Source of the DNA: Erysipelothrix sp.
GTDB taxonomy: Bacteria > Bacillota_I > Bacilli_A > Erysipelotrichales > Erysipelotrichaceae
Assembly (NCBI GenBank): GCA_012735275.1
Contig: JAAYHR010000018.1
Location: 1 to 64,000 of the forward strand
Direction: 5' to 3'
Length of the DNA: 64,000 bases
Part shown: piece by piece, positions 1 through 64,000 of the stretch
How positions within the stretch are numbered: the first letter of the stretch is position 1
Layout of the letters: every line of letters starts with the position of its first letter
Translations under genes and position numbers: made by a program
The notes under the pieces: model-generated
What the model was told of the DNA's origin: nothing
The model's input: the letters and a program-made list of their open reading frames with translations, nothing else
Databases searched by the model: none

Positions 1-202
1 CATCTTTATGGTTAACTTTACCTAAGTGCGACATTAAAATAATTTTAGCGTCATGTTCAATTAAATAATTAATTGTCGGTAAAGCCGCTTGAATACGGTT
101 GTCATCTAAAATAACTCCATCTTTTAGAGGTACGTTAAAGTCGACACGGACAATAACTTTTTTACCAGTAACATCTAAATCTTTTACAGTTCTTTTTGCC
201 AT
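1..202 (-). CDS. pgk: Phosphoglycerate kinase, N-terminal part (runs off the window edge)
   Basis: Reverse complement reads [62 protein letters not shown], the canonical PGK N-terminus; AAGGAGG RBS just upstream of the ATG at 202. Confidence 0.95.
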
Positions 203-229
203 TAATTCATCCTCCTTTTTATCTCATTA

Positions 230-258
230 ATTATAACAAAGTAAACCGATATAGTAAA
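230..258 (-). promoter_or_regulatory. Putative sigma-A promoter for pgk (TTTACT-17-TATAAT)
   Basis: Minus strand TTTACT (258..253), 17-nt spacer, TATAAT (235..230), upstream of the pgk RBS. Confidence 0.65.
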
Positions 259-361
259 CGAAAATTAACACTTAGTTTTTTAATTCACATAGTTTGTCTA
301 TGTAAGCGCACCGCATTTGTGCATTGTAGATAAGACATATATATTTACTAACCAAAGTGAT

Positions 362-389
362 TAAAAAAGACCCATATAATTTGGATCTT
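362..389 (-). terminator. Rho-independent terminator after folT
   Basis: Minus strand AAGATCCA-loop-TGGGTCTT followed by TTTTTT. Confidence 0.65.
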
Positions 390-1182
390 ATTTGTTAATA
401 AATCGACGCTTTATTAGCTTGAAAACCGGATATCCCATGAACATATTAATACTTATCATTACAATTCCCTTCAGGGCACGAATCTGCATTGACAAGATAA
501 TTGGTGTCCCCATCATGTCATTTAACCAGAGTGGTGTTAAGAAACCTTGGATAATAAACTCAATTAATACAATTGAGAGTAAGAGTAAAGTAAAGTCATT
601 ATTAAATTTAATTCCTCGCTTATAAGCATAAAGTAGGACTAAGACAAAGATAATAATTATTAAACTGATAAAGATCAGTGGATTAAAGTTAATGACTGAT
701 GCAATTCCCTCTTCAAGTTTTGAGTAATTAAACATAAGACCAACGACTGTAACTATATACAGTAAATAAGCCATTAATGTTGAAACCAATATAGCTAAGT
801 TAAACTTCTCATTACGCTTAAATAAATACTTAAAGACCAGTGCTGGAATTAAACCAACCAATATATTATTTAAAGTAAATCCGACATAGAATGATCCAAG
901 TGGATTAATCATAATCGAAATAAAATCAAAGGCTAAACCCGAAAGTGCGCCATAGATTGGACCAAGACTGGCGCCAATTAAAATTAAACATAATTGTGAG
1001 AAACGAATAACAACTTGACCACCAAAGAAAAATACCGGTATCGCAACCATGGTTAATACAAGTGCCACCCCAAGTAAGATTGCGGTTAAGCTCATCTTCT
1101 TAAGCGATAACTTCTCCTTAGTTCGCATAAAGACTAAAACTAAAATTAAAACTGTGAAAATTCCACTAATTATTTGTATCAA
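388..1182 (-). CDS. folT: Folate-type ECF transporter S component
   Basis: Polytopic protein with ...GPIYGALSGLAFDFISIMINPLGSFYVGFTLNNILVGLIPAL..., typical of FolT-like S components; adjacent to folC. Confidence 0.75.
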   Translation of the reverse strand: MIQIISGIFTVLILVLVFMRTKEKLSLKKMSLTAILLGVALVLTMVAIPVFFFGGQVVIRFSQLCLILIGASLGPIYGALSGLAFDFISIMINPLGSFYVGFTLNNILVGLIPALVFKYLFKRNEKFNLAILVSTLMAYLLYIVTVVGLMFNYSKLEEGIASVINFNPLIFISLIIIIFVLVLLYAYKRGIKFNNDFTLLLLSIVLIEFIIQGFLTPLWLNDMMGTPIILSMQIRALKGIVMISINMFMGYPVFKLIKRRFINK

Positions 1183-2383
1183 TTATATCCCTCCGATTAT
1201 TTGAAACTTCTGAAACAAAATATAAGGATCCACAGAAAATAACTGTTTTGTTTGGATACTTATCTAAGTAATATGCATAAGCACTTTTTGCTGATTCAAA
1301 ACTTTTAATACCAATGAGATCACTAGCTTTAAGTGCCCGATAATAATTAAACTCCACAAAAACCACTTCCGTAAAGTTTGCTACTAATAAATCTAACATA
1401 ATTTGATAGTCTTTATCCTTCATTGCCGCAAAGATAATTAGCGCATCTTTAGGCGCCGTCGCAATCAATGCTTTAATACCAGCAATATTATGCGCGCCAT
1501 CAAGAATCACCAGTGGATCTTGATTGATAACTTCATAACGACCAGACCAAGTAAAGGCTTTTAAACTAGCCACTAAGATTTCCTGAGCAATATTATAACC
1601 AAGACTATTTAAATGCTTAATAGCTGCAATAACAATCTGCGCATTCTTAACTTGATAGATAGCCGGGTTCTCTAAATGATAAGTCATACCATCAATCATA
1701 AAGACACGCTCACCATCTTCAAGACTAGATTCAATATCACCTAAGATATTTAACTGACTATTTGTCTGACTAACAACTTTTCTAATTTCCGCTAAAGCCA
1801 CTTCATCTTCAACATGAGTTAGCACAAAAGAATTATCTTTAATAATACCAGCCTTGTTATAAGCGATATCTTTAATCGACTTACCAAGTTTCTCAGTATG
1901 ATCAAGGGAAATATTCGTTATAATCGCAAGCTTGGCATCAATAACATTCGTTGAATCATATAATCCACCAATACCAACTTCGATAATCGCAAACTCACAT
2001 GCTTGATCTTGAAAGTAAAGTAAAGCAATTAGCGTATAAATTTGAAAGAAGTTAATATTGTATTTAATAATATCGGTATAGAGATCATTAATATAGTTTA
2101 AAAGATTTTGATTAGATATATACTCATTATTAATTCTGACGCGATCATTTGAAACTTCCATATGTGGTGAAGTAAATAACCCAACCTTGTAATTAGCATT
2201 TCTTAAAACATCTGAAAACATTTTAGCAGTTGAACCTTTACCATTTGTTCCGGTTACATGAATATAAAATGGTTGATGCTTACGTTTGTATTTATTATAG
2301 ATTTCTTTAAACTCAATAAAATCAACTTGGCCAGTGACTTGGCTTTCAATAAAGGCAATAGCCTGGTTAATATCCCTAAACAT
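1166..2383 (-). CDS. folC: Bifunctional folylpolyglutamate synthase/dihydrofolate synthase
   Basis: Mur-ligase-like P-loop HVTGTNGKGSTAKM, FTSPHMEVSNDRVRIN, LDHTEKLG, DGAHN. Confidence 0.93.
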   Translation of the reverse strand: MFRDINQAIAFIESQVTGQVDFIEFKEIYNKYKRKHQPFYIHVTGTNGKGSTAKMFSDVLRNANYKVGLFTSPHMEVSNDRVRINNEYISNQNLLNYINDLYTDIIKYNINFFQIYTLIALLYFQDQACEFAIIEVGIGGLYDSTNVIDAKLAIITNISLDHTEKLGKSIKDIAYNKAGIIKDNSFVLTHVEDEVALAEIRKVVSQTNSQLNILGDIESSLEDGERVFMIDGMTYHLENPAIYQVKNAQIVIAAIKHLNSLGYNIAQEILVASLKAFTWSGRYEVINQDPLVILDGAHNIAGIKALIATAPKDALIIFAAMKDKDYQIMLDLLVANFTEVVFVEFNYYRALKASDLIGIKSFESAKSAYAYYLDKYPNKTVIFCGSLYFVSEVSNNRRDIIDTNN

Positions 2384-3027
2384 TATTTACTCCAATCTAT
2401 TGGGCTGCGATCTAGTTTAACTAAATACTCATTTACAAGTGAAAATGGTTTTGAGCCAAAGAAACCACGATATGCTGCCAGTGGTGATGGATGTGCTGAT
2501 TCAATTATCATATGTTGCTCACCAATCAATGGTTTAAGCCCTTGTGCGAACTTTCCCCATAAAATATAGATGATTGGTGATGGATGTTCGTTTAAGGCGC
2601 TAATAATTGCATTAGTGAACTGATCCCAACCTAAATCTTTATGTGAAGCAGGCTCGCCTGCTTGGACCGTTAAAATCTTATTTAATAAAAGGACACCTTG
2701 ACTAGCCCATCCTTCTAACTCACCCGACTCTTTAACAATTCCTAAGTCACTCTCTAACTCTTTATAAATATTTCTTAAAGATGGTGGTAGTTTTGTATTT
2801 GGATAGACTGAAAAAGCTAAACCGTTAGCTTGCCCTTCGCCATGGTATGGATCTTGGCCAATAATCACAAGCTTAACATCAGTATAGTCACAAAGCTCAA
2901 AAGCACGAAAAATATTATCTTGGCTTGGATAAATTAGTCCACCCGCATAAGCCTTATCTAAATCATTTTGTAAAGCGATAAAATAATCTTTAGTCATTTC
3001 CCTCTGAATTATCTTCTTCCAATTCAT
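2383..3027 (-). CDS. ung: Uracil-DNA glycosylase
   Basis: GQDPYHGEGQANGLAFSV, LLLNKILTVQAGEPASHK, SAHPSPLAAYRGFFGSKPFS. Confidence 0.96.
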   Translation of the reverse strand: MNWKKIIQREMTKDYFIALQNDLDKAYAGGLIYPSQDNIFRAFELCDYTDVKLVIIGQDPYHGEGQANGLAFSVYPNTKLPPSLRNIYKELESDLGIVKESGELEGWASQGVLLLNKILTVQAGEPASHKDLGWDQFTNAIISALNEHPSPIIYILWGKFAQGLKPLIGEQHMIIESAHPSPLAAYRGFFGSKPFSLVNEYLVKLDRSPIDWSK

Positions 3028-4357
3028 ATTCTATTCCCTCAAGTTCTAAATTATTATTACTAATCCATTCATTAATCTTATCTAACATTCGGCTATAAGC
3101 TTCATCAACTTCTATTTCACCTAAAAATAATTCTTTCCAAACATCTCTAAAATCAACCTCATAGAATATCTTAAAGGCGATAATACTTGGATCTTTTTCA
3201 AAGGCTTGTAGTGAAATATATTCTGAATGCGTATAAGCGACAATCATCTCTTCAATATTACTTGAAACAATCTTCTCTAAATCCTTAATATAAGCAGGAT
3301 CTATTATTGGAATTATACCACTATCAATCGTAAACTCGATACCCTTCTGATCCTTAATAGCTTTTAAGAAGAGATTTTGTGCGTTAGGATAGAGACTATC
3401 CTTGTTTAAGACAAAGCCTGAGACACTTGATAAAGTTGATAAGTCAGCTCCATTTAAACTTGGAAGTTTAGTAAAGACTAACTCATAAGCTTGACTAGCT
3501 TGATAATCTTCATAGTACATCCAGTTACCAACTAAGAGAAATGGTGCTGATTGCAGTTCTAAGACTTCCTCATAGTTCCAAAGCATATCAGAATTCTCTA
3601 GACCATTAAACTGCCAACTAGTTTCACCAAGGCTTTGATAAGTACTTAGGGCATTGTATAAATCTTCGCCAATATTTAATTCTTCACCTTTGGAACCACT
3701 AACTATCGAGTAATTAGAATTTTGAATAAATGATAGCATTGCTAATTGCTCATTAAATGGAAATGAGAAAACAGAACTAAGTAGATCATCACGATAAGTC
3801 ACTTGATCAGCTTCCCATTTATTTGCTAACTCACTAATCTTCTCAAAACTATCAATAGCTTCTGGTAGTTTATCATCATTACTATCACTCAGATCAATTC
3901 CAAAGCTCTCCAACATGGTTTTATTATAAGCAAAGAGTAATCCTTTCGAATCAAATGGCATAAAGTAGTTTTCAACTTGATTAACATCTTTTGTATATTT
4001 TTCGATATAGTCATTCTCAAGAATAACATTTAACTTCTCATCAATCGGATTTAAGTTTTCTGACATTAGTGGTGTGTATTCAATTAATGTTTGAACAATA
4101 TCATATTCACTTATATCTAATTTTAGTGATTCATCGATCACACTGTATGTATAGACATCAGGATATTGCTCATTTAGATAATTAGTTATTACTTGCCCAA
4201 AATTATCATCAAAGACACCGATATGAATTTTTGCATCGGCTTCGATTGGCATTTCTTCGATTGAATTAATCATGGTCTCAAGATCGCCATTAGCGACTTT
4301 ACTTGTACATGCACTTAATAGTAAGACGCTTATGAGGATAATAATTATTTTTCGCAT
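2990..4357 (-). CDS. Extracellular solute-binding lipoprotein (family 1-like), no adjacent permease
   Basis: Lipobox LLLSACTS; overall layout of sugar-type SBPs (PFDSKGLLFAYNKTMLESFGID; FPFNEQLAML). Confidence 0.7.
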   Translation of the reverse strand: MRKIIIILISVLLLSACTSKVANGDLETMINSIEEMPIEADAKIHIGVFDDNFGQVITNYLNEQYPDVYTYSVIDESLKLDISEYDIVQTLIEYTPLMSENLNPIDEKLNVILENDYIEKYTKDVNQVENYFMPFDSKGLLFAYNKTMLESFGIDLSDSNDDKLPEAIDSFEKISELANKWEADQVTYRDDLLSSVFSFPFNEQLAMLSFIQNSNYSIVSGSKGEELNIGEDLYNALSTYQSLGETSWQFNGLENSDMLWNYEEVLELQSAPFLLVGNWMYYEDYQASQAYELVFTKLPSLNGADLSTLSSVSGFVLNKDSLYPNAQNLFLKAIKDQKGIEFTIDSGIIPIIDPAYIKDLEKIVSSNIEEMIVAYTHSEYISLQAFEKDPSIIAFKIFYEVDFRDVWKELFLGEIEVDEAYSRMLDKINEWISNNNLELEGIEYELEEDNSEGND

Positions 4358-4411
4358 CTGAATACCACCTTTCTCTTATTTATATTATAACTTTAATTTA
4401 CTTTTTAAATT

Positions 4412-4438
4412 AAAAAAAGCGCTCAAAATGAACGCTTT
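4412..4438 (-). terminator. Rho-independent terminator after the CAP-domain gene
   Basis: Minus strand AAAGCGTTCA-TTT-TGAGCGCTTT followed by T tract. Confidence 0.75.
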
Positions 4439-4454
4439 GCAAAACTTTTCTTAT

Positions 4455-5525
4455 TTAGTAGACAAGCCCAGCATACATTGATCCAGAAATACCAATTGCG
4501 ATATAACGTGCATTTGGATTCATAATCGCTGAACGGTGACTTGATGATGACATCCACCATGCAACTTTAGCTGCCGGTGTACTACCTGAGTAAGTTAGAA
4601 TTTCAATTACTCTTGAATGGTGAATACCACGATCAGTAAATGCAGTCTTATAATGTCTTCCATCTAAACGATAGTGCGAAGCATTTGATACAGCAGCTTC
4701 TGCGGCACGTACGGCTGCGGCAGCTTGCTCACCTGCTCCTGCTAATGATAATGGTGCATAACCTAAAGCAGCACGATTAGCATTAATAATATTTAATGTA
4801 TCAATAACTGCATTACCACTTGCTGGTGTCGGACTAACCTTACGCGTAGACCTTGGTGCTGCAGCACTTGCTTTAGCAAGTTGTGGTACAATGACTACTG
4901 GTTTTTTCGTAATAACAACTTCAAGTGTTTTACTTGTCGTGTTACCGCTCTTGTCAGTTGCAGTATATACTACTTCATATTCGCCAGGAATTGAAGCATT
5001 TACTAAGTGATCGATTTCAAGGTCAACTTCGCCTAAAGAGTTATCTGTAACTTCTTTAACAAAGTCTGCGGCCTTAAATGGATTACCTTCTTCTTGTTCT
5101 ATTTTAGTTTTACTTAATTCAATTTTTGGTGCTGTAGTATCAACAAATTCAACGTTAACGTCTACAGTAATTTGATCGATTATTTGTTTACCTTCTTGTG
5201 AGTCTGTATAGACATCAATTTTAGCGACAACTAATTGTGGATCAAAACTTGAGAAATCGACTTCTTCAAGGTGAACTTCACTTAGTCTAACGTCACTTGT
5301 AAATTCTTCTGGTTTAACTACATATTTAGAATGTGTTTCTAACACATCATTTTTAATTTTTTCGTAATTGGCACGATTCATTTCCAATTTATAAACCTCA
5401 GCGACTTCTACTTCTGGTTCTACGTCTTCCATAGCGTAAATTTTATTATCGTTTGAAAATAAAGCTAAGAATAACATAACCGTTAAGTACATCACGAGAG
5501 CTGGTTTCATATAGGGATGATTCAT
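4455..5525 (-). CDS. Secreted CAP/SCP-like (YkwD) protein with an Ig-like DUF5011-type domain
   Basis: N-terminal hydrophobic segment; DTTAPKIELSKTKIEQEEGNPF...GEYEVVYTATDKSGNTTSKTLEVVI domain; C-terminal IINANRAALGYAPL...ASHYRLDG...HRSAIMNPNARYIAIGI. Confidence 0.8.
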   Translation of the reverse strand: MNHPYMKPALVMYLTVMLFLALFSNDNKIYAMEDVEPEVEVAEVYKLEMNRANYEKIKNDVLETHSKYVVKPEEFTSDVRLSEVHLEEVDFSSFDPQLVVAKIDVYTDSQEGKQIIDQITVDVNVEFVDTTAPKIELSKTKIEQEEGNPFKAADFVKEVTDNSLGEVDLEIDHLVNASIPGEYEVVYTATDKSGNTTSKTLEVVITKKPVVIVPQLAKASAAAPRSTRKVSPTPASGNAVIDTLNIINANRAALGYAPLSLAGAGEQAAAAVRAAEAAVSNASHYRLDGRHYKTAFTDRGIHHSRVIEILTYSGSTPAAKVAWWMSSSSHRSAIMNPNARYIAIGISGSMYAGLVY

Positions 5526-5684
5526 ATTGCCCTCCTTTTATATCTATTTAATGATAACCAAATGGCAATATTATTTCAAATTATCAGGGAAATGTAAGTT
5601 TTCAATAATTACAACAAGTAAAAAAAGCCCATATAACAAGACTTTCTAGCTTTTTAAAAATAAATACCAAAAAATGGTAGTTAT

Positions 5685-6131
5685 TTAATGACTTTCTAAT
5701 TCTAGTAACTTAGCTTTTATATCAGAGCCAAATGCATAGTGTCCAAGTTGTCCATCAGCCTTTAATACGCGATGACAAGGCACAATTATTGGAAATTTGT
5801 TTTTACCACAAACACTTCCAACTGCCCGATATGCTTTATCATGCCCACTAGCTATTGCGAGATCCCCATATGATTTAGTCTGACCATAAGCAATCTTAAG
5901 CATGGCTTGATAGACTGCAAGTTCAAAATTTGTTCCCTCGATATTAAGTGGTAGATCAAATTCTTTTCGCTCCTCTTTAAAGTATTCAGATAACTGAATC
6001 TTTGCCATATTGGTAATAGCATTGGGCTTAATAACTAAATCAAAGGGTTCAAAAGATATGGCTTCAAGTAGATGCTCACTTGCTTTAATATATATTATTC
6101 CGATTTGACTATCTAATTTATCGTAATACAT
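5685..6131 (-). CDS. ogt: Methylated-DNA--protein-cysteine S-methyltransferase
   Basis: Active-site IVPCHRV motif and RAVGSVCGKN. Confidence 0.92.
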   Translation of the reverse strand: MYYDKLDSQIGIIYIKASEHLLEAISFEPFDLVIKPNAITNMAKIQLSEYFKEERKEFDLPLNIEGTNFELAVYQAMLKIAYGQTKSYGDLAIASGHDKAYRAVGSVCGKNKFPIIVPCHRVLKADGQLGHYAFGSDIKAKLLELESH

Positions 6132-6145
6132 AGTTTCTCCTTATT

Positions 6146-6174
6146 AAAAAAAGGTATATAAATAATATACCTTT
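6146..6174 (-). terminator. Rho-independent terminator after lemA
   Basis: Minus strand AAAGGTATAT-5 nt-ATATACCTTT plus T run. Confidence 0.75.
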
Positions 6175-6766
6175 AAAATTCAACTGTTGGTTTTTCTCTT
6201 TGACTTTCATTTTGTAATTTAAATAATGTTTCCTCTTTGAAATTAAACATTGAAGCAACAACGTTTGCTGGGAATACACTAACAGCATTATTGTGATACT
6301 TAACAGTACCATTATAATATTTTCTTGAATTTTCAATTTCTGTTTCCATTGCACGTAAATCATTTTGCATTTGGATAAAGTTTGAACTTGCTTTTAAGTC
6401 TGGATATGCTTCCGCAACTACTAGCAAATTACTAATACCCATAGATAATTCGTTTTCTGCTTCTAGTCGAGATGCTGTATCATTTGATTCAATTGCTCTT
6501 GAACGAGCTTTAACAATATTTTCTAAAGTTTCGCTCTCATGAGCCGCTGAAGCTTTGACAGTAGCTACTAAGTCAGGAATCAAGTCCGAACGTTTTAACA
6601 ATAATACGTCCATTGTTGAGAATGCTTCTCTAACTTGGTTTCTAGATCTTATTAAATTATTGTACTGACCAATTACATAAACTGCTAAAACCGCAACTAG
6701 TACAAAGATGACTAGAAGGATAATTTTCCAATCCATATGTCTCCTCCTCACAAATATATCATACAC
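6173..6766 (-). CDS. lemA: LemA family protein
   Basis: N-terminal TM, YNNLIRSRNQVREAFSTMDVLLLKRSDLIPDLVATVK, FPANVVASMFNF. Confidence 0.92.
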   Translation of the reverse strand: MYDIFVRRRHMDWKIILLVIFVLVAVLAVYVIGQYNNLIRSRNQVREAFSTMDVLLLKRSDLIPDLVATVKASAAHESETLENIVKARSRAIESNDTASRLEAENELSMGISNLLVVAEAYPDLKASSNFIQMQNDLRAMETEIENSRKYYNGTVKYHNNAVSVFPANVVASMFNFKEETLFKLQNESQREKPTVEF

Positions 6767-6839
6767 TTATATGATAATTATACAACTATTCTTTAAAAAT
6801 TTACACATAACTCTCAATATTGAATAATCTTAACACTAA

Positions 6840-8060
6840 CTAACGACGTCTAATTTTTAGTGCTAAAGTAAATAATTTATCAATAAACTTTTTATTAGTA
6901 TAGGTAAATTCGCCCACATACTCTACGACTTGGGGATTAAAGGTTGCCTTAAAGCGATCAATACCATGATCGAAGGTTCCCGAACATCCACCAAATGAAA
7001 TTAAATCAAGCTCATTATCTTTTGACCAGTTAATTGCATCATAGTAATTAACATTTGAGCCAAAATACTTAAAGAAGTCACGATTCATACCAGAATAAAG
7101 TAATTCTGATTTACTGCCATTCTTTAAGACAAGCAGTGCCGCTATATCAACATCTTTTTGACCAGCTGCTTTATCATTTAGAAAATCAATCTCTTTAATA
7201 GCACGATCGATTTGACTTAAATACTCACGTTTACGTGATTCCTTAATCTTTGAATTTTCAATCGTTTCATTTAATCGCTCAATTCGCTCACTTAATGCCG
7301 CAATTTCTGCTTCAACATTTAAATTAGCAATTGTAATTAAACAATCTTCAGCATAAGCATCAATAATACGTTTAAAGTATTCAGCACCACGTAATGATAT
7401 ATCTTTATGTTCTTCCGTTAAACTAACTAAGCTTGCTAAGCGTTCAACCGCATCACTTGGATTACGTTCAATCACAACACTTGAATTAAGTGCCTTAGCT
7501 CCATTTTTATAGGCACGAGAAGCTGTATAATCAACTTGCCCCTTTAGTTCTATCACCGGAGTAAAACGCGGTTGATAGGAGTCTCTAAGATCACTTACAA
7601 AGCCTTTATGCATAAACTGCTTGTTTGTAAATTGCTTAATTATTTGATTATCTAATTTTTGATGTTTGGATAAATCTTTCATTACTTCATTCATATCAAA
7701 TTGATCATTAATAATATATGGATCAATTGTAATTGAGATGGCCTGATTTGCTTTGGCCAACTGTTTTAAGTTATCTAAATAGAATGCTAATACCACTTTA
7801 TTATCAAAGTCCATAATGGGACCACGTGGTACATATAATAAGGAATAATTTAAGACTATCTTGCGCTTTAATACCATCGCCGTCGCAATCAATTTATCAT
7901 TATCGTATACACCCGTATAAATTGGTGTCCACTCTAACTTAACTTTAGCCCAATTACTTGATTGAAAGAATGTTCCAACTGCATGATTATAGGTAAATTC
8001 ATTAAAAGTTGTTTCATTCAAATTATCTTTAAATGTTAAGTTCAAAATATCACTCCTCAA
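6840..8060 (-). CDS. FemAB-family peptidoglycan interpeptide-bridge aminoacyltransferase (paralog 1)
   Basis: FFQSSNWAKVKLEW, YVPRGPIMDFDN, internal coiled coil, ISFGGCSGTFDHGIDRFKATFNPQVVEYVGEF. Confidence 0.88.
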   Translation of the reverse strand: MRSDILNLTFKDNLNETTFNEFTYNHAVGTFFQSSNWAKVKLEWTPIYTGVYDNDKLIATAMVLKRKIVLNYSLLYVPRGPIMDFDNKVVLAFYLDNLKQLAKANQAISITIDPYIINDQFDMNEVMKDLSKHQKLDNQIIKQFTNKQFMHKGFVSDLRDSYQPRFTPVIELKGQVDYTASRAYKNGAKALNSSVVIERNPSDAVERLASLVSLTEEHKDISLRGAEYFKRIIDAYAEDCLITIANLNVEAEIAALSERIERLNETIENSKIKESRKREYLSQIDRAIKEIDFLNDKAAGQKDVDIAALLVLKNGSKSELLYSGMNRDFFKYFGSNVNYYDAINWSKDNELDLISFGGCSGTFDHGIDRFKATFNPQVVEYVGEFTYTNKKFIDKLFTLALKIRRR

Positions 8061-8097
8061 TATAGAAGATTACCATTAAAAATGACATCATGTCAAT

Positions 8098-8128
8098 AAA
8101 AAAGAAAAGCACTATTTACATAATGCTT
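8098..8128 (-). terminator. Rho-independent terminator after the XRE-family gene
   Basis: Minus strand AAGCATTAT-GTAA-ATAGTGCTT followed by a T-rich tract. Confidence 0.65.
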
Positions 8129-8351
8129 ATCTCATTAATAATTCATGTAAATCAATTCCTAAACCATTGGCGATTTTTTCCATTGAAATTATCGAAACAT
8201 TTCGTGTACCTCGTTCTACATCAGAAATATAGTTTCGATGTAGTCCCGCACGAAAGGAAAGTTCCTCCTGCGAAATATTTAGGTTTAATCTTTGTTTTCT
8301 CATATTAGATCCAAAGATATGTTGTAATGGGTTACCTGATTGTTTGTCCAT
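8127..8351 (-). CDS. Small XRE/Cro-type HTH regulator
   Basis: NMRKQRLNLNISQEELSFRAGLHRNYISDVERGTRNVSIISMEKIANGLGIDLHELL; GGAGG RBS before ATG at 8351, so the track start at 8405 is probably too long. Confidence 0.85.
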   Translation of the reverse strand: MDKQSGNPLQHIFGSNMRKQRLNLNISQEELSFRAGLHRNYISDVERGTRNVSIISMEKIANGLGIDLHELLMR

Positions 8352-8382
8352 GTGTATTCCTCCACTTCTACTACAATTATAA

Positions 8383-8396
8383 GTGTAATTATACAC
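8383..8396. promoter_or_regulatory. Inverted repeat GTGTA-ATTA-TACAC upstream of the XRE gene
   Basis: Perfect 5-bp arms with 4-nt spacer, overlapping TATAAT-like minus-strand -10 candidates. Confidence 0.35.
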
Positions 8397-8425
8397 CACC
8401 TCCACCCACTGTGAGTGTTATATAC

Positions 8426-9355
8426 TTACTTTCCGTGTATTATTTCCTCTATTCTTTTGAACCTATGGTTTAAACCTGATTTAGTAATCGTTTTACCATA
8501 CATAATATAATATTCATCAGTTAACTCATTTAAGCTTGATTCAGGGAATTGCTTGCGTAATTCAATAACTTCTAAGTGAGCAGGACTTAAGCTTGACTGT
8601 AAACCATGTTCCTCAATTTTCGCAATTAATTCTAACTGCTTACTTGCCGCCGTTAAGACTTTTACTTCATTGGCTAACTCACAGTTATCTAAACGAGTAA
8701 AGTTATTAACAAAGTCTCTTTGAATTCGTGCCTCTTCAAACTCCATAACGCCGTTAGATGATCCAATTGCTCTTAGTAGATCAGAAATATTCTCGGCCTG
8801 CTTAATGTAGACAACATGTTGCTTACGGCGCATAATTACTTTTGCATCTAAGCTTAACTTATTCATTAAGGCTTGTACTAAATTACTTAACTTTTCTGAA
8901 TCAGATGAAATTTCTAAATGATACTCAGTTGTATTTGGTGAGTTAACACTCCCATTAGCCATAAATGCTCCAGCTAAGAATGCACGCTCACAACATTCAT
9001 TTTCTAAATCATCTAATGTGATGGCTTCTTTTAAACCATTTTCATCATAGAGACCTAACTCAGATAATACTTGTAAACCATTACCAATGATATTAACTTG
9101 GTAGGTTTTATTTTGCTCAAAACTTTGATTAACCATAACATCTAACTTTAAGTTGGCATCAAAAAGATCTTTCGCGAGTTGCCAAACTCTTTTTGCGATA
9201 TAAGTATTTTCGGTTGCAAACTGTAAACTTATTCCGTCTTGATTAATTATTAATTTTGAAGACATAAGAATTAAAGCACTTAATTGACTTCTTTGACAGC
9301 ACTCAAAAAGTGTATTTCTTGAAATCTCATGTTTTATTTTTTTCGAAAATGACAT
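8426..9355 (-). CDS. whiA: DNA-binding protein WhiA
   Basis: MSFSKKIKHEISRN start, CCERAFLAGAFMANGSVNSP, C-terminal HTH (LTDEYYIMYGKTITKSGLNHRFKRIEEI). Confidence 0.95.
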   Translation of the reverse strand: MSFSKKIKHEISRNTLFECCQRSQLSALILMSSKLIINQDGISLQFATENTYIAKRVWQLAKDLFDANLKLDVMVNQSFEQNKTYQVNIIGNGLQVLSELGLYDENGLKEAITLDDLENECCERAFLAGAFMANGSVNSPNTTEYHLEISSDSEKLSNLVQALMNKLSLDAKVIMRRKQHVVYIKQAENISDLLRAIGSSNGVMEFEEARIQRDFVNNFTRLDNCELANEVKVLTAASKQLELIAKIEEHGLQSSLSPAHLEVIELRKQFPESSLNELTDEYYIMYGKTITKSGLNHRFKRIEEIIHGK

Positions 9356-10302
9356 TAAACCACTACCTTATCTTTAAACCATTGTTTTATTTTATTTGAA
9401 TCATGTCGAGCTTGATCATTATCGAAAACTAATAAATCGCGCTCTTCAACATTATATTCTGTTTTTAACTCTTCATCTAAGACGACCATTTTTGCTTTTT
9501 CTTGTGAGTAGGCCGCAACTACTTGAATTGGGATAATATTACTTGGATAAACGATTGTCTTGATTTTACCTTCAAGGTGACTCTCAATCGCATCAATATG
9601 ATCCTTAACAGTATAGTTATCCGTCTCGCCAGCTTCACTCATTATATTTGATAAATAGATTGTTTCGGCATTTGAAGCATTAATTGCTTCACGAATACCT
9701 GGCACAATAATATTTGGAATGATTGAAGTAAAGAGTGATCCAATTCCAAAGATGATATAATCAGCTTCCTCAATTGCCTCAATTGCTTCGGGTGTTGATT
9801 CAACATTTTGATCATAAAAAACACTCTCGATCTCTTTATTTGATTCACGAATATTAGTTTCCCCAGCAACGATACTTCCATCTTTCATTTTCGCAAAGAT
9901 ATCTACCACTGATACCGTTGATGGAATAATTGACCCTTTAATTCTTAAAATCTTCTCAAGCTTCTTAATTGCTTCCATAAAGTCACCGGAAGAGTCAGTT
10001 AAGGCCGCTAAAATGAGATTACCTAATGAATGGCCCTCAACATCAATACCGGCTGAAGAATCGCCTAAAAAGCGGTAATCCATTAACTCTTTTAAAAGTA
10101 TCTCAGACTCAGCCAAAGATACTAATACGTTTCGAACATCACCAACTGCCGGTATTCCATACTTAGTCTTTAATCGACCAGTTGAACCACCATTATCAGC
10201 TACGGTAATGATTGCTTTAATATTTATATTATTTATATGTTTAATTCCTTTTAAGATTGAAGCGACCCCACTGCCTCCACCTATAACTACAAGCTTAATC
10301 AC
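9355..10302 (-). CDS. yvcK: YvcK/GlmR family gluconeogenesis factor
   Basis: VVIGGGSGVASILKGIK, TVADNGGSTGRLKTKYGIPAVGDVRNVLVSLA, EGHSLGNLILAALTD; next to whiA. Confidence 0.95.
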   Translation of the reverse strand: MIKLVVIGGGSGVASILKGIKHINNINIKAIITVADNGGSTGRLKTKYGIPAVGDVRNVLVSLAESEILLKELMDYRFLGDSSAGIDVEGHSLGNLILAALTDSSGDFMEAIKKLEKILRIKGSIIPSTVSVVDIFAKMKDGSIVAGETNIRESNKEIESVFYDQNVESTPEAIEAIEEADYIIFGIGSLFTSIIPNIIVPGIREAINASNAETIYLSNIMSEAGETDNYTVKDHIDAIESHLEGKIKTIVYPSNIIPIQVVAAYSQEKAKMVVLDEELKTEYNVEERDLLVFDNDQARHDSNKIKQWFKDKVVV

Positions 10303-11225
10303 TATTTTACCTTTAAGTTAAGCAGTGGTTTACTTGAAATATAATTATCCAAGTTATCCATAATTAACTGGCGGGTACGCTCATTAACTAAGACTGAACT
10401 TGAAGATATGTGGGGAGTAACACTTAAATTTTCAACTTGCCATAAAACAGAATCACTTGCTAATGGCTCAACATTAAAGACATCTAAATAAGCATGACCT
10501 AAATGATTACTTAAGGCATTAACTAAATCATCCTCAATAACTTGTGGTCCACGACCAACATTAATAAAGATTGAACCTAGTTTCATTGCTTCAAAGAACT
10601 GCTGATTAAACATTGCGCGTGTAGCATCATTTAATGGTAAAGCTGCGACAACAACATCAACGTCCGCTAAATGATCATAAACATCATCTAAAGCCAGACA
10701 CTCATCAAAGCAGTCAATTTGACGACCATTTGAGTTAACACCAATGGTATAGACATCAAAAGCTTGTAACCTTTTGGCAGTTGCTTGCCCAATAGCGCCC
10801 GTACCAAGGACTAAGACACGTTTACTAGCTAACTCCTGGATAATACCATTCGCTTCCTTACGGCTACCCCAATGCTTGTCAATTTGATACTGACGAAAAC
10901 GTGCCGCATCACGATAATAATCCAAAATACTATGTAAAACATACTCAGCAATTGGCGCTGAACCAACACCTGATCCATTAGCAAATAAAATATTCAATTC
11001 ATTAACTGCATCCATGTCAATAAAATCATAACCAGCAATTGTTGATTGAATAAACTTTAAACCTTTAATATTTTTTAACTCTTCAAATGGTGGACGTAAA
11101 ATACCAACAAAAACTTCCCCATCAATTTCTTCATTATTATAAACAGCTATTTCATAACCTAAATTTTCTAATAAGCCTATTTGTTCATCACTTAAGATTG
11201 ATGCATCTTGTAAAATTAGTTTCAC
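10302..11225 (-). CDS. D-isomer-specific 2-hydroxyacid dehydrogenase family protein
   Basis: VLVLGTGAIGQATAKRLQAF, GSIFINVGRGPQVIEDDLVNAL, LDVFNVEPLASDSVLW, VTPHISS. Confidence 0.9.
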   Translation of the reverse strand: MKLILQDASILSDEQIGLLENLGYEIAVYNNEEIDGEVFVGILRPPFEELKNIKGLKFIQSTIAGYDFIDMDAVNELNILFANGSGVGSAPIAEYVLHSILDYYRDAARFRQYQIDKHWGSRKEANGIIQELASKRVLVLGTGAIGQATAKRLQAFDVYTIGVNSNGRQIDCFDECLALDDVYDHLADVDVVVAALPLNDATRAMFNQQFFEAMKLGSIFINVGRGPQVIEDDLVNALSNHLGHAYLDVFNVEPLASDSVLWQVENLSVTPHISSSSVLVNERTRQLIMDNLDNYISSKPLLNLKVK

Positions 11226-11330
11226 CTAATCACCTCTCACTAATTTTAACATATTTCGCTCTAGATTGCTTAAAATCCCTTTGATTACAACTATAATTAA
11301 AGGACTTTTATTAAGATGATATTTATAAAA

Positions 11331-11368
11331 TAAAAACTGATTTACTATGTATTGATAGTAAATCAGTT
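11331..11368 (-). terminator. Strong stem-loop after trxB
   Basis: Perfect 13-bp stem AACTGATTTACTA / TAGTAAATCAGTT with 8-nt loop; T-rich on the minus strand. Confidence 0.75.
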
Positions 11369-11378
11369 AATTAATTTA

Positions 11379-12317
11379 TTAAGCAAAAGTTGCTTTAATG
11401 TATTCAAATGCTGATTGGGCTGCGATAGCACCATCTGCTGCTGCAGTGACTACTTGTCTTAAGAGTTTTTGGTTAATATCACCAGCTGAGTATAAACCAG
11501 CTACTGATGTTTCCATTTTCTCATTAGCGATAACGTATTTTAGTTTATCTAACTCTGCATAGCCTTCAACCATTGATGTAATTGGGTCTGATCCAATATA
11601 TGGGAATATTGCTGCACCTTCGATATCAAATTCTTTATCGTTGATTTTGTCGTAGACTCTTAGTCCAGTAATTGCTTTTCCATCTGCCAACATAGATTTT
11701 GACTCATGGTTGTATAAGATTGTTACATTGTCTAATTCTTCAACTTGTTTAACAATCTTAGCTTCTGCACGTGCTTTATCACCACGAACAACAATTGTTA
11801 CTGACTTAGCTAAGCCTGATAGGTAGACTGACTCTTCAAATGCTGAGTTTCCTCCACCAATTACAATAATGTCGCGACCTTTGTAGAAGCCACCATCACA
11901 GATTGCACAGTAAGATACTCCACGGCTTGCGTATTCAACTTCATTTTCAATACCTAATAGTTTTTCTTTAGTACCTGTTGCTAAGATAACTGCATGCGCT
12001 AGGTAGCTATCTTGATCTGAGATAACTTCTTTACCATATTCATGGTCTTTTACTTGGGTAACTTTTCCATAAATATATTCTGCACCTAAGCTTGTCGCAT
12101 GGTTGAACATTGATAGTGCTAGATCAGCACCGTGTGTTTGTTCAATCCCTGGCCAGTTTGATATTTCATTAGTTAAGGTTAATTTCCCACCTGGGGCATC
12201 ATTTTCAATAAATGCTGTTTTTAAGCCTGATCTAACTGCATAGATTGCTGCAGTTAAACCAGCTGGGCCACCACCAACGATGATTAGATCATATTTATTC
12301 ATTTTCATTCTCCTCAA
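11379..12317 (-). CDS. trxB: Thioredoxin-disulfide reductase
   Basis: [18 protein letters not shown], redox site [21 protein letters not shown]; start may be MNKYD at 12302. Confidence 0.95.
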
Positions 12318-13740
12318 TAATTTTAGCTACATCCATCAGATCATAGATTATATAATCTGGATTAGATGCCTTAATTTTTTCTTCAAATTGTTTTGTTGTG
12401 ACAATCGCAATTGAGATGAAACCTGCGGCACGCGCTGCTTCAACATCAGTTACTGTGTCACCTACATAATAACATTTTTTCGCATTAGCTAAAACTTCCT
12501 GCTTCGCTTTTAAGATTCCTTCTGGATTTGGCTTTGGATGCTCAACTTCATTACCACCAATAATAATTGATAAGTTTTCAGTGAAGTTTAATAAATCTAG
12601 TCCAAGTGTTAATGAATCACGCGTTTTACTTGATACAACACCCAGTACATAATTTTTGGCGCTTAATGTTTCCAGTAACTTTTTAGAATCTTTAATTTCT
12701 TCTAATGATTCTCTTTGCATATTCATATTTAACTCTTTATAACGGACAACACATGCATCAATATCATGATGTGCTTCTAAGTGACGCTCAAAACTATGGT
12801 AAAGTGTTGGCCCAATAAATGATAACTTAGTGTCTTCACTTAAAGTAATACTTGGATCCACTTCATTAAATACTTTTGTAAATGTTGAAAGAATTAGTGG
12901 ATTTGTATCGCCTAAAGTTCCATCAAAATCAAATAAGACTAAAGTGTCTTGCTTATCTTGCTTTTTTCTAAACACACCCATAAATCCAATCACTCCTACT
13001 ATTATAAAGACTAATGATACTAACTGGGCACTCTTTAGTCCCATAAACATTAATGAATCAGTTCTAAAATGTTCAATTCCAATTCTAACGATTCCATACC
13101 AAATTAAATAAGCATAGACATAGTCCCCTTGTTTCATTTTGCGAAACTTCGGTAAAGCAAACTTAATTAGGATAAATCCGAGAATATTAAGAATTGATTC
13201 CCAGAAAAACATTGGTTGACGATACTCGCCATTAATAAACATATAGTCTTTAAACCAGTTTGGAAAGTACTTAAAGTAGGCAGCAGACACAACTTCACCA
13301 TAAGCTTCTTGGTTAACAAAGTTACCCCAACGACCTATTGCCTGGGCAATCATTACGCCTGGCATTGCTGAGTCAGCTAAATCAAGAAAGCTAATCCCAA
13401 GTTTTGCTGTTTTATAGTAAGCATAGATTGCTCCTGCTACAAGTCCACCTTGAATTGCCAGTCCACCATCGCGGAAAGCCAAGACACGGGTTAAATCTTC
13501 TAAGAAGTAAGATATATCTGGATAGAAAATAACATACCAAAGTCTTGCTCCAATTAAACCAAAGATTAGGGTCCCAAAGAAGACATCCTCAACTTGTTCA
13601 CTTGAAATATTGCGCTTCTTTGCTGCTTGTGTTGTTAAATAAAGACCAACTGCGGCCCCAAACATAATGATAACTGCATACCATGCAATATCGATACCAA
13701 ATATGCTTATAAATGTTTTTGGATTCGGAAATAATTCCAT
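12295..13740 (-). CDS. lgt: Fusion of prolipoprotein diacylglyceryl transferase (N-terminal) and PpaX-like HAD pyrophosphatase (C-terminal)
   Basis: N-part: [62 protein letters not shown] (Lgt). C-part: [53 protein letters not shown] (HAD/PpaX). One uninterrupted frame of 481 aa. Confidence 0.92.
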
Positions 13741-13743
13741 ATA

Positions 13744-14724
13744 CTATCGTCTACCTTCTTTTTCTAATTCTTGTTTTCGCTTTAAAAACTTCATAACACG
13801 ATCATTAAAGTCAACCGCACTATTAATTCCTTTTGCTTTTAATCTAAAGTTTGTCACAGCTGTCTCAACTAAGACCGCCATGTTTCGTCCAACCTTAACC
13901 GGGAATTCGATCTTTGGAATATCAATTCCAAGAATATTCATGTAAGTTTGAACTGTTTCGCCTAAGCGCTCATATTCTTTTTTGCCGTCCCATGGATCTA
14001 AATAGATAACAACGTCAATATTAATTGATTCAAGGATTGCGGATGCACCAAACATTTGCATAACGTTAATAATTCCAATTCCTCGAACTTCAAGGACGCC
14101 TTCTAAAATCTCAGGCGGTTTACCGATAATTGAATTATGCATGTTGTAAGTAACAACACGGTCATCCGCAATTAATACGTGACCACGGTTAATTAACTCA
14201 AGCGCTAACTCAGATTTACCGACACCTGATGCTCCCATAATTAGGACACCAGTACCATAAACGTTCATTAGCGTTCCATGGAGTGATGAAGATGGTGCAA
14301 AGACACTATCTAATAGAGCAATAATTTCAACCGTTACACGAACCGTTGGTAGTTTTGTACAGAAGACTGGGAAGTTTTTCTTATCCGCAATTTCTTTTAA
14401 AACTTTTGGTACGGGATGATTCTTAGTAATAATGATTCCTGGCGTATCTTCACCAGTTAAAAAGTCAAAGTGTTTCTTTTGATCTTCCTCACTCATGGTT
14501 CCAATAAAGGAAATCTCTTTATCACCAAGGATAACAATTCTTTTAACATCACTATGAATGTAGTAGCCCGTTAATTCTAATCCTGGTCGATTAACGTCAG
14601 GAACTAATACATCACGTAACAGACTTTCTTCATTTCCACATTCTTGGATAAAGTGAAATTCCGCTACAACATCTTTCATTTGTAATATTTCTCGATCAAA
14701 CATAATATCAATGTGCCTCCTCAA
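13744..14724 (-). CDS. hprK: HPr kinase/phosphorylase
   Basis: GVLIMGASGVGKSELALELINRGHVLIADDRV and EVRGIGIINVMQMFG signature. Confidence 0.96.
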   Translation of the reverse strand: MRRHIDIMFDREILQMKDVVAEFHFIQECGNEESLLRDVLVPDVNRPGLELTGYYIHSDVKRIVILGDKEISFIGTMSEEDQKKHFDFLTGEDTPGIIITKNHPVPKVLKEIADKKNFPVFCTKLPTVRVTVEIIALLDSVFAPSSSLHGTLMNVYGTGVLIMGASGVGKSELALELINRGHVLIADDRVVTYNMHNSIIGKPPEILEGVLEVRGIGIINVMQMFGASAILESINIDVVIYLDPWDGKKEYERLGETVQTYMNILGIDIPKIEFPVKVGRNMAVLVETAVTNFRLKAKGINSAVDFNDRVMKFLKRKQELEKEGRR

Positions 14725-17548
14725 GTGCGCGTTTTAAATACTTACCTGTATAGGATCCTTTTACTTTCGCAACCGCTTCTGGTGTTCCCTCAGCAACAAC
14801 CAATCCACCACCACTACCGCCTTCTGGTCCTAAATCAATAATATTATCAGCATTCTTAATAATATCTAAGTTATGTTCAATAACAATAACAGTATCACCA
14901 TTATCAACAATTCTTTGAAGAACCGCTAATAATTTTCTAACATCATACGAGTGTAAACCAGTTGTTGGCTCATCTAAGACATAAACTGTTTTTCCAGTTG
15001 CACGTTTTTGTAACTCTGACGCTAACTTAACTCGTTGCGCCTCACCACCTGAGAGTGTCGTTGATGATTGACCAAGTTTAATATAGCCAAGTCCAACGTC
15101 TTCTAAAATTTGCAGTGAGTGTTTAATATTGTGAATTGAATCAAAGAAGACAATCGCATCTTCAACTGTCATATCTAAGACATCAAAGATGTTTTTACCT
15201 TTGAAGGTTACTTGTAAGGTTTCATCGTTATAACGTTTCCCCTCACACTCTTCACATTTAACATAAACATCTGGTAAGAAGTGCATTGAGATTTTCTTAA
15301 CCCCATCACCACGACATTTTTCACAACGTCCACCGGCAACGTTAAATGAGAATCTTCCTTTAGAATAACCACGTAATTTAGATTCCGTTGCTAGGGCAAA
15401 TAAATCACGGATGTGATCAAAGACCCCAGTATAAGTTGCTGGATTTGAACGTGGTGTTCTTCCAATTGGATTTTGATCGATATTAACAATCTTATCGATA
15501 TTTTCAAGTCCCGTAATTGATTTAACTTTACCTGGTTTAATGCGAACTCTTCTTAATTCTTTCATAATTGATTTACTTAATACTTCATTGACTAGTGATG
15601 ACTTACCTGAACCTGATACACCTGTTACAACGTTGAAGGCACCAAGTGGGAATTTAACGTTAATATCTTTTAAGTTATTCTCACTAGCTTTATTTACTTT
15701 AACAAATAAACCATTACCCTTACGACGCTCTTTTGGTGTTGGGATAATTTCCTTACGACTTAAGAACTTACCAGTTAATGATTTACTATTTTTCATTATC
15801 TGTTTTGGTGTTCCTTCAGCTGTAATATAACCACCATGAACACCAGCTCCCGGTCCAACATCAATAATCCAGTCTGCCGCTAACATTGTATCTTCATCAT
15901 GCTCAACAACCAGAACACTATTGCCTAAGTCACGCATAGATTTTAATGTGTTAATTAATTTATCATTATCTCTTTGATGAAGTCCAATTGATGGCTCATC
16001 TAAGACGTAGAGAACGCCCATCAGTGATGATCCAATTTGTGTTGCTAAACGGATTCTTTGTGCCTCTCCGCCCGATAGTGTTCCTGCTACACGCTCTAAT
16101 GTTAAATAGGATAATCCAACATCATATAAGAATGAGAGTCGATCAGTAATTTCTTTAATTACTAGATTAGCAATAACCATTTGATTTTCATCTAAGTTAA
16201 GATCTTTCATAAATTCGATTGCATCTTCAACTGACATAGCTGTCCATTCAAAGATATTTTTATTATTTACTTTAACTGATAAAGCCATTTCGTTTAAACG
16301 ACGTCCCGAACAGACCGCACATTCTTGTTCTGATAAGAATGTTTGATACCAACGACGACTAGACTCACTTGAAGTTTCCATAAAGCGACGTTCAATTAAA
16401 TCTTTAACTCCCTCGATATAGTCATTCATAATTCGAATGTTGCCTGAGCGCGAAATTAACTCTCTTTGAATTCTGACTTTTGACCCATGAAGAATGATGT
16501 CCATTTCTTTCTTAGTCATTTTACCTAGAGGTTTATCTAGATCAATTTTATAGTATTCACATAATGTTTCAAATGTTTTCCATTCAATATTATCAGATCC
16601 GACCATATTCTTATAGTAGATAATTCCACCTTCATTGATTGATTTTTCCATTTCGGGAATTAACAGTTCCATATCTAATGTTTGTGAGAAGCCAATTCCA
16701 TTACATGATCCACAAGCACCAAGTGGTGAGTTAAATGAGAATAGTCTTGGCTCTAAAGCTGGGATTGAGAATCCACAAATATCACAAGCGTAGTTTGATG
16801 AGAATAAATGCACTTCATCATTTAAGCCAATTTCAACTGTACCTTCTGTTAACTCTAATGCCGCATTAATTGAATCATTTAAACGAAGTAAATTATCTTC
16901 ACGTAAGATAATTCGATCGACTACCACAGAAATATCATGTGGCTTAGCCTTATCTAAGTCTATCTCATCTTCAAATAATACTTGCTTTCCATCAATAATT
17001 GCTCTTACGTAACCTTCTTTTTTAAGTTCTGCGATTAATTCAGTGTGGCTACCTTTTCTTCTTTTAACAATTGGTGCCATTATCATTAAACGACTACCTT
17101 CTTCAAAGTTTTTAATTTGATCAACCATTTGCTTAACTGATTGTGCTTCAATCTTTGTATTATGGATTGGACAGTATGGTGTACCTACGCGGGCATACAT
17201 TAGACGTAAATAGTCATATATTTCTGTCGCTGTTCCGACCGTTGATCTTGGGTTATTACTTGTTGTTTTTTGATCGATTGAAATTGATGGTGATAATCCT
17301 TCAATTGAATCAACATCTGGTTTTTCAACGCCACCTAAAAACTGACGTGCATATGCTGATAATGATTCAACATAACGTCTTTGTCCTTCAGCATAAATCG
17401 TATCAAATGCTAAAGAAGTTTTTCCTGAGCCTGAGACTCCGGTCATTATTACCAGTTTATTTCTTGGTATTTCAATATCAATATCCTTAAGGTTATTTTC
17501 TCTTGCACCTTTTATTACAATTTTATCTAATTCCATACTCCACCTCAT
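14708..17548 (-). CDS. uvrA: Excinuclease ABC subunit A
   Basis: GARENNLKDIDIEIPRNKLVIMTGVSGSGKTSLAFDTIYAEGQRRYVESLSAYARQFL; zinc-finger CXXC pairs; twin ABC domains. Confidence 0.98.
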   Translation of the reverse strand: MRWSMELDKIVIKGARENNLKDIDIEIPRNKLVIMTGVSGSGKTSLAFDTIYAEGQRRYVESLSAYARQFLGGVEKPDVDSIEGLSPSISIDQKTTSNNPRSTVGTATEIYDYLRLMYARVGTPYCPIHNTKIEAQSVKQMVDQIKNFEEGSRLMIMAPIVKRRKGSHTELIAELKKEGYVRAIIDGKQVLFEDEIDLDKAKPHDISVVVDRIILREDNLLRLNDSINAALELTEGTVEIGLNDEVHLFSSNYACDICGFSIPALEPRLFSFNSPLGACGSCNGIGFSQTLDMELLIPEMEKSINEGGIIYYKNMVGSDNIEWKTFETLCEYYKIDLDKPLGKMTKKEMDIILHGSKVRIQRELISRSGNIRIMNDYIEGVKDLIERRFMETSSESSRRWYQTFLSEQECAVCSGRRLNEMALSVKVNNKNIFEWTAMSVEDAIEFMKDLNLDENQMVIANLVIKEITDRLSFLYDVGLSYLTLERVAGTLSGGEAQRIRLATQIGSSLMGVLYVLDEPSIGLHQRDNDKLINTLKSMRDLGNSVLVVEHDEDTMLAADWIIDVGPGAGVHGGYITAEGTPKQIMKNSKSLTGKFLSRKEIIPTPKERRKGNGLFVKVNKASENNLKDINVKFPLGAFNVVTGVSGSGKSSLVNEVLSKSIMKELRRVRIKPGKVKSITGLENIDKIVNIDQNPIGRTPRSNPATYTGVFDHIRDLFALATESKLRGYSKGRFSFNVAGGRCEKCRGDGVKKISMHFLPDVYVKCEECEGKRYNDETLQVTFKGKNIFDVLDMTVEDAIVFFDSIHNIKHSLQILEDVGLGYIKLGQSSTTLSGGEAQRVKLASELQKRATGKTVYVLDEPTTGLHSYDVRKLLAVLQRIVDNGDTVIVIEHNLDIIKNADNIIDLGPEGGSGGGLVVAEGTPEAVAKVKGSYTGKYLKRALEEAH

Positions 17549-17564
17549 TCTTAATATTATACAA

Positions 17565-17591
17565 TAAAAAGCCTTAACTTAAAATTAAGGC
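17565..17591 (-). terminator. Stem-loop between uvrB and uvrA
   Basis: Minus strand GCCTTAA-TTTTAAG-TTAAGGC-TTTTT directly after the uvrB stop. Confidence 0.65.
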
Positions 17592-17594
17592 CAT

Positions 17595-19568
17595 CTAATC
17601 TGATTGAATCTCTAACATCATATCTCTAAGTTGGGCAGCACGTTCAAAATCAAGGTCTTTTGCCGCTTGATTCATCTCAGTACGTAAGTTTTCGACCAGC
17701 TTAGTTTTATCCTCTCTATTATGTTTAACTGATTTCTTAAGATAATTAGTTGCCATTTCATTGGTTTCTTTTCCACGAATCGTATCACGAATATCTTTTT
17801 TGATTGTTTGTGGGGTAATACCATGTTCTTCATTATATGCAGTTTGAATAGCACGACGACGATCAGTTTCATCAATTGCTTTACGCATTGAATCAGTAAT
17901 CTTATCAGCATATAGGATTGCTTCACCATTAACGTTACGCGCCGCACGTCCAATTGTTTGAATTAAGGAACGCTCAGATCTTAAGAACCCTTCTTTATCA
18001 GCATCTAAAATTGCGACTAAAGAAACTTCTGGTAAGTCTAAACCTTCTCTTAAAAGGTTAATCCCAACAAGAATGTCGTATTTACCTTTTCTAAAGTCTT
18101 GAATAATCTCGATACGCTCCAAGGTTTTAACCTCATGATGAAGATACTTAACTTTATAATCCATTTGTTTTAGATAGTTGGATAATTCTTCGGCCATCTT
18201 AACCGTTAAGGTTGTGATTAGGGCACGCTCACCAACTTCTAAACGTTGATTAATCCGCATAACTAAATCATCAATTTGACCACGTGATGGAACAATGGTA
18301 ATCTTCGGATCGATTAATCCGGTTGGACGAATAATTTGCTCAATAATATGATCAGGGAATTTCTCTAACTCATATTTACCTGGTGTTGCTGAAACATAAA
18401 TTACATCCTTCTTAATTTCTTCCCATTCTTCAAACTTCATTGGGCGGTTATCAAGCGCTGATGGTAAGCGGAAGCCGTATTCAACTAGAGTTGTTTTACG
18501 GGCACGATCTCCATTGTACATTCCACGAATTTGTGGAACTGATACATGTGACTCATCGATAACTAGTAAGAAATCATCTGGGAAATAATCGTATAAGTTA
18601 AAGGGACGTTCGCCCTCTTCACGACCATCCATATGGCGTGAGTAGTTTTCAATACCTGAAACAACGCCAAACTCGCGCAGTGCTTCAAGGTCATACTTAG
18701 TTTTATTCTCAAGTCTTTGATACTCTAAGAGTTTTCCTTCGGCTTTAAAATAATTTAAGCGTTCTTCAAGTTCTGCTTCAATCTTATCGGCCGCAATTAA
18801 AACTTTCTTACGATCACGCGCATACTCGTTAGCTGGGAAAACATTATAAACAGAATAACCTTCAAGTACTTCGCCAGTTACTGAGTTAACTTCGGTAATT
18901 CTTTCTATTTCATTATCGAACATTTCAATTCTTAAGAGGAAATCATCCTTATGACCGAGGGCAACTTCAATTGAGTCACCACGAACTCTAAAGGTTCCAC
19001 GTTTTTGTTCAATATCATTACGGGTATATTGACGCTCAACTAATTTCCTTAGTAAATCATCACGCTCAATAATTTCACCAACTTTAATTGTAAAGAACAT
19101 GTCTCGGTAGACTTCCGGATCAGATGATCCATAAATAGATGCGACTGAGGCAACAATGATTGTATCTGGATGCGTTAAAACCGCATTTACTGCGGCTAAA
19201 CGAAGCATATCTAACTCATCATTAATCATTGCGGTCTTTTCAATATAAGTATCTGACCGCGGCATATAAGCTTCTGGTTGGTAAAAGTCGAAGTTTGAAA
19301 CAAAGTACTCGACATTATTATTTGGAAATAACTCTTTAAATTCAGAGTATAACTGTCCTGCCAAAGTCTTATTATGAACGAAGACTAAAGTTGGTTTATT
19401 TATTTCTTTAATCACGTTAGCAATGGTAAAGGTCTTACCAGTCCCAGTTGCACCGAGTAGAATTTGATCATGGACTCCAGCTTTAATATTATTAACCAGC
19501 TTTTCAATTGCTTGTGGTTGATCACCCATTGGTGTAAAGTCGGAAACTAGTTCAAATTTATTAGTCAT
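17595..19568 (-). CDS. uvrB: Excinuclease ABC subunit B
   Basis: [38 protein letters not shown]-terminal UVR domain. Confidence 0.98.
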
Positions 19569-21073
19569 TATTTAACACCAAGTTTCTCTAATACAAAGTT
19601 CTTTTGTAAATCATATTTATCTTTATTTTCATTATATTGTCTAATTGTACGGCTAGTAATTGCGGAATAGAGATCACCGTCAATAATTCCATTAACCTCT
19701 AAGTTTAAATCAGCTTGGTAAACACGAAGTGCAGTATCAGTCGACTGATCGAAATAACCATCACGACGATCAACCTTATAGCCTAAGAAATCTAAAGCAT
19801 TTTGAACTGTTTCAACTGCTTGGCCAATTTCATCAAGTTTATAAGTTTGGCCTTCAGCGTATGGTGCAAAACCATAAGCAATTATCTTATGTAGTTCCAC
19901 TACATGATCGGGTTTAATCCCAACATCATGAATCTTACCACCATCAGGAGCAAACCATTCAGCTGTCGTAAATTTAATTGCTGAATTATCTGATAGCATT
20001 TGTGTCTGTTGGACAGTTCCCTTACCATAAGTATTAACCCCAACGACAGTAATATTATCTAAATGACTCTTAAGTGCTGCCGTTAAAACTTCTGATGCTG
20101 ATGCTGTTCCACCATTAACAAGTATGACGATGTCATCAAAAGTGTAAGTGTCAGTTGCAATTGTTTTCTCATAAGACTTATTACCAGCCTTATCTTCTGT
20201 AATTAAAACAACTTCATCTTTATCTAAGAATAAACTGGCAATATCAATAACACTCTTTAAGTAGCCACCGCCATTATTTCTCAAGTCTATAATTAATTGT
20301 TTTGAATCTTTAAACTTAGCTAAGTAGTTAGCAACTTCTTTTGCAGTTGTTTCACCAAATTGTTCTAGTTCAATATAAGCTGTTTCAGCATTTAGTTGTT
20401 CACCAAAAGAAGAATGAATAACTTCTTTTCGAATCATAATGATTTCAACTTGCTTGTTATCACGTAAGACAACCATCTTAACTTCAGTATCAGATTTACC
20501 ACGAACCATTGATGAAACTTCATCTGTCGTTAAACCTTCAACTAAAACACCATCAACCGAGTACATAATGTCACCAGCCTTAATGCCACCAAGCTCTGCT
20601 GGTGAGTCATTAAAGACACGATCAATTAATAATACTCCATCTTCTGATTCATAATATTGAACACCAATTCCAACATAAGTTCCTGATAGATTCTCAGTAT
20701 ACTTTTGAATTTCTTCAGCCGATAAATATGTCGTATGTGGATCGATGAAAGAAACGTCTGACATTCCATAAAAACCATTGTCAGGAATTAAAGTTTCTAA
20801 ATTTTCAACATCCTTACCAAAATACCAATACTTAGTTAGTATATTTTCAATCTCATTAAACTTACTATCATCGCCAGTTAGACGAAGTGGAGAAATTACT
20901 TGTGCACTCGTAAAACCTAAAATAAAGAAAGCGACAATTAAAACAAGAATCGTAACAAAAATACCGCGACGTTTCTTTTTCTTTTCAATTATTTCATCAG
21001 GCCACTCATGACGCTCAACTTTAATTTCTTCAGCATCGATATTATTTTTATTCTCTTCCATATTTACCTCCAA
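19568..21073 (-). CDS. ctpA: S41-family C-terminal processing peptidase with PDZ and peptidoglycan-binding domains
   Basis: PDZ ([15 protein letters not shown]), [46 protein letters not shown]-terminal PG_binding_1-like repeat. Confidence 0.93.
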
Positions 21074-21094
21074 ATACTTTTATCTTAATTACTT

Positions 21095-22477
21095 CTAAAA
21101 TACAACTCCCGGATTTAAACGACATGGGGCAGTATTCCCATTATCTTGACAACGTCTTGATAATGACATTCCAACATTATGATGGAGACTACCATTCCAT
21201 GAAGCGACATAATCACTAATACTTTGTGTCCCTAAATAAAATACCTCAACATGCACGTGTGGTCCTGTTGAGTTTCCTGAAGATCCAACTCTACCAATTG
21301 TTTGACCAGCAGTAACTACTGAGCCTTTGGCAATTGGCGATCCTGATTGCATATGTAGGTACATGATTCCATATAGTTTCCCATTTACACTAGTAATCAT
21401 ATGTACTTGATTCCCACCGCCGGCAAGTCCACCACTAGATCCACACCAGTTTCCTAGTGCTCCAGTTGATCCGCAGTTATCAGAAGATGCGATAATGATT
21501 CCGTTAGCCGCTGCTCGAATTGATGTTCCCATAGGAGCCGCATAGTCATGGCCTAGATGAATGGCAGCTAACCCTAATTTATTAGGGGGATATGCCCAAA
21601 CTCCCGCAGAAAGGTATCCACCAGCTAATGGTCTTGTAAAGCCATTTGATGGTGGTAATGCTTCTAAAGCTTTCTTATTAGCTGCGACTTGTCTTCTGAC
21701 CGAAGCTGCATCGGCAAAAGCTTGGGATTGTAAAGCCGCCAGATCAGCCATCATTTTTTGGTAGTTCGCTATAACGATATCAACTTCAGCCTTTAAGACT
21801 TCAGTCGACTGTTTATTAATTTCAATCGTTTTAATATTATTTGCGATTGTGGTTTTATTTGATTCGAGCGTCTGTTGTGATGATTTCTGTTCTTCGATTA
21901 ATGCATTAATTTCTTGAATTTGAATTGCTTCGAAATTCATAATATCGGAGACAATTGTCATTGATGATATTAAAGTTGCAAAGTCGATTGATTTAAATAA
22001 GAAATCTATTTCATAACCGAAGCGCATATCTGATTGCGTCTTGCGCATTCTTTCAATTATTATCTCATCTTTTTTCTTTATTTCTTCTTCACGTGCTTTG
22101 ATTTCGGCTTCAATCTTTTTAATTGAGGCTTCAAGTGTCGCAATCTCGCCTTGAAGCGCCGAGATCTCTGATGCAAAGCCATCAATTTTAGCTTGGAACT
22201 CTTCAGCTAGTGCCATTTGCTTATTGATATCATCTTTATGCTTGTTCATTTCACCTTTATACTGGTTGATTTGAGCATTAGCTGATTCAATTTTTTCATT
22301 TAGATAAGCATTAAAACTTAAACAGGTTGAATTGTTCTTTTGTGCAGTTTCTGGATTTGAACAAAGTTGTTTGTAGTAATCCTCATTCGCCTTAAAATCA
22401 TTAGCTTGAATAGTTGTGAAGTTAAATAGTAGGAATAATGATAGTAGCGATATAATTATTTTATTATTTTTTTTCAT
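21095..22477 (-). CDS. M23 peptidoglycan endopeptidase with coiled-coil (EnvC-like), FtsEX partner
   Basis: Signal peptide, long coiled coil, HLGHDYAAPMGTSIRAAANG..., GSSGNSTGPHVHVEVF; directly downstream of ftsX. Start probably MKKNN at 22477. Confidence 0.9.
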   Translation of the reverse strand: MKKNNKIIISLLSLFLLFNFTTIQANDFKANEDYYKQLCSNPETAQKNNSTCLSFNAYLNEKIESANAQINQYKGEMNKHKDDINKQMALAEEFQAKIDGFASEISALQGEIATLEASIKKIEAEIKAREEEIKKKDEIIIERMRKTQSDMRFGYEIDFLFKSIDFATLISSMTIVSDIMNFEAIQIQEINALIEEQKSSQQTLESNKTTIANNIKTIEINKQSTEVLKAEVDIVIANYQKMMADLAALQSQAFADAASVRRQVAANKKALEALPPSNGFTRPLAGGYLSAGVWAYPPNKLGLAAIHLGHDYAAPMGTSIRAAANGIIIASSDNCGSTGALGNWCGSSGGLAGGGNQVHMITSVNGKLYGIMYLHMQSGSPIAKGSVVTAGQTIGRVGSSGNSTGPHVHVEVFYLGTQSISDYVASWNGSLHHNVGMSLSRRCQDNGNTAPCRLNPGVVF

Positions 22478-23376
22478 TAACGTTTCCACCTTAAGAATCT
22501 AGTTACTGATATAAATGATCCAACAAGACCAACCCCAACTCCAATCGCAAGTAGGATTGCCGATAGGTAGATTACAAATGGGAAGATTGGTTGAATTACG
22601 AACATTTTTGATAGTAGCATTCCACCGGTTGCTTTATATAAGTATGAGTAACCGAAATAAGCTAGTGTGATTGGGATAATTGATCCAAGGATTCCAATAA
22701 TAATACCACCAACTAAATATGGCGCACGGATAAAGCGGTTTGATGCTCCAACATTACGCATAATTCCAATCTCTTCTCTTTGTGAGTAGATTGATGATTT
22801 AATTGTGTTTGATATTAAGTACATTGCTAAAAGGGTTAGGATTACAACAATAATCCAGCCGGTCTTTTGCATTGAGTTTAAGGCATTAACTAAAGTTTCA
22901 ACGCCATCACCACCCTGCTCAGCTGTGTGGACACCATTTAATGATGATATCTGTTCATTGATTGCTGATAAGTGACTTGCATCGGTAACCTCTACAATAA
23001 AGATATTGTGAAGTGGGTTGTTTTTCCCTTGGTGACGGCGGTAGTACTCAGCTTGTTGTGGATATAGATTTATCTGTTTCTCTAACTCATCATGCTTACT
23101 TGAGAATTCAACATCCGAAACATTTTTAATTGTTGAAACTTTCTCTTGTAGTATGGCAATATCATCATCGGTAATATCTAGATCAATTTTCACGACGATA
23201 TTTAGTGATGATTTAATTGAATCTGATATTGATGTAATATTGGTTGATATAACAATAAATACCCCAACTAAGATTAGGGTAATTGTTACGGCTGAAATAC
23301 TGGATATCGACATAGCTAGGTTTCTAAAGATATTAATAAATCCTTCTTTTATATGTCTAAAAAATCTATTAATCAT
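22477..23376 (-). CDS. ftsX: Cell division protein FtsX
   Basis: FRHIKEGFINIFRNLAMSISSISAVTITLILVG, SQREEIGIMRNVGASNRFIRAPYLVGG. Confidence 0.95.
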   Translation of the reverse strand: MINRFFRHIKEGFINIFRNLAMSISSISAVTITLILVGVFIVISTNITSISDSIKSSLNIVVKIDLDITDDDIAILQEKVSTIKNVSDVEFSSKHDELEKQINLYPQQAEYYRRHQGKNNPLHNIFIVEVTDASHLSAINEQISSLNGVHTAEQGGDGVETLVNALNSMQKTGWIIVVILTLLAMYLISNTIKSSIYSQREEIGIMRNVGASNRFIRAPYLVGGIIIGILGSIIPITLAYFGYSYLYKATGGMLLSKMFVIQPIFPFVIYLSAILLAIGVGVGLVGSFISVTRFLRWKR

Positions 23377-24076
23377 CTGCTAGACCTTGCCTTTCATTTA
23401 AGTAGCCGCCTGATTCTGAGTCAGATGCTACATAGCCGCTATCTAAAATAATGGTACGTTTCTTAAATTCGTTAACAATTGAATCATCATGGGTAACCAT
23501 AATAATTGTTGTTTTTTCTTCTTTATTGATTTTCTCAAGTAGGGCAATAATTTCGCGTGACATGAGTGGATCTAAGTTTCCGGTTGGCTCATCGGCAATT
23601 AACAATCTTGGGTTGTTGGCAATGGCACGGGCAATCGCCGCCCTTTGTTGTTGTCCTCCGGATAATTCATCAGGAAAAGAGTTTGCCTTATCAGCAATTC
23701 CAGTTAATTGGAGGACTTCACGAACACGAACCCGTGCCTTCTTACTATCCATTCCGATTACTTCTAGAGCAAAAAAGACATTTTCGAAAATTGTCTTAGT
23801 TTTTATTAATCTAAAGTCTTGGAAAACAACGCCAATCTTCTGACGGTATTTTGGTACCGCCCGGTGACTTAACTTTCCAACATTGATATCAGAGATAAAG
23901 GCCTCGCCAGCGCTTGGAATTATCTCAGAGTTTATAATTTTAATTAGTGTTGACTTACCTGATCCGGTTGTTCCGATCACGTAGACAAATTCACCTTTTT
24001 GTATTTTTATATTAATCTCATTTAAAGCATGAACCCCATTAGGATACCTTTTTGAAATATTTACTAAATTAACCAA
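23369..24076 (-). CDS. ftsE: Cell division ATP-binding protein FtsE
   Basis: Walker A GTTGSGKST, LSGGQQQRAAIARAIANNPRLLIADEPTGNLDP; upstream of ftsX. Confidence 0.96.
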   Translation of the reverse strand: MVNLVNISKRYPNGVHALNEINIKIQKGEFVYVIGTTGSGKSTLIKIINSEIIPSAGEAFISDINVGKLSHRAVPKYRQKIGVVFQDFRLIKTKTIFENVFFALEVIGMDSKKARVRVREVLQLTGIADKANSFPDELSGGQQQRAAIARAIANNPRLLIADEPTGNLDPLMSREIIALLEKINKEEKTTIIMVTHDDSIVNEFKKRTIILDSGYVASDSESGGYLNERQGLADD

Positions 24077-24185
24077 AAAATCACATCCTTACTTAAAATA
24101 TTATATCACAAAATATGTGTTATTTTTGTGTCCATCAACCAATAATTATTACCCTTTAGTGTTATAATGTTAAAAAGGAGCAATT

Positions 24186-25034
24186 ATGAAAATTATAAAA
24201 AATAGAAATTCAAATTATCAACTAATCGATCTTGAAGATGGTTATAAGTTTGAGCAGATAGGTAATAAAGTAATAAAAAGGCCAGATGCTAACGCTAAAG
24301 GTGTAATTACAAAGAAGAATCTTAATGATGATCTTTACGCTGAATATGTTGGTGAACCTGGCAAAGGTGAGTTTATCGTTAACGGTGAAATCGATGATGA
24401 TTGGATTATGAATCATTTAGATTTAAACTTAAAAGTTAAACTTACTTCATATAAACACATTGGTGTCTTCCCAGAACAAGAATTACACTGGGATTATGTT
24501 ACAGATAAGATTAAACATGCTGATCGTGATATTAAAGTATTGAACTTATTCGCATACACAGGGGCTGCAAGTATCAATGCCGCACAAGCTGGAGCTAGCG
24601 AAGTAGTTCATGTGGAAGCCTTAAAGCAATTAAACACATGGGCAAAAGAAAACTCAGAGTTATCAAATACAAGTGATAAAAATATTCGCTATATGCAAGA
24701 TGATGTTCTAACTTTCTTAAAACGTGAAATTAAAAGAGGTAATAAATACCAAGTTATTATTATGGATCCCCCAAGCTTTGGCCGCGGACCTAATAAGCAA
24801 ATCTGGAAGTTCGAAGACAATATTGATGAGCTATTAAATCTTTGTAGCCAAGTCTTAGAAAATCCACTCGCGGTGGTAATCTCAACTTATACAAATGGTT
24901 ATAATAAGCAAAAATTAAAATCAAGACTTGAAAAATTCTTCCCTGCGGGATCAGTTGATACATATAATATGTTTTTAGAATCAAGCACTAAAAAAACACT
25001 ATACTGTGGAACAGGTGGTGTTATCGATTTTTAA
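24186..25034 (+). CDS. Class I SAM-dependent methyltransferase (RlmI/RlmK-like)
   Basis: VLNLFAYTGAASINAAQAGASEVVHVEALKQ, VIIMDPPSFGRG. Confidence 0.88.
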   Translation: MKIIKNRNSNYQLIDLEDGYKFEQIGNKVIKRPDANAKGVITKKNLNDDLYAEYVGEPGKGEFIVNGEIDDDWIMNHLDLNLKVKLTSYKHIGVFPEQELHWDYVTDKIKHADRDIKVLNLFAYTGAASINAAQAGASEVVHVEALKQLNTWAKENSELSNTSDKNIRYMQDDVLTFLKREIKRGNKYQVIIMDPPSFGRGPNKQIWKFEDNIDELLNLCSQVLENPLAVVISTYTNGYNKQKLKSRLEKFFPAGSVDTYNMFLESSTKKTLYCGTGGVIDF

Positions 25035-25698
25035 AGATATTCAAATCCTCTATGAAGACAATCATTTACTAGTAGTTAATAAACCTGTAAACATGTTAAT
25101 GCAAGGCGACGCTACTGGCGATAATGATTTACTTTCAATAATGAAGAACTATATAAAAGTAACCTACAATAAACCTAACGAAGCCTACTTGGGACTTGTC
25201 CATCGATTAGATCGAGTTACAGGCGGGGTTTGTGTCTTTGCGAAAACGTCAAAGGCCGCATCAAGATTGTCTAATCAAATTAGACTCCAAGAATGGAAAA
25301 AAACATATTTCGTAATTACTGATAATGTCCCACATATAAAAGAGCAAAAATTAGTTGACTACTTATATAAGGATCGTAAAAGTAATACCTCATATGTTGT
25401 ATCTTCACAAAATAAAGAAGCGAAGAAATCATTATTAAAGTATAAATTATTAAATACACATAAAAATCATGCTTTAATAAATGTAGATTTAATTACCGGT
25501 CGTTCCCACCAAATTAGAGTACAGTTTGCCAATGCTGGCATGCCCCTCTTTGGCGATCACCGTTATAATAAACAAGTTGTTAGAAATACGCAAATTAAAT
25601 TATTTGCTTATGAGTTGACACTAATTCATCCAACTTTAAAAGAAGAAATGACCTTTCAAGCACCAATGCCAAGACATGGCTTGTGGCGAGAATTTTAA
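25006..25698 (+). CDS. RluA-family pseudouridine synthase (GTG start)
   Basis: LVHRLDRVTGGVCVFAKT, TGRSHQIRVQFANAGMPLFGDHRY. Confidence 0.92.
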   Translation: MEQVVLSIFKDIQILYEDNHLLVVNKPVNMLMQGDATGDNDLLSIMKNYIKVTYNKPNEAYLGLVHRLDRVTGGVCVFAKTSKAASRLSNQIRLQEWKKTYFVITDNVPHIKEQKLVDYLYKDRKSNTSYVVSSQNKEAKKSLLKYKLLNTHKNHALINVDLITGRSHQIRVQFANAGMPLFGDHRYNKQVVRNTQIKLFAYELTLIHPTLKEEMTFQAPMPRHGLWREF

Positions 25699-25727
25699 AG
25701 GCAGATCCAATGATCTGCCTTTTTTTA
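25697..25727. terminator. Convergent rho-independent terminator
   Basis: AAAGGCAGATC-CAAT-GATCTGCCTTTTTTT between convergent genes. Confidence 0.85.
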
Positions 25728-26948
25728 TCTTATTTTTCTAACAAAACGAATAAACTTATCAACTAAGCTATTAGCTTGGTATTCATAGAAGCCAAAGTTT
25801 TCATATAGTTGGCCGGAGAATCCTTTTTTAAAGTAATAAACACCATCTTCATCAGGACGATTAATATATGATCCACGCGTTGCATAAAAATCATATGTTG
25901 AAACATTGTTTGCTAAGGCATATTTCAACATGTGCCATTGCATAAATTGTGGTCCATTAAATGAGAAGTATTTATTATCAGATCCACCAATCAAATAAGT
26001 AATGGTATCTGGAAGACATAAGAAGACACCCGTACAAAGATCAATATAATCACCTGATACACCAGCAATTAAAGCCAGTTTATTCTCAACAGCTCTTAAT
26101 ACATCTTGACTTTGAACCATACGGTTAAGTGATTTCTTCGTATTCTTAGCTTGATCATTAGCAATCTTATCGATTAGGATTGCTTTTTCATTTTCTAAAT
26201 CTTTTCGATATGCTAAAACATCTAGTTTTACAATCGGCATTTTAACAATATAGTCACGATTAAATTCATTAAAGAGTGATTCATAGTAACTAACCGCTCT
26301 AGATGAGAAGTCTTTATTATCAGCTGTTTTATCAACTAAGTTCTTTAAGCGATTAAATTGTCCAACTTCTAATTCCTCATAAACTAAATGCATCTTCATG
26401 GAGTTATTAATTAAACGCTTAGTTTCTCTTTCAAAGGAATCTAGTAGTTCATCTTCACTAGTGAAGTTTGAAATATCTTTCTTGTAGAACCAATTAAACA
26501 TTGTGTCGTTGGCATCAGTATTTGCTAAGTAATTAAAGCCAGTTTCATTTAACTCACTTTTAACTCTTAGAAAATCATTTTGCTCTTCACTAGTTTTTGC
26601 TTCAATATTATGAGTATATGCAGTTAGGTTTGGATTAATTAAACATGAATGACAAGCATTAGCTTCTAAGTACTTTCTTAAAGCGAGAAAATATGGTTTA
26701 GGATTACTATAATCAATAATTGGTCCACCCATACATTCATAATTATAACGATTTAGTACCTTACGCTTATAAAAGAGGCCCGCTCCAACTAAATCACTTG
26801 CTTGAAAGAAGCCAAGTAGTTCATAGTCCCAACTATCTAATCTTCTTCGCTCACCCATAGCTTTGGTTTGCCAAAAAGAGAATTGTGAAGAAGCTTCGAC
26901 ATATTCCTTAAAGACTTTATCATTTATTTTTTTTACTTCAATAATCAC
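25725..26948 (-). CDS. FemAB-family aminoacyltransferase (paralog 2)
   Basis: FSFWQTKAMGERRRLDSWDYELLGFF, CMGGPIIDY, coiled coil, DFYATRGSYINRPDEDGVYYFKKGFSGQLYENFGFYEY. Confidence 0.88.
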   Translation of the reverse strand: MIIEVKKINDKVFKEYVEASSQFSFWQTKAMGERRRLDSWDYELLGFFQASDLVGAGLFYKRKVLNRYNYECMGGPIIDYSNPKPYFLALRKYLEANACHSCLINPNLTAYTHNIEAKTSEEQNDFLRVKSELNETGFNYLANTDANDTMFNWFYKKDISNFTSEDELLDSFERETKRLINNSMKMHLVYEELEVGQFNRLKNLVDKTADNKDFSSRAVSYYESLFNEFNRDYIVKMPIVKLDVLAYRKDLENEKAILIDKIANDQAKNTKKSLNRMVQSQDVLRAVENKLALIAGVSGDYIDLCTGVFLCLPDTITYLIGGSDNKYFSFNGPQFMQWHMLKYALANNVSTYDFYATRGSYINRPDEDGVYYFKKGFSGQLYENFGFYEYQANSLVDKFIRFVRKIR

Positions 26949-27811
26949 TTACTCACCTTTTCAATTTCTAAAAACGCATATATTTCAGCACGACGATTTT
27001 CACAGTCCATATATCCAGTATCAAAGAGATCTTTCAATTGAGTGTGGTCACCACCAAATCTTCCAATATCAAATGTTTTTGATGGATATAGCTCTAGCGC
27101 TTGTTTGTTTTTAACTAATTCATTTATTAATGTTTTTTGTTCATAGTAAATACTTTTTCTATTCTTAACTAAGTTTCTAAATGTTTTATAGGTACGATAA
27201 AAGATTGCTAATAAGAAGTTAGTTGGCCAACCAGTTTCCGGTCGAACGTAATCTTGTGGCTTTGTGGTAATAACTAAATGTTTATCAACACCCATTTCCA
27301 GTGATCGTTTAATTGGGATCATATGTTCAGCACCAGCATCAGCATATAATCTTCCATCAATTTCAACCTTTTTTCCAGCAATCGGAATTAATGATGCTGC
27401 TAATAAGTATTTATAGTCTTCATCTAATTCTTGAACAGGAATCCAAACTGTTCTCCCGGCTTCTAAATCGTATACTCCTATTTCAGCAGATTTTGGATAT
27501 GCTCTTAATTTTTCAAAGTTTAAAGGCGCTAATTGTTTAAGGGCATAATCAACTAAGTGTTTATAACCAACAATTTGTCCTTCCTTTAAGAATGTTTTAA
27601 AACCTGTTCTTAAATGGTTTGAAGCTAAATCAACTGCGACCTTTTCTAAGTAAGCAGAGTCACCTGCGATTGAGTTTGCTAAATGGTGGGCACCAGATGA
27701 AATTCCGGCACTATAATCAAATTCGATTCCTTCATCTTTGAACCAAGATAAGGCACCGGCTGTATAGGCTCCACGTAATCCGCCACCTTCTAATACTAAA
27801 CCTGTTTTCAT
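26945..27811 (-). CDS. Patatin-like phospholipase
   Basis: GLVLEGGGLRGAYTAG, nucleophile elbow GISSG, YADAGAEHMIPI; RBS supports start at 27811. Confidence 0.92.
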   Translation of the reverse strand: MKTGLVLEGGGLRGAYTAGALSWFKDEGIEFDYSAGISSGAHHLANSIAGDSAYLEKVAVDLASNHLRTGFKTFLKEGQIVGYKHLVDYALKQLAPLNFEKLRAYPKSAEIGVYDLEAGRTVWIPVQELDEDYKYLLAASLIPIAGKKVEIDGRLYADAGAEHMIPIKRSLEMGVDKHLVITTKPQDYVRPETGWPTNFLLAIFYRTYKTFRNLVKNRKSIYYEQKTLINELVKNKQALELYPSKTFDIGRFGGDHTQLKDLFDTGYMDCENRRAEIYAFLEIEKVSK

Positions 27812-27821
27812 AATATCTCCT

Positions 27822-29339
27822 TTATAGTAATGGACTAAAGACACCAATAACCTGTCTTATAGCTCGCTTAATTCTTGATGTATTTAAGACATCGGCTTCA
27901 GTAATTTCAATACTTGCGGCAATTGTTTCTTCAAAGTCTTTAATTAAGCCATCAATTGCTTTTGTTTTATACATGATTGCACCACTCTCGAAGTTTAGAT
28001 AGTAAGATCTAAAATCTAAGTTGGCAGATCCAACAATACCAGTAGTATCATCAGATAATAAGTTTTTTGAATGAATAAAGCCAGGCTTATATTCATAAAT
28101 ACGCACACCATTAGCAATGAAGTCAGCATAGTTTGACTGTGTCACCGCATGGACATACCATTTATCTGGCTTATGCGGAACAATAATTCTAACATCAACC
28201 CCTGATTTACTCGTTAGAATTAGCATACGCTTCATCTCATTAGATGGGATTAAGTATGGTGTCATAATATATAAGTATTTTTTTGAGTTAATAATAAAGT
28301 TTAAATGGATATTCTCACCAAGAGCTTCACCATCGGTTGGACTATCTGAGTAAGGTTGAACATAACCTTGACCCGTAAATTCATAATTAGGATTATAGAC
28401 TTCTATGTCTTCTTCAATATTATTTAAGACATTCCAAAATTGCAGGAACATAACGGTTAAGGACCAGACTGCTGCCCCTTCTAGTTTAATTGCTGAATCT
28501 TTCCAGTGACCAAAACGTTCTAATCTATTAACATATTCATCACCAAGATTTATACCACCTAAGTAGCCAACCTTACCATCGATAGATAAGATTTTTCTGT
28601 GGTCACGATTATTCATTTGAACTAACATGACTGGACGCAGTTTATTAAAGACATGCACCTTAATTCCATAACTCTCTAAGGTTTCTTGATAATTATCCGG
28701 AAGATTCGTAATTGTTCCCGCATCATCATACATAACTCTAACATCGACACCTTGTCTAACTTTTTTAATTAAGATATCTAACATTGAGTTCCACATAATT
28801 CCTTCACGAATAATGAAATATTCTAAGAAGATATATTTTTCGGCTTTTTCAAGTTCAATTAGCATCGAAGCTAGTTTATCTTCACCAACTGGATAATAGT
28901 CAACATCAGTATTCTCATAAACTGGAAATGAGCCAGCTCGTAAGATATACTCAAACTGTTTTTCCATTGATTTCGACTTCAATTTAATCTCTTCAAGTAA
29001 CCTTGTATCTTGTGGTAAAACTAAGGCTGGATCTAAATTCTTTTGTTCTTTTAAACGACGGAGTCCCTTTGGTATTTGCTTATTAGCAAACATTAAATAA
29101 ATTAGTGCTCCAAAACCTGGAATTAGTAAGATAATTACAATCCAAGCAACCGATATTGACTGGTTTTTACTAGAGTTAACTAATTCAATTACGATAAATA
29201 AACCAATGACTGTTAAAATGATATCAACGATTGGTGGAAGTCCCCCAAATAATTCAATAACAATATACAATTGTAATACGAGAAGTAGAACAACTAGAAC
29301 CAATCTGCTCGATAAGAACTTAAATATTCTTTTTAACAT
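27822..29339 (-). CDS. cls: Cardiolipin synthase
   Basis: Two N-terminal TMs and two HKD motifs: HRKILSIDGKVGYLGGINLGDEY and HSKNLLSDDTTGIVGSANLDFRS. Confidence 0.94.
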   Translation of the reverse strand: MLKRIFKFLSSRLVLVVLLLVLQLYIVIELFGGLPPIVDIILTVIGLFIVIELVNSSKNQSISVAWIVIILLIPGFGALIYLMFANKQIPKGLRRLKEQKNLDPALVLPQDTRLLEEIKLKSKSMEKQFEYILRAGSFPVYENTDVDYYPVGEDKLASMLIELEKAEKYIFLEYFIIREGIMWNSMLDILIKKVRQGVDVRVMYDDAGTITNLPDNYQETLESYGIKVHVFNKLRPVMLVQMNNRDHRKILSIDGKVGYLGGINLGDEYVNRLERFGHWKDSAIKLEGAAVWSLTVMFLQFWNVLNNIEEDIEVYNPNYEFTGQGYVQPYSDSPTDGEALGENIHLNFIINSKKYLYIMTPYLIPSNEMKRMLILTSKSGVDVRIIVPHKPDKWYVHAVTQSNYADFIANGVRIYEYKPGFIHSKNLLSDDTTGIVGSANLDFRSYYLNFESGAIMYKTKAIDGLIKDFEETIAASIEITEADVLNTSRIKRAIRQVIGVFSPLL

Positions 29340-29470
29340 TTTCTACCTCTTTTCTTTCCTTATTATACCAAATTTTTACGCTAATATGAGATGTTTGCTA
29401 GCTAATAGTTGCACATAGGCTACAAGCACTGCTTAAAATAGAGTATAATTAACTAGAAAAGAGGTATACT

Positions 29471-30451
29471 ATGAAAATTGGGATAATTGGAACTAACTTT
29501 GTTAGTGATGCAATGGTAGAAGCAAGTCTTCTAGTAAATGAATTTGAACTTACAGTTGTTTGTAGTCGTAATATTGATAATGCAAAAGCATTTGCAGAAA
29601 AACATAATATTGCAAACTACACAGATAATCATGAAGATTTCCTTGATTATGATTTAGATGCTGTTTATATAGCCGTACCAAATGTTTTACACAAAGATTT
29701 AACAATCTATTTCTTAAACAATAAGATTCCGGTATTCTGTGAAAAGCCAATGGCAAGTAACTATGATGAAGTTAAAGAAATGATTGATGCATCAGTGCAA
29801 AACAATACTCTATTAATGGAAGGAATTGTGCCAATTTATACAGATGCAATCCAAGTAATTAAAGATAATCTAAGTGAGATCGGTCAAGTAAGAAGTGCAA
29901 TTATGGCAATGAATCAATATTCATCACGCTATGACGCTTACCGTGAAGGCCAAGTCTTAAATGCCTTTAAACCAGAATTATCAAATGGTTCAACAATGGA
30001 TATTGGACTCTATCCACTATCAGTATCAATTGCCCTATTTGGTAAACCGGAGTCAATCTCAGCTAGTGCTTTCCTCTTATCATCGAAAGTAGATGGTAAA
30101 GGAACAATTGTCTTACATTATTGCGATAAAGATATTATCGTTACACACTCAAAAATATCTAACCAAGTATTAATTCCTGAGATTCAGGGTGAAGACGGTG
30201 TAATTCAAATGAGCCATGTTAGTTTATTAAACGAAGTAAGTATTACTAAGAACAAAGCCGAAAAAGAAGTTCTATACTCTGACTTTGAAACACCAAGTAT
30301 GTACTTTGAATTTAAAGCTTTAGCAAAAGCTTTAAAAGCAAAAAATATTGAAGCATTCCCAGGAGCGCATCAATTAAGTTTAGATATTCATGAAGTATTA
30401 ACTGAAGCACGTAGACAAACAAATGTTGTCTATCCAGCAGATAAAAAGTAA
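29471..30451 (+). CDS. Gfo/Idh/MocA family oxidoreductase
   Basis: KIGIIGTNFVSDAMVEA, DLDAVYIAVPNVLHKDLTIYFL, PVFCEKPMASN. Confidence 0.92.
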   Translation: MKIGIIGTNFVSDAMVEASLLVNEFELTVVCSRNIDNAKAFAEKHNIANYTDNHEDFLDYDLDAVYIAVPNVLHKDLTIYFLNNKIPVFCEKPMASNYDEVKEMIDASVQNNTLLMEGIVPIYTDAIQVIKDNLSEIGQVRSAIMAMNQYSSRYDAYREGQVLNAFKPELSNGSTMDIGLYPLSVSIALFGKPESISASAFLLSSKVDGKGTIVLHYCDKDIIVTHSKISNQVLIPEIQGEDGVIQMSHVSLLNEVSITKNKAEKEVLYSDFETPSMYFEFKALAKALKAKNIEAFPGAHQLSLDIHEVLTEARRQTNVVYPADKK

Positions 30452-30467
30452 GCTTACGCTTACTTTT
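30444..30467. terminator. Convergent rho-independent terminator
   Basis: AAAAGTAAGC-TTAC-GCTTACTTTTTT. Confidence 0.8.
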
Positions 30468-31587
30468 TTAGTCCAATATTTTGTAGTTCTAATAATTTTT
30501 GATTAAAGTTATATGTATTTTGAAGTTCAATAATATTATCTAAAGCCTTATGGTCAGTGTGGTTAGTAAAGCGCGCTCTGATCATTAGATTTTTTAATGA
30601 GTGACTTGAATCAATATATTCAATGACTTGCGTATTATAACCCTTATACTGCAGAACATTTGATCGAACTGTATCAGTAATTAAAGCACTCATACGCTCT
30701 TTTATAATATTGAAGTCTAACATTTTTTCAAATTGATCTGACTTTAATTGTTTATATAATTCATTTTGACAACAAGGTACCGCAACAATGTATTTAACTT
30801 TCCAAGCTAAGGCTTTGTTTAAAGCTAAGTCAGTTGCTATATCACAAGCGTGTAATGAAATCATCATATCAACATTATCAATTTCGATATCATTGATATC
30901 TCCATGAATAAAGTTTAAGTTTTTATAACCATACTTTTCAGTAAGTGCTTGGTTATCTTTAATAACTGACTCTTTCAAATCAATTCCGTATACTTCAACT
31001 TCAATTTGCTTCACATTGACTAAGTATTCATAAAGCGCAAAAGTTAAGTATGATTTACCTGATCCAAAGTCTACAATTTTAAGTTTTTCTAAATCATCAT
31101 TTTTAATTAAATCATCAACCAGTTCAACATACTTATTGATTTGTTTAAACTTATCAAACATTGTTGAAATAATTTCATTATCATGACTAACTATCTTTAA
31201 GTCTTTAAGTATTTCCATTTCTTTGTAGTTTGAAAGAATGTAGTTTTTACTGCGATTATGGCTCTCAATTACTTGATTAGTTTGAGCGCTAAAGCGACGT
31301 AAGACATTCCCCTTCTTATTGACACGAATATTGTAGTTACCTGTCACAACTTTTCCATCTAATTGCTTATAGGTTTCAAATAGTTCATGCATAAGTCTTT
31401 TCGTTTCAAAACCAGAAAGATGTTTATGGAATACTTGAGTTTCACTATACTCACTAATGGTATACATATTATCAATATTGTCGATCGTAATCTTCTTAAA
31501 CTTCTCACTCTTTTTAAATGGGTTTGAGAAAGTTAGCGAAACAATTTCTTCTTCAAAAATTTCATTAATTATATTATCTATTTTCAT
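30460..31587 (-). CDS. SAM-dependent methyltransferase (Methyltransf_32-like)
   Basis: LKIVDFGSGKSYLTFALYEYL, MMISLHACDIATDLAL, VAVPCCQNEL. Confidence 0.85.
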   Translation of the reverse strand: MKIDNIINEIFEEEIVSLTFSNPFKKSEKFKKITIDNIDNMYTISEYSETQVFHKHLSGFETKRLMHELFETYKQLDGKVVTGNYNIRVNKKGNVLRRFSAQTNQVIESHNRSKNYILSNYKEMEILKDLKIVSHDNEIISTMFDKFKQINKYVELVDDLIKNDDLEKLKIVDFGSGKSYLTFALYEYLVNVKQIEVEVYGIDLKESVIKDNQALTEKYGYKNLNFIHGDINDIEIDNVDMMISLHACDIATDLALNKALAWKVKYIVAVPCCQNELYKQLKSDQFEKMLDFNIIKERMSALITDTVRSNVLQYKGYNTQVIEYIDSSHSLKNLMIRARFTNHTDHKALDNIIELQNTYNFNQKLLELQNIGLKK

Positions 31588-32533
31588 ATTTATCTAAGTA
31601 CTCTTCTAAGTGTTTTATATTTTTTTCATACATATCTACCGCAACATCTTCGCCAACATAACGGAGGTGATTTGATTCATTGTTGTAGTGACTAATTTCT
31701 GATGCGACTTCATATCTAAAGATAAAGCCAAAGCGGTGGGCATTATTTTTCAACCAGAAATAAACTTCTGATTCACTAAAGTTAGCCTCATCGGTATTTT
31801 CAACATCAACCGCTAAACCTAATTGATGTTCTGAGTGACCTGGTTTTACTAAACCATAATCATTTGTGCTTAATTCTTTATCAAGAATATATTCATCATG
31901 TTCTAACTTAACTTCTTGCTCACTCATATAAGCATTAAGGACTTTTAAATCAAGTTCAGCTTTCTTAATATCTGCTAATAAAAGCTTGTAGGCTTTTGCT
32001 GCTGCTTTACTCAATTGGAAGGTTCCATCTTCTAAATCAGTTAAGTCACTTGGTACATAACCTGATGCAACCGCACGGTTTTTATTAATGATTGCTAAAT
32101 TATCTTCTGGATTATCGATTGTTATTACACTAGTATAATCATCAACATCCAAATTGATATTTACGCGCCAGACAACTTCTGCCGTCAATAGTTCTGGGAA
32201 GGCTTCTGAATATGCTAAATAGCGATCAAGGTTATCCTCATCATAATTTTTAATATCCGAGAATTCAATTAACTTATTTTTATTGTTGAATAATGAGTCA
32301 CCATCTTTTTTAGCGATTTGTAAAACTGAAAGTGTTTGTTTTAATGGTTCAGAGAAGACAAGTGGCGAATAAGTTGCTGAATCGATTTTATTAGAATCAT
32401 TAACTAAAGCTTGAACTTGTACTAGTCCCACTACAATTGTAAAAACTAAAAGAACTCCCATAATTCTTTTTTGATTACGGAGTTTTCGACTACCTTTTCT
32501 AATAGTTTTTTTCTTGCTTACTTTCTTACTCAT
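31574..32533 (-). CDS. M15-family D-alanyl-D-alanine carboxypeptidase (VanY-like)
   Basis: PGHSEHQLGLAVDVE metal-binding motif, ESNHLRYVG; N-terminal TM. Confidence 0.9.
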   Translation of the reverse strand: MSKKVSKKKTIRKGSRKLRNQKRIMGVLLVFTIVVGLVQVQALVNDSNKIDSATYSPLVFSEPLKQTLSVLQIAKKDGDSLFNNKNKLIEFSDIKNYDEDNLDRYLAYSEAFPELLTAEVVWRVNINLDVDDYTSVITIDNPEDNLAIINKNRAVASGYVPSDLTDLEDGTFQLSKAAAKAYKLLLADIKKAELDLKVLNAYMSEQEVKLEHDEYILDKELSTNDYGLVKPGHSEHQLGLAVDVENTDEANFSESEVYFWLKNNAHRFGFIFRYEVASEISHYNNESNHLRYVGEDVAVDMYEKNIKHLEEYLDKYENR

Positions 32534-32936
32534 TGATATTTACCTCTAGTTCTTTATACCCGGTCTTTTCATCAAAGCTTCTTGTTAATTTATATTTGTT
32601 GAATTTCATTATTACTATTTCCATTGTTGTATTAACAATTGTTCCACTTAGTAAGTGACCACCAATTGTCCTTAAATTTACATCTGATAAAGCGATATGA
32701 ATATGTGGTCCATCTTCAGAAATGGTACCCGAGAGCGATACAACTTCATAGTCTTTTATTTCAAAATATTCATTAACTCCATCTGCTTTTCTAATTCTAA
32801 CTTCAGAAACACAACCGACTGCACTAACGATTGCACCTGAGCTAATACTATTATCTTGAGCAAAAGCCATAATTGAATCTTTAAGATCACTGCCACGCTC
32901 TAATCTAAATACAAAATAATCCATATATATCACCAT
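32526..32936 (-). CDS. PPC-domain (DUF296) protein
   Basis: YFVFRLERGSDLKDSIMAFAQDNSISSGAIVSAVGCVSEVRIR..., GPHIHIALSDVNLRTIGGHLLSGTIV. Confidence 0.88.
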   Translation of the reverse strand: MVIYMDYFVFRLERGSDLKDSIMAFAQDNSISSGAIVSAVGCVSEVRIRKADGVNEYFEIKDYEVVSLSGTISEDGPHIHIALSDVNLRTIGGHLLSGTIVNTTMEIVIMKFNKYKLTRSFDEKTGYKELEVNINE

Positions 32937-33042
32937 CTATATTTTACCACAATTAAGATTAATAGTATCTAATCAGATAATAAAATCAATTCTTGACTTA
33001 ACAAATGTGTTATAATAATCCTACTGTATATTAGGAGGACCT

Positions 33043-33528
33043 ATGATCGATCAACTAATTTTATTATTAGGCAATTTACCAAAAGAGTTAATTGTCTTCA
33101 TTTTATCAATGACTCCTATTATTGAACTTAGGGGTGGAATTCCCGCTGCTTACGCTATGGGCCTACCTTTATTTGAAACTTTACCAATCGCAATCATTGG
33201 TAATCTATTACCAGTACCATTTATACTTTTATTTATTAAACATATCTTCAAGTTCTTACGTGATCATGGAATTTTAACAAAGCTTATTGATAAGGTTACT
33301 GATCGAGCAATGAGTCGTTCTGAAAATGTTGAAGTGATGGAATTCTGGGGACTAATGCTATTTGTTGCCATTCCATTACCAGGAACTGGTGCATGGACTG
33401 GTGCCCTAATCGCATCGCTATTAAATATTAAGTTTAAAAAAGCAATGATTGCTATAACAATTGGTGTTTGTATTTCCGCTACAATTGTAAGTTTCTTAAC
33501 ATACGGACTATTGAATATAATATTCTAA
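33043..33528 (+). CDS. Small multidrug export-type (Sm_multidrug_ex) membrane protein
   Basis: PIIELRGGIPAAYAMGLP, FVAIPLPGTGAWTGALIASLL. Confidence 0.85.
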   Translation: MIDQLILLLGNLPKELIVFILSMTPIIELRGGIPAAYAMGLPLFETLPIAIIGNLLPVPFILLFIKHIFKFLRDHGILTKLIDKVTDRAMSRSENVEVMEFWGLMLFVAIPLPGTGAWTGALIASLLNIKFKKAMIAITIGVCISATIVSFLTYGLLNIIF

Positions 33529-33556
33529 AAACAAAAGACTGATACTTTTGTTTTTT
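33527..33556 (+). terminator. Rho-independent terminator
   Basis: AAAACAAAAG-ACTGATA-CTTTTGTTTTTT. Confidence 0.7.
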
Positions 33557-33617
33557 GTTTGATTAGATAAGTTGTATTAAATAAAGATTAAAATATAAAA
33601 ATTAAGGAAGTGTTGAA

Positions 33618-34472
33618 ATGAGTATAAGAATTCAAGTAAGTGAAGAAGGTAGTCTATTAGACTATGTATTAAAGAGTGAAACTGGCTATAGCCGAAGTAA
33701 ATTAAAGAGTCTTTTAAAGAATGACTGCTTTTCAATTAATGATCAAGTCACAACGCAATTTAATCAAGCAGTTAAACCAGGCGACATCATCAAAATTCAA
33801 GCCTTTAATAAACGCGCTGGTATTGACTTTGAAATCGTCTATGAAGACGAAGAAATTATTGTGATCAATAAGCCAAGTGGTATTTTATCAGTACCATTTG
33901 ATATGGAAGATCGTTATACAGCCTTTCATTTAGTAAATGAGTATATAGCACGTAGAAATCTCAATGAGAAAGTACACATTGTGCATAGACTAGATCAAGG
34001 AACTTCAGGTGTACTAATGTTCGCCAAAAATGATAAAGTTAAAAACCTATATGTTACACAATGGAATAAATTAGCAAAAGCTAGAGTCTATGTTGCTTAC
34101 GTTGAAGGTTTAGTTGAAAAAGACGCTGATACAATAATATCAAATCTAAACACTGATAAAAGCGCCATGGTATATGCGGCAAAAGAGGGTAAAAAAGCAA
34201 TATCCCACTATCAGTTAATTGAAACATTCAAAGGTAACTCTATTCTTAAGGTCAACATTGAAACTGGAATCCAAAATCAGATCCGAGTACATATGAAAGA
34301 TTTAGGACACCCTATTCTTGGAGATAAGAAATATGGAGCTAGAACTAATCCTTTAAAGAGATTAGGACTACACGCCTACCAACTTCAAATTAAGAATCCA
34401 ATTACTAATAAACTCCAAACATTCACAGCGAATGTTCCAAAAGAATTTAGACTAAGTAAGAAGAAAATATAA
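33618..34472 (+). CDS. RluA/RluD-family pseudouridine synthase with S4-like N-terminus
   Basis: GYSRSKLKSLLKNDCFSIND, IVHRLDQGTSGVLMFAK, ETGIQNQIRVHMKDLGHPILGDKKYG. Confidence 0.92.
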   Translation: MSIRIQVSEEGSLLDYVLKSETGYSRSKLKSLLKNDCFSINDQVTTQFNQAVKPGDIIKIQAFNKRAGIDFEIVYEDEEIIVINKPSGILSVPFDMEDRYTAFHLVNEYIARRNLNEKVHIVHRLDQGTSGVLMFAKNDKVKNLYVTQWNKLAKARVYVAYVEGLVEKDADTIISNLNTDKSAMVYAAKEGKKAISHYQLIETFKGNSILKVNIETGIQNQIRVHMKDLGHPILGDKKYGARTNPLKRLGLHAYQLQIKNPITNKLQTFTANVPKEFRLSKKKI

Positions 34473-34497
34473 ATGAAATCGAGATAGAGACAAAACA

Positions 34498-34544
34498 TTA
34501 TCAAAAAAATCAGACAGCTAATCTGATTTTTTCTTTTTGATAAT
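34498..34544 (+). terminator. Extended rho-independent terminator
   Basis: ATTATCAAAAAAATCAGA-loop-TCTGATTTTTTCTTTTTGATAAT nested stem. Confidence 0.75.
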
Positions 34545-34681
34545 ATTGATGATGTAGGTAAAATCTATTTTAAAGTTATTAAGCCAGCTTTTAAATAGTA
34601 TTACTTTTTAAAACTCTCTATTTTTATGTCTGAAGTTACTGTGGTAAAATACTTTCTTTTATTATAATATATCCTGAAAAT

Positions 34682-34704
34682 AAAAAAAACCTTTTAATGG
34701 TTTT
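34682..34704 (-). terminator. Terminator after tRNA-Val
   Basis: Minus strand AAAACC-ATTAAAA-GGTTTTTTTT. Confidence 0.6.
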
Positions 34705-34717
34705 AAATTTTATATAA

Positions 34718-34792
34718 TGGTGGACGATAAGGGATTTGAACCCCTGACCCCCTGCACGTCAAGCAGGTGCTCTCCCCCTGAGCTAATCGTCC
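34718..34792 (-). tRNA. tRNA-Val (anticodon GAC), CCA encoded
   Basis: Cloverleaf by eye: GGACGAT TA GCTCAGGGGGAGAGC A CCTGC TTGACGT GCAGG GGGTC AGGGG TTCAAAT CCCTT ATCGTCC A CCA. Confidence 0.92.
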
Positions 34793-34801
34793 AATGAGAT
34801 A

Positions 34802-34830
34802 ATTGTATCATAAGTAAGATCAGATATCAA
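34802..34830 (-). promoter_or_regulatory. Promoter for tRNA-Val (TTGATA-17-TACAAT)
   Basis: Minus strand TTGATA (830..825), 17 nt, TACAAT (807..802), ~10 nt before the tRNA 5' end. Confidence 0.75.
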
Positions 34831-34945
34831 TGAGAAAAGCTGATAAAGTCTTAAGATTGCGACTTTATCTGTCTAATTGATAACTTGGCTTACTATTTAA
34901 GATGTATGGTTTATGCTACAATATTATAAAAGTGAGGTTGTAATT

Positions 34946-36085
34946 ATGAAGAAGATTTTTAGTTTAATTTTATTAGCTGTACTCCTATTAGGTTGTACAA
35001 TAAATGATCTACCAGAAGATGCAATTGAGAAAAAACCGGAACCAACCGTTAAGGAAGATATTCGGATTAACTTTTTAGCGGTTGGTGATAACTTAATTCA
35101 CGGGGCTATCTATAATGAGCCGAGTTTTATTGCTAATGGTTATGATTTTACTCCAATTTATAGTGAAGTTAAGGGGCGCATTCAAGCGGCTGATATTGCT
35201 TATATCAATCAGGAAACAATGCTTGGTGGACGAGAACTTGGCTTAGAATCATATCCAATGTTTAACTCGCCCCAAGAGATTGGTGATGCTGTAATTGATG
35301 CCGGCTTTGATTGGGTTAACCATGCAACCAATCACACACTAGATGTTGGTGAAACCGGTGTGATTAAGACTTTAGAATACTGGGATGATAAAGCTAATAT
35401 CCAAGTAACGGGAATTGCCCGTAATAATGAAGAAGCAAATACTAGCAGAATCATTGATAAGGATGGAGTGAGGATTGGACTAATAGCATATACTTATGGA
35501 ACTAATGGAATTCCAGTACCAAGTGGCAAAGACTACTTAGTTAATTTAATTGATAAAGAGCGTATGCAAAAAGATATCGAGAATCTTAAGGGTAAAACTG
35601 ATTCAATCGCTGTTAGTCTTCACTGGGGGATTGAGTATTCATTTACTGAGAGTGAAGAGCAAGCTGATATTGCACAATTTTTAGCTGATCTAGGGGTTGA
35701 TGTTATCATCGGTACCCATCCACATGTTATTCAACCAATCAAACGTGTAACTGGTAAAGATGGCAACGAAACTTTAGTAATCTATTCCTTAGGTAATTTC
35801 CTATCTGCTCAAGATCAAAACTACCGTATGCTTGGTGGTATCGCATCATGGGATTTAGTCTTCAATCCAAATGATAAGACGACTAAAATAGAAGCAGTAA
35901 GCTTTGAGCCAACAATTAACTACTACTCATCTGCTTTCCAAAAATTCAAAATTTATCCAATTAAGGACTATACGGATGAAATAGCTAGAACTCACGGTTT
36001 AGCCGCCAGCCAAAATATGTCCAAGCAATATTTTATCGACATCGTTGATAAAGTAATGGGCGATGATGTTGAAATCATCTATTAA
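34946..36085 (+). CDS. CapA/PgsA-like metallophosphatase lipoprotein
   Basis: Lipobox LLLGCT, FLAVGDNLIH, NQETMLGGREL, HWGIEYSF, DVIIGTHPHVIQPI, YSLGNFLSAQ. Start set at the signal-peptide ATG. Confidence 0.92.
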   Translation: MKKIFSLILLAVLLLGCTINDLPEDAIEKKPEPTVKEDIRINFLAVGDNLIHGAIYNEPSFIANGYDFTPIYSEVKGRIQAADIAYINQETMLGGRELGLESYPMFNSPQEIGDAVIDAGFDWVNHATNHTLDVGETGVIKTLEYWDDKANIQVTGIARNNEEANTSRIIDKDGVRIGLIAYTYGTNGIPVPSGKDYLVNLIDKERMQKDIENLKGKTDSIAVSLHWGIEYSFTESEEQADIAQFLADLGVDVIIGTHPHVIQPIKRVTGKDGNETLVIYSLGNFLSAQDQNYRMLGGIASWDLVFNPNDKTTKIEAVSFEPTINYYSSAFQKFKIYPIKDYTDEIARTHGLAASQNMSKQYFIDIVDKVMGDDVEIIY

Positions 36086-36161
36086 AGGACTAAGCCTTAA
36101 ACTCGCAAACAAAGATATTCTAAATTTGCTATAATTAGTTAGTAATAATGAAGGAGATCAT

Positions 36162-36983
36162 ATGATAGAAATAATAAAAGCAATAATATTTGGTATCGTT
36201 CAAGGAATCACTGAATGGTTACCAATTAGTTCAACCGCACACTTAATACTTTTAAATAAAATAATCGCTTTAGATGTCGAACCAGCATTCTGGGATTTAT
36301 TCGAAGTAGTTATTCAATTAGGTTCAATCTTAGCTGTATTAATTTTATTCTTTAATACACTTAATCCTTATGCTAAAGGAAAAAATGCAAAAGAAAAAGA
36401 ATCAACATTTAGATTATGGCTAATGATCATCGTCGCATCAATCCCACTTGTAATTGGAGCAATATTCGATGACTATATTCCAGATAGTCCACTAGTAATC
36501 GCATTTACATTAATCTTATACGGAATTATCTTCATCTATGTTGAAAGATATAATAAAACTCGTAAACCGAAAATTAAATCGCTTGGTGCAATTGATATTA
36601 AGACAGCCCTACTAATTGGTTTATTCCAACTACTAGCGGTAATCCCAGGAACTTCAAGATCAGGTGCAACAATCATTGGTGCTAGTATCCTTGGACTTTC
36701 TAGAACTGTCTCAGCTGAGTTCTCATTCTTCTTAGCAATTCCAGCAATGCTTGGAGCAAGTGGCTTAAAACTACTTAAATACATACTAAGAACTGGTTTC
36801 TCATTCAATGCTAACGAAGTAATTATCTTACTAGTCGCTACCGTCGTTTCATTTGTAGTGTCACTATATGTAATTCAAAACTTATTAAAATATATTAGAA
36901 AACATGACTTTACAATCTTTGGTTACTACCGTATTGTATTAGGAATTATTATTCTAATCGTATTCGGATTTAAACTATTATAA
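36162..36983 (+). CDS. uppP: Undecaprenyl-diphosphatase
   Basis: GIVQGITEWLPISSTAHLIL, IPGTSRSGATIIGASILGLSR. Confidence 0.97.
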   Translation: MIEIIKAIIFGIVQGITEWLPISSTAHLILLNKIIALDVEPAFWDLFEVVIQLGSILAVLILFFNTLNPYAKGKNAKEKESTFRLWLMIIVASIPLVIGAIFDDYIPDSPLVIAFTLILYGIIFIYVERYNKTRKPKIKSLGAIDIKTALLIGLFQLLAVIPGTSRSGATIIGASILGLSRTVSAEFSFFLAIPAMLGASGLKLLKYILRTGFSFNANEVIILLVATVVSFVVSLYVIQNLLKYIRKHDFTIFGYYRIVLGIIILIVFGFKLL

Positions 36984-37008
36984 TCATTATTGCCCTTAGG
37001 GGCGTAAT

Positions 37009-37084
37009 GCTCTCGTGGCGCAATGGATAGCGTACTTGGTTCCGATCCAAGTGGTTGTAGGTTCGATCCCTACCGGGAGCGCCA
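37009..37084 (+). tRNA. tRNA-Arg (anticodon CCG), CCA encoded
   Basis: Acceptor GCTCTCG/CGGGAGC, anticodon stem CTTGG-TTCCGAT-CCAAG, T-arm GTAGG-TTCGATC-CCTAC, GCCA end. Confidence 0.93.
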
Positions 37085-37101
37085 AAAATCAAATAATCAA
37101 G

Positions 37102-37123
37102 AAGCCCAAGATGGGCTTTTTAT
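37102..37123 (+). terminator. Terminator after tRNA-Arg
   Basis: AAGCCC-AAGAT-GGGCTTTTTATTT. Confidence 0.75.
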
Positions 37124-37205
37124 TTACCTGCCTATAACCGCTTAAAGTTATTTACTTTAATAATACAAGTGATTGTTATATGATAGATGTCAAAGGGGGA
37201 TGCTT

Positions 37206-37670
37206 ATGTTCGAATATGCCTTAAAAGAACTTGTAAATTACAAGAAGCAGTTTATTGGTTTTTTACTATCTTTTCTCTTATTAAACTTTATAATTGATTA
37301 TCTAAATCTTCCGATTAATCAAATGTATGATCAGTATGGAATTGGTTTAGTCTTAATCAATATTACCCTAAGTGTCATCATGTCACTTATATCAGCCCTA
37401 TCTTTAACACTGAGTATTATTAACATGAAGATTAAGAATACTGAAACTAAATCATCTAATTTAAATTTCTTTTCTCTCATCTTTTCAATTATGACTTATG
37501 GATGTACATCTTGTGTTATTTCCTTTTTAGCAATCTTCAATATATCTTATTCAGTCATGGTCTTACCAATGGCCGGTTTAGCATATAAGTTTCTCGCACT
37601 TCTAATTATTATTGCTGGTCTGATTTTAACACGATATGAAATAAACAAACCATGTAAAATCAAAGCTTAG
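37206..37670 (+). CDS. Uncharacterised polytopic membrane protein with a CxxC in a TM segment
   Basis: About four hydrophobic segments; YGCTSCVISF motif; AAAGGGGGATGCTT RBS before the start at 37206. Confidence 0.65.
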   Translation: MFEYALKELVNYKKQFIGFLLSFLLLNFIIDYLNLPINQMYDQYGIGLVLINITLSVIMSLISALSLTLSIINMKIKNTETKSSNLNFFSLIFSIMTYGCTSCVISFLAIFNISYSVMVLPMAGLAYKFLALLIIIAGLILTRYEINKPCKIKA

Positions 37671-37684
37671 AAATAAGCTTTTTT
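37662..37684 (+). terminator. Rho-independent terminator
   Basis: AAAGCTTA-GAAA-TAAGCTTTTTT. Confidence 0.75.
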
Positions 37685-37754
37685 AATACACAAATATCAA
37701 CACAATTTGCTTAAGCATATATGATATAATTGTAGATACTAGTTAGGAGGCAAT

Positions 37755-38615
37755 ATGATAGATCTACATATACATAGTAAATTATCCAATGGTGAATTAA
37801 GCGTTGATGAAATCTTAGAAAAGTCACAAGATTTAGATATCTTCTCAATCACAGATAGTGAGCATTGCTTAGCCTATAAGGATATAAATTTACTGGAACA
37901 TGAAAAACTAGTAACCGGAGTCATCTTTACAAGTTCAATCGATGGTATGTTAATCAACCTAATTGGCTATGAAGTGAACCCAACAATTATAAATAACTAC
38001 TATTATGAAAATAATTCAAAAGAAGTAATTGAAAAAAACGAGTACAAAGTATTTCAATCACTACAGGATATCATGAAAAATAATGGCTTGACGCTTAGTG
38101 AAGATCTACAACTATCATTAGTTGAAAAGGGTATATCAAAGAAACTAGTTTTCTTTAATGCCCAAAAACATAATGAGAATTTCCCTTTCTTAAACTACCA
38201 TAACTTTTATCGTAATGGTTTGTCCAACCCTTTCTCAGATTATTTCTTAGATGAGCGAGAAATGCACCCAAGTATTGATACGGTCTTTAATCTAATTAAA
38301 GATGCTGGAGGTTTAGTCTTTCTAGCGCATCCTTATGAGTATGAAGTGAATGTTGACACCCTAATCGATAAACTAATTCCTTATGGGCTTGATGGGCTTG
38401 AAGCCTTCCACCCGAGTGCGGCAGTTCGTCAATCTTTAAAACTATTAGATATTTGCGAAAAGTATAATTTATACGCAAGTGCTGGATCCGAATTTAGGAA
38501 AGCTCGTTATCATTACCCATTAGGTGTAAACTTACATCATAATATCTTTGATTTAGATTCATTTAAGTGGTTAAAAAAATATTCAAATTTAGAAAAAGAA
38601 AATGAGAACATCTAG
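37755..38615 (+). CDS. PHP-domain family protein, divergent (paralog A)
   Basis: MIDLHIHSKLSNGELSVDEILEKSQDLDIFSITDSEH..., GGLVFLAHPYEYEV, LDGLEAFHPSA. Confidence 0.75.
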   Translation: MIDLHIHSKLSNGELSVDEILEKSQDLDIFSITDSEHCLAYKDINLLEHEKLVTGVIFTSSIDGMLINLIGYEVNPTIINNYYYENNSKEVIEKNEYKVFQSLQDIMKNNGLTLSEDLQLSLVEKGISKKLVFFNAQKHNENFPFLNYHNFYRNGLSNPFSDYFLDEREMHPSIDTVFNLIKDAGGLVFLAHPYEYEVNVDTLIDKLIPYGLDGLEAFHPSAAVRQSLKLLDICEKYNLYASAGSEFRKARYHYPLGVNLHHNIFDLDSFKWLKKYSNLEKENENI

Positions 38616-38628
38616 TTCCCATTTTTTT
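38601..38628. terminator. Convergent stem-loop terminator
   Basis: AATGAGAAC-ATCTA-GTTCCCATTTTTTT. Confidence 0.65.
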
Positions 38629-38941
38629 GTTTGATTAAATCTAACTTTTTAGAGCGATTAAGCATTAATATTAAATGCAGTTTCAACTGAGCAGTAACTA
38701 TAAATACTAATACGAAAGATCTACCAAAACCAGTCAGTATTAAAACTGTGGTTAAAATTATAGATATAACTCCATTAATAATATAACTTCTAATTGAGTT
38801 ATCCTTATCAACATTAATATTAAGATATGCATATACAGTCATTATAACTTGATAGAAAAAGGCAAAAAACAATACAAGACTCAAAATTGAAATATAAACA
38901 GTAACGATTGTTTTGGACTTGCCGCAGTAAATATATTCCAT
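38612..38941 (-). CDS. Membrane protein ORF (possibly 3' part of a frameshifted gene)
   Basis: Three hydrophobic helices; overlaps the preceding ORF out of frame by -1. Confidence 0.5.
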   Translation of the reverse strand: MEYIYCGKSKTIVTVYISILSLVLFFAFFYQVIMTVYAYLNINVDKDNSIRSYIINGVISIILTTVLILTGFGRSFVLVFIVTAQLKLHLILMLNRSKKLDLIKQKNGN

Positions 38942-39153
38942 AAATCAGTGAGTAAGCCATATAACATCATATTTCTCGAATATACATGAATACGATCAAA
39001 AGTATCATCAGATGATATCGTCCTTAATTTATAAACACCAAGAAAGATAAAGAAATAAGCAAGTACACTTGGGAATAAATCAAACGGTCCAATAAATAAA
39101 TCAAGCATAGTTAAGACGATACCTAAGATTATTAAATTAATAGATTTTTTCAT
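38881..39153 (-). CDS. Membrane protein ORF (possibly 5' part of a frameshifted gene)
   Basis: MKKSINLIILGIVLTMLDLFIGPFDLFPSVLAYFFIFLGVYKL; terminates shortly after the overlap. Confidence 0.5.
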   Translation of the reverse strand: MKKSINLIILGIVLTMLDLFIGPFDLFPSVLAYFFIFLGVYKLRTISSDDTFDRIHVYSRNMMLYGLLTDLWNIFTAASPKQSLLFIFQF

Positions 39154-39247
39154 CGTTTATCACCTTACTTTATTAATTTAAATAAATTTGAAAAGTCATT
39201 TTTTGACTATTAATTGATCTATCCAAATTAATATAAAGATTTACTTC

Positions 39248-39994
39248 TTATTGTTGGTTATTCTCAAATACTAGAGTTGCATAAGAATCAAAATTACTAT
39301 AAGCAAGCTTTTCAAAATCCTTTATCGGCGTTTTAATCTCAAGATTAATAAGAGATGGTTTAGCGAACGATTTATTTACGGCTTGCTTATAATCCATTCC
39401 ATTAATTTCAAATGTCGAACTACTATTATCATCACAATTATCTACTCTTATCAACTTAAGATCAGTATTAATTCCCCAACTCTCATAAACTAAAGAATAA
39501 TCTAAATCGTTACCATGTTTAGCAGTCTTAACACTAAAAATATCACTAAAATTTTCTACTGAAAATGTAAAGGACTCTGGTACTATTGTTTGTACTCTTA
39601 AGTCATTATAATAGAGAACTGCTTCATTAATAATTAGTTTATCAATATCATGATTAGTCAGGTTAAGAGTAAAACTATGCGTAGTATTTTTATACAAACC
39701 AAAATAATCTTCTTTTAACATATATTCTTGATTTTCTGCAAAGAACTTATTGCCTTCGCTATCAATTAATTCAATATGCTTAATATGACTAGTAGAATAT
39801 GTATTATCAATTACTTTTAAATTAAAGTACACAATAGGTACATCATCAGTTTTTCCTGGCTCAACAATTTGTAAGTCAATCTTTGTATCGAAAACATATG
39901 GTTCTTTAACAGCAACAACTAGTACGATTATAAATGATAAAATAATAAAACTAGTTAATGAAATTAATCCATACTTAAATAGTTTTTTGTTAAT
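39248..39994 (-). CDS. Membrane-anchored extracytoplasmic protein of unknown function, apparent ATT start
   Basis: Frame continues upstream of the tracked GTG (39832) with NKKLFKYGLISLTSFIILSFIIVLVVAVKEPYVFDTKIDLQIVEPGKTDDVPIVY; an in-frame TAA lies at 40009..40007 and there is no ATG/GTG/TTG in between; GGGG RBS 7 nt before ATT at 39994. Confidence 0.65.
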   Translation of the reverse strand: MNKKLFKYGLISLTSFIILSFIIVLVVAVKEPYVFDTKIDLQIVEPGKTDDVPIVYFNLKVIDNTYSTSHIKHIELIDSEGNKFFAENQEYMLKEDYFGLYKNTTHSFTLNLTNHDIDKLIINEAVLYYNDLRVQTIVPESFTFSVENFSDIFSVKTAKHGNDLDYSLVYESWGINTDLKLIRVDNCDDNSSSTFEINGMDYKQAVNKSFAKPSLINLEIKTPIKDFEKLAYSNFDSYATLVFENNQQ

Positions 39995-40035
39995 AGTATT
40001 ACCCCTTTATAATCAAATTGTATCATAGCAAAAGT

Positions 40036-40060
40036 AAAAACCCAGTGTTAACTGGGTTTA
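40036..40060 (-). terminator. Terminator after the NDT-like gene
   Basis: Minus strand AAACCCAGT-TAAC-ACTGGGTTTTT. Confidence 0.8.
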
Positions 40061-40528
40061 TTTCATTAATTTAATAAGTTCATCAACTGATGTGACAATC
40101 TTTCCATTTTGTTTAATACAACCAACTGTAAAGAGATTTAAGTAATGGAATTGATTTTCACCAATTTCATTTTCTAAAGCTTCAAGCTTAGTTATTGTTG
40201 CGGTTGACCCTTGGCGTGTATCAGTATAGAGGCCATAAATAGTCATACCTTTAGCATAAGCGATTCCAACTTCGGTTGCGACTCCAACATCAATTGAAAC
40301 ACCATCTAAGACAGCAATTAGGATATCTGATTCTAATAGTTTGTCATTATCACCTTGGGCAATCATTTGTGAATCAGCATAGAGTGATTTATCATTAATC
40401 GCCATATTCTCCTGTGGTAAATAAATATCTAAGTCAGCATTAGCGCTACGTAATTGATCAACTACAAAGCGATTAAACATTAGTTCCATTTCATTAAACA
40501 ATGGACTAGCAAAGTATACTTTAGTCAT
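40058..40528 (-). CDS. Nucleoside 2-deoxyribosyltransferase family protein
   Basis: KVYFASPLFNEMELMFNRFVVDQLR, DILIAVLDGVSIDVGVATEVGIAYAKG. Confidence 0.88.
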   Translation of the reverse strand: MTKVYFASPLFNEMELMFNRFVVDQLRSANADLDIYLPQENMAINDKSLYADSQMIAQGDNDKLLESDILIAVLDGVSIDVGVATEVGIAYAKGMTIYGLYTDTRQGSTATITKLEALENEIGENQFHYLNLFTVGCIKQNGKIVTSVDELIKLMK

Positions 40529-41369
40529 TAGCTATTCCCCTTTCAAAAATCCATTTAAAGCAATCTAATTTCAATAATTCATTATCGATATATACACCGA
40601 GTGGAATATGTTGATCATTACCAACAAAGCCACTACCAAGTGATGCTAGTTTATTAGTCATTTTACAGAGTTCAAGTAAACGCATAGATTTAACTTGCGA
40701 TGCTGAAGCATGAAAGACTTCTAAGCCATCAAAATCCTTTTGAACAAACATCTCTAGTAATTCAGTAACATCCATGCGATATTCAAATGGATGGGCTAAG
40801 AAAACCTTACCACCATGCGCACGAATTAACTCAATTACTTGATCAATCTCTAAGTAAATATTCTTATCTTCTAAATATAAATCACTTTTAGGATTATTGG
40901 TTTCATAATTCTTAAAGTCACGGGCATTCTTATATTTGTAATCGGGATAATTAACATTTAACTGATCGATAATCTGACTTGCGCCAACGCCCAGCTTATC
41001 ATAACGAAAATCATCAACAAAGATTTCATATCCTTGTTTAAATAACTGTTTTCTTAAAAAATTAGTGCGCTCTTTTTCAATCTCTTCAATCTTCTCAATT
41101 GGATACTTTGCTTCATACCAAGCATTAATCGCTTCAACATCAATATCATAACCAATTAAATCAATCATACGGCCATTAAAGAAGGTATTGAACCTTGCTG
41201 CTGGAATGATATTTGGATACGCTTCTAAATCAATTAAACGATATGCTAAAGCGTGATTAACATCAACAATTGAGAAATACTCCAACTCTTTTTCATCAAT
41301 ACTTTCTAGCAAGCGAAAAATACTCATATCACCATCACCTAGTAAAGTTTGAATATGTAAATCAATCAT
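40521..41369 (-). CDS. PHP-domain family protein, divergent (paralog B)
   Basis: MIDLHIQTLLGDGDMSIFRLLE..., GGKVFLAHPFEYRMDV, FDGLEVFHASASQVKS; same layout as 37755..38615. Confidence 0.72.
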   Translation of the reverse strand: MIDLHIQTLLGDGDMSIFRLLESIDEKELEYFSIVDVNHALAYRLIDLEAYPNIIPAARFNTFFNGRMIDLIGYDIDVEAINAWYEAKYPIEKIEEIEKERTNFLRKQLFKQGYEIFVDDFRYDKLGVGASQIIDQLNVNYPDYKYKNARDFKNYETNNPKSDLYLEDKNIYLEIDQVIELIRAHGGKVFLAHPFEYRMDVTELLEMFVQKDFDGLEVFHASASQVKSMRLLELCKMTNKLASLGSGFVGNDQHIPLGVYIDNELLKLDCFKWIFERGIAND

Positions 41370-41384
41370 AAGTCACCTGCTTTC

Positions 41385-42506
41385 TTACTGCTTAATTCCA
41401 TTAATAATTGCTTCTTTTACTTTAAACTTATCATCAACAATAACTAAGTCGGCATCATAGCCAACTTTAATTAAGCCTTTTGTATCATCCATCTTAATAT
41501 ATTTAGCTGGATTAATAGTTGCGGCATTAATAACTGTCGTAAAATCAAGATGAGCATGGTTAATTGCATTATAGACCCCATCATTAAATCTTAAGTTTGA
41601 TCCAGATAAGTTACCAGCTGCATTTCGAATCGAACCATCTTCACCAATGTATCTAACATAACCTTCTTCTTGACCATCATAGTCCTTATAAGATGATGAA
41701 TCAGTTACTAACACTAATTTATCTTTACCTTTAAGGCGTCCAATAATATTAACTGTTTCAAAGTGTAAGTGGAGACCATCGACAATAACTTCAGCATATA
41801 GTTGATCCATGTTCATTGCTGCTCCAAAGACACCTGGTTCACGGTGATGAAATGGTCGCATACCATTTCCTGTATGTGTTGCGCCACTTAGTCCAAATTT
41901 TAGGGCACCTTTAACTTGATCATATGTTGCACCCGAGTGTCCAACTGAAACAGCCACCCCTTTTTTAACAGCATTATCAACAAAGGCATAATCTTTATCT
42001 AACTCAACCGCACATAAGACAGTTTTAATCTTATGCTTACTTGCTTTCAGATAATCATTAAAGATCTTTGGATCAGGAGTAACAATATTATTTTCATCCT
42101 GAGCTCCACGATAAGTATGATCAATAAAGTTACCCTCAACATTAATACCAACTAGATTAGCTCCTGATTGATAATTATTTTCCATATAGCTTGAAATAAT
42201 TTCTAAAGCATTTATATTAGCATCATAGGACTGAGTTCCCGTTGTTGCGAGAAAACTCGTAACGCCCTCGCTTGGTAGTGAGTTAGCCCACATCTGTAGA
42301 CCTTCAAGACTTGGTCGACTGGCATTTTGACCACCATAGCCATGAGAATGTATTTCAATAAAGCCAGGTAAGATCATATCATCTTGATAATCAATATCAA
42401 AGTTTGTATCATAATCATCAATTGCAATAATTTTATTATTTTCAATTTCAATAACGCCTGCTTGTAATTCTTCATTTATATATACTCTACTTGAGCGAAT
42501 TCGCAT
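41385..42506 (-). CDS. N-acetylglucosamine-6-phosphate deacetylase family protein (divergent paralog 1)
   Basis: LPGFIEIHSHGYGG, VEGNFID, SVGHSGATYDQV, HHREPGVFGAAM, LVTDSS. Confidence 0.82.
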   Translation of the reverse strand: MRIRSSRVYINEELQAGVIEIENNKIIAIDDYDTNFDIDYQDDMILPGFIEIHSHGYGGQNASRPSLEGLQMWANSLPSEGVTSFLATTGTQSYDANINALEIISSYMENNYQSGANLVGINVEGNFIDHTYRGAQDENNIVTPDPKIFNDYLKASKHKIKTVLCAVELDKDYAFVDNAVKKGVAVSVGHSGATYDQVKGALKFGLSGATHTGNGMRPFHHREPGVFGAAMNMDQLYAEVIVDGLHLHFETVNIIGRLKGKDKLVLVTDSSSYKDYDGQEEGYVRYIGEDGSIRNAAGNLSGSNLRFNDGVYNAINHAHLDFTTVINAATINPAKYIKMDDTKGLIKVGYDADLVIVDDKFKVKEAIINGIKQ

Positions 42507-42559
42507 ATGTTCACACTTCTTTCTTATCTAATTATACAACAATTAAGCTATTATTATCA

Positions 42560-42578
42560 GTCAAACATTTGACAAATG
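42560..42578. promoter_or_regulatory. Overlapping palindromes upstream of the DtxR/MntR-type regulator
   Basis: GTCAAA-CA-TTTGAC (42560..42573) and CATTTG-A-CAAATG (42566..42578) overlap a TTGACA -35-like hexamer. Confidence 0.4.
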
Positions 42579-42622
42579 CTATGTCTCACTGTAAATTGTA
42601 ATGAGATAGCAAGGGGTAAATT

Positions 42623-43255
42623 ATGACAAAAAACCGTGAAGATTATATTAAAAGAATATTTCAATTTGAAGAAGAGAATATTCCTGTATCTAATAAATTA
42701 TTAGCTGACACACTTGAGATTGCGCCAGCTTCTGTTAGTCAAATGATTGCTAAGTTAGTTGAATCAAATTTAGTAACTTATGAAAATGGTCAGGTTAAAC
42801 TTTTAGATGCCGCAATTATTATTGCTAAGCAATTAGTTTCCAAGCATCGCCTATGGGAAGCCTTCCTACTTAAGAATCTTAACTATTCTTGGGCTGAGGT
42901 CCATGATGATGCAGAGCTCTTAGAACACGCTACAAGTCCCTTTCTAATGGAGAAGTTAAATGAGTTTCTTAACTATCCAACGCACTGTCCCCACGGTGGA
43001 AGAATCTATGTTAATACCCTAGACTACTCAGATAACTTAAGTCCATTAAGTGATTTATCAGTTGGAAGTCTTGGTCAAATAAAAAGACTGAGTGAGAATA
43101 GTGATTTCTTAAGAGAATTAAAAGATTTGAATCTTAATATTGAAGATCAGATTGAAGTTATTAAGGTTAATGATTTGATTAGCATAACTTCTAAGGAAAA
43201 AGAAATTACCTTAAGTAAGCATTTAGCAAAACAAATATACATTGAAGTAATTTAA
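42623..43255 (+). CDS. DtxR/MntR-family metal-dependent transcriptional regulator
   Basis: N-terminal HTH YIKRIFQFEEENIPVSNKLLADTLEIAPASVSQMIAKLVESNLVTYE; SKHRLWEAFLLKNLNYSWAEVHDDAELLEHATSPFLMEKL; FeoA-like C-terminus. Confidence 0.9.
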   Translation: MTKNREDYIKRIFQFEEENIPVSNKLLADTLEIAPASVSQMIAKLVESNLVTYENGQVKLLDAAIIIAKQLVSKHRLWEAFLLKNLNYSWAEVHDDAELLEHATSPFLMEKLNEFLNYPTHCPHGGRIYVNTLDYSDNLSPLSDLSVGSLGQIKRLSENSDFLRELKDLNLNIEDQIEVIKVNDLISITSKEKEITLSKHLAKQIYIEVI

Positions 43256-43276
43256 AAGGTGCCTATGGCACCTTTT
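43254..43276. terminator. Convergent terminator
   Basis: AAAAGGTGCC-TAT-GGCACCTTTT. Confidence 0.8.
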
Positions 43277-43287
43277 CTTTATTTTAC

Positions 43288-44418
43288 TTATAAGTATTCT
43301 TTACCACGAACGTAAGTTTGAACTACTGAGTAATCATCTGCTAAAACCACTAAATCAGCATCATAGCCAACTTTAATTTTACCTTTACGATCATCAACAT
43401 TAATTGCTCGTGCTGGGTTAATTGTCGCCGCATCTAGTGCTAATCTAAATGGTACTTCAACTTCTTCAACTAATTTTCTTAGACCTTCATTAACTTTTAA
43501 TGTTGAGCCTGAGATTGTATTAGTTCCTTTTAGGTATGCTGTACCAAAATCATCAACAACGATTTGGTTTCCACCTAACTCATAATCACCTTTTGGCATT
43601 CCTTTAAGTGTTAGTGAGTCAGTAATTAGCATTAATCCAGTTGGATTTGTTTTAAATAATGCATTTACTACTGCTGGGTGGACGTGACGTGTATCTGAGA
43701 TAATTTCTGCAAATACATCTGAGCGCATAACTGCTCCAACAACATTAGGATCACGGTGGTGAAGTCCTGTCATACCATTAAATGTATGAGTAAATGAGTT
43801 AGCTCCATTAGCAATACCAATAATAGCTTCTTCATAAGTTGCGCCAGTATGACCTTGTGATACTAGTACACCATTTTGTGATAAGTATTGTGTTAATTCA
43901 AAATCTTTATCGTGTTCAGTTGCCATCGTAATGATTTTAATTAAACCTTCCGCCGCATTTTGGAACTTTTTAAATTGTTCAACTGATGGAGGAACAATGT
44001 GTTGTGGAGGTTGTGCCCCTTTATATTCCATATCTAAGTATGGTCCTTCAAAGTGGATACCAAGAATTTCTGCTCCCTTAGGATTTGTTTTATGAACTTT
44101 AGCAACGTTTGCTACTGCATTAGTAAGAACTTCTTCACTCTGAGTAACCGTTGTTGGTAGAATACCGGTAATACCTTCTTCAGGTAGACGGTCTAACCAT
44201 CTTTCTAATCCTTCAACATTAGCATCATTAGTATCAAAACCATATGCTCCATGTGCATGTACGTCAATAAAGCCTGGGACAATTCTCTGGTTGTCATAAT
44301 CTTTATCTACTGTTTTTGAATCATAAGGATAAACATTTACGATTTTGTCATCTAAAATTTCAACTTGAGCAGCTAGAAACTGTCCACCTAGCCAAACTCT
44401 TTTACTTTGCACTATCAT
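43288..44418 (-). CDS. nagA: N-acetylglucosamine-6-phosphate deacetylase
   Basis: VPGFIDVHAHGAYGFDTND, HFEGPYLDMEYKGAQPP, SQGHTGATYEEA, FTHTFNGMTGLHHRDPNVVGAVM, LITDSLTLKGMPKGDYELGG. Confidence 0.93.
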   Translation of the reverse strand: MIVQSKRVWLGGQFLAAQVEILDDKIVNVYPYDSKTVDKDYDNQRIVPGFIDVHAHGAYGFDTNDANVEGLERWLDRLPEEGITGILPTTVTQSEEVLTNAVANVAKVHKTNPKGAEILGIHFEGPYLDMEYKGAQPPQHIVPPSVEQFKKFQNAAEGLIKIITMATEHDKDFELTQYLSQNGVLVSQGHTGATYEEAIIGIANGANSFTHTFNGMTGLHHRDPNVVGAVMRSDVFAEIISDTRHVHPAVVNALFKTNPTGLMLITDSLTLKGMPKGDYELGGNQIVVDDFGTAYLKGTNTISGSTLKVNEGLRKLVEEVEVPFRLALDAATINPARAINVDDRKGKIKVGYDADLVVLADDYSVVQTYVRGKEYL

Positions 44419-44481
44419 TGTATTCCTTCTTTCTATATGTATATTTTAAAATAATCACTTAAATTCTTCAATGAAAATGAG

Positions 44482-45510
44482 TTAATCTTCAATATATTTA
44501 ATAATATTATCGATTAAGACATTTCTTTCTTTTAAAATTTTCACATTGTCACGACTTGGATAAGTTCGATTACATAAATTAATAATCGCTAATTCTTTTT
44601 TGAAATCAATTAATAACATTGGGCCTGAAAATCCCGTATGATATATGATTTGATCTGAAGTTAGACTACCTTGTGAAAAGGCTGGATCTTTTAAACCATA
44701 ACCAAGTGTCCGTTGAATATTTAAACCATTTGTGAATGATGATTTTAAAAGTTCTACTGTTTCTTCTTTAAATATTCTATGATTAAAGAGACTACCATTA
44801 TTTAATAACATTAATGCGAAATTACTTAAATCATTAATATTTGAGAATAGACCAGCATTGCCTGATAAACCATCAAGTAAGTAAGCTTTTCCATCCATTA
44901 CTTGCCCTTTAATTAAACCACGGCTTGCGTGCATTTCACTTGGAGCAATTAGCTCCTGATTTAATTTACTTGGGACGTAAGTCGTTGAGAGCATGCGTAA
45001 TGGTTTAAAGAGAAAGTCACTTAAGTAATCTTCGATTGAACCTTTATAGTGCTCGATGATTAATCCAAGTAGATTAAAGCCAAAGTCACTATAAAGAACT
45101 TGACTATTGCTTGGATAAACTAATTCTAGATTGTAAAGAAAAGCAATATACTCGTCACGACTTGTCGCATTACGATAGTCTTTATCATCAGCCGGTAATC
45201 CTGATTGATGAGTTAGTAAATCCATAATTGTTGACTCATGTTTGTAGTCACTGAGGATTTTTTTTACTTTTGTATCTAGTTGAAAGTGGCCTTCTTCAAG
45301 TAACTTTAAGATAGCACTTGTGGTTCCTACATCTTTAGAAACTGATGCTAAATCATAGATAGTTTCTATTGAAGTCGAATGATTTTCTTGGCTTTCACCA
45401 ACAAAAAAGAGTTCACGACTCTCTTTTGTAATTATTGATAAAACCATTCCTATAACTACATCATTATCTACTAGATCTTGCATATAATTATATAAATCGT
45501 TTCGATTCAT
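44482..45510 (-). CDS. Serine hydrolase / beta-lactamase-fold (class C PBP-like) protein
   Basis: SxxK (ASVSK), YSDFGFN (YxN), HTGFSG (HxG). Confidence 0.9.
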   Translation of the reverse strand: MNRNDLYNYMQDLVDNDVVIGMVLSIITKESRELFFVGESQENHSTSIETIYDLASVSKDVGTTSAILKLLEEGHFQLDTKVKKILSDYKHESTIMDLLTHQSGLPADDKDYRNATSRDEYIAFLYNLELVYPSNSQVLYSDFGFNLLGLIIEHYKGSIEDYLSDFLFKPLRMLSTTYVPSKLNQELIAPSEMHASRGLIKGQVMDGKAYLLDGLSGNAGLFSNINDLSNFALMLLNNGSLFNHRIFKEETVELLKSSFTNGLNIQRTLGYGLKDPAFSQGSLTSDQIIYHTGFSGPMLLIDFKKELAIINLCNRTYPSRDNVKILKERNVLIDNIIKYIED

Positions 45511-45511
45511 T

Positions 45512-45922
45512 TTACTCGTCTTCCTCTTCGTCTTCCATTCCAGCTAGTTGTGCTTTAATGTCGATGATTCCGTTTTTTGCTTCTCCGATTAGGAATTCTG
45601 CATCTACACCTGGTGTTAGAACTGCAGTTAATACCATTGGGAAGTTAACGCCTGCAATCATAGAAACGTTTTCCTTTGCTGCAAGTTTCATAAATACTGT
45701 ATTTCCTGGTGATCCCCCAAATAGGTCAGTAAATACAAAGATATCTTCATATTTTTCTAATTCTGGTAGAATTGCTTCTAATTTTTCTTCAAGTTCAGCT
45801 GGTCCACCTTCTGGTGAAAGTCCTAATGCATATACTTCTTCTCTTACTCCGGCAACCATTTCCACTGACATTTTCATGCCTGCTGCTAAGTCACCATGAC
45901 TTACGATTAAAAAACCTCTCAT
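45512..45922 (-). CDS. PTS mannose-family EIIA component
   Basis: MRGFLIVSHGDLAAGMKMSVEMVAG, DLFGGSPGNTVFM. Confidence 0.93.
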   Translation of the reverse strand: MRGFLIVSHGDLAAGMKMSVEMVAGVREEVYALGLSPEGGPAELEEKLEAILPELEKYEDIFVFTDLFGGSPGNTVFMKLAAKENVSMIAGVNFPMVLTAVLTPGVDAEFLIGEAKNGIIDIKAQLAGMEDEEEDE

Positions 45923-45942
45923 ATTATTTCCTCCTAAATGTT

Positions 45943-45972
45943 TAAAAAAGAGGGAAGTAAACTTCCCCCTTT
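45943..45972 (-). terminator. Stem-loop between the EIID and EIIA genes
   Basis: Minus strand AAAGGGGGAAG-TTTA-CTTCCCTCTTTTTT. Confidence 0.7.
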
Positions 45973-45991
45973 GTAAGTTTAAAATTATTTA

Positions 45992-46867
45992 TTAAACTAA
46001 GATATTGATTGGAGTGTATTGTCCAAGTGCTGCAAATAACAGACATAGAACAATAGTACCCATGATTAATTTGTTAGAGTTCATTCCTTCTTTACCTAGT
46101 AGGTAGTAAGCTGTTGCTACTAATATTACTGAGCCGAATTTAGGCATGATTTTATCAAATAAATCTGCTTGGAAGTTAATGAAGTAGTCTGGTACTTTTA
46201 CAAGATCACCGTTTACTTCAACTTCTTTCATAGCTTGAGTTCCTGTACGGATACCACCGAATGTTAAGTTAACCATTGTAGCCGTCATACCACCAATAAC
46301 TGTGATCCCTAATACAGAAGCTGCATCAGTGAACGCGTTTAATTGACCTGATAATGTTGTAACTAGGTTTGTACCTTGACGGTAACCTAAGTTAAAGAAG
46401 ATTGGACGAATAACTAATAATACAATTAGTGACCAAGCTACAAGTAAGAATAATCCTAAATATGATCCTGACATTGAGAAGTCAACTGCTAAAGCACCAA
46501 AGATTGTTGATGCGATCATTCCGAATACTGTATCTCCGATACCTGCGAATGGTCCCATTAATGATGTTTTAATTGCTGCTGCCGTATCAATTACGTCTGC
46601 TCCACCTGCTTGCTCTTCAAGAGCGATGTTCATACCGATAATAATATCAGCCATGCTAGGTTGAGTGTTAAAGAATTGTGAATGTGTTCTTAAAGCTTTA
46701 TCCATTAACTCTGGGTTATCACCATATGAATTTTTAAGAACTGGAAGCATAGCCGTTAAGTATCCAAGACCTTGCATTCTTTCATAGTTCCATCCAATTT
46801 GCATATGCCAGATGTTAGACCAGTGTAATTTTTTTAGTTCTGCTTTAGTATATCTTTTATTCGTCAT
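45992..46867 (-). CDS. PTS mannose-family EIID component
   Basis: WNYERMQGLGYLTAMLPVLKNSYGD, FFNTQPSMADIIIGMNIALEE, GPFAGIGDTVFG. Confidence 0.95.
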   Translation of the reverse strand: MTNKRYTKAELKKLHWSNIWHMQIGWNYERMQGLGYLTAMLPVLKNSYGDNPELMDKALRTHSQFFNTQPSMADIIIGMNIALEEQAGGADVIDTAAAIKTSLMGPFAGIGDTVFGMIASTIFGALAVDFSMSGSYLGLFLLVAWSLIVLLVIRPIFFNLGYRQGTNLVTTLSGQLNAFTDAASVLGITVIGGMTATMVNLTFGGIRTGTQAMKEVEVNGDLVKVPDYFINFQADLFDKIMPKFGSVILVATAYYLLGKEGMNSNKLIMGTIVLCLLFAALGQYTPINILV

Positions 46868-47666
46868 ATTCTTCGTCTCCTCCTAAACCTGCATCAGTTC
46901 CACCAGTAACTTGGACTGTTTGTCCTTCAATATTGTTACGGTAAACAATTAATGCTGCTGCAAGACCGATTAATGAGATTCCTAATACTGATATGTTTAA
47001 GAATGCCGCTAATACGAATCCGACAACTAACCATGAGAAATGTCTCTTGATTGGTAAGTATTTTAATAAGATTGCGAAACCGATACCTGGAAGTAATCTA
47101 CCAGCGATTGCGAACCCTTGAGTTAACCAAGGAACATAGTTTGCGATCCATTCAGTAATAAATAGAACTGCTTCTTCACCAAAGAATAATGCAACGAACA
47201 TTGGAATAGCTCTTGATAGTGACCAAGGAATAGTTCCCATTAAGTTCATACGTTTAATTCCAGCTAAGTCGCCAGCTTCAACATATACGTCTGCTCTTCT
47301 TTGGAAGAATGTATTTGACATTCTACCTAAGATATCAAACTGAACACCTAATGCTGCTAGCGGTACACCAATTAATGTAATTAGTGACTCGGCTTGTTCA
47401 ACACTTGATCCTAAAGCTGTAACTAGCATTGCTGCTGAAGTCCAGTTAGGAATAGATGCTCCACCATAAGTACCTATACCTAGAGCATACGATTGTAACG
47501 TACCTCCGACCATCAGTCCTAAATCAGGACGTCCTACAATTAAACCTGTAACTACTCCGGTTTGAATAATACCGTTTAGTCCAACGTTGAATGATAATCC
47601 ATCAACCATGGCAATACCCGAGTAGATTGTCAGGAATAATATCTGAAAAATTCCTAAATTATTCAT
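46857..47666 (-). CDS. PTS mannose-family EIIC component
   Basis: VVTGLIVGRPDLGLMVGGTLQSYALGIGTYGGASIPNW, LPGIGFAILLKYLP. Confidence 0.94.
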   Translation of the reverse strand: MNNLGIFQILFLTIYSGIAMVDGLSFNVGLNGIIQTGVVTGLIVGRPDLGLMVGGTLQSYALGIGTYGGASIPNWTSAAMLVTALGSSVEQAESLITLIGVPLAALGVQFDILGRMSNTFFQRRADVYVEAGDLAGIKRMNLMGTIPWSLSRAIPMFVALFFGEEAVLFITEWIANYVPWLTQGFAIAGRLLPGIGFAILLKYLPIKRHFSWLVVGFVLAAFLNISVLGISLIGLAAALIVYRNNIEGQTVQVTGGTDAGLGGDEEYDE

Positions 47667-47705
47667 AATCTTGCCTCCCTTTAAGCAATTTTTAAATTAC
47701 TAATT

Positions 47706-48200
47706 TTACGCGAATAGATTCTCATCTAATATGATTGGCGCAAAATCAACAATTTCATCATCTGGAATCATCTGTGCAGTAATTTTAACGCCGTGATCTA
47801 ATAGAGTTTTAAACTCTTTTACATCTTCCGGTGTTACCCCTACCGAACGTCTGACTTGTACACTACCGAATTTAGATGACATGTTACCTACGTTAACAGT
47901 TTCCATCTTGTAGCCTGCGTCATAAACTTCGCGAAGCGTTTTCGGATTACGGACGATTACGAAGACATTTTCCCCTTCGTACTTTCCTTCAATTAAATTT
48001 TTAGCTGCTGTTGGTACAGTTAAGATTGAAAGCTTAACACCACCTGGTGTAGCCATTTTCAAAGCCATCTTTTGGATTTGATCCTTAGCTGCGAAATCGT
48101 CTATAACTAAAATTCTATGTGCATTAAGATTACGAGTCCAATATGCAGCTACCTGCCCGTGGATTAATCTCTCGTCAATTCTAATGTTTACTACTTTCAT
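47706..48200 (-). CDS. PTS mannose-family EIIB component
   Basis: IRIDERLIHGQVAAYWTRNLNAHRILVIDD; RBS supports start at 48200 (MKVVNIR). Confidence 0.94.
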   Translation of the reverse strand: MKVVNIRIDERLIHGQVAAYWTRNLNAHRILVIDDFAAKDQIQKMALKMATPGGVKLSILTVPTAAKNLIEGKYEGENVFVIVRNPKTLREVYDAGYKMETVNVGNMSSKFGSVQVRRSVGVTPEDVKEFKTLLDHGVKITAQMIPDDEIVDFAPIILDENLFA

Positions 48201-48214
48201 AAAATCCCTCCTAA

Positions 48215-48229
48215 CTAAAACGTTTTCAT
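48215..48229. promoter_or_regulatory. cre-like catabolite-repression site
   Basis: Minus strand ATGAAAACGTTTTAG, near the Gram-positive cre consensus WTGNAANCGNWNNCW (one clear mismatch). Confidence 0.5.
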
Positions 48230-48238
48230 TACGATTAA

Positions 48239-48267
48239 ATTGTATCACTTGAAAATCATTGTGTAAA
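48239..48267 (-). promoter_or_regulatory. Promoter of the PTS operon (TTTACA-17-TACAAT)
   Basis: Minus strand TTTACA (267..262), 17-nt spacer, TACAAT (244..239). Confidence 0.75.
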
Positions 48268-48341
48268 GTAAATTGCGTTAAATTTTTAGTTAATTTACTT
48301 ATATTTTACTTAAACAATGGTTAAATAGTACCTTTTTACAC

Positions 48342-49268
48342 CTATACTATGAAATTATGGACAATATCGACGACTTTAGAGAATTTTTCTTCATCTATCT
48401 TCACATCATTTTCATTTAAGACATCAGAAATCTCATATCTATCATTAAATTTATCACAGACTGATATTGAGACAGCTTTATCGTAATATTGTAAGGCATT
48501 TTCTCTTAAACCTTCTTTATCTAAGGTAAATAAGTTCAATGAAGTATCCTTATTAGCAATCTTACGAGCTAAGCCAATATTCTCTTTTGTATGGGCAATA
48601 ACAATATGCTCACCATTACCAATCCCTTTTAAGTGAATAACATTCTTATCATCAATTGTTGTTGGCAGAGCTTCACGAATCATTAGATCACCAAGATTAT
48701 CAACAAACTCACGATCAGTTAAAACAAAAGCAGTATCAGCTGGCTTACGCTTAGCTAATTCTAAGATTGCTAAAAGACCCGAAGTATTTAAATTGGCGCT
48801 AACTTGATTTGGACGTCCCTTTAATAAAATATAGGCAATTACTGTCATGATGACCGTAATTAGAAGTGATGATATTCTTACAAACTGGCCACCAGCTCGA
48901 AAGACAATTGGAATAATAAACATTAAGATAACTCCAGTAATAATTACCACCATGGCATTAAAACGGTTTTTCTCATGTAATTCCTTTTGACTATCATTGT
49001 AAGAGTATGGGAAATACTTAGCTTTAGGATTAAGTGAATTAATCGTTGTATCGTATGGAGCAATAATTAAGTTCTTTGCATTAACGATATCACCGATATA
49101 ACAGTTAACTCCTGAATAGCGTTTCATATCCTTTTTTAGAATCTTGATTTCATAACCTAAATCAGTAAACTCCTTTGAGAAAACATTAAGGAAATATAGT
49201 TTCTCTGGTTCCTTGTAACGCATACCACCAGATACACCATACTTAAATACATTATCTTGTAAACTCAT
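48342..49268 (-). CDS. Membrane protein resembling a degenerate M28-family peptidase
   Basis: NLIIAPYDT, SANLNTSGLLAILELAK, TAFVLTDREFVDNLGD, NVIHLKGIGNGEHIVIA follow the M28 motif order; two TM helices in the middle. Confidence 0.5.
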   Translation of the reverse strand: MSLQDNVFKYGVSGGMRYKEPEKLYFLNVFSKEFTDLGYEIKILKKDMKRYSGVNCYIGDIVNAKNLIIAPYDTTINSLNPKAKYFPYSYNDSQKELHEKNRFNAMVVIITGVILMFIIPIVFRAGGQFVRISSLLITVIMTVIAYILLKGRPNQVSANLNTSGLLAILELAKRKPADTAFVLTDREFVDNLGDLMIREALPTTIDDKNVIHLKGIGNGEHIVIAHTKENIGLARKIANKDTSLNLFTLDKEGLRENALQYYDKAVSISVCDKFNDRYEISDVLNENDVKIDEEKFSKVVDIVHNFIV

Positions 49269-49270
49269 AA

Positions 49271-49771
49271 TTAATCCCTTTTCTTTCTACCAAAACGCAT
49301 TGAAGACCCGCGGGCATTTTCTCTAGCCTTAACTTGTTCACGGTGATTAGCTTCAAAAGCAAACTTTCTAAAATGAACTGAAACCTTACCAATACCAAAC
49401 ATGGCTATCTCATAAAAGTTACCATCATGTAGTTCAATAAATAATTGATCTTCCGCATTTGATGAAACTTTAAGATCCCAAGTTTTTACTTCAGGCCATT
49501 TAATTAATGTTACTAAATTATCTGCATCATAAATAAGAAAGAACTCTTCATAAATATCAACTACATTTCTTTTCTTAAATTTCATATATACGAAAGCAGT
49601 AAAAACAATAAACATTAGACCGAATATTCTTAGTTTCCATGAACCAAAGAGCATGGCAAATCCAACTAAGCCCGGCACAATGAAAACAGCAAGTGGTTTA
49701 TTATTAATCGACTTAATAAAAGTCCCTTGCGGAATTTCATCAATTTTATACTTTCTTACTTCTTCCATCAT
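49271..49771 (-). CDS. Small membrane protein of unknown function (PH-like?)
   Basis: Two adjacent TM helices then a soluble beta-rich region with a basic C-terminus; translationally adjacent to 48342..49268. Confidence 0.55.
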   Translation of the reverse strand: MMEEVRKYKIDEIPQGTFIKSINNKPLAVFIVPGLVGFAMLFGSWKLRIFGLMFIVFTAFVYMKFKKRNVVDIYEEFFLIYDADNLVTLIKWPEVKTWDLKVSSNAEDQLFIELHDGNFYEIAMFGIGKVSVHFRKFAFEANHREQVKARENARGSSMRFGRKKRD

Positions 49772-49776
49772 AGCGC

Positions 49777-50511
49777 TTATAATCCTTTTTCTTTATATAA
49801 ATCTTCTAAATCAATATTTGACTGTACATTTGGCGGATAGTTAACACTTCCTAAAATTCCAGGTTTTAATCCTTTAGCTAATAAGTTTTCTAAGGTATCA
49901 GACATAATCGCCCACATAATATATGCCGAAGATAAACCTGAAGCTGGAACAAATTTTTGATCAACACCATCAACATCTAACATACCATCACCATGTGGAG
50001 CACAGTTGTCAATTAATATATCAACAATTTCATATAGCTTCTTACCAGTTGGATGTAGTGAGTTTAATGATTTTGAGAACTCAACAGAAGTGATCCCAAT
50101 AACTTTAATTCCCATCTTAGTTGCGGCAATTGCTAAATCAACAACATGGAATGAAATCCCTGAGACTGATCCAATAAATAACACATCACCTGGATAGATA
50201 TTAGCTGACTTTAAAGCAAACTCAGCAAAACCTTCTAGATTACGATCTTTATCAGCTTCATGAGCATCTTGCACACGTGCTGTTGAAGTTAAGTTTAAAT
50301 TATATTTAAACTGTCTTAATAAGTTAAAGCCACCTGCACGGTTAAATAATTCCGAGTCGATAATATGCCCAGTATCGTACAAGTGAATTGTATGTCCGTT
50401 GGCAATAGTTTCTGAGCATAAGTTCCCTGCATCAGTGATTGCTTGGTCCTGACTTGTTTGAATAGTTTCAAATAAATCATCAATTGCTTTATAAAATCTA
50501 TTTCTTAACAT
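49777..50511 (-). CDS. SIS-domain sugar isomerase/phosphosugar-binding protein
   Basis: CSETIANGHTIHLYDTGHI, YPGDVLFIGSVSGISFHVVDLAIAATKMGIKVIGITSVEFSK. Confidence 0.85.
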   Translation of the reverse strand: MLRNRFYKAIDDLFETIQTSQDQAITDAGNLCSETIANGHTIHLYDTGHIIDSELFNRAGGFNLLRQFKYNLNLTSTARVQDAHEADKDRNLEGFAEFALKSANIYPGDVLFIGSVSGISFHVVDLAIAATKMGIKVIGITSVEFSKSLNSLHPTGKKLYEIVDILIDNCAPHGDGMLDVDGVDQKFVPASGLSSAYIMWAIMSDTLENLLAKGLKPGILGSVNYPPNVQSNIDLEDLYKEKGL

Positions 50512-50621
50512 ATAAAATATGCCTCCCTTAATAACAATAATATTTTAACACAAGATTAAAAAGAATACTATTTAGATTAAGACACTAAAAATATATGCTA
50601 TAATCTTATGAGGGTGATAGG

Positions 50622-51152
50622 ATGGAAACAAATATAATTGTAGCAATACTAACCGTAGGTTTAATTATCTATATGCTATACAATCGATTTACAATGTTTA
50701 TGGATCATAAAAAAGCACTTGATGAAGTTAATCATCGTGGCGATTTCAAAAAACTATTTACAGGCTGGCTAACATTAGGGGTATACTTAGTAACATTTGT
50801 ACTATCATCAACTTGGCTAGTAATAGTACTATTAAACAAAGAAAACTATACAGATAACGAGTTCTTACTTTGGGCCTTAATCTTAGCTGTCTTCATTGTA
50901 ACTTCAGCATCAGACTTAGTTAAAAACTCAGTACTACATACAACTTACTATAATGATCAAGGTATCTTCCACAACCAAACATACTTTAGATATAACTCAG
51001 TTAAAAACTTTAGAGTAAAACGTGGTGGTTTAGTAACCGAAGTTCATTTATACAATGGTGAAGTTCATTCAGTACCAACGAAAGCACTAACCTTCTTAGA
51101 AGATCGTATCGTAAAAGTAAAAGCAGAAAGTAATAAAGCAAAGAAAAAATAG
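50622..51152 (+). CDS. Membrane protein of unknown function (possible bacterial PH-like C-terminus)
   Basis: Three hydrophobic segments then TTYYNDQGIFHNQTYFRYNSVKNFRVKRGGLVTEVHLYNGEVHSVPTKA. Confidence 0.55.
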   Translation: METNIIVAILTVGLIIYMLYNRFTMFMDHKKALDEVNHRGDFKKLFTGWLTLGVYLVTFVLSSTWLVIVLLNKENYTDNEFLLWALILAVFIVTSASDLVKNSVLHTTYYNDQGIFHNQTYFRYNSVKNFRVKRGGLVTEVHLYNGEVHSVPTKALTFLEDRIVKVKAESNKAKKK

Positions 51153-51182
51153 AAGCACTTAATAAGTGACTTCTATTTTTTT
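51146..51182. terminator. Convergent terminator
   Basis: AAAAAATAGAAGCACTTAATAAGTGACTTCTATTTTTTT hairpin. Confidence 0.8.
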
Positions 51183-51186
51183 GTCT

Positions 51187-52368
51187 CTAAATTTTTAATT
51201 TACCCTTAGTACCATTAGCTGCATAGTTACTCAAGATATTAGATGAGTAAGTAAATGTTTTACGCGAGTTACGACGCTCACGATCAATTGCTTGTTTAAC
51301 TAAGTTATCCATAATCATAGCAAATGAAACATCTTTTGGTGACCAGAGATAGAATGCTAGTGATCCTGGCATAGAGTTAATTTCATTAACATATACTTCA
51401 TTAGTTTTTCCATCAATCATAAAATCAATACGACAAACACCAGAAGAGCCTAAAACACGAACTACTGCTTTTGATAATTCTCTAACCTTAGCTTCAAGCG
51501 CAGCATCAAGATTAGCTGGTACTTCACGCTTAGTTGAAGCCATACCTGATGATTTACCTGATTTAGCGTTTTGTAAATACTTCTCATCAAATGTTAAGAA
51601 GTCTTCATGAGAAGAAACTTCTTCAATCACTGATGTATCATTATCATAAACATCACCTAAGACTGAACAGTTAACTTCACGTAAATTCTCAACAGCTTTC
51701 TCAACAACAATCTTAGCATCAAACTCACTGGCAATTAAAATTGCATCATGTAGTTCTGCATTATTAGCTGCGAAAGTAATCCCAATTGATGATCCTAAAT
51801 TTGCCGGTTTAACAACGACAGGATAACCAATTGCTTCTGCTTGTGCATAGTATTCTTCTTTATTATCTTCATACTCAAAGTCATATAACCAGAACCATTT
51901 AACGATTGGAATATTTGAGTTCTCAAAGATATGTTTCATAATTACTTTATCTTGCCCAACCGCAGATCCGGTTGTATCTGATCCAGCAAATGGTAAGCCA
52001 AGCATTTCTAAGTAACCTTGTAAAACACCATCTTCACCGTTTGTTCCGTGCATTACTGGAATTACTAAGTCAATAACTTGAGGTTTACTACCAAATAATT
52101 TTTGCTTAACATTATTCATATAAACATGTTGTCCATCTTTATATAAATAAACTGCATCAAGACCTTTGATTAATTGATCTAAATCACGATATGCTTCAAT
52201 ATCTAATAATTTCTCACCTGAATATATTTCGCTATTTTTTGAAATATAGACTGGCACAATATTATATTTATTTCTATCCATTGCTTCAATTGCTTGTAGT
52301 GCAGAAATCACACTAACTTCATGTTCAACACTCTTGCCACCAAACATTACCGCTACATTAATTTTCAT
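51187..52368 (-). CDS. ddl: D-alanine--D-alanine ligase
   Basis: VMFGGKSVEHEVSVISA, MHGTNGEDGVLQGYLEMLGLPFAGS, VVKPANLGSSIGI, VNEINSMPGS. Confidence 0.96.
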   Translation of the reverse strand: MKINVAVMFGGKSVEHEVSVISALQAIEAMDRNKYNIVPVYISKNSEIYSGEKLLDIEAYRDLDQLIKGLDAVYLYKDGQHVYMNNVKQKLFGSKPQVIDLVIPVMHGTNGEDGVLQGYLEMLGLPFAGSDTTGSAVGQDKVIMKHIFENSNIPIVKWFWLYDFEYEDNKEEYYAQAEAIGYPVVVKPANLGSSIGITFAANNAELHDAILIASEFDAKIVVEKAVENLREVNCSVLGDVYDNDTSVIEEVSSHEDFLTFDEKYLQNAKSGKSSGMASTKREVPANLDAALEAKVRELSKAVVRVLGSSGVCRIDFMIDGKTNEVYVNEINSMPGSLAFYLWSPKDVSFAMIMDNLVKQAIDRERRNSRKTFTYSSNILSNYAANGTKGKLKI

Positions 52369-52376
52369 ATTTCCTC

Positions 52377-52979
52377 CTAGTCGACATAGACCGCTTTATT
52401 ATTAATCAAGATATCATATGCAATTGTAAGTTCTTCCTTAGTTGATTTACTAGATAGTTCCGGTAAATTGTCAAAATCATAAAAGCCTGCATCTAATACT
52501 TCAAAGCCTATATCTAATTTAATATCATCTTTAACATATGCTACAAAATATGTAACATATTCTGAAATTGCTACCCGTGGTTGACGGTATTTCTCACGCA
52601 TAAACATTGCCAGCATGCGCTCAATCTCAACCTTAATTCCAACTTCTTCAAATACTTCTTTCCTGGCATTTTCTCGCGGTGAAATAAAGAGATCAGCCCA
52701 ACCACCTGGTACCGTCCACTTCTTATCATCAGCTTCTTTAACAAAGAGTATTTGATTTTTTTCATTTACTATTATAACACGAACCGAAGTATTTGGCGTT
52801 GGGTAAAGGTTACGCACAAATAAGTTCTCATTAATTGGCTCCGTAAAATTCTTATTTAGCATCTCTAAAGACAGGTTAGCTAACTCTTGATAGTTCTCAA
52901 GAGCATAGTCATCCTTAGAAAATTTTAATCCAATTTTTGAAACACTTAAAACTTTTAAGATATATTGTTCAATTGTCAT
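52377..52979 (-). CDS. NUDIX hydrolase with N-terminal helical extension
   Basis: Nudix box GGWADLFISPRENARKEVFEEVGI. Confidence 0.93.
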   Translation of the reverse strand: MTIEQYILKVLSVSKIGLKFSKDDYALENYQELANLSLEMLNKNFTEPINENLFVRNLYPTPNTSVRVIIVNEKNQILFVKEADDKKWTVPGGWADLFISPRENARKEVFEEVGIKVEIERMLAMFMREKYRQPRVAISEYVTYFVAYVKDDIKLDIGFEVLDAGFYDFDNLPELSSKSTKEELTIAYDILINNKAVYVD

Positions 52980-52987
52980 AATAACTC

Positions 52988-54544
52988 CTAATTAGAAAAT
53001 GCATCAGGTAGATCATTTTCAAGTAAGATAACATCACTCGCATCAGTAATCGAATAAGCATAAGCTAGCGCTTCACGAACCGTATCAAAGACATGAATAT
53101 TCTCAGTCTTAAAGCCACTCGCAACTAAACCATCATAAATAGGCTTAGTCTGATTCTTTCCAACTAAAATTGCGATATCAACTTTATCTAACATATTATA
53201 GCCAAACTTATAGTTTTCATCATTTTGAATAACACCCAGATCAATCATTCCCGGGGTAATAATTATGCGCTGATTATCCATCTCTGAAATTACTTTTAAG
53301 GACATATTAGCCCCTTCTGGATTTGAATTAAAGGCATTATCAATAAAGGTTCTACCATTAATTTTCTTTAACTCTAAACGGTGTTCAATAAAGTTAACAT
53401 GCGCTACGGCTTTAATTAACTTTTCCCAGGCAATACCTAACTGATGGCCCAGTGCGACTGCCGATAAAATATTGGATACATTATGTTCACCAAGTAAACG
53501 TGTTTCAAATGGATAAGCTTTTCCATCATGTTTAATTAAGAATGAAGATCCATTAATTGAATAGCTAATTTCATCTGCAAAGTAATCAACATCGGGACTA
53601 ATTAGCCCATATGAAATTACTTTAACTGGGTTTTTAACCTGGTAGTTTTTAATATATTCATTATCTTTATTAAGAATCGCAATTCCAGCTGCCGGAAGCA
53701 TTTCTACTAAAGCCATTTTTTCTTTAATAATATTTTCAATCGATTTAAAGGTCATTAAATGTTGTGGTCCAATTGAGGTAATAATCGCATACTTAGGATT
53801 AATTAAATTAACTAGTTCAACGATATCGCCGACCTTATCAGCACCCATCTCAGCAATAAAGACTTCATGAGTATTCTTTAAATCATTTCTAACGGTTAGC
53901 GTTAAGCCCATTGGTGTATTAAATGATGCTGGTGATGCCAGTGAATAATATGCTTCACCTAAAACCTCATTAACAATATTCTTCGACGATGTCTTACCAT
54001 ATGAGCCCGTAATCCCAACTTTAATTAAAGATGGATTAGCTTTTAGAATTGCTTTTGCTTTATTTTTAAACATTTCTCTAAATAAATATTCAATTGGTGA
54101 CGTAATTAGCGCCACTAAATAGATCGCTAGATATGGAATAAAGATTGAGAAAATTAAAGTATACATTACAAAGTTTATATCTAAAACATTTACTAAAAGT
54201 AAGAGCACGATATAAATTATTACTAAGACAATAATTTGACGCATTACACGCCCAGTTATTACCAGTGGTTTAATATAAGTTCTTTTAACTTCACGCTCAA
54301 GCATATAGAGTGAGTAGAGTAAGATGATAATTGCTCCAACTAAGTTACCAACAAAGACTGCTAAAAGGAAACTTACAACAATTGTCAGTAATGATATAGC
54401 GATTGTTTCACTATTCTTTATTTGTGATCTTAGCCAAATCGTATAGCGTTTTACTTCATAACGGTTTTGTTGAAACATATGTAAGGCCTGTTTACTTGGA
54501 AGTACAAGACCAATTATTGTAATTAAAATTAAGATTATCTTCAT
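52988..54544 (-). CDS. MurF-like Mur ligase with polytopic membrane N-terminal domain
   Basis: N-terminal ~170 aa with several hydrophobic helices; then VGITGSYGKTSSKNIVNEVL, AEMGADKVGDIVELVNLINPKYAIITSIGPQH, HNVSNILSAVALG, FNSNPEGANMSL. Confidence 0.85.
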   Translation of the reverse strand: MKIILILITIIGLVLPSKQALHMFQQNRYEVKRYTIWLRSQIKNSETIAISLLTIVVSFLLAVFVGNLVGAIIILLYSLYMLEREVKRTYIKPLVITGRVMRQIIVLVIIYIVLLLLVNVLDINFVMYTLIFSIFIPYLAIYLVALITSPIEYLFREMFKNKAKAILKANPSLIKVGITGSYGKTSSKNIVNEVLGEAYYSLASPASFNTPMGLTLTVRNDLKNTHEVFIAEMGADKVGDIVELVNLINPKYAIITSIGPQHLMTFKSIENIIKEKMALVEMLPAAGIAILNKDNEYIKNYQVKNPVKVISYGLISPDVDYFADEISYSINGSSFLIKHDGKAYPFETRLLGEHNVSNILSAVALGHQLGIAWEKLIKAVAHVNFIEHRLELKKINGRTFIDNAFNSNPEGANMSLKVISEMDNQRIIITPGMIDLGVIQNDENYKFGYNMLDKVDIAILVGKNQTKPIYDGLVASGFKTENIHVFDTVREALAYAYSITDASDVILLENDLPDAFSN

Positions 54545-55296
54545 ACTTTATCCTCTTTCAAAAATATATCAATGACACTTAAAAATCTTGGCATTTGATT
54601 AAAATATGCATAATGGCCATCATTCTCAAAGACTGCTAAACCAGCATTGGGAATTTCTCGCTCCATTTTCTGCCCCATCCATAGTGGTGTGGCATCATCT
54701 AATGATCCCCAAACTAAAAGCACTTCACATTTGATGTCTTTTAAGTAAGGTGTTAAGTCTAAATTTACAATTTCAACAAAGGATGCTCGCATTGCACCTG
54801 ATAAAGCACGATAGTCTTCACTACCGGCATTCTTCATCATTGCTTCACGTTTTTTAGATAAGCCTGGTAACTTTAAAACTTGCTTAGCCAGTTTATAAGA
54901 ATAAGTGCGCGTATAATATTTTAATCCGCGCTTAGGACGAATACCAGCCCCTCCGGTAAAGATCATTTTCTTTACATCATGGTCTTTAGCATAATAGATT
55001 GCGACCCTAACGCCAAATGAGTGGGCAATAATAATTGGATTATTAATATCTAGTTCTTCAATAAACTTGGCTAACATTTCGGAGTAAACATCGACTCCCC
55101 AAGTCGTATTTGGTGTATCCGATTGACCAAAGCCCGGAAAGTCTAAATTATAGACAGTGAAAAACTCTGACAAATAATCAGAGACTGGCTCCATCATCGA
55201 TGTATTTTGGCCCCATCCATGTAATAGGATAACTGCTTGATCCTTATTACCAGCCTTTGTATAGTTTACATTTAAATCTAAAATTTTAACTTTCAT
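54541..55296 (-). CDS. Alpha/beta hydrolase
   Basis: ILLHGWGQNTSMMEP, nucleophile elbow IAHSFGVR, VLLVWGSLDDATP, ENDGHYAYF; start set at MKVKILD. Confidence 0.92.
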   Translation of the reverse strand: MKVKILDLNVNYTKAGNKDQAVILLHGWGQNTSMMEPVSDYLSEFFTVYNLDFPGFGQSDTPNTTWGVDVYSEMLAKFIEELDINNPIIIAHSFGVRVAIYYAKDHDVKKMIFTGGAGIRPKRGLKYYTRTYSYKLAKQVLKLPGLSKKREAMMKNAGSEDYRALSGAMRASFVEIVNLDLTPYLKDIKCEVLLVWGSLDDATPLWMGQKMEREIPNAGLAVFENDGHYAYFNQMPRFLSVIDIFLKEDKV

Positions 55297-55364
55297 AATA
55301 ACCCCTAATCTTTGTCCATTATAGTATATTTTCACATTAAAATAAAGTTGTCAGCTAATCAGAA

Positions 55365-56696
55365 CTACTTCTCAATTGTGATCATTACCCCATCCTCAGT
55401 ATTTTCAGCATCAACGACATAGCCATAAGCCCCAACGACCCTTAGAACAATTGATAAGCCCATACCAAAGCCACCATCCGTACCCTTCTCATAAGGTTTA
55501 AACATAGTTTGTTTAACTGCATCAGTTAAGTGAATACCATCATTTGATATCGTTAATTTATTCTCACTGAGTTCAATCTTAATGTAAGTTTGAGCATAAC
55601 GTAGTGCATTATCCAGAATATTCTCACAAACCACACGCCAGCTCTCTTCCTCACCAACAAACATCACATCTTCAAGTTCAGTAATAACTTCAAGATTTGA
55701 TGAGATTGGAATAACTGACATAATCGTTTTCTCAATAATTTCTTTTAGTGCTAATTCTTCAGTATCATTATTGGCAACTAAATAATCCATTCGATTTAAG
55801 AGTAGGAGTGAGTGAACTTTTTGTTCTAAGCGCGTTGCATGTTCAATAATAACATCAACTGACTTCTCTAAAGTATCGTAAGGATAAATGCCATCTTTAA
55901 TTGATTCACCGTAAGACTTAATTGTTGCAATTGGTGTTTTTAAATCATGGGAAATATTTTGAATTAACTCAGCTTTGATTCGCTCTTGTGTTTTTAACTC
56001 TTCATTCATATAAACTAAGGCCTTTGATACTTCACCTAACTCATCTTGACGATCAATCTCTAAAGTAGCATCTTCATCCTTAGTAATCTTATTTACATAG
56101 TCTTGAATCTTAGATAAGGATCTAATAATTGATGAAACCCACATCAGCATAACCGCAAAGAGTAAGAAGACGATTAATAAAACCGCATTAACGACTGAGT
56201 TAATTAATCGATTTCTTAAAGCTAATGAATAATCTTTGGAAATCGTCGTGACATAGGTCACATTCGATTCGGGTTTAATCGTAATTTCCACAACAAAGGA
56301 AGATGAGTTATCACTAATCTCAACAATAGCTGCATAGTTTTCATGAATCATTTGTTGTTGGCGCTGTAAGTTAATTTGATTACGAATTGATGCTGGTAGA
56401 TAACGATACGTTTCTGTTTGATATTCACCATTAATATCCCAGATCTTATGGGAAACTTCTTCATCATCTTTAAAGTTTACTAAGAAGTCACCATTACCAT
56501 TCATTTGATATGCTTCAATAATTGAATCTTGGGATGACGCTAAATAGGATTCCATTTCAATTGAAACAAACTCATTAATATTATTGTTTAAATAGGTAAA
56601 GAAGAATGATAAAAAAACAACAACAAATAATAGGATGATACCTATTAGTTGTTGTGCAAGACTTAGTCTAAATAATTTTTCTCTAGACTTATTCAT
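55365..56696 (-). CDS. Membrane sensor histidine kinase
   Basis: Two TM segments, HAMP, ISHDLKTPIATIKSYGES, ENILDNALRYA, GGFGMGLSIV. Confidence 0.94.
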   Translation of the reverse strand: MNKSREKLFRLSLAQQLIGIILLFVVVFLSFFFTYLNNNINEFVSIEMESYLASSQDSIIEAYQMNGNGDFLVNFKDDEEVSHKIWDINGEYQTETYRYLPASIRNQINLQRQQQMIHENYAAIVEISDNSSSFVVEITIKPESNVTYVTTISKDYSLALRNRLINSVVNAVLLIVFLLFAVMLMWVSSIIRSLSKIQDYVNKITKDEDATLEIDRQDELGEVSKALVYMNEELKTQERIKAELIQNISHDLKTPIATIKSYGESIKDGIYPYDTLEKSVDVIIEHATRLEQKVHSLLLLNRMDYLVANNDTEELALKEIIEKTIMSVIPISSNLEVITELEDVMFVGEEESWRVVCENILDNALRYAQTYIKIELSENKLTISNDGIHLTDAVKQTMFKPYEKGTDGGFGMGLSIVLRVVGAYGYVVDAENTEDGVMITIEK

Positions 56697-57363
56697 TTAT
56701 ACCTAACCTATATCCAAATCCATAAATTGTATTAATCGTTAAACGTTCCATTTTCTTACGTAGTTTTCTTAGAGTGTCATCAATTACACGATCAGAAACA
56801 TAGTAAGAATCTTCTTTCCATACTTGCGCTAAAATTTGCTCGCGTGAAAAGGCAGTTTGTGGATTCTTTAAGAAGAGTAGTAGTAAATCAAACTCTTTTG
56901 TTGTTAATTCAATTGTTTTATCACCATCGTAAACAATACGAGCATTCTCATCAACCTCATAGCCATCAACTTGCATGCGGTTAACTGCTTCATCACGATA
57001 AGTTCTTCTTAAAACAGCATTGACTCTTAATACAACTTCTTTGGGTGAGAATGGTTTTGTAATGTAATCATCACTACCACGCTCTAAGCCAATTATTTTA
57101 TCAAAGTCTTGATCACGGGCACTCATAAAGATAACCGGAACATTTGGATTAACTTGTTGAATCTCGTCAATTAGATCAAAACCACTTTTATCATCTAACA
57201 TGATATCTAGTAACCATAGATCGATATCATCATCATTAATTGCTGAGTAAGCTGATTCATAAGTATAATGTTGACGCACTTCAAAACCATCTTGTTCTAA
57301 GTAACGTTTAACAAGTTCATTTAGATCTTTTTCATCTTCAACTATTGAAACAACTTTTTTCAT
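56689..57363 (-). CDS. OmpR/PhoB-family response regulator
   Basis: Receiver (VEDEKDLNE, LLDIMLDDKSGFDL, KPFSPKE) plus winged-helix C-terminus. Confidence 0.95.
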   Translation of the reverse strand: MKKVVSIVEDEKDLNELVKRYLEQDGFEVRQHYTYESAYSAINDDDIDLWLLDIMLDDKSGFDLIDEIQQVNPNVPVIFMSARDQDFDKIIGLERGSDDYITKPFSPKEVVLRVNAVLRRTYRDEAVNRMQVDGYEVDENARIVYDGDKTIELTTKEFDLLLLFLKNPQTAFSREQILAQVWKEDSYYVSDRVIDDTLRKLRKKMERLTINTIYGFGYRLGINE

Positions 57364-57367
57364 ATAT

Positions 57368-58699
57368 TTACCTCTCTATTTGTTTTATCGTATCAATTAT
57401 CGCTCCAACATGTTGATCACATAAGGCTTGTGTCTTAGCTTCAATCATAACTCTTATTAAAGGTTCAGTCCCTGATGGACGAACTAATACACGACCTTCT
57501 TTACCTAGAATATCTTCAACACTTGAAATCTTGCTAACTAATTCTTTATTAGTTAAAACCGCATTTTTATCCTTAACCTTATGGTTAACTAATAATTGTG
57601 GGTAGATAACTAAGCCTTCTAATAATTCTGACAGAGTTTTACTTTCATTTTTCATAATTGATAATATTTTTAGAGCAACTAATAGACCATCACCCATGTT
57701 TGAGTGATTCTTTAAAATAATATGGCCTGATTGCTCACCACCAATAACAAAGTTATCAGCATTCATCTTTTCAAAGACATTCTTATCACCAACATCAGTA
57801 ATAACATAGTTAGTTCCGGTTGCATCAAATGCACGTAGTAAACCTAAGTTACTCATGACTGTCACAACTGTCGTATCATTTTCTAACATCTTATGTTTAG
57901 CATAGTAGTTAGATAGGATGTACATAATTCCATCACCATCAACAATATTATTATTTTCATCAACAAAGATTAAACGATCTCCATCTCCATCAAAGGCAAC
58001 ACCAGCATCAAACTTATGATCTTGCATTACTGATCTTAGTGTTTCTGGATGTGTTGATCCACAGTTAGTATTAATATTAATACCATCTGGTTGATTATTA
58101 ATTACTTCATACTCAAGATTAAACTGATTAAAGACTTTAACTAAGTCATATGCTGAACCGTTAGCCGCATCTACCATAATTTTTAAGCCACTTAAATCAG
58201 TATTAATTGATTTTTCTAAGTAAGCATTGTACTGCGTAATTAAGTCGGTTGCAATTCTTGATCTTCCAATATTTTCATTGATCATATAAGGTATTTCAAT
58301 TTTACCATCAATATAATCTTCAATTTCTTCTTGTAAAAATTCATCAATCTTTAAACCATCATGATTCATAATTTTTAATCCATTATCAAAGTATGGGTTG
58401 TGGCTTGCGGAAATCATAATTCCACAGGCATAGTCATTCTCTTTTAAGATATAGGCAACTAGTGGTGTCACAACAACACCTAGTAGATCAACATCACAGC
58501 CTGAAGCCATAAAACCAGCTGCTAAAGCTGACTCTAACATTTCACCAGAGAGACGTGTGTCTCTTCCGATTAAAACCTTAGCTTTATCACTACTTAACTT
58601 ATAACCTAAATAACGCCCGACTTTATATGCTAGCTCCGGTGTTAACTTAACATTCGCTTTCCCGCGAATTCCATCTGTTCCAAAATATTTAAATGACAT
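57368..58699 (-). CDS. glmM: Phosphoglucosamine mutase
   Basis: KYFGTDGIRGKANVKLTPELAYKVG, GIMISASHNPYFDNGLK, FDGDGDRLIFVDE, RPSGTEPLIRVM. Confidence 0.97.
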   Translation of the reverse strand: MSFKYFGTDGIRGKANVKLTPELAYKVGRYLGYKLSSDKAKVLIGRDTRLSGEMLESALAAGFMASGCDVDLLGVVVTPLVAYILKENDYACGIMISASHNPYFDNGLKIMNHDGLKIDEFLQEEIEDYIDGKIEIPYMINENIGRSRIATDLITQYNAYLEKSINTDLSGLKIMVDAANGSAYDLVKVFNQFNLEYEVINNQPDGININTNCGSTHPETLRSVMQDHKFDAGVAFDGDGDRLIFVDENNNIVDGDGIMYILSNYYAKHKMLENDTTVVTVMSNLGLLRAFDATGTNYVITDVGDKNVFEKMNADNFVIGGEQSGHIILKNHSNMGDGLLVALKILSIMKNESKTLSELLEGLVIYPQLLVNHKVKDKNAVLTNKELVSKISSVEDILGKEGRVLVRPSGTEPLIRVMIEAKTQALCDQHVGAIIDTIKQIER

Positions 58700-60165
58700 T
58701 ATTCACTCACCACTTCCATTGTAATTTCATTAAACTCTAATTCATACTTAATTAAGAAGTGATTAGAATCAACTTTTAATTCTAAAGTAACTTCACCAGG
58801 TTTAACCCCAGCCATATCAAAATAGACACGACCAAAGTTATCTTCGGTAATATCTTCTAAAACTCTCTCTGCTCCAAAGATTTCAATATCAACATCCGCT
58901 TGATCTGAATCTTTCAGACGCGTTCGATAACCCTCAAGATTATTCTCAAAGGAAACCGGAATGTTTTTTAAAACTTTGGATGATGTTTCAACAAGTTTAA
59001 CTTCCATCGCTAATTGTGAGACGTTAGCATAACGAATCCCCGATGGTAAAACTAAATATTGAAATACTTTCATATCACGATCAAGTTTTGAAGCATCAAT
59101 TTTAACACTGATTTCTTCAATCTTTTCTAATGTTTCAGGATTACCATACAGTTTAACTGAGTTATGATCTAAAGCAATAGATTCAATTGACATATTATTT
59201 GGGACAATCCCCTCTGGTATGACAGTTAACTTAACAGTCTTACTTGGAGATGAGACTGGAACCTTAACTTTGGCAATCTTCGGTAAAATATCAACTTCCA
59301 TACGCTTACCTTCTTTATCATAAGCATAAAGTGGTGCTTCTGTTTCAAATGATTCGGTTACACCTTCAACATCAATTAAAGCTTTAATAAAGGCAATTTC
59401 ATTTAATGTTTTTCTTGAGGCTTTAACTAAAACTTCATTTGTTTCAAACTCTGGCTCTTCTGGATAATACTTCTCATCCATCTTATTAATATTTAAGTAT
59501 TCATGCGTAATCTTAAAGCGCTCAGTTTCTTTCTTACGAATTGTGACTGTTGTACTCTCAGGTTTCGTAGATACGGAAACGCGGTTTGAGAAGTTAGCAG
59601 GTGAAAACTTAATTGTATGCTCACCTGTTTGATAACCAGTTAGATCTAATTTAATTACAGTATTTTGTTGGTTTCTTGCGACGTTTACTTCAGTCGATGA
59701 TCCTGTCAGGATTACATCAACGGTTTTATCATAACCAATAATTTCATAGACCGCCGAGTCAGCGACTAGCGTGACCGGATGATCTTTAATTGTATAGGTT
59801 GAATCTAGAACAAAGACGCCGGTACGTGAGAAGTTCATTGCCATGTATAAAATACAAGCTAGTGCAATTGCTATAATCTTGTCATATTTTCTTGAGAAAA
59901 GAAATTTATCAACTGTGCTTGAAAACCACTGACCAATACGTGCGACTGATGTCTCGACTGAATCATAAGCACCCTTTAAGGCAATCTTACGGGCCGCTAA
60001 CTTCTTAGCACGATCAAGTCTTTCCTGATCCTTATCAGCTTCTGACTTAACTTTCTTATTAGGACGTAACTTCTTAAAGCCTTTTTCTTTCTCATTTACA
60101 TTTTCTTCGAGATTTTCTTCGTTATTTATTTTATCGTTATTGCTCATCTTCATCACCTTCTTCAT
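58699..60165 (-). CDS. cdaR: YbbR-domain protein, CdaR-like regulator of CdaA
   Basis: Single TM plus repeated YbbR-like domains; located between cdaA and glmM. Confidence 0.88.
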   Translation of the reverse strand: MKKVMKMSNNDKINNEENLEENVNEKEKGFKKLRPNKKVKSEADKDQERLDRAKKLAARKIALKGAYDSVETSVARIGQWFSSTVDKFLFSRKYDKIIAIALACILYMAMNFSRTGVFVLDSTYTIKDHPVTLVADSAVYEIIGYDKTVDVILTGSSTEVNVARNQQNTVIKLDLTGYQTGEHTIKFSPANFSNRVSVSTKPESTTVTIRKKETERFKITHEYLNINKMDEKYYPEEPEFETNEVLVKASRKTLNEIAFIKALIDVEGVTESFETEAPLYAYDKEGKRMEVDILPKIAKVKVPVSSPSKTVKLTVIPEGIVPNNMSIESIALDHNSVKLYGNPETLEKIEEISVKIDASKLDRDMKVFQYLVLPSGIRYANVSQLAMEVKLVETSSKVLKNIPVSFENNLEGYRTRLKDSDQADVDIEIFGAERVLEDITEDNFGRVYFDMAGVKPGEVTLELKVDSNHFLIKYELEFNEITMEVVSE

Positions 60166-61078
60166 CTACCTTGAATTTAGAAAATTGCTTAATCACACGT
60201 GATGTATCTAAGTCATCTTTTTGTTGTGATTTAATTTCATTTTCAATTCTAGTTACTTTTTCTTCTGATGTTAAAGTAGAATTTTTTTTCACTTCATAAT
60301 CAACTTCACTTGAGAATAGTAATTTCTTTAAGTACATGCCTAATTCTTTTACTTTAATAATTGACATACGGCCTTCATGAGCAACTGAGACAAGTCCCGT
60401 TTCTTCAGAGACAATAATTGTTACTGAGTCACTAACTTCAGAGATACCAACTGCTGCACGGTGACGAGCACCATATTTTGAAGGTAGCCATTCTTCCGTT
60501 GGTGGAAAGAATGCAGCAGCAGCCGCAATCTTATTACCTTGAATAATAACTGCCCCATCATGTAGTGGTGTACCAACAACAAAAATCGATGTTAAAAGTT
60601 CCATCGATACATCTGAGTTTAGTTTAGTGCCTGTTGAAATATAGTCTGATAAAGAAATGTCAGCTTCAATTGTAATTAAAGCTCCCGTCTTCTCTTCAGA
60701 TAATTGCTCAACGGCCTTACATACTTCAGTAATTAAACGATCCTTTTCAGTAATCGATAATGACGACGAGTTGGAAAAGACATTGGTCTTACCAAGTCTT
60801 TCAAGGACTGATCTGATTTCTGGTTGGAAAATAATAAAGATTGCTAAAATTCCCCAAGTCATAAATGTTTGTGTAAAATTTTGAACTGTATCTAAACCAA
60901 AGATCTTAGATAGCATATTGACAATAAAGACTAATAAAATACCTTTGAAAATTTGGACAGTTCTAGCATTGTTTCTAACGATGCGTAAAGCATAGTAAAA
61001 AATAATAGACATAATGCCGATATCTAGTAATACTTGTCCAAACTGAACTAGTTTTGGAAGAGTTATAAATTCGAACAT
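60137..61078 (-). CDS. cdaA: Diadenylate cyclase CdaA (DacA)
   Basis: Three TMs, LHDGAVIIQGNKIAAAAAFFPPTE, KYGARHRAAVGISE. Confidence 0.95.
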   Translation of the reverse strand: MFEFITLPKLVQFGQVLLDIGIMSIIFYYALRIVRNNARTVQIFKGILLVFIVNMLSKIFGLDTVQNFTQTFMTWGILAIFIIFQPEIRSVLERLGKTNVFSNSSSLSITEKDRLITEVCKAVEQLSEEKTGALITIEADISLSDYISTGTKLNSDVSMELLTSIFVVGTPLHDGAVIIQGNKIAAAAAFFPPTEEWLPSKYGARHRAAVGISEVSDSVTIIVSEETGLVSVAHEGRMSIIKVKELGMYLKKLLFSSEVDYEVKKNSTLTSEEKVTRIENEIKSQQKDDLDTSRVIKQFSKFKVDEEGDEDEQ

Positions 61079-61391
61079 AAAAACCTCCTAATATATATAG
61101 GTTATTATATCATAATACCGCATAATTATTTGGACTTAATGGAATAATTCATTTGGCTTAAAATAGTAAAAAACAGTTAATCAAGTCGAATAGTTATTAA
61201 TATTTACCATAAAATACTATAAAATTACAAAATAAAAACAATATTATTAAATATAATTTGCTTAATTCTTTAGCTTTCGCAAATCATAATTTTTTCACAT
61301 TATAACTAATCAAAATTAAAGTGTTTAATCCCAAATATTTATTTTAATTGTGGTATTATATTAAATGATAATAAAAGGAAGAGTGAAAATA

Positions 61392-61877
61392 ATGAAATCA
61401 TTAGTCTTAGCAGGTGGATGTTTTTGGGGAGTAGAAGCTTACTTCAGACAATTTGACGGAATCCTTCATACAGAAGTTGGATACGCAAATGGTAAAACAA
61501 TTGAACCAACTTATGAAGAAGTGTGTAATGCTAGTGGCCACGCTGAAGCAGTAATGCTACATTATAATTCTGAAATTATAACAACGAGCCAGTTAATTAA
61601 ATTATACTTAGATATCGTCGACCCAGTCGCAGTCAATAAACAAGGTAATGATGTTGGTGTTCAATATCGTACTGGAGTTTATTATGAGAACTTAACGCAA
61701 TTTAATACCGTAGAAAAAGTCTTAGAAGCATATGCACAAGAAATTGGCCAAGATCTTGCCATTGAACTTTTGCCTTTAGATAATTTTTATCGTGCCGAAG
61801 AAGAGCATCAGTTATACTTAGATAAGAATCCAAATGGATATTGCCATATCCCTAAGGAAAAATTAAACTTGAAATAA
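61392..61877 (+). CDS. msrA: Peptide-methionine (S)-S-oxide reductase
   Basis: LAGGCFWGVEAYFRQFDGI, EVGYANGKTIEPTYEEVCNASGHAEAV. Confidence 0.96.
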   Translation: MKSLVLAGGCFWGVEAYFRQFDGILHTEVGYANGKTIEPTYEEVCNASGHAEAVMLHYNSEIITTSQLIKLYLDIVDPVAVNKQGNDVGVQYRTGVYYENLTQFNTVEKVLEAYAQEIGQDLAIELLPLDNFYRAEEEHQLYLDKNPNGYCHIPKEKLNLK

Positions 61878-61897
61878 GACGATAATATCGTCTTTTT
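61876..61897 (+). terminator. Terminator after msrA
   Basis: AAGACGATA-A-TATCGTCTTTTTTT. Confidence 0.8.
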
Positions 61898-61952
61898 TTG
61901 TCGACTTTATTTCCAGAAGGTGTTAATCTATAGGCTAGAAGATAGGTGAATT

Positions 61953-63116
61953 ATGAATAACGAAAATATACATGAACTAGTCGTAAACGATAAAAATATC
62001 ATCCTAGTTGGTACTGCCCACGTCTCAGAAGTGTCAGCCAACTTAGTTAAAGAAGCAATTAATCACTACCAGCCCGATACTGTTTGCATTGAACTTGATG
62101 ATGAGAGATTAAAATCATTAAAAAACCCAAGTAATTGGGAAGATAAAGATATTAAGAGTGTAATTAAGAATAAACAAACATTTCAGCTTTTAGCATCAAT
62201 TATTTTATCATCATATCAACAAAGAATGGCTGCCCAACTCAATACGCAAGTAGGCTTAGAAATGGTTACAGCAATTAATCTTGCTGAAGAGTTAAACATC
62301 CCCATCACTACCATTGATCGTGATGTTAAAATTACTTTTAAAAGAATTTGGAACTCACTAAGCTTTAAAGAAAAAACTGAACTCCTTGGCGTTGGGTTTT
62401 CTTCAGTATTTGAGAATGATGAAGAAGTATCGGAAGATGATCTTCAAGCACTCTTAGAAGAAGATGCTCTTGGTGCCGCTTTAAGTGAGATTAGAAACCA
62501 AGTCCCAACCATTGCCCGCATCTTAGTAGATGAGCGTGATCAATACTTAGCCAACAAGATTCGTAATGCTAAAGGTGATAAGATCTTAGCCGTTGTTGGT
62601 GGCGCCCATATCCCTGGTATTAAAGAAGAGTTATATAAAGAGCAAAATATGGTGGAAATAAATTCAATCCCACCAAAAGCACCAACTGGTAAATACATTA
62701 GTTGGATCATGTTCGCCCTTTTAGCGGCTATCTTAATCTTACCTTTCTTTAATGGTCTTAATGAAGGTGTGATTGCAATTGCTAAATGGTCACTCTTTGC
62801 TTCATCAGGAGCGGCAATTGCCTCACTAATAATTGGTGCACATCCGCTTAGTGCCCTAGCTGCATTCTTATCAGCCCCAATTGCTGCCTTACATCCAATC
62901 TTGGCAGTCGGCTTTGTCGCAGCCTTTGTCGAAGCTACACTTAGAAAACCAACAGTTAAAGATGTGGAAAGAATCTCAGAAGATATTCAAAGCTTTAAAG
63001 GTTGGAGAAGTAACCAGTTCATTAGAATCTTAGCACTCGTCTTAGTTGCTAACTTAGGCTCAGTTGTCGGACAAATTATTTCTGGCCTATCAATCGTTAA
63101 AAACTTAATCAGTTAA
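61953..63116 (+). CDS. TraB/PrgY-family membrane protein
   Basis: NIILVGTAHVSEVSANLVKEAINHYQPDTVCIELDDERL, ERDQYLANKI, VVGGAHIPGI; C-terminal TM region. Confidence 0.9.
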   Translation: MNNENIHELVVNDKNIILVGTAHVSEVSANLVKEAINHYQPDTVCIELDDERLKSLKNPSNWEDKDIKSVIKNKQTFQLLASIILSSYQQRMAAQLNTQVGLEMVTAINLAEELNIPITTIDRDVKITFKRIWNSLSFKEKTELLGVGFSSVFENDEEVSEDDLQALLEEDALGAALSEIRNQVPTIARILVDERDQYLANKIRNAKGDKILAVVGGAHIPGIKEELYKEQNMVEINSIPPKAPTGKYISWIMFALLAAILILPFFNGLNEGVIAIAKWSLFASSGAAIASLIIGAHPLSALAAFLSAPIAALHPILAVGFVAAFVEATLRKPTVKDVERISEDIQSFKGWRSNQFIRILALVLVANLGSVVGQIISGLSIVKNLIS

Positions 63117-63117
63117 T

Positions 63118-63149
63118 AAAAAAATTATCCCGAAGGATAATTTTTTTTA
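63118..63149. terminator. Convergent terminator
   Basis: AAAAAATTATCC-CGAA-GGATAATTTTTTT. Confidence 0.8.
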
Positions 63150-64000
63150 TGCCCAAAGATCTTCTGGGTATAGTTTATTTGCTTTCATTTCTGCAAACTT
63201 CTCAACAACTTTTGGTTTATCATCTGCGTATGTTACTCCAAACCAAGAATCTGATGAATTAAATACTTTAACTTTAATACCTTTAGTTTCCATTAGTGTT
63301 CCAATATCATTTGGAAGTAATGCTTCAGCTTTTAATGGATCAGATTGAACAGTTTCATCTAAGAATGTTACAAAGACTTCTTCAAGTAGGCTAATTACTT
63401 TTGGTGTAAATGCCCAGAAGTTCATTGAAGCTAATTGATCATTACCTAACTCTTCCCACTCACCATCAGCATTTTCAAATTTAATTTGACCATCTGCTTT
63501 GATAATTTTTGAAACTTCATTAATTTCTTTTAAGAATCCATCTTCAACACCACATAGGGCACGCGTAACGGCACCTGAGTCTGATAAAGTGTTTTCTAAT
63601 TGGTAACCCATTAATGCGAATTCATCTTCATTATCATGGTTTGATAAATATTCATACATTTGAACAAATGCGTCTTTACCATAGTAGTCATCAGCATTTA
63701 AAATAATAAATGGTTCTTTAACTTGTTTTCTAACTGCTAATAGCGCATGTGTTGTTCCCCAAGGTTTTTCTCTTCCTTCAGGAATTGAGTATCCTGCTGG
63801 AATATCTTCTAATGCTTGGTAAACGTACTCGACTTCGATATGGCCTTTTAGTTTATTTGCTAATTCCGCATCGAATGCTTCTTTATGTTTTTCTTGGATA
63901 ATTAAATAAACTTTTTTAAAGCCAGCTTCAATTGCGTCATAAATAGTAAAGTCAATAATTGACTCACCGTTACTACCAACTGTATCTATTTGCTTTAAGC
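63147..64000 (-). CDS. Sugar-phosphate nucleotidyltransferase family protein (5' end outside window)
   Basis: Frame stays open past 63659 to the window end: ...IIDFTIYDAIEAGFKKVYLIIQEKH...KPWGTTHALLAVRKQVKEPFIILNADDYYGKDAFVQMYEYL... Confidence 0.85.
   Translation of the reverse strand, partial: LKQIDTVGSNGESIIDFTIYDAIEAGFKKVYLIIQEKHKEAFDAELANKLKGHIEVEYVYQALEDIPAGYSIPEGREKPWGTTHALLAVRKQVKEPFIILNADDYYGKDAFVQMYEYLSNHDNEDEFALMGYQLENTLSDSGAVTRALCGVEDGFLKEINEVSKIIKADGQIKFENADGEWEELGNDQLASMNFWAFTPKVISLLEEVFVTFLDETVQSDPLKAEALLPNDIGTLMETKGIKVKVFNSSDSWFGVTYADDKPKVVEKFAEMKANKLYPEDLWA

Follow-up and report, generated by a model that had tools for sequence, protein, structure and literature searches.

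Within the window, a 64,000-nucleotide stretch of Erysipelothrix sp. DNA (positions 1 to 64,000 of contig JAAYHR010000018.1), the gene at 48342..49268 on the minus strand encodes a membrane-tethered and probably catalytically dead homologue of the M28 peptidases. We put the chance at slightly better than even (about 55%) that this protein, here called pseudo-M28, serves as accessory or scaffold subunit to the mannose-family PTS of the same operon, a partner that we infer. The five zinc ligands of the M28 site are gone and the ligand-less relatives, spread over one family of gut bacteria, lie almost always in sugar-transporter or cardiolipin-synthase operons, so that it is probably a helper subunit and not an enzyme. 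An initial annotation of the sequence had proposed a retained M28 fold with lost chemistry, which is supported by a structural model, Foldseek matches, intact M28 relatives and ligand loss in 67 of 82 homologues. The binding or scaffold role that it suggested may now be linked to mannose-family PTS and cardiolipin-synthase operons. What we add is the partner, presumably a mannose-family PTS in most members and a cardiolipin synthase in another clade.

The gene, its fold and its former zinc site

The ORF starts with ATG and encodes 308 amino acids, and the open frames of its homologues mark it as a real gene. The motifs quoted in the initial annotation, APYDT (residues 70-74), SANLNTSG (157-164) and LTDREFVDN (183-191), are all present in the translation. 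Searched alone, the protein found nothing of note among Pfam or NCBIfam models and no PDB sequence, and it did not match the Pfam M28 model PF04389 even at E values up to 10. Because these single-sequence searches were uninformative, the family was assembled from whole genomes; its ligand-less group is described by no Pfam or NCBIfam model.

The AF2 model, built with 49 homologues (pLDDT 94.7, pTM 0.90), confirms an M28-type alpha/beta fold at the level of predicted structure. The first Foldseek matches in the PDB were M28 glutaminyl cyclases and aminopeptidases (7d1e, E = 9.7e-8; 1qq9, E = 3.2e-7; TM about 0.6), and the structural comparison proposed with the initial annotation therefore returned an M28 fold, not a different one. 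The closest of these, the glutaminyl cyclases (7d1e, 6qql), share the fold but are zinc enzymes whose metal site is missing from the window protein. Fold and motif order are likewise common to the protein and the M28 metallopeptidases (the Vibrio proteolyticus and Streptomyces griseus aminopeptidases, PF04389), from which it differs in lacking the five zinc ligands and a Pfam M28 match and in carrying a hairpin inside the domain.

Common descent with the active enzymes is supported, on sequence comparison, by the tree and by a profile-profile match between the ligand-less group and an intact, hairpin-bearing M28 group (E = 6.1e-56). The intact relatives exceed the curated PF04389 cut-off, and their profile aligns with solved M28 enzymes with the ligands in register. 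Against the V. proteolyticus aminopeptidase it aligns across the D, EE, D and H motifs, in agreement with the chain positions of what we take to be D117, E151/E152, D179 and H256 of that enzyme.

Alignment to the intact relatives, and through them to the V. proteolyticus enzyme, defines the ligand positions, and all five are replaced in the window protein (H71>P, D160>L, E188>F, D214>K, H284>L). P71 (49056..49058; this and the following codons are on the minus strand) takes the place of the zinc-ligand His of HYDT, a position set by the AHYDT motif of the intact members. L160 (48789..48791) stands for the bridging Asp of NDN, K214 (48627..48629) for the ligand Asp of FDC/LDC and L284 (48417..48419) for the ligand His of IHT. 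At the catalytic EE pair, now E187-F188 (48705..48710), the ligand Glu is gone and the general-base Glu is kept. The initial annotation had correctly read a lost His in APYDT and a lost bridging Asp in SANLNTSG; its altered EE region holds for the ligand Glu but not for the first E of the pair, and its account of ligand loss, right as far as it went, extends to the whole site. E187 is the sole catalytic-site residue left in the window protein and is not conserved elsewhere in the ligand-less group, where the position is mostly Gly or Asn.

Ligand loss and the TM hairpin across the family

A whole-genome search of the GTDB family to which the window belongs (273 genomes) found homologues in 73. 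The named relatives, Anaerorhabdus furcosa, Holdemania filiformis, H. massiliensis and a Solobacterium MAG, identify the host group as Erysipelotrichaceae. A contig scan for named relatives with the single window sequence returned none; the subfamily alignment as query did find relatives. A phylum-wide sample yielded only two more genomes with homologues outside the family, so that the restriction to this family is a sample-based one. The genomes are in part MAGs, and the window's own is 84.6% complete.

We aligned 82 full-length homologues, 67 of them without the site and 15 intact, and used them for a tree. The intact members have the ordinary M28 site (AHYDT, NDNTSG, FFDxEE, FDC, IHT). By number of ligands retained out of five, 15 members keep none, 42 one, 9 two, 1 three and 15 all five; 66 of the 67 non-intact members thus have at most two. 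The loss, whose conservation among homologues the initial annotation had left to an alignment, is kept in 67 of 82 members, and no homologue has a di-zinc site at a shifted position, the intact ones having ordinary ligands in ordinary places. The alignment, in which the ligand-less homologues share the loss of catalytic and metal residues, supports classing them as M28 pseudopeptidases. The tree separates an intact side from a ligand-less side by one change (SH-aLRT 99, most ligand columns omitted); it is a quick tree with no outgroup, and the direction of loss is taken from M28 being ancestrally active. One sequence from another family of the same class (locus L150, genome G483) is half-degenerate and groups beside the intact clade; its HYD motif and both the bridging and the ligand Asp are retained, but EE is replaced by RD and the last His by Lys.

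Several residues of the former active-site loops remain conserved in the ligand-less group (Y72 94%, D73 94%, T74 93%, N161 90%, D185 100%), and a number of them are just as invariant among the intact members. Column conservation revealed no replacement set of conserved His, Cys or Glu among the ligand-less members. Of the 67 non-intact members, 53 have Arg or Lys at the bridging-Asp position, where the positive charge may replace that of the metal beside Asp73 and Asp214. The window protein belongs to a three-member subclade with Leu at 160 and Lys, Asn or Arg at 214, a position that is Asp in most others; since these changes belong to one lineage, we count them as one event.

The two TM helices that the initial annotation placed between the first two motifs appear in the AF2 secondary structure as a hairpin of residues 90-150 (helices 90-123 and 127-150; 48819..49001, minus strand). 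Both groups show two hydrophobic stretches, the ligand-less one in 66 of its 67 members and the intact one in 13 of 15. The hairpin is therefore older than the loss of chemistry, and we rejected it as a mark of the pseudoenzyme. Mean Lys/Arg counts in the ligand-less group are 1.6 and 1.6 in the flanks versus 1.0 in the hairpin loop. This bias, together with the absence of a signal peptide, hints that the M28 domain may face the cytosol.

Operon context of the pseudo-M28 genes

The window operon runs on the minus strand from 50511 to 43288 and comprises nine genes. It opens with a SIS-domain protein (sugar isomerase domain-containing; 49777..50511; Pfam SIS_2, 8.7e-24; NCBIfam PRK02947, 3.1e-53), followed after 5 bp by TM166 (49271..49771) and after a further 2 bp by pseudo-M28, in line with the operon that the initial annotation had thought likely. 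Downstream of pseudo-M28 lie the mannose-family PTS genes for IIB (47706..48248; PF03830, 1.5e-48), IIC (46857..47666; PF03609, 9.8e-55), IID (45992..46867; PF03613, 2e-74) and IIA (45512..45922; PF03610, 4.2e-23), and then a serine beta-lactamase-fold protein (44482..45510; PF00144, 3.1e-43) and a NagA-like amidohydrolase (43288..44418; PF01979, 4.8e-25), from sequence and context probably an N-acetylhexosamine-6-phosphate deacetylase. The 93-bp gap ahead of IIB contains a promoter-like sequence at the level of a consensus match.

TM166 is predicted to have two N-terminal TM helices and a PH-like cytosolic domain (AF2 pLDDT 82.7); its Foldseek matches to PH domains are weak (best E = 1.4e-3), as is a bPH_7 match in one TM166 family member. 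Homologues of TM166 lie near 20 ligand-less members. A small TM protein, TM176, is divergently transcribed beside the operon (50622..51152, plus strand); in several genomes its homologues are found alongside TM166 and pseudo-M28, and TM166 and TM176 may be distantly related.

Neighbours in other genomes were labelled with iterative HMMs seeded with the window proteins. PTS genes lie within 4.5 kb of 39 of the 67 ligand-less members, a cardiolipin-synthase-like gene beside 16, and neither near 2, with too little context for 10; among the 15 intact members such neighbours occur in 0 of the 10 with enough context. These rows share ancestry, and we therefore claim no independent-sample p-value. 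IIB is near 18 of 20 non-cardiolipin loci, versus 0.73 expected from the IIB count per genome, and a separate scan placed an IIB gene about 1 kb off in the two loci missed (G168, G255). Elsewhere pseudo-M28 sits between IIB and IIA, as in IIC-IID-IIB-pseudoM28-IIA (L113, L114), or directly after IIB or IID. Both IIB genes detected in the window's genome adjoin its two pseudo-M28 genes. The second of these (L031:6912-7772, G000 contig C34) is very divergent and lies in an operon of the order IIA-IIB-IIC-IID-pseudoM28-YdjC-like-NagA.

Pseudo-M28 distances track those of IID over 29 loci (Mantel r = 0.71; 0 of 5000 permutations reach it, the largest giving 0.26), and pseudo-M28 evolves faster than IID. 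In these genomes there are also many PTS copies that have no pseudo-M28. The data did not support one common origin for all PTS with a pseudo-M28, whose IID subunits are scattered over several clades; in that analysis the window's own IID (L189) was mislabelled as 'without' pseudo-M28, its locus being short.

PTS and cardiolipin-synthase contexts occupy separate parts of the tree. The cardiolipin-synthase-like gene is PLD-type (PF13091, PF13396), a name that reflects domain content only. In eleven loci of the cardiolipin clade the ligand-less M28 gene is directly upstream of it, and a patatin-like phospholipase gene often comes next. The window itself has a PLD-type cardiolipin-synthase-like gene (27822..29339, minus strand), which is not adjacent to a pseudo-M28, unlike those of the cardiolipin clade.

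Candidate roles and related systems

Pseudo-M28 is encoded in a PTS operon and co-diverges with its permease, as expected of a PTS accessory subunit. Its TM hairpin would pack against IIC/IID, and pseudo-M28 and the PH-like TM166 together may help in putting the permease together, in localising or regulating it, or alternatively in linking it to the operon's amino-sugar enzymes. Inheritance of the operon as a unit can also explain the co-divergence and the conserved gene order, and evolution faster than that of IID fits a loosely constrained accessory protein or regulator as well as a subunit. The main rival is a ligand-binding sensor, in which the emptied active-site pocket would bind a small molecule of the cytosol, such as an N-acetylated amino-sugar phosphate, and signal to the PTS or TM166 without being a structural subunit. 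NagA, YdjC-like or SIS genes near 27 of the 39 PTS-linked members suit such a ligand, as do the prevalent Arg or Lys at the bridging position and the former active-site loop residues (Y72, D73, T74, N161, D185), which are among the most conserved ligand-less columns. Those residues that are no less conserved among the intact members may however be structural, and the Arg is lost from the window's own subclade; we regard a sensor as unlikely, if worth serious consideration.

The 16 members beside a cardiolipin-synthase-like gene, not a PTS, make a PTS-specific role impossible for the whole family. Both systems are membrane systems, and a general chaperone or scaffold for membrane enzymes, duplicated into several operons and belonging to no single system, would account for the two kinds of neighbour; the separation of the contexts on the tree and the strong co-divergence with IID suggest specialisation instead, which makes a general chaperone improbable. 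That the protein is still an enzyme, with metal ligands elsewhere or a new chemistry that needs no metal, could appeal to the kept Glu187 and to the conserved D73 and D185, but it is hard to square with five missing ligands, a base position that is mostly Gly or Asn in the family and the lack of a new conserved His/Cys/Glu set, and we give it very little weight. Least probable of all is a decaying gene heading for loss: divergence is indeed fast, with 59% identity even to a same-genus relative, but frames are open in nearly all homologues, the motifs are conserved and the place in the operon is held across dozens of genera. Beyond the accessory-subunit reading for the window protein we offer, tentatively and as a proposal that may well fail, a broader one in which an unnamed bacterial pseudopeptidase family provides a dedicated, hairpin-anchored subunit to mannose-family PTS permeases (in one clade together with TM166) and to cardiolipin synthase in a sister clade.

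Inactive M28-fold proteins of eukaryotes (transferrin receptor, nicastrin, nicalin) are membrane-anchored and bind proteins without peptidase activity. Like them the window protein combines an M28-type fold, presumably devoid of peptidase activity, with a membrane anchor; their anchors, however, lie outside the fold and their domains are extracytoplasmic, whereas the window protein has its hairpin within a domain predicted to be cytosolic, is bacterial and is tied to PTS operons. M28-fold pseudoenzymes are known to us mainly from animals. A literature search found no bacterial M28 pseudopeptidase or named PTS partner of this kind, and a review of metallo-pseudopeptidases leaves M28 unmentioned (PMC11266112). 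With a widespread bacterial ligand-less group and an intact sister clade in the same family, the loss of chemistry and the gain of an operon partner can be traced on one tree.

Small non-catalytic proteins of mannose-PTS operons have a precedent in ManO/DUF956 (PF06115), which has a role in other Firmicutes. Pseudo-M28 resembles it in being encoded with a mannose-family PTS, and we rejected their identity since the sequences are unrelated and the Pfam scan found no DUF956 domain in the window protein. The window's genome has no DUF956 match, and of 17 family genomes searched 16 lack the domain; in the 17th it is at another PTS. Mannose-family PTS are main sugar importers of gut Firmicutes and also bacteriocin receptors (e.g. 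PMC5566476). If these proposals are correct, the transporters would have to be redrawn and reannotated with a further, hitherto unrecognised subunit, and a dead protease fold would have become an integral component of systems for sugar transport and membrane lipids; the cardiolipin-synthase context offers a second, independent test of its role. Homologues of the serine beta-lactamase-fold protein of the window's amino-sugar PTS operon recur in five related loci.
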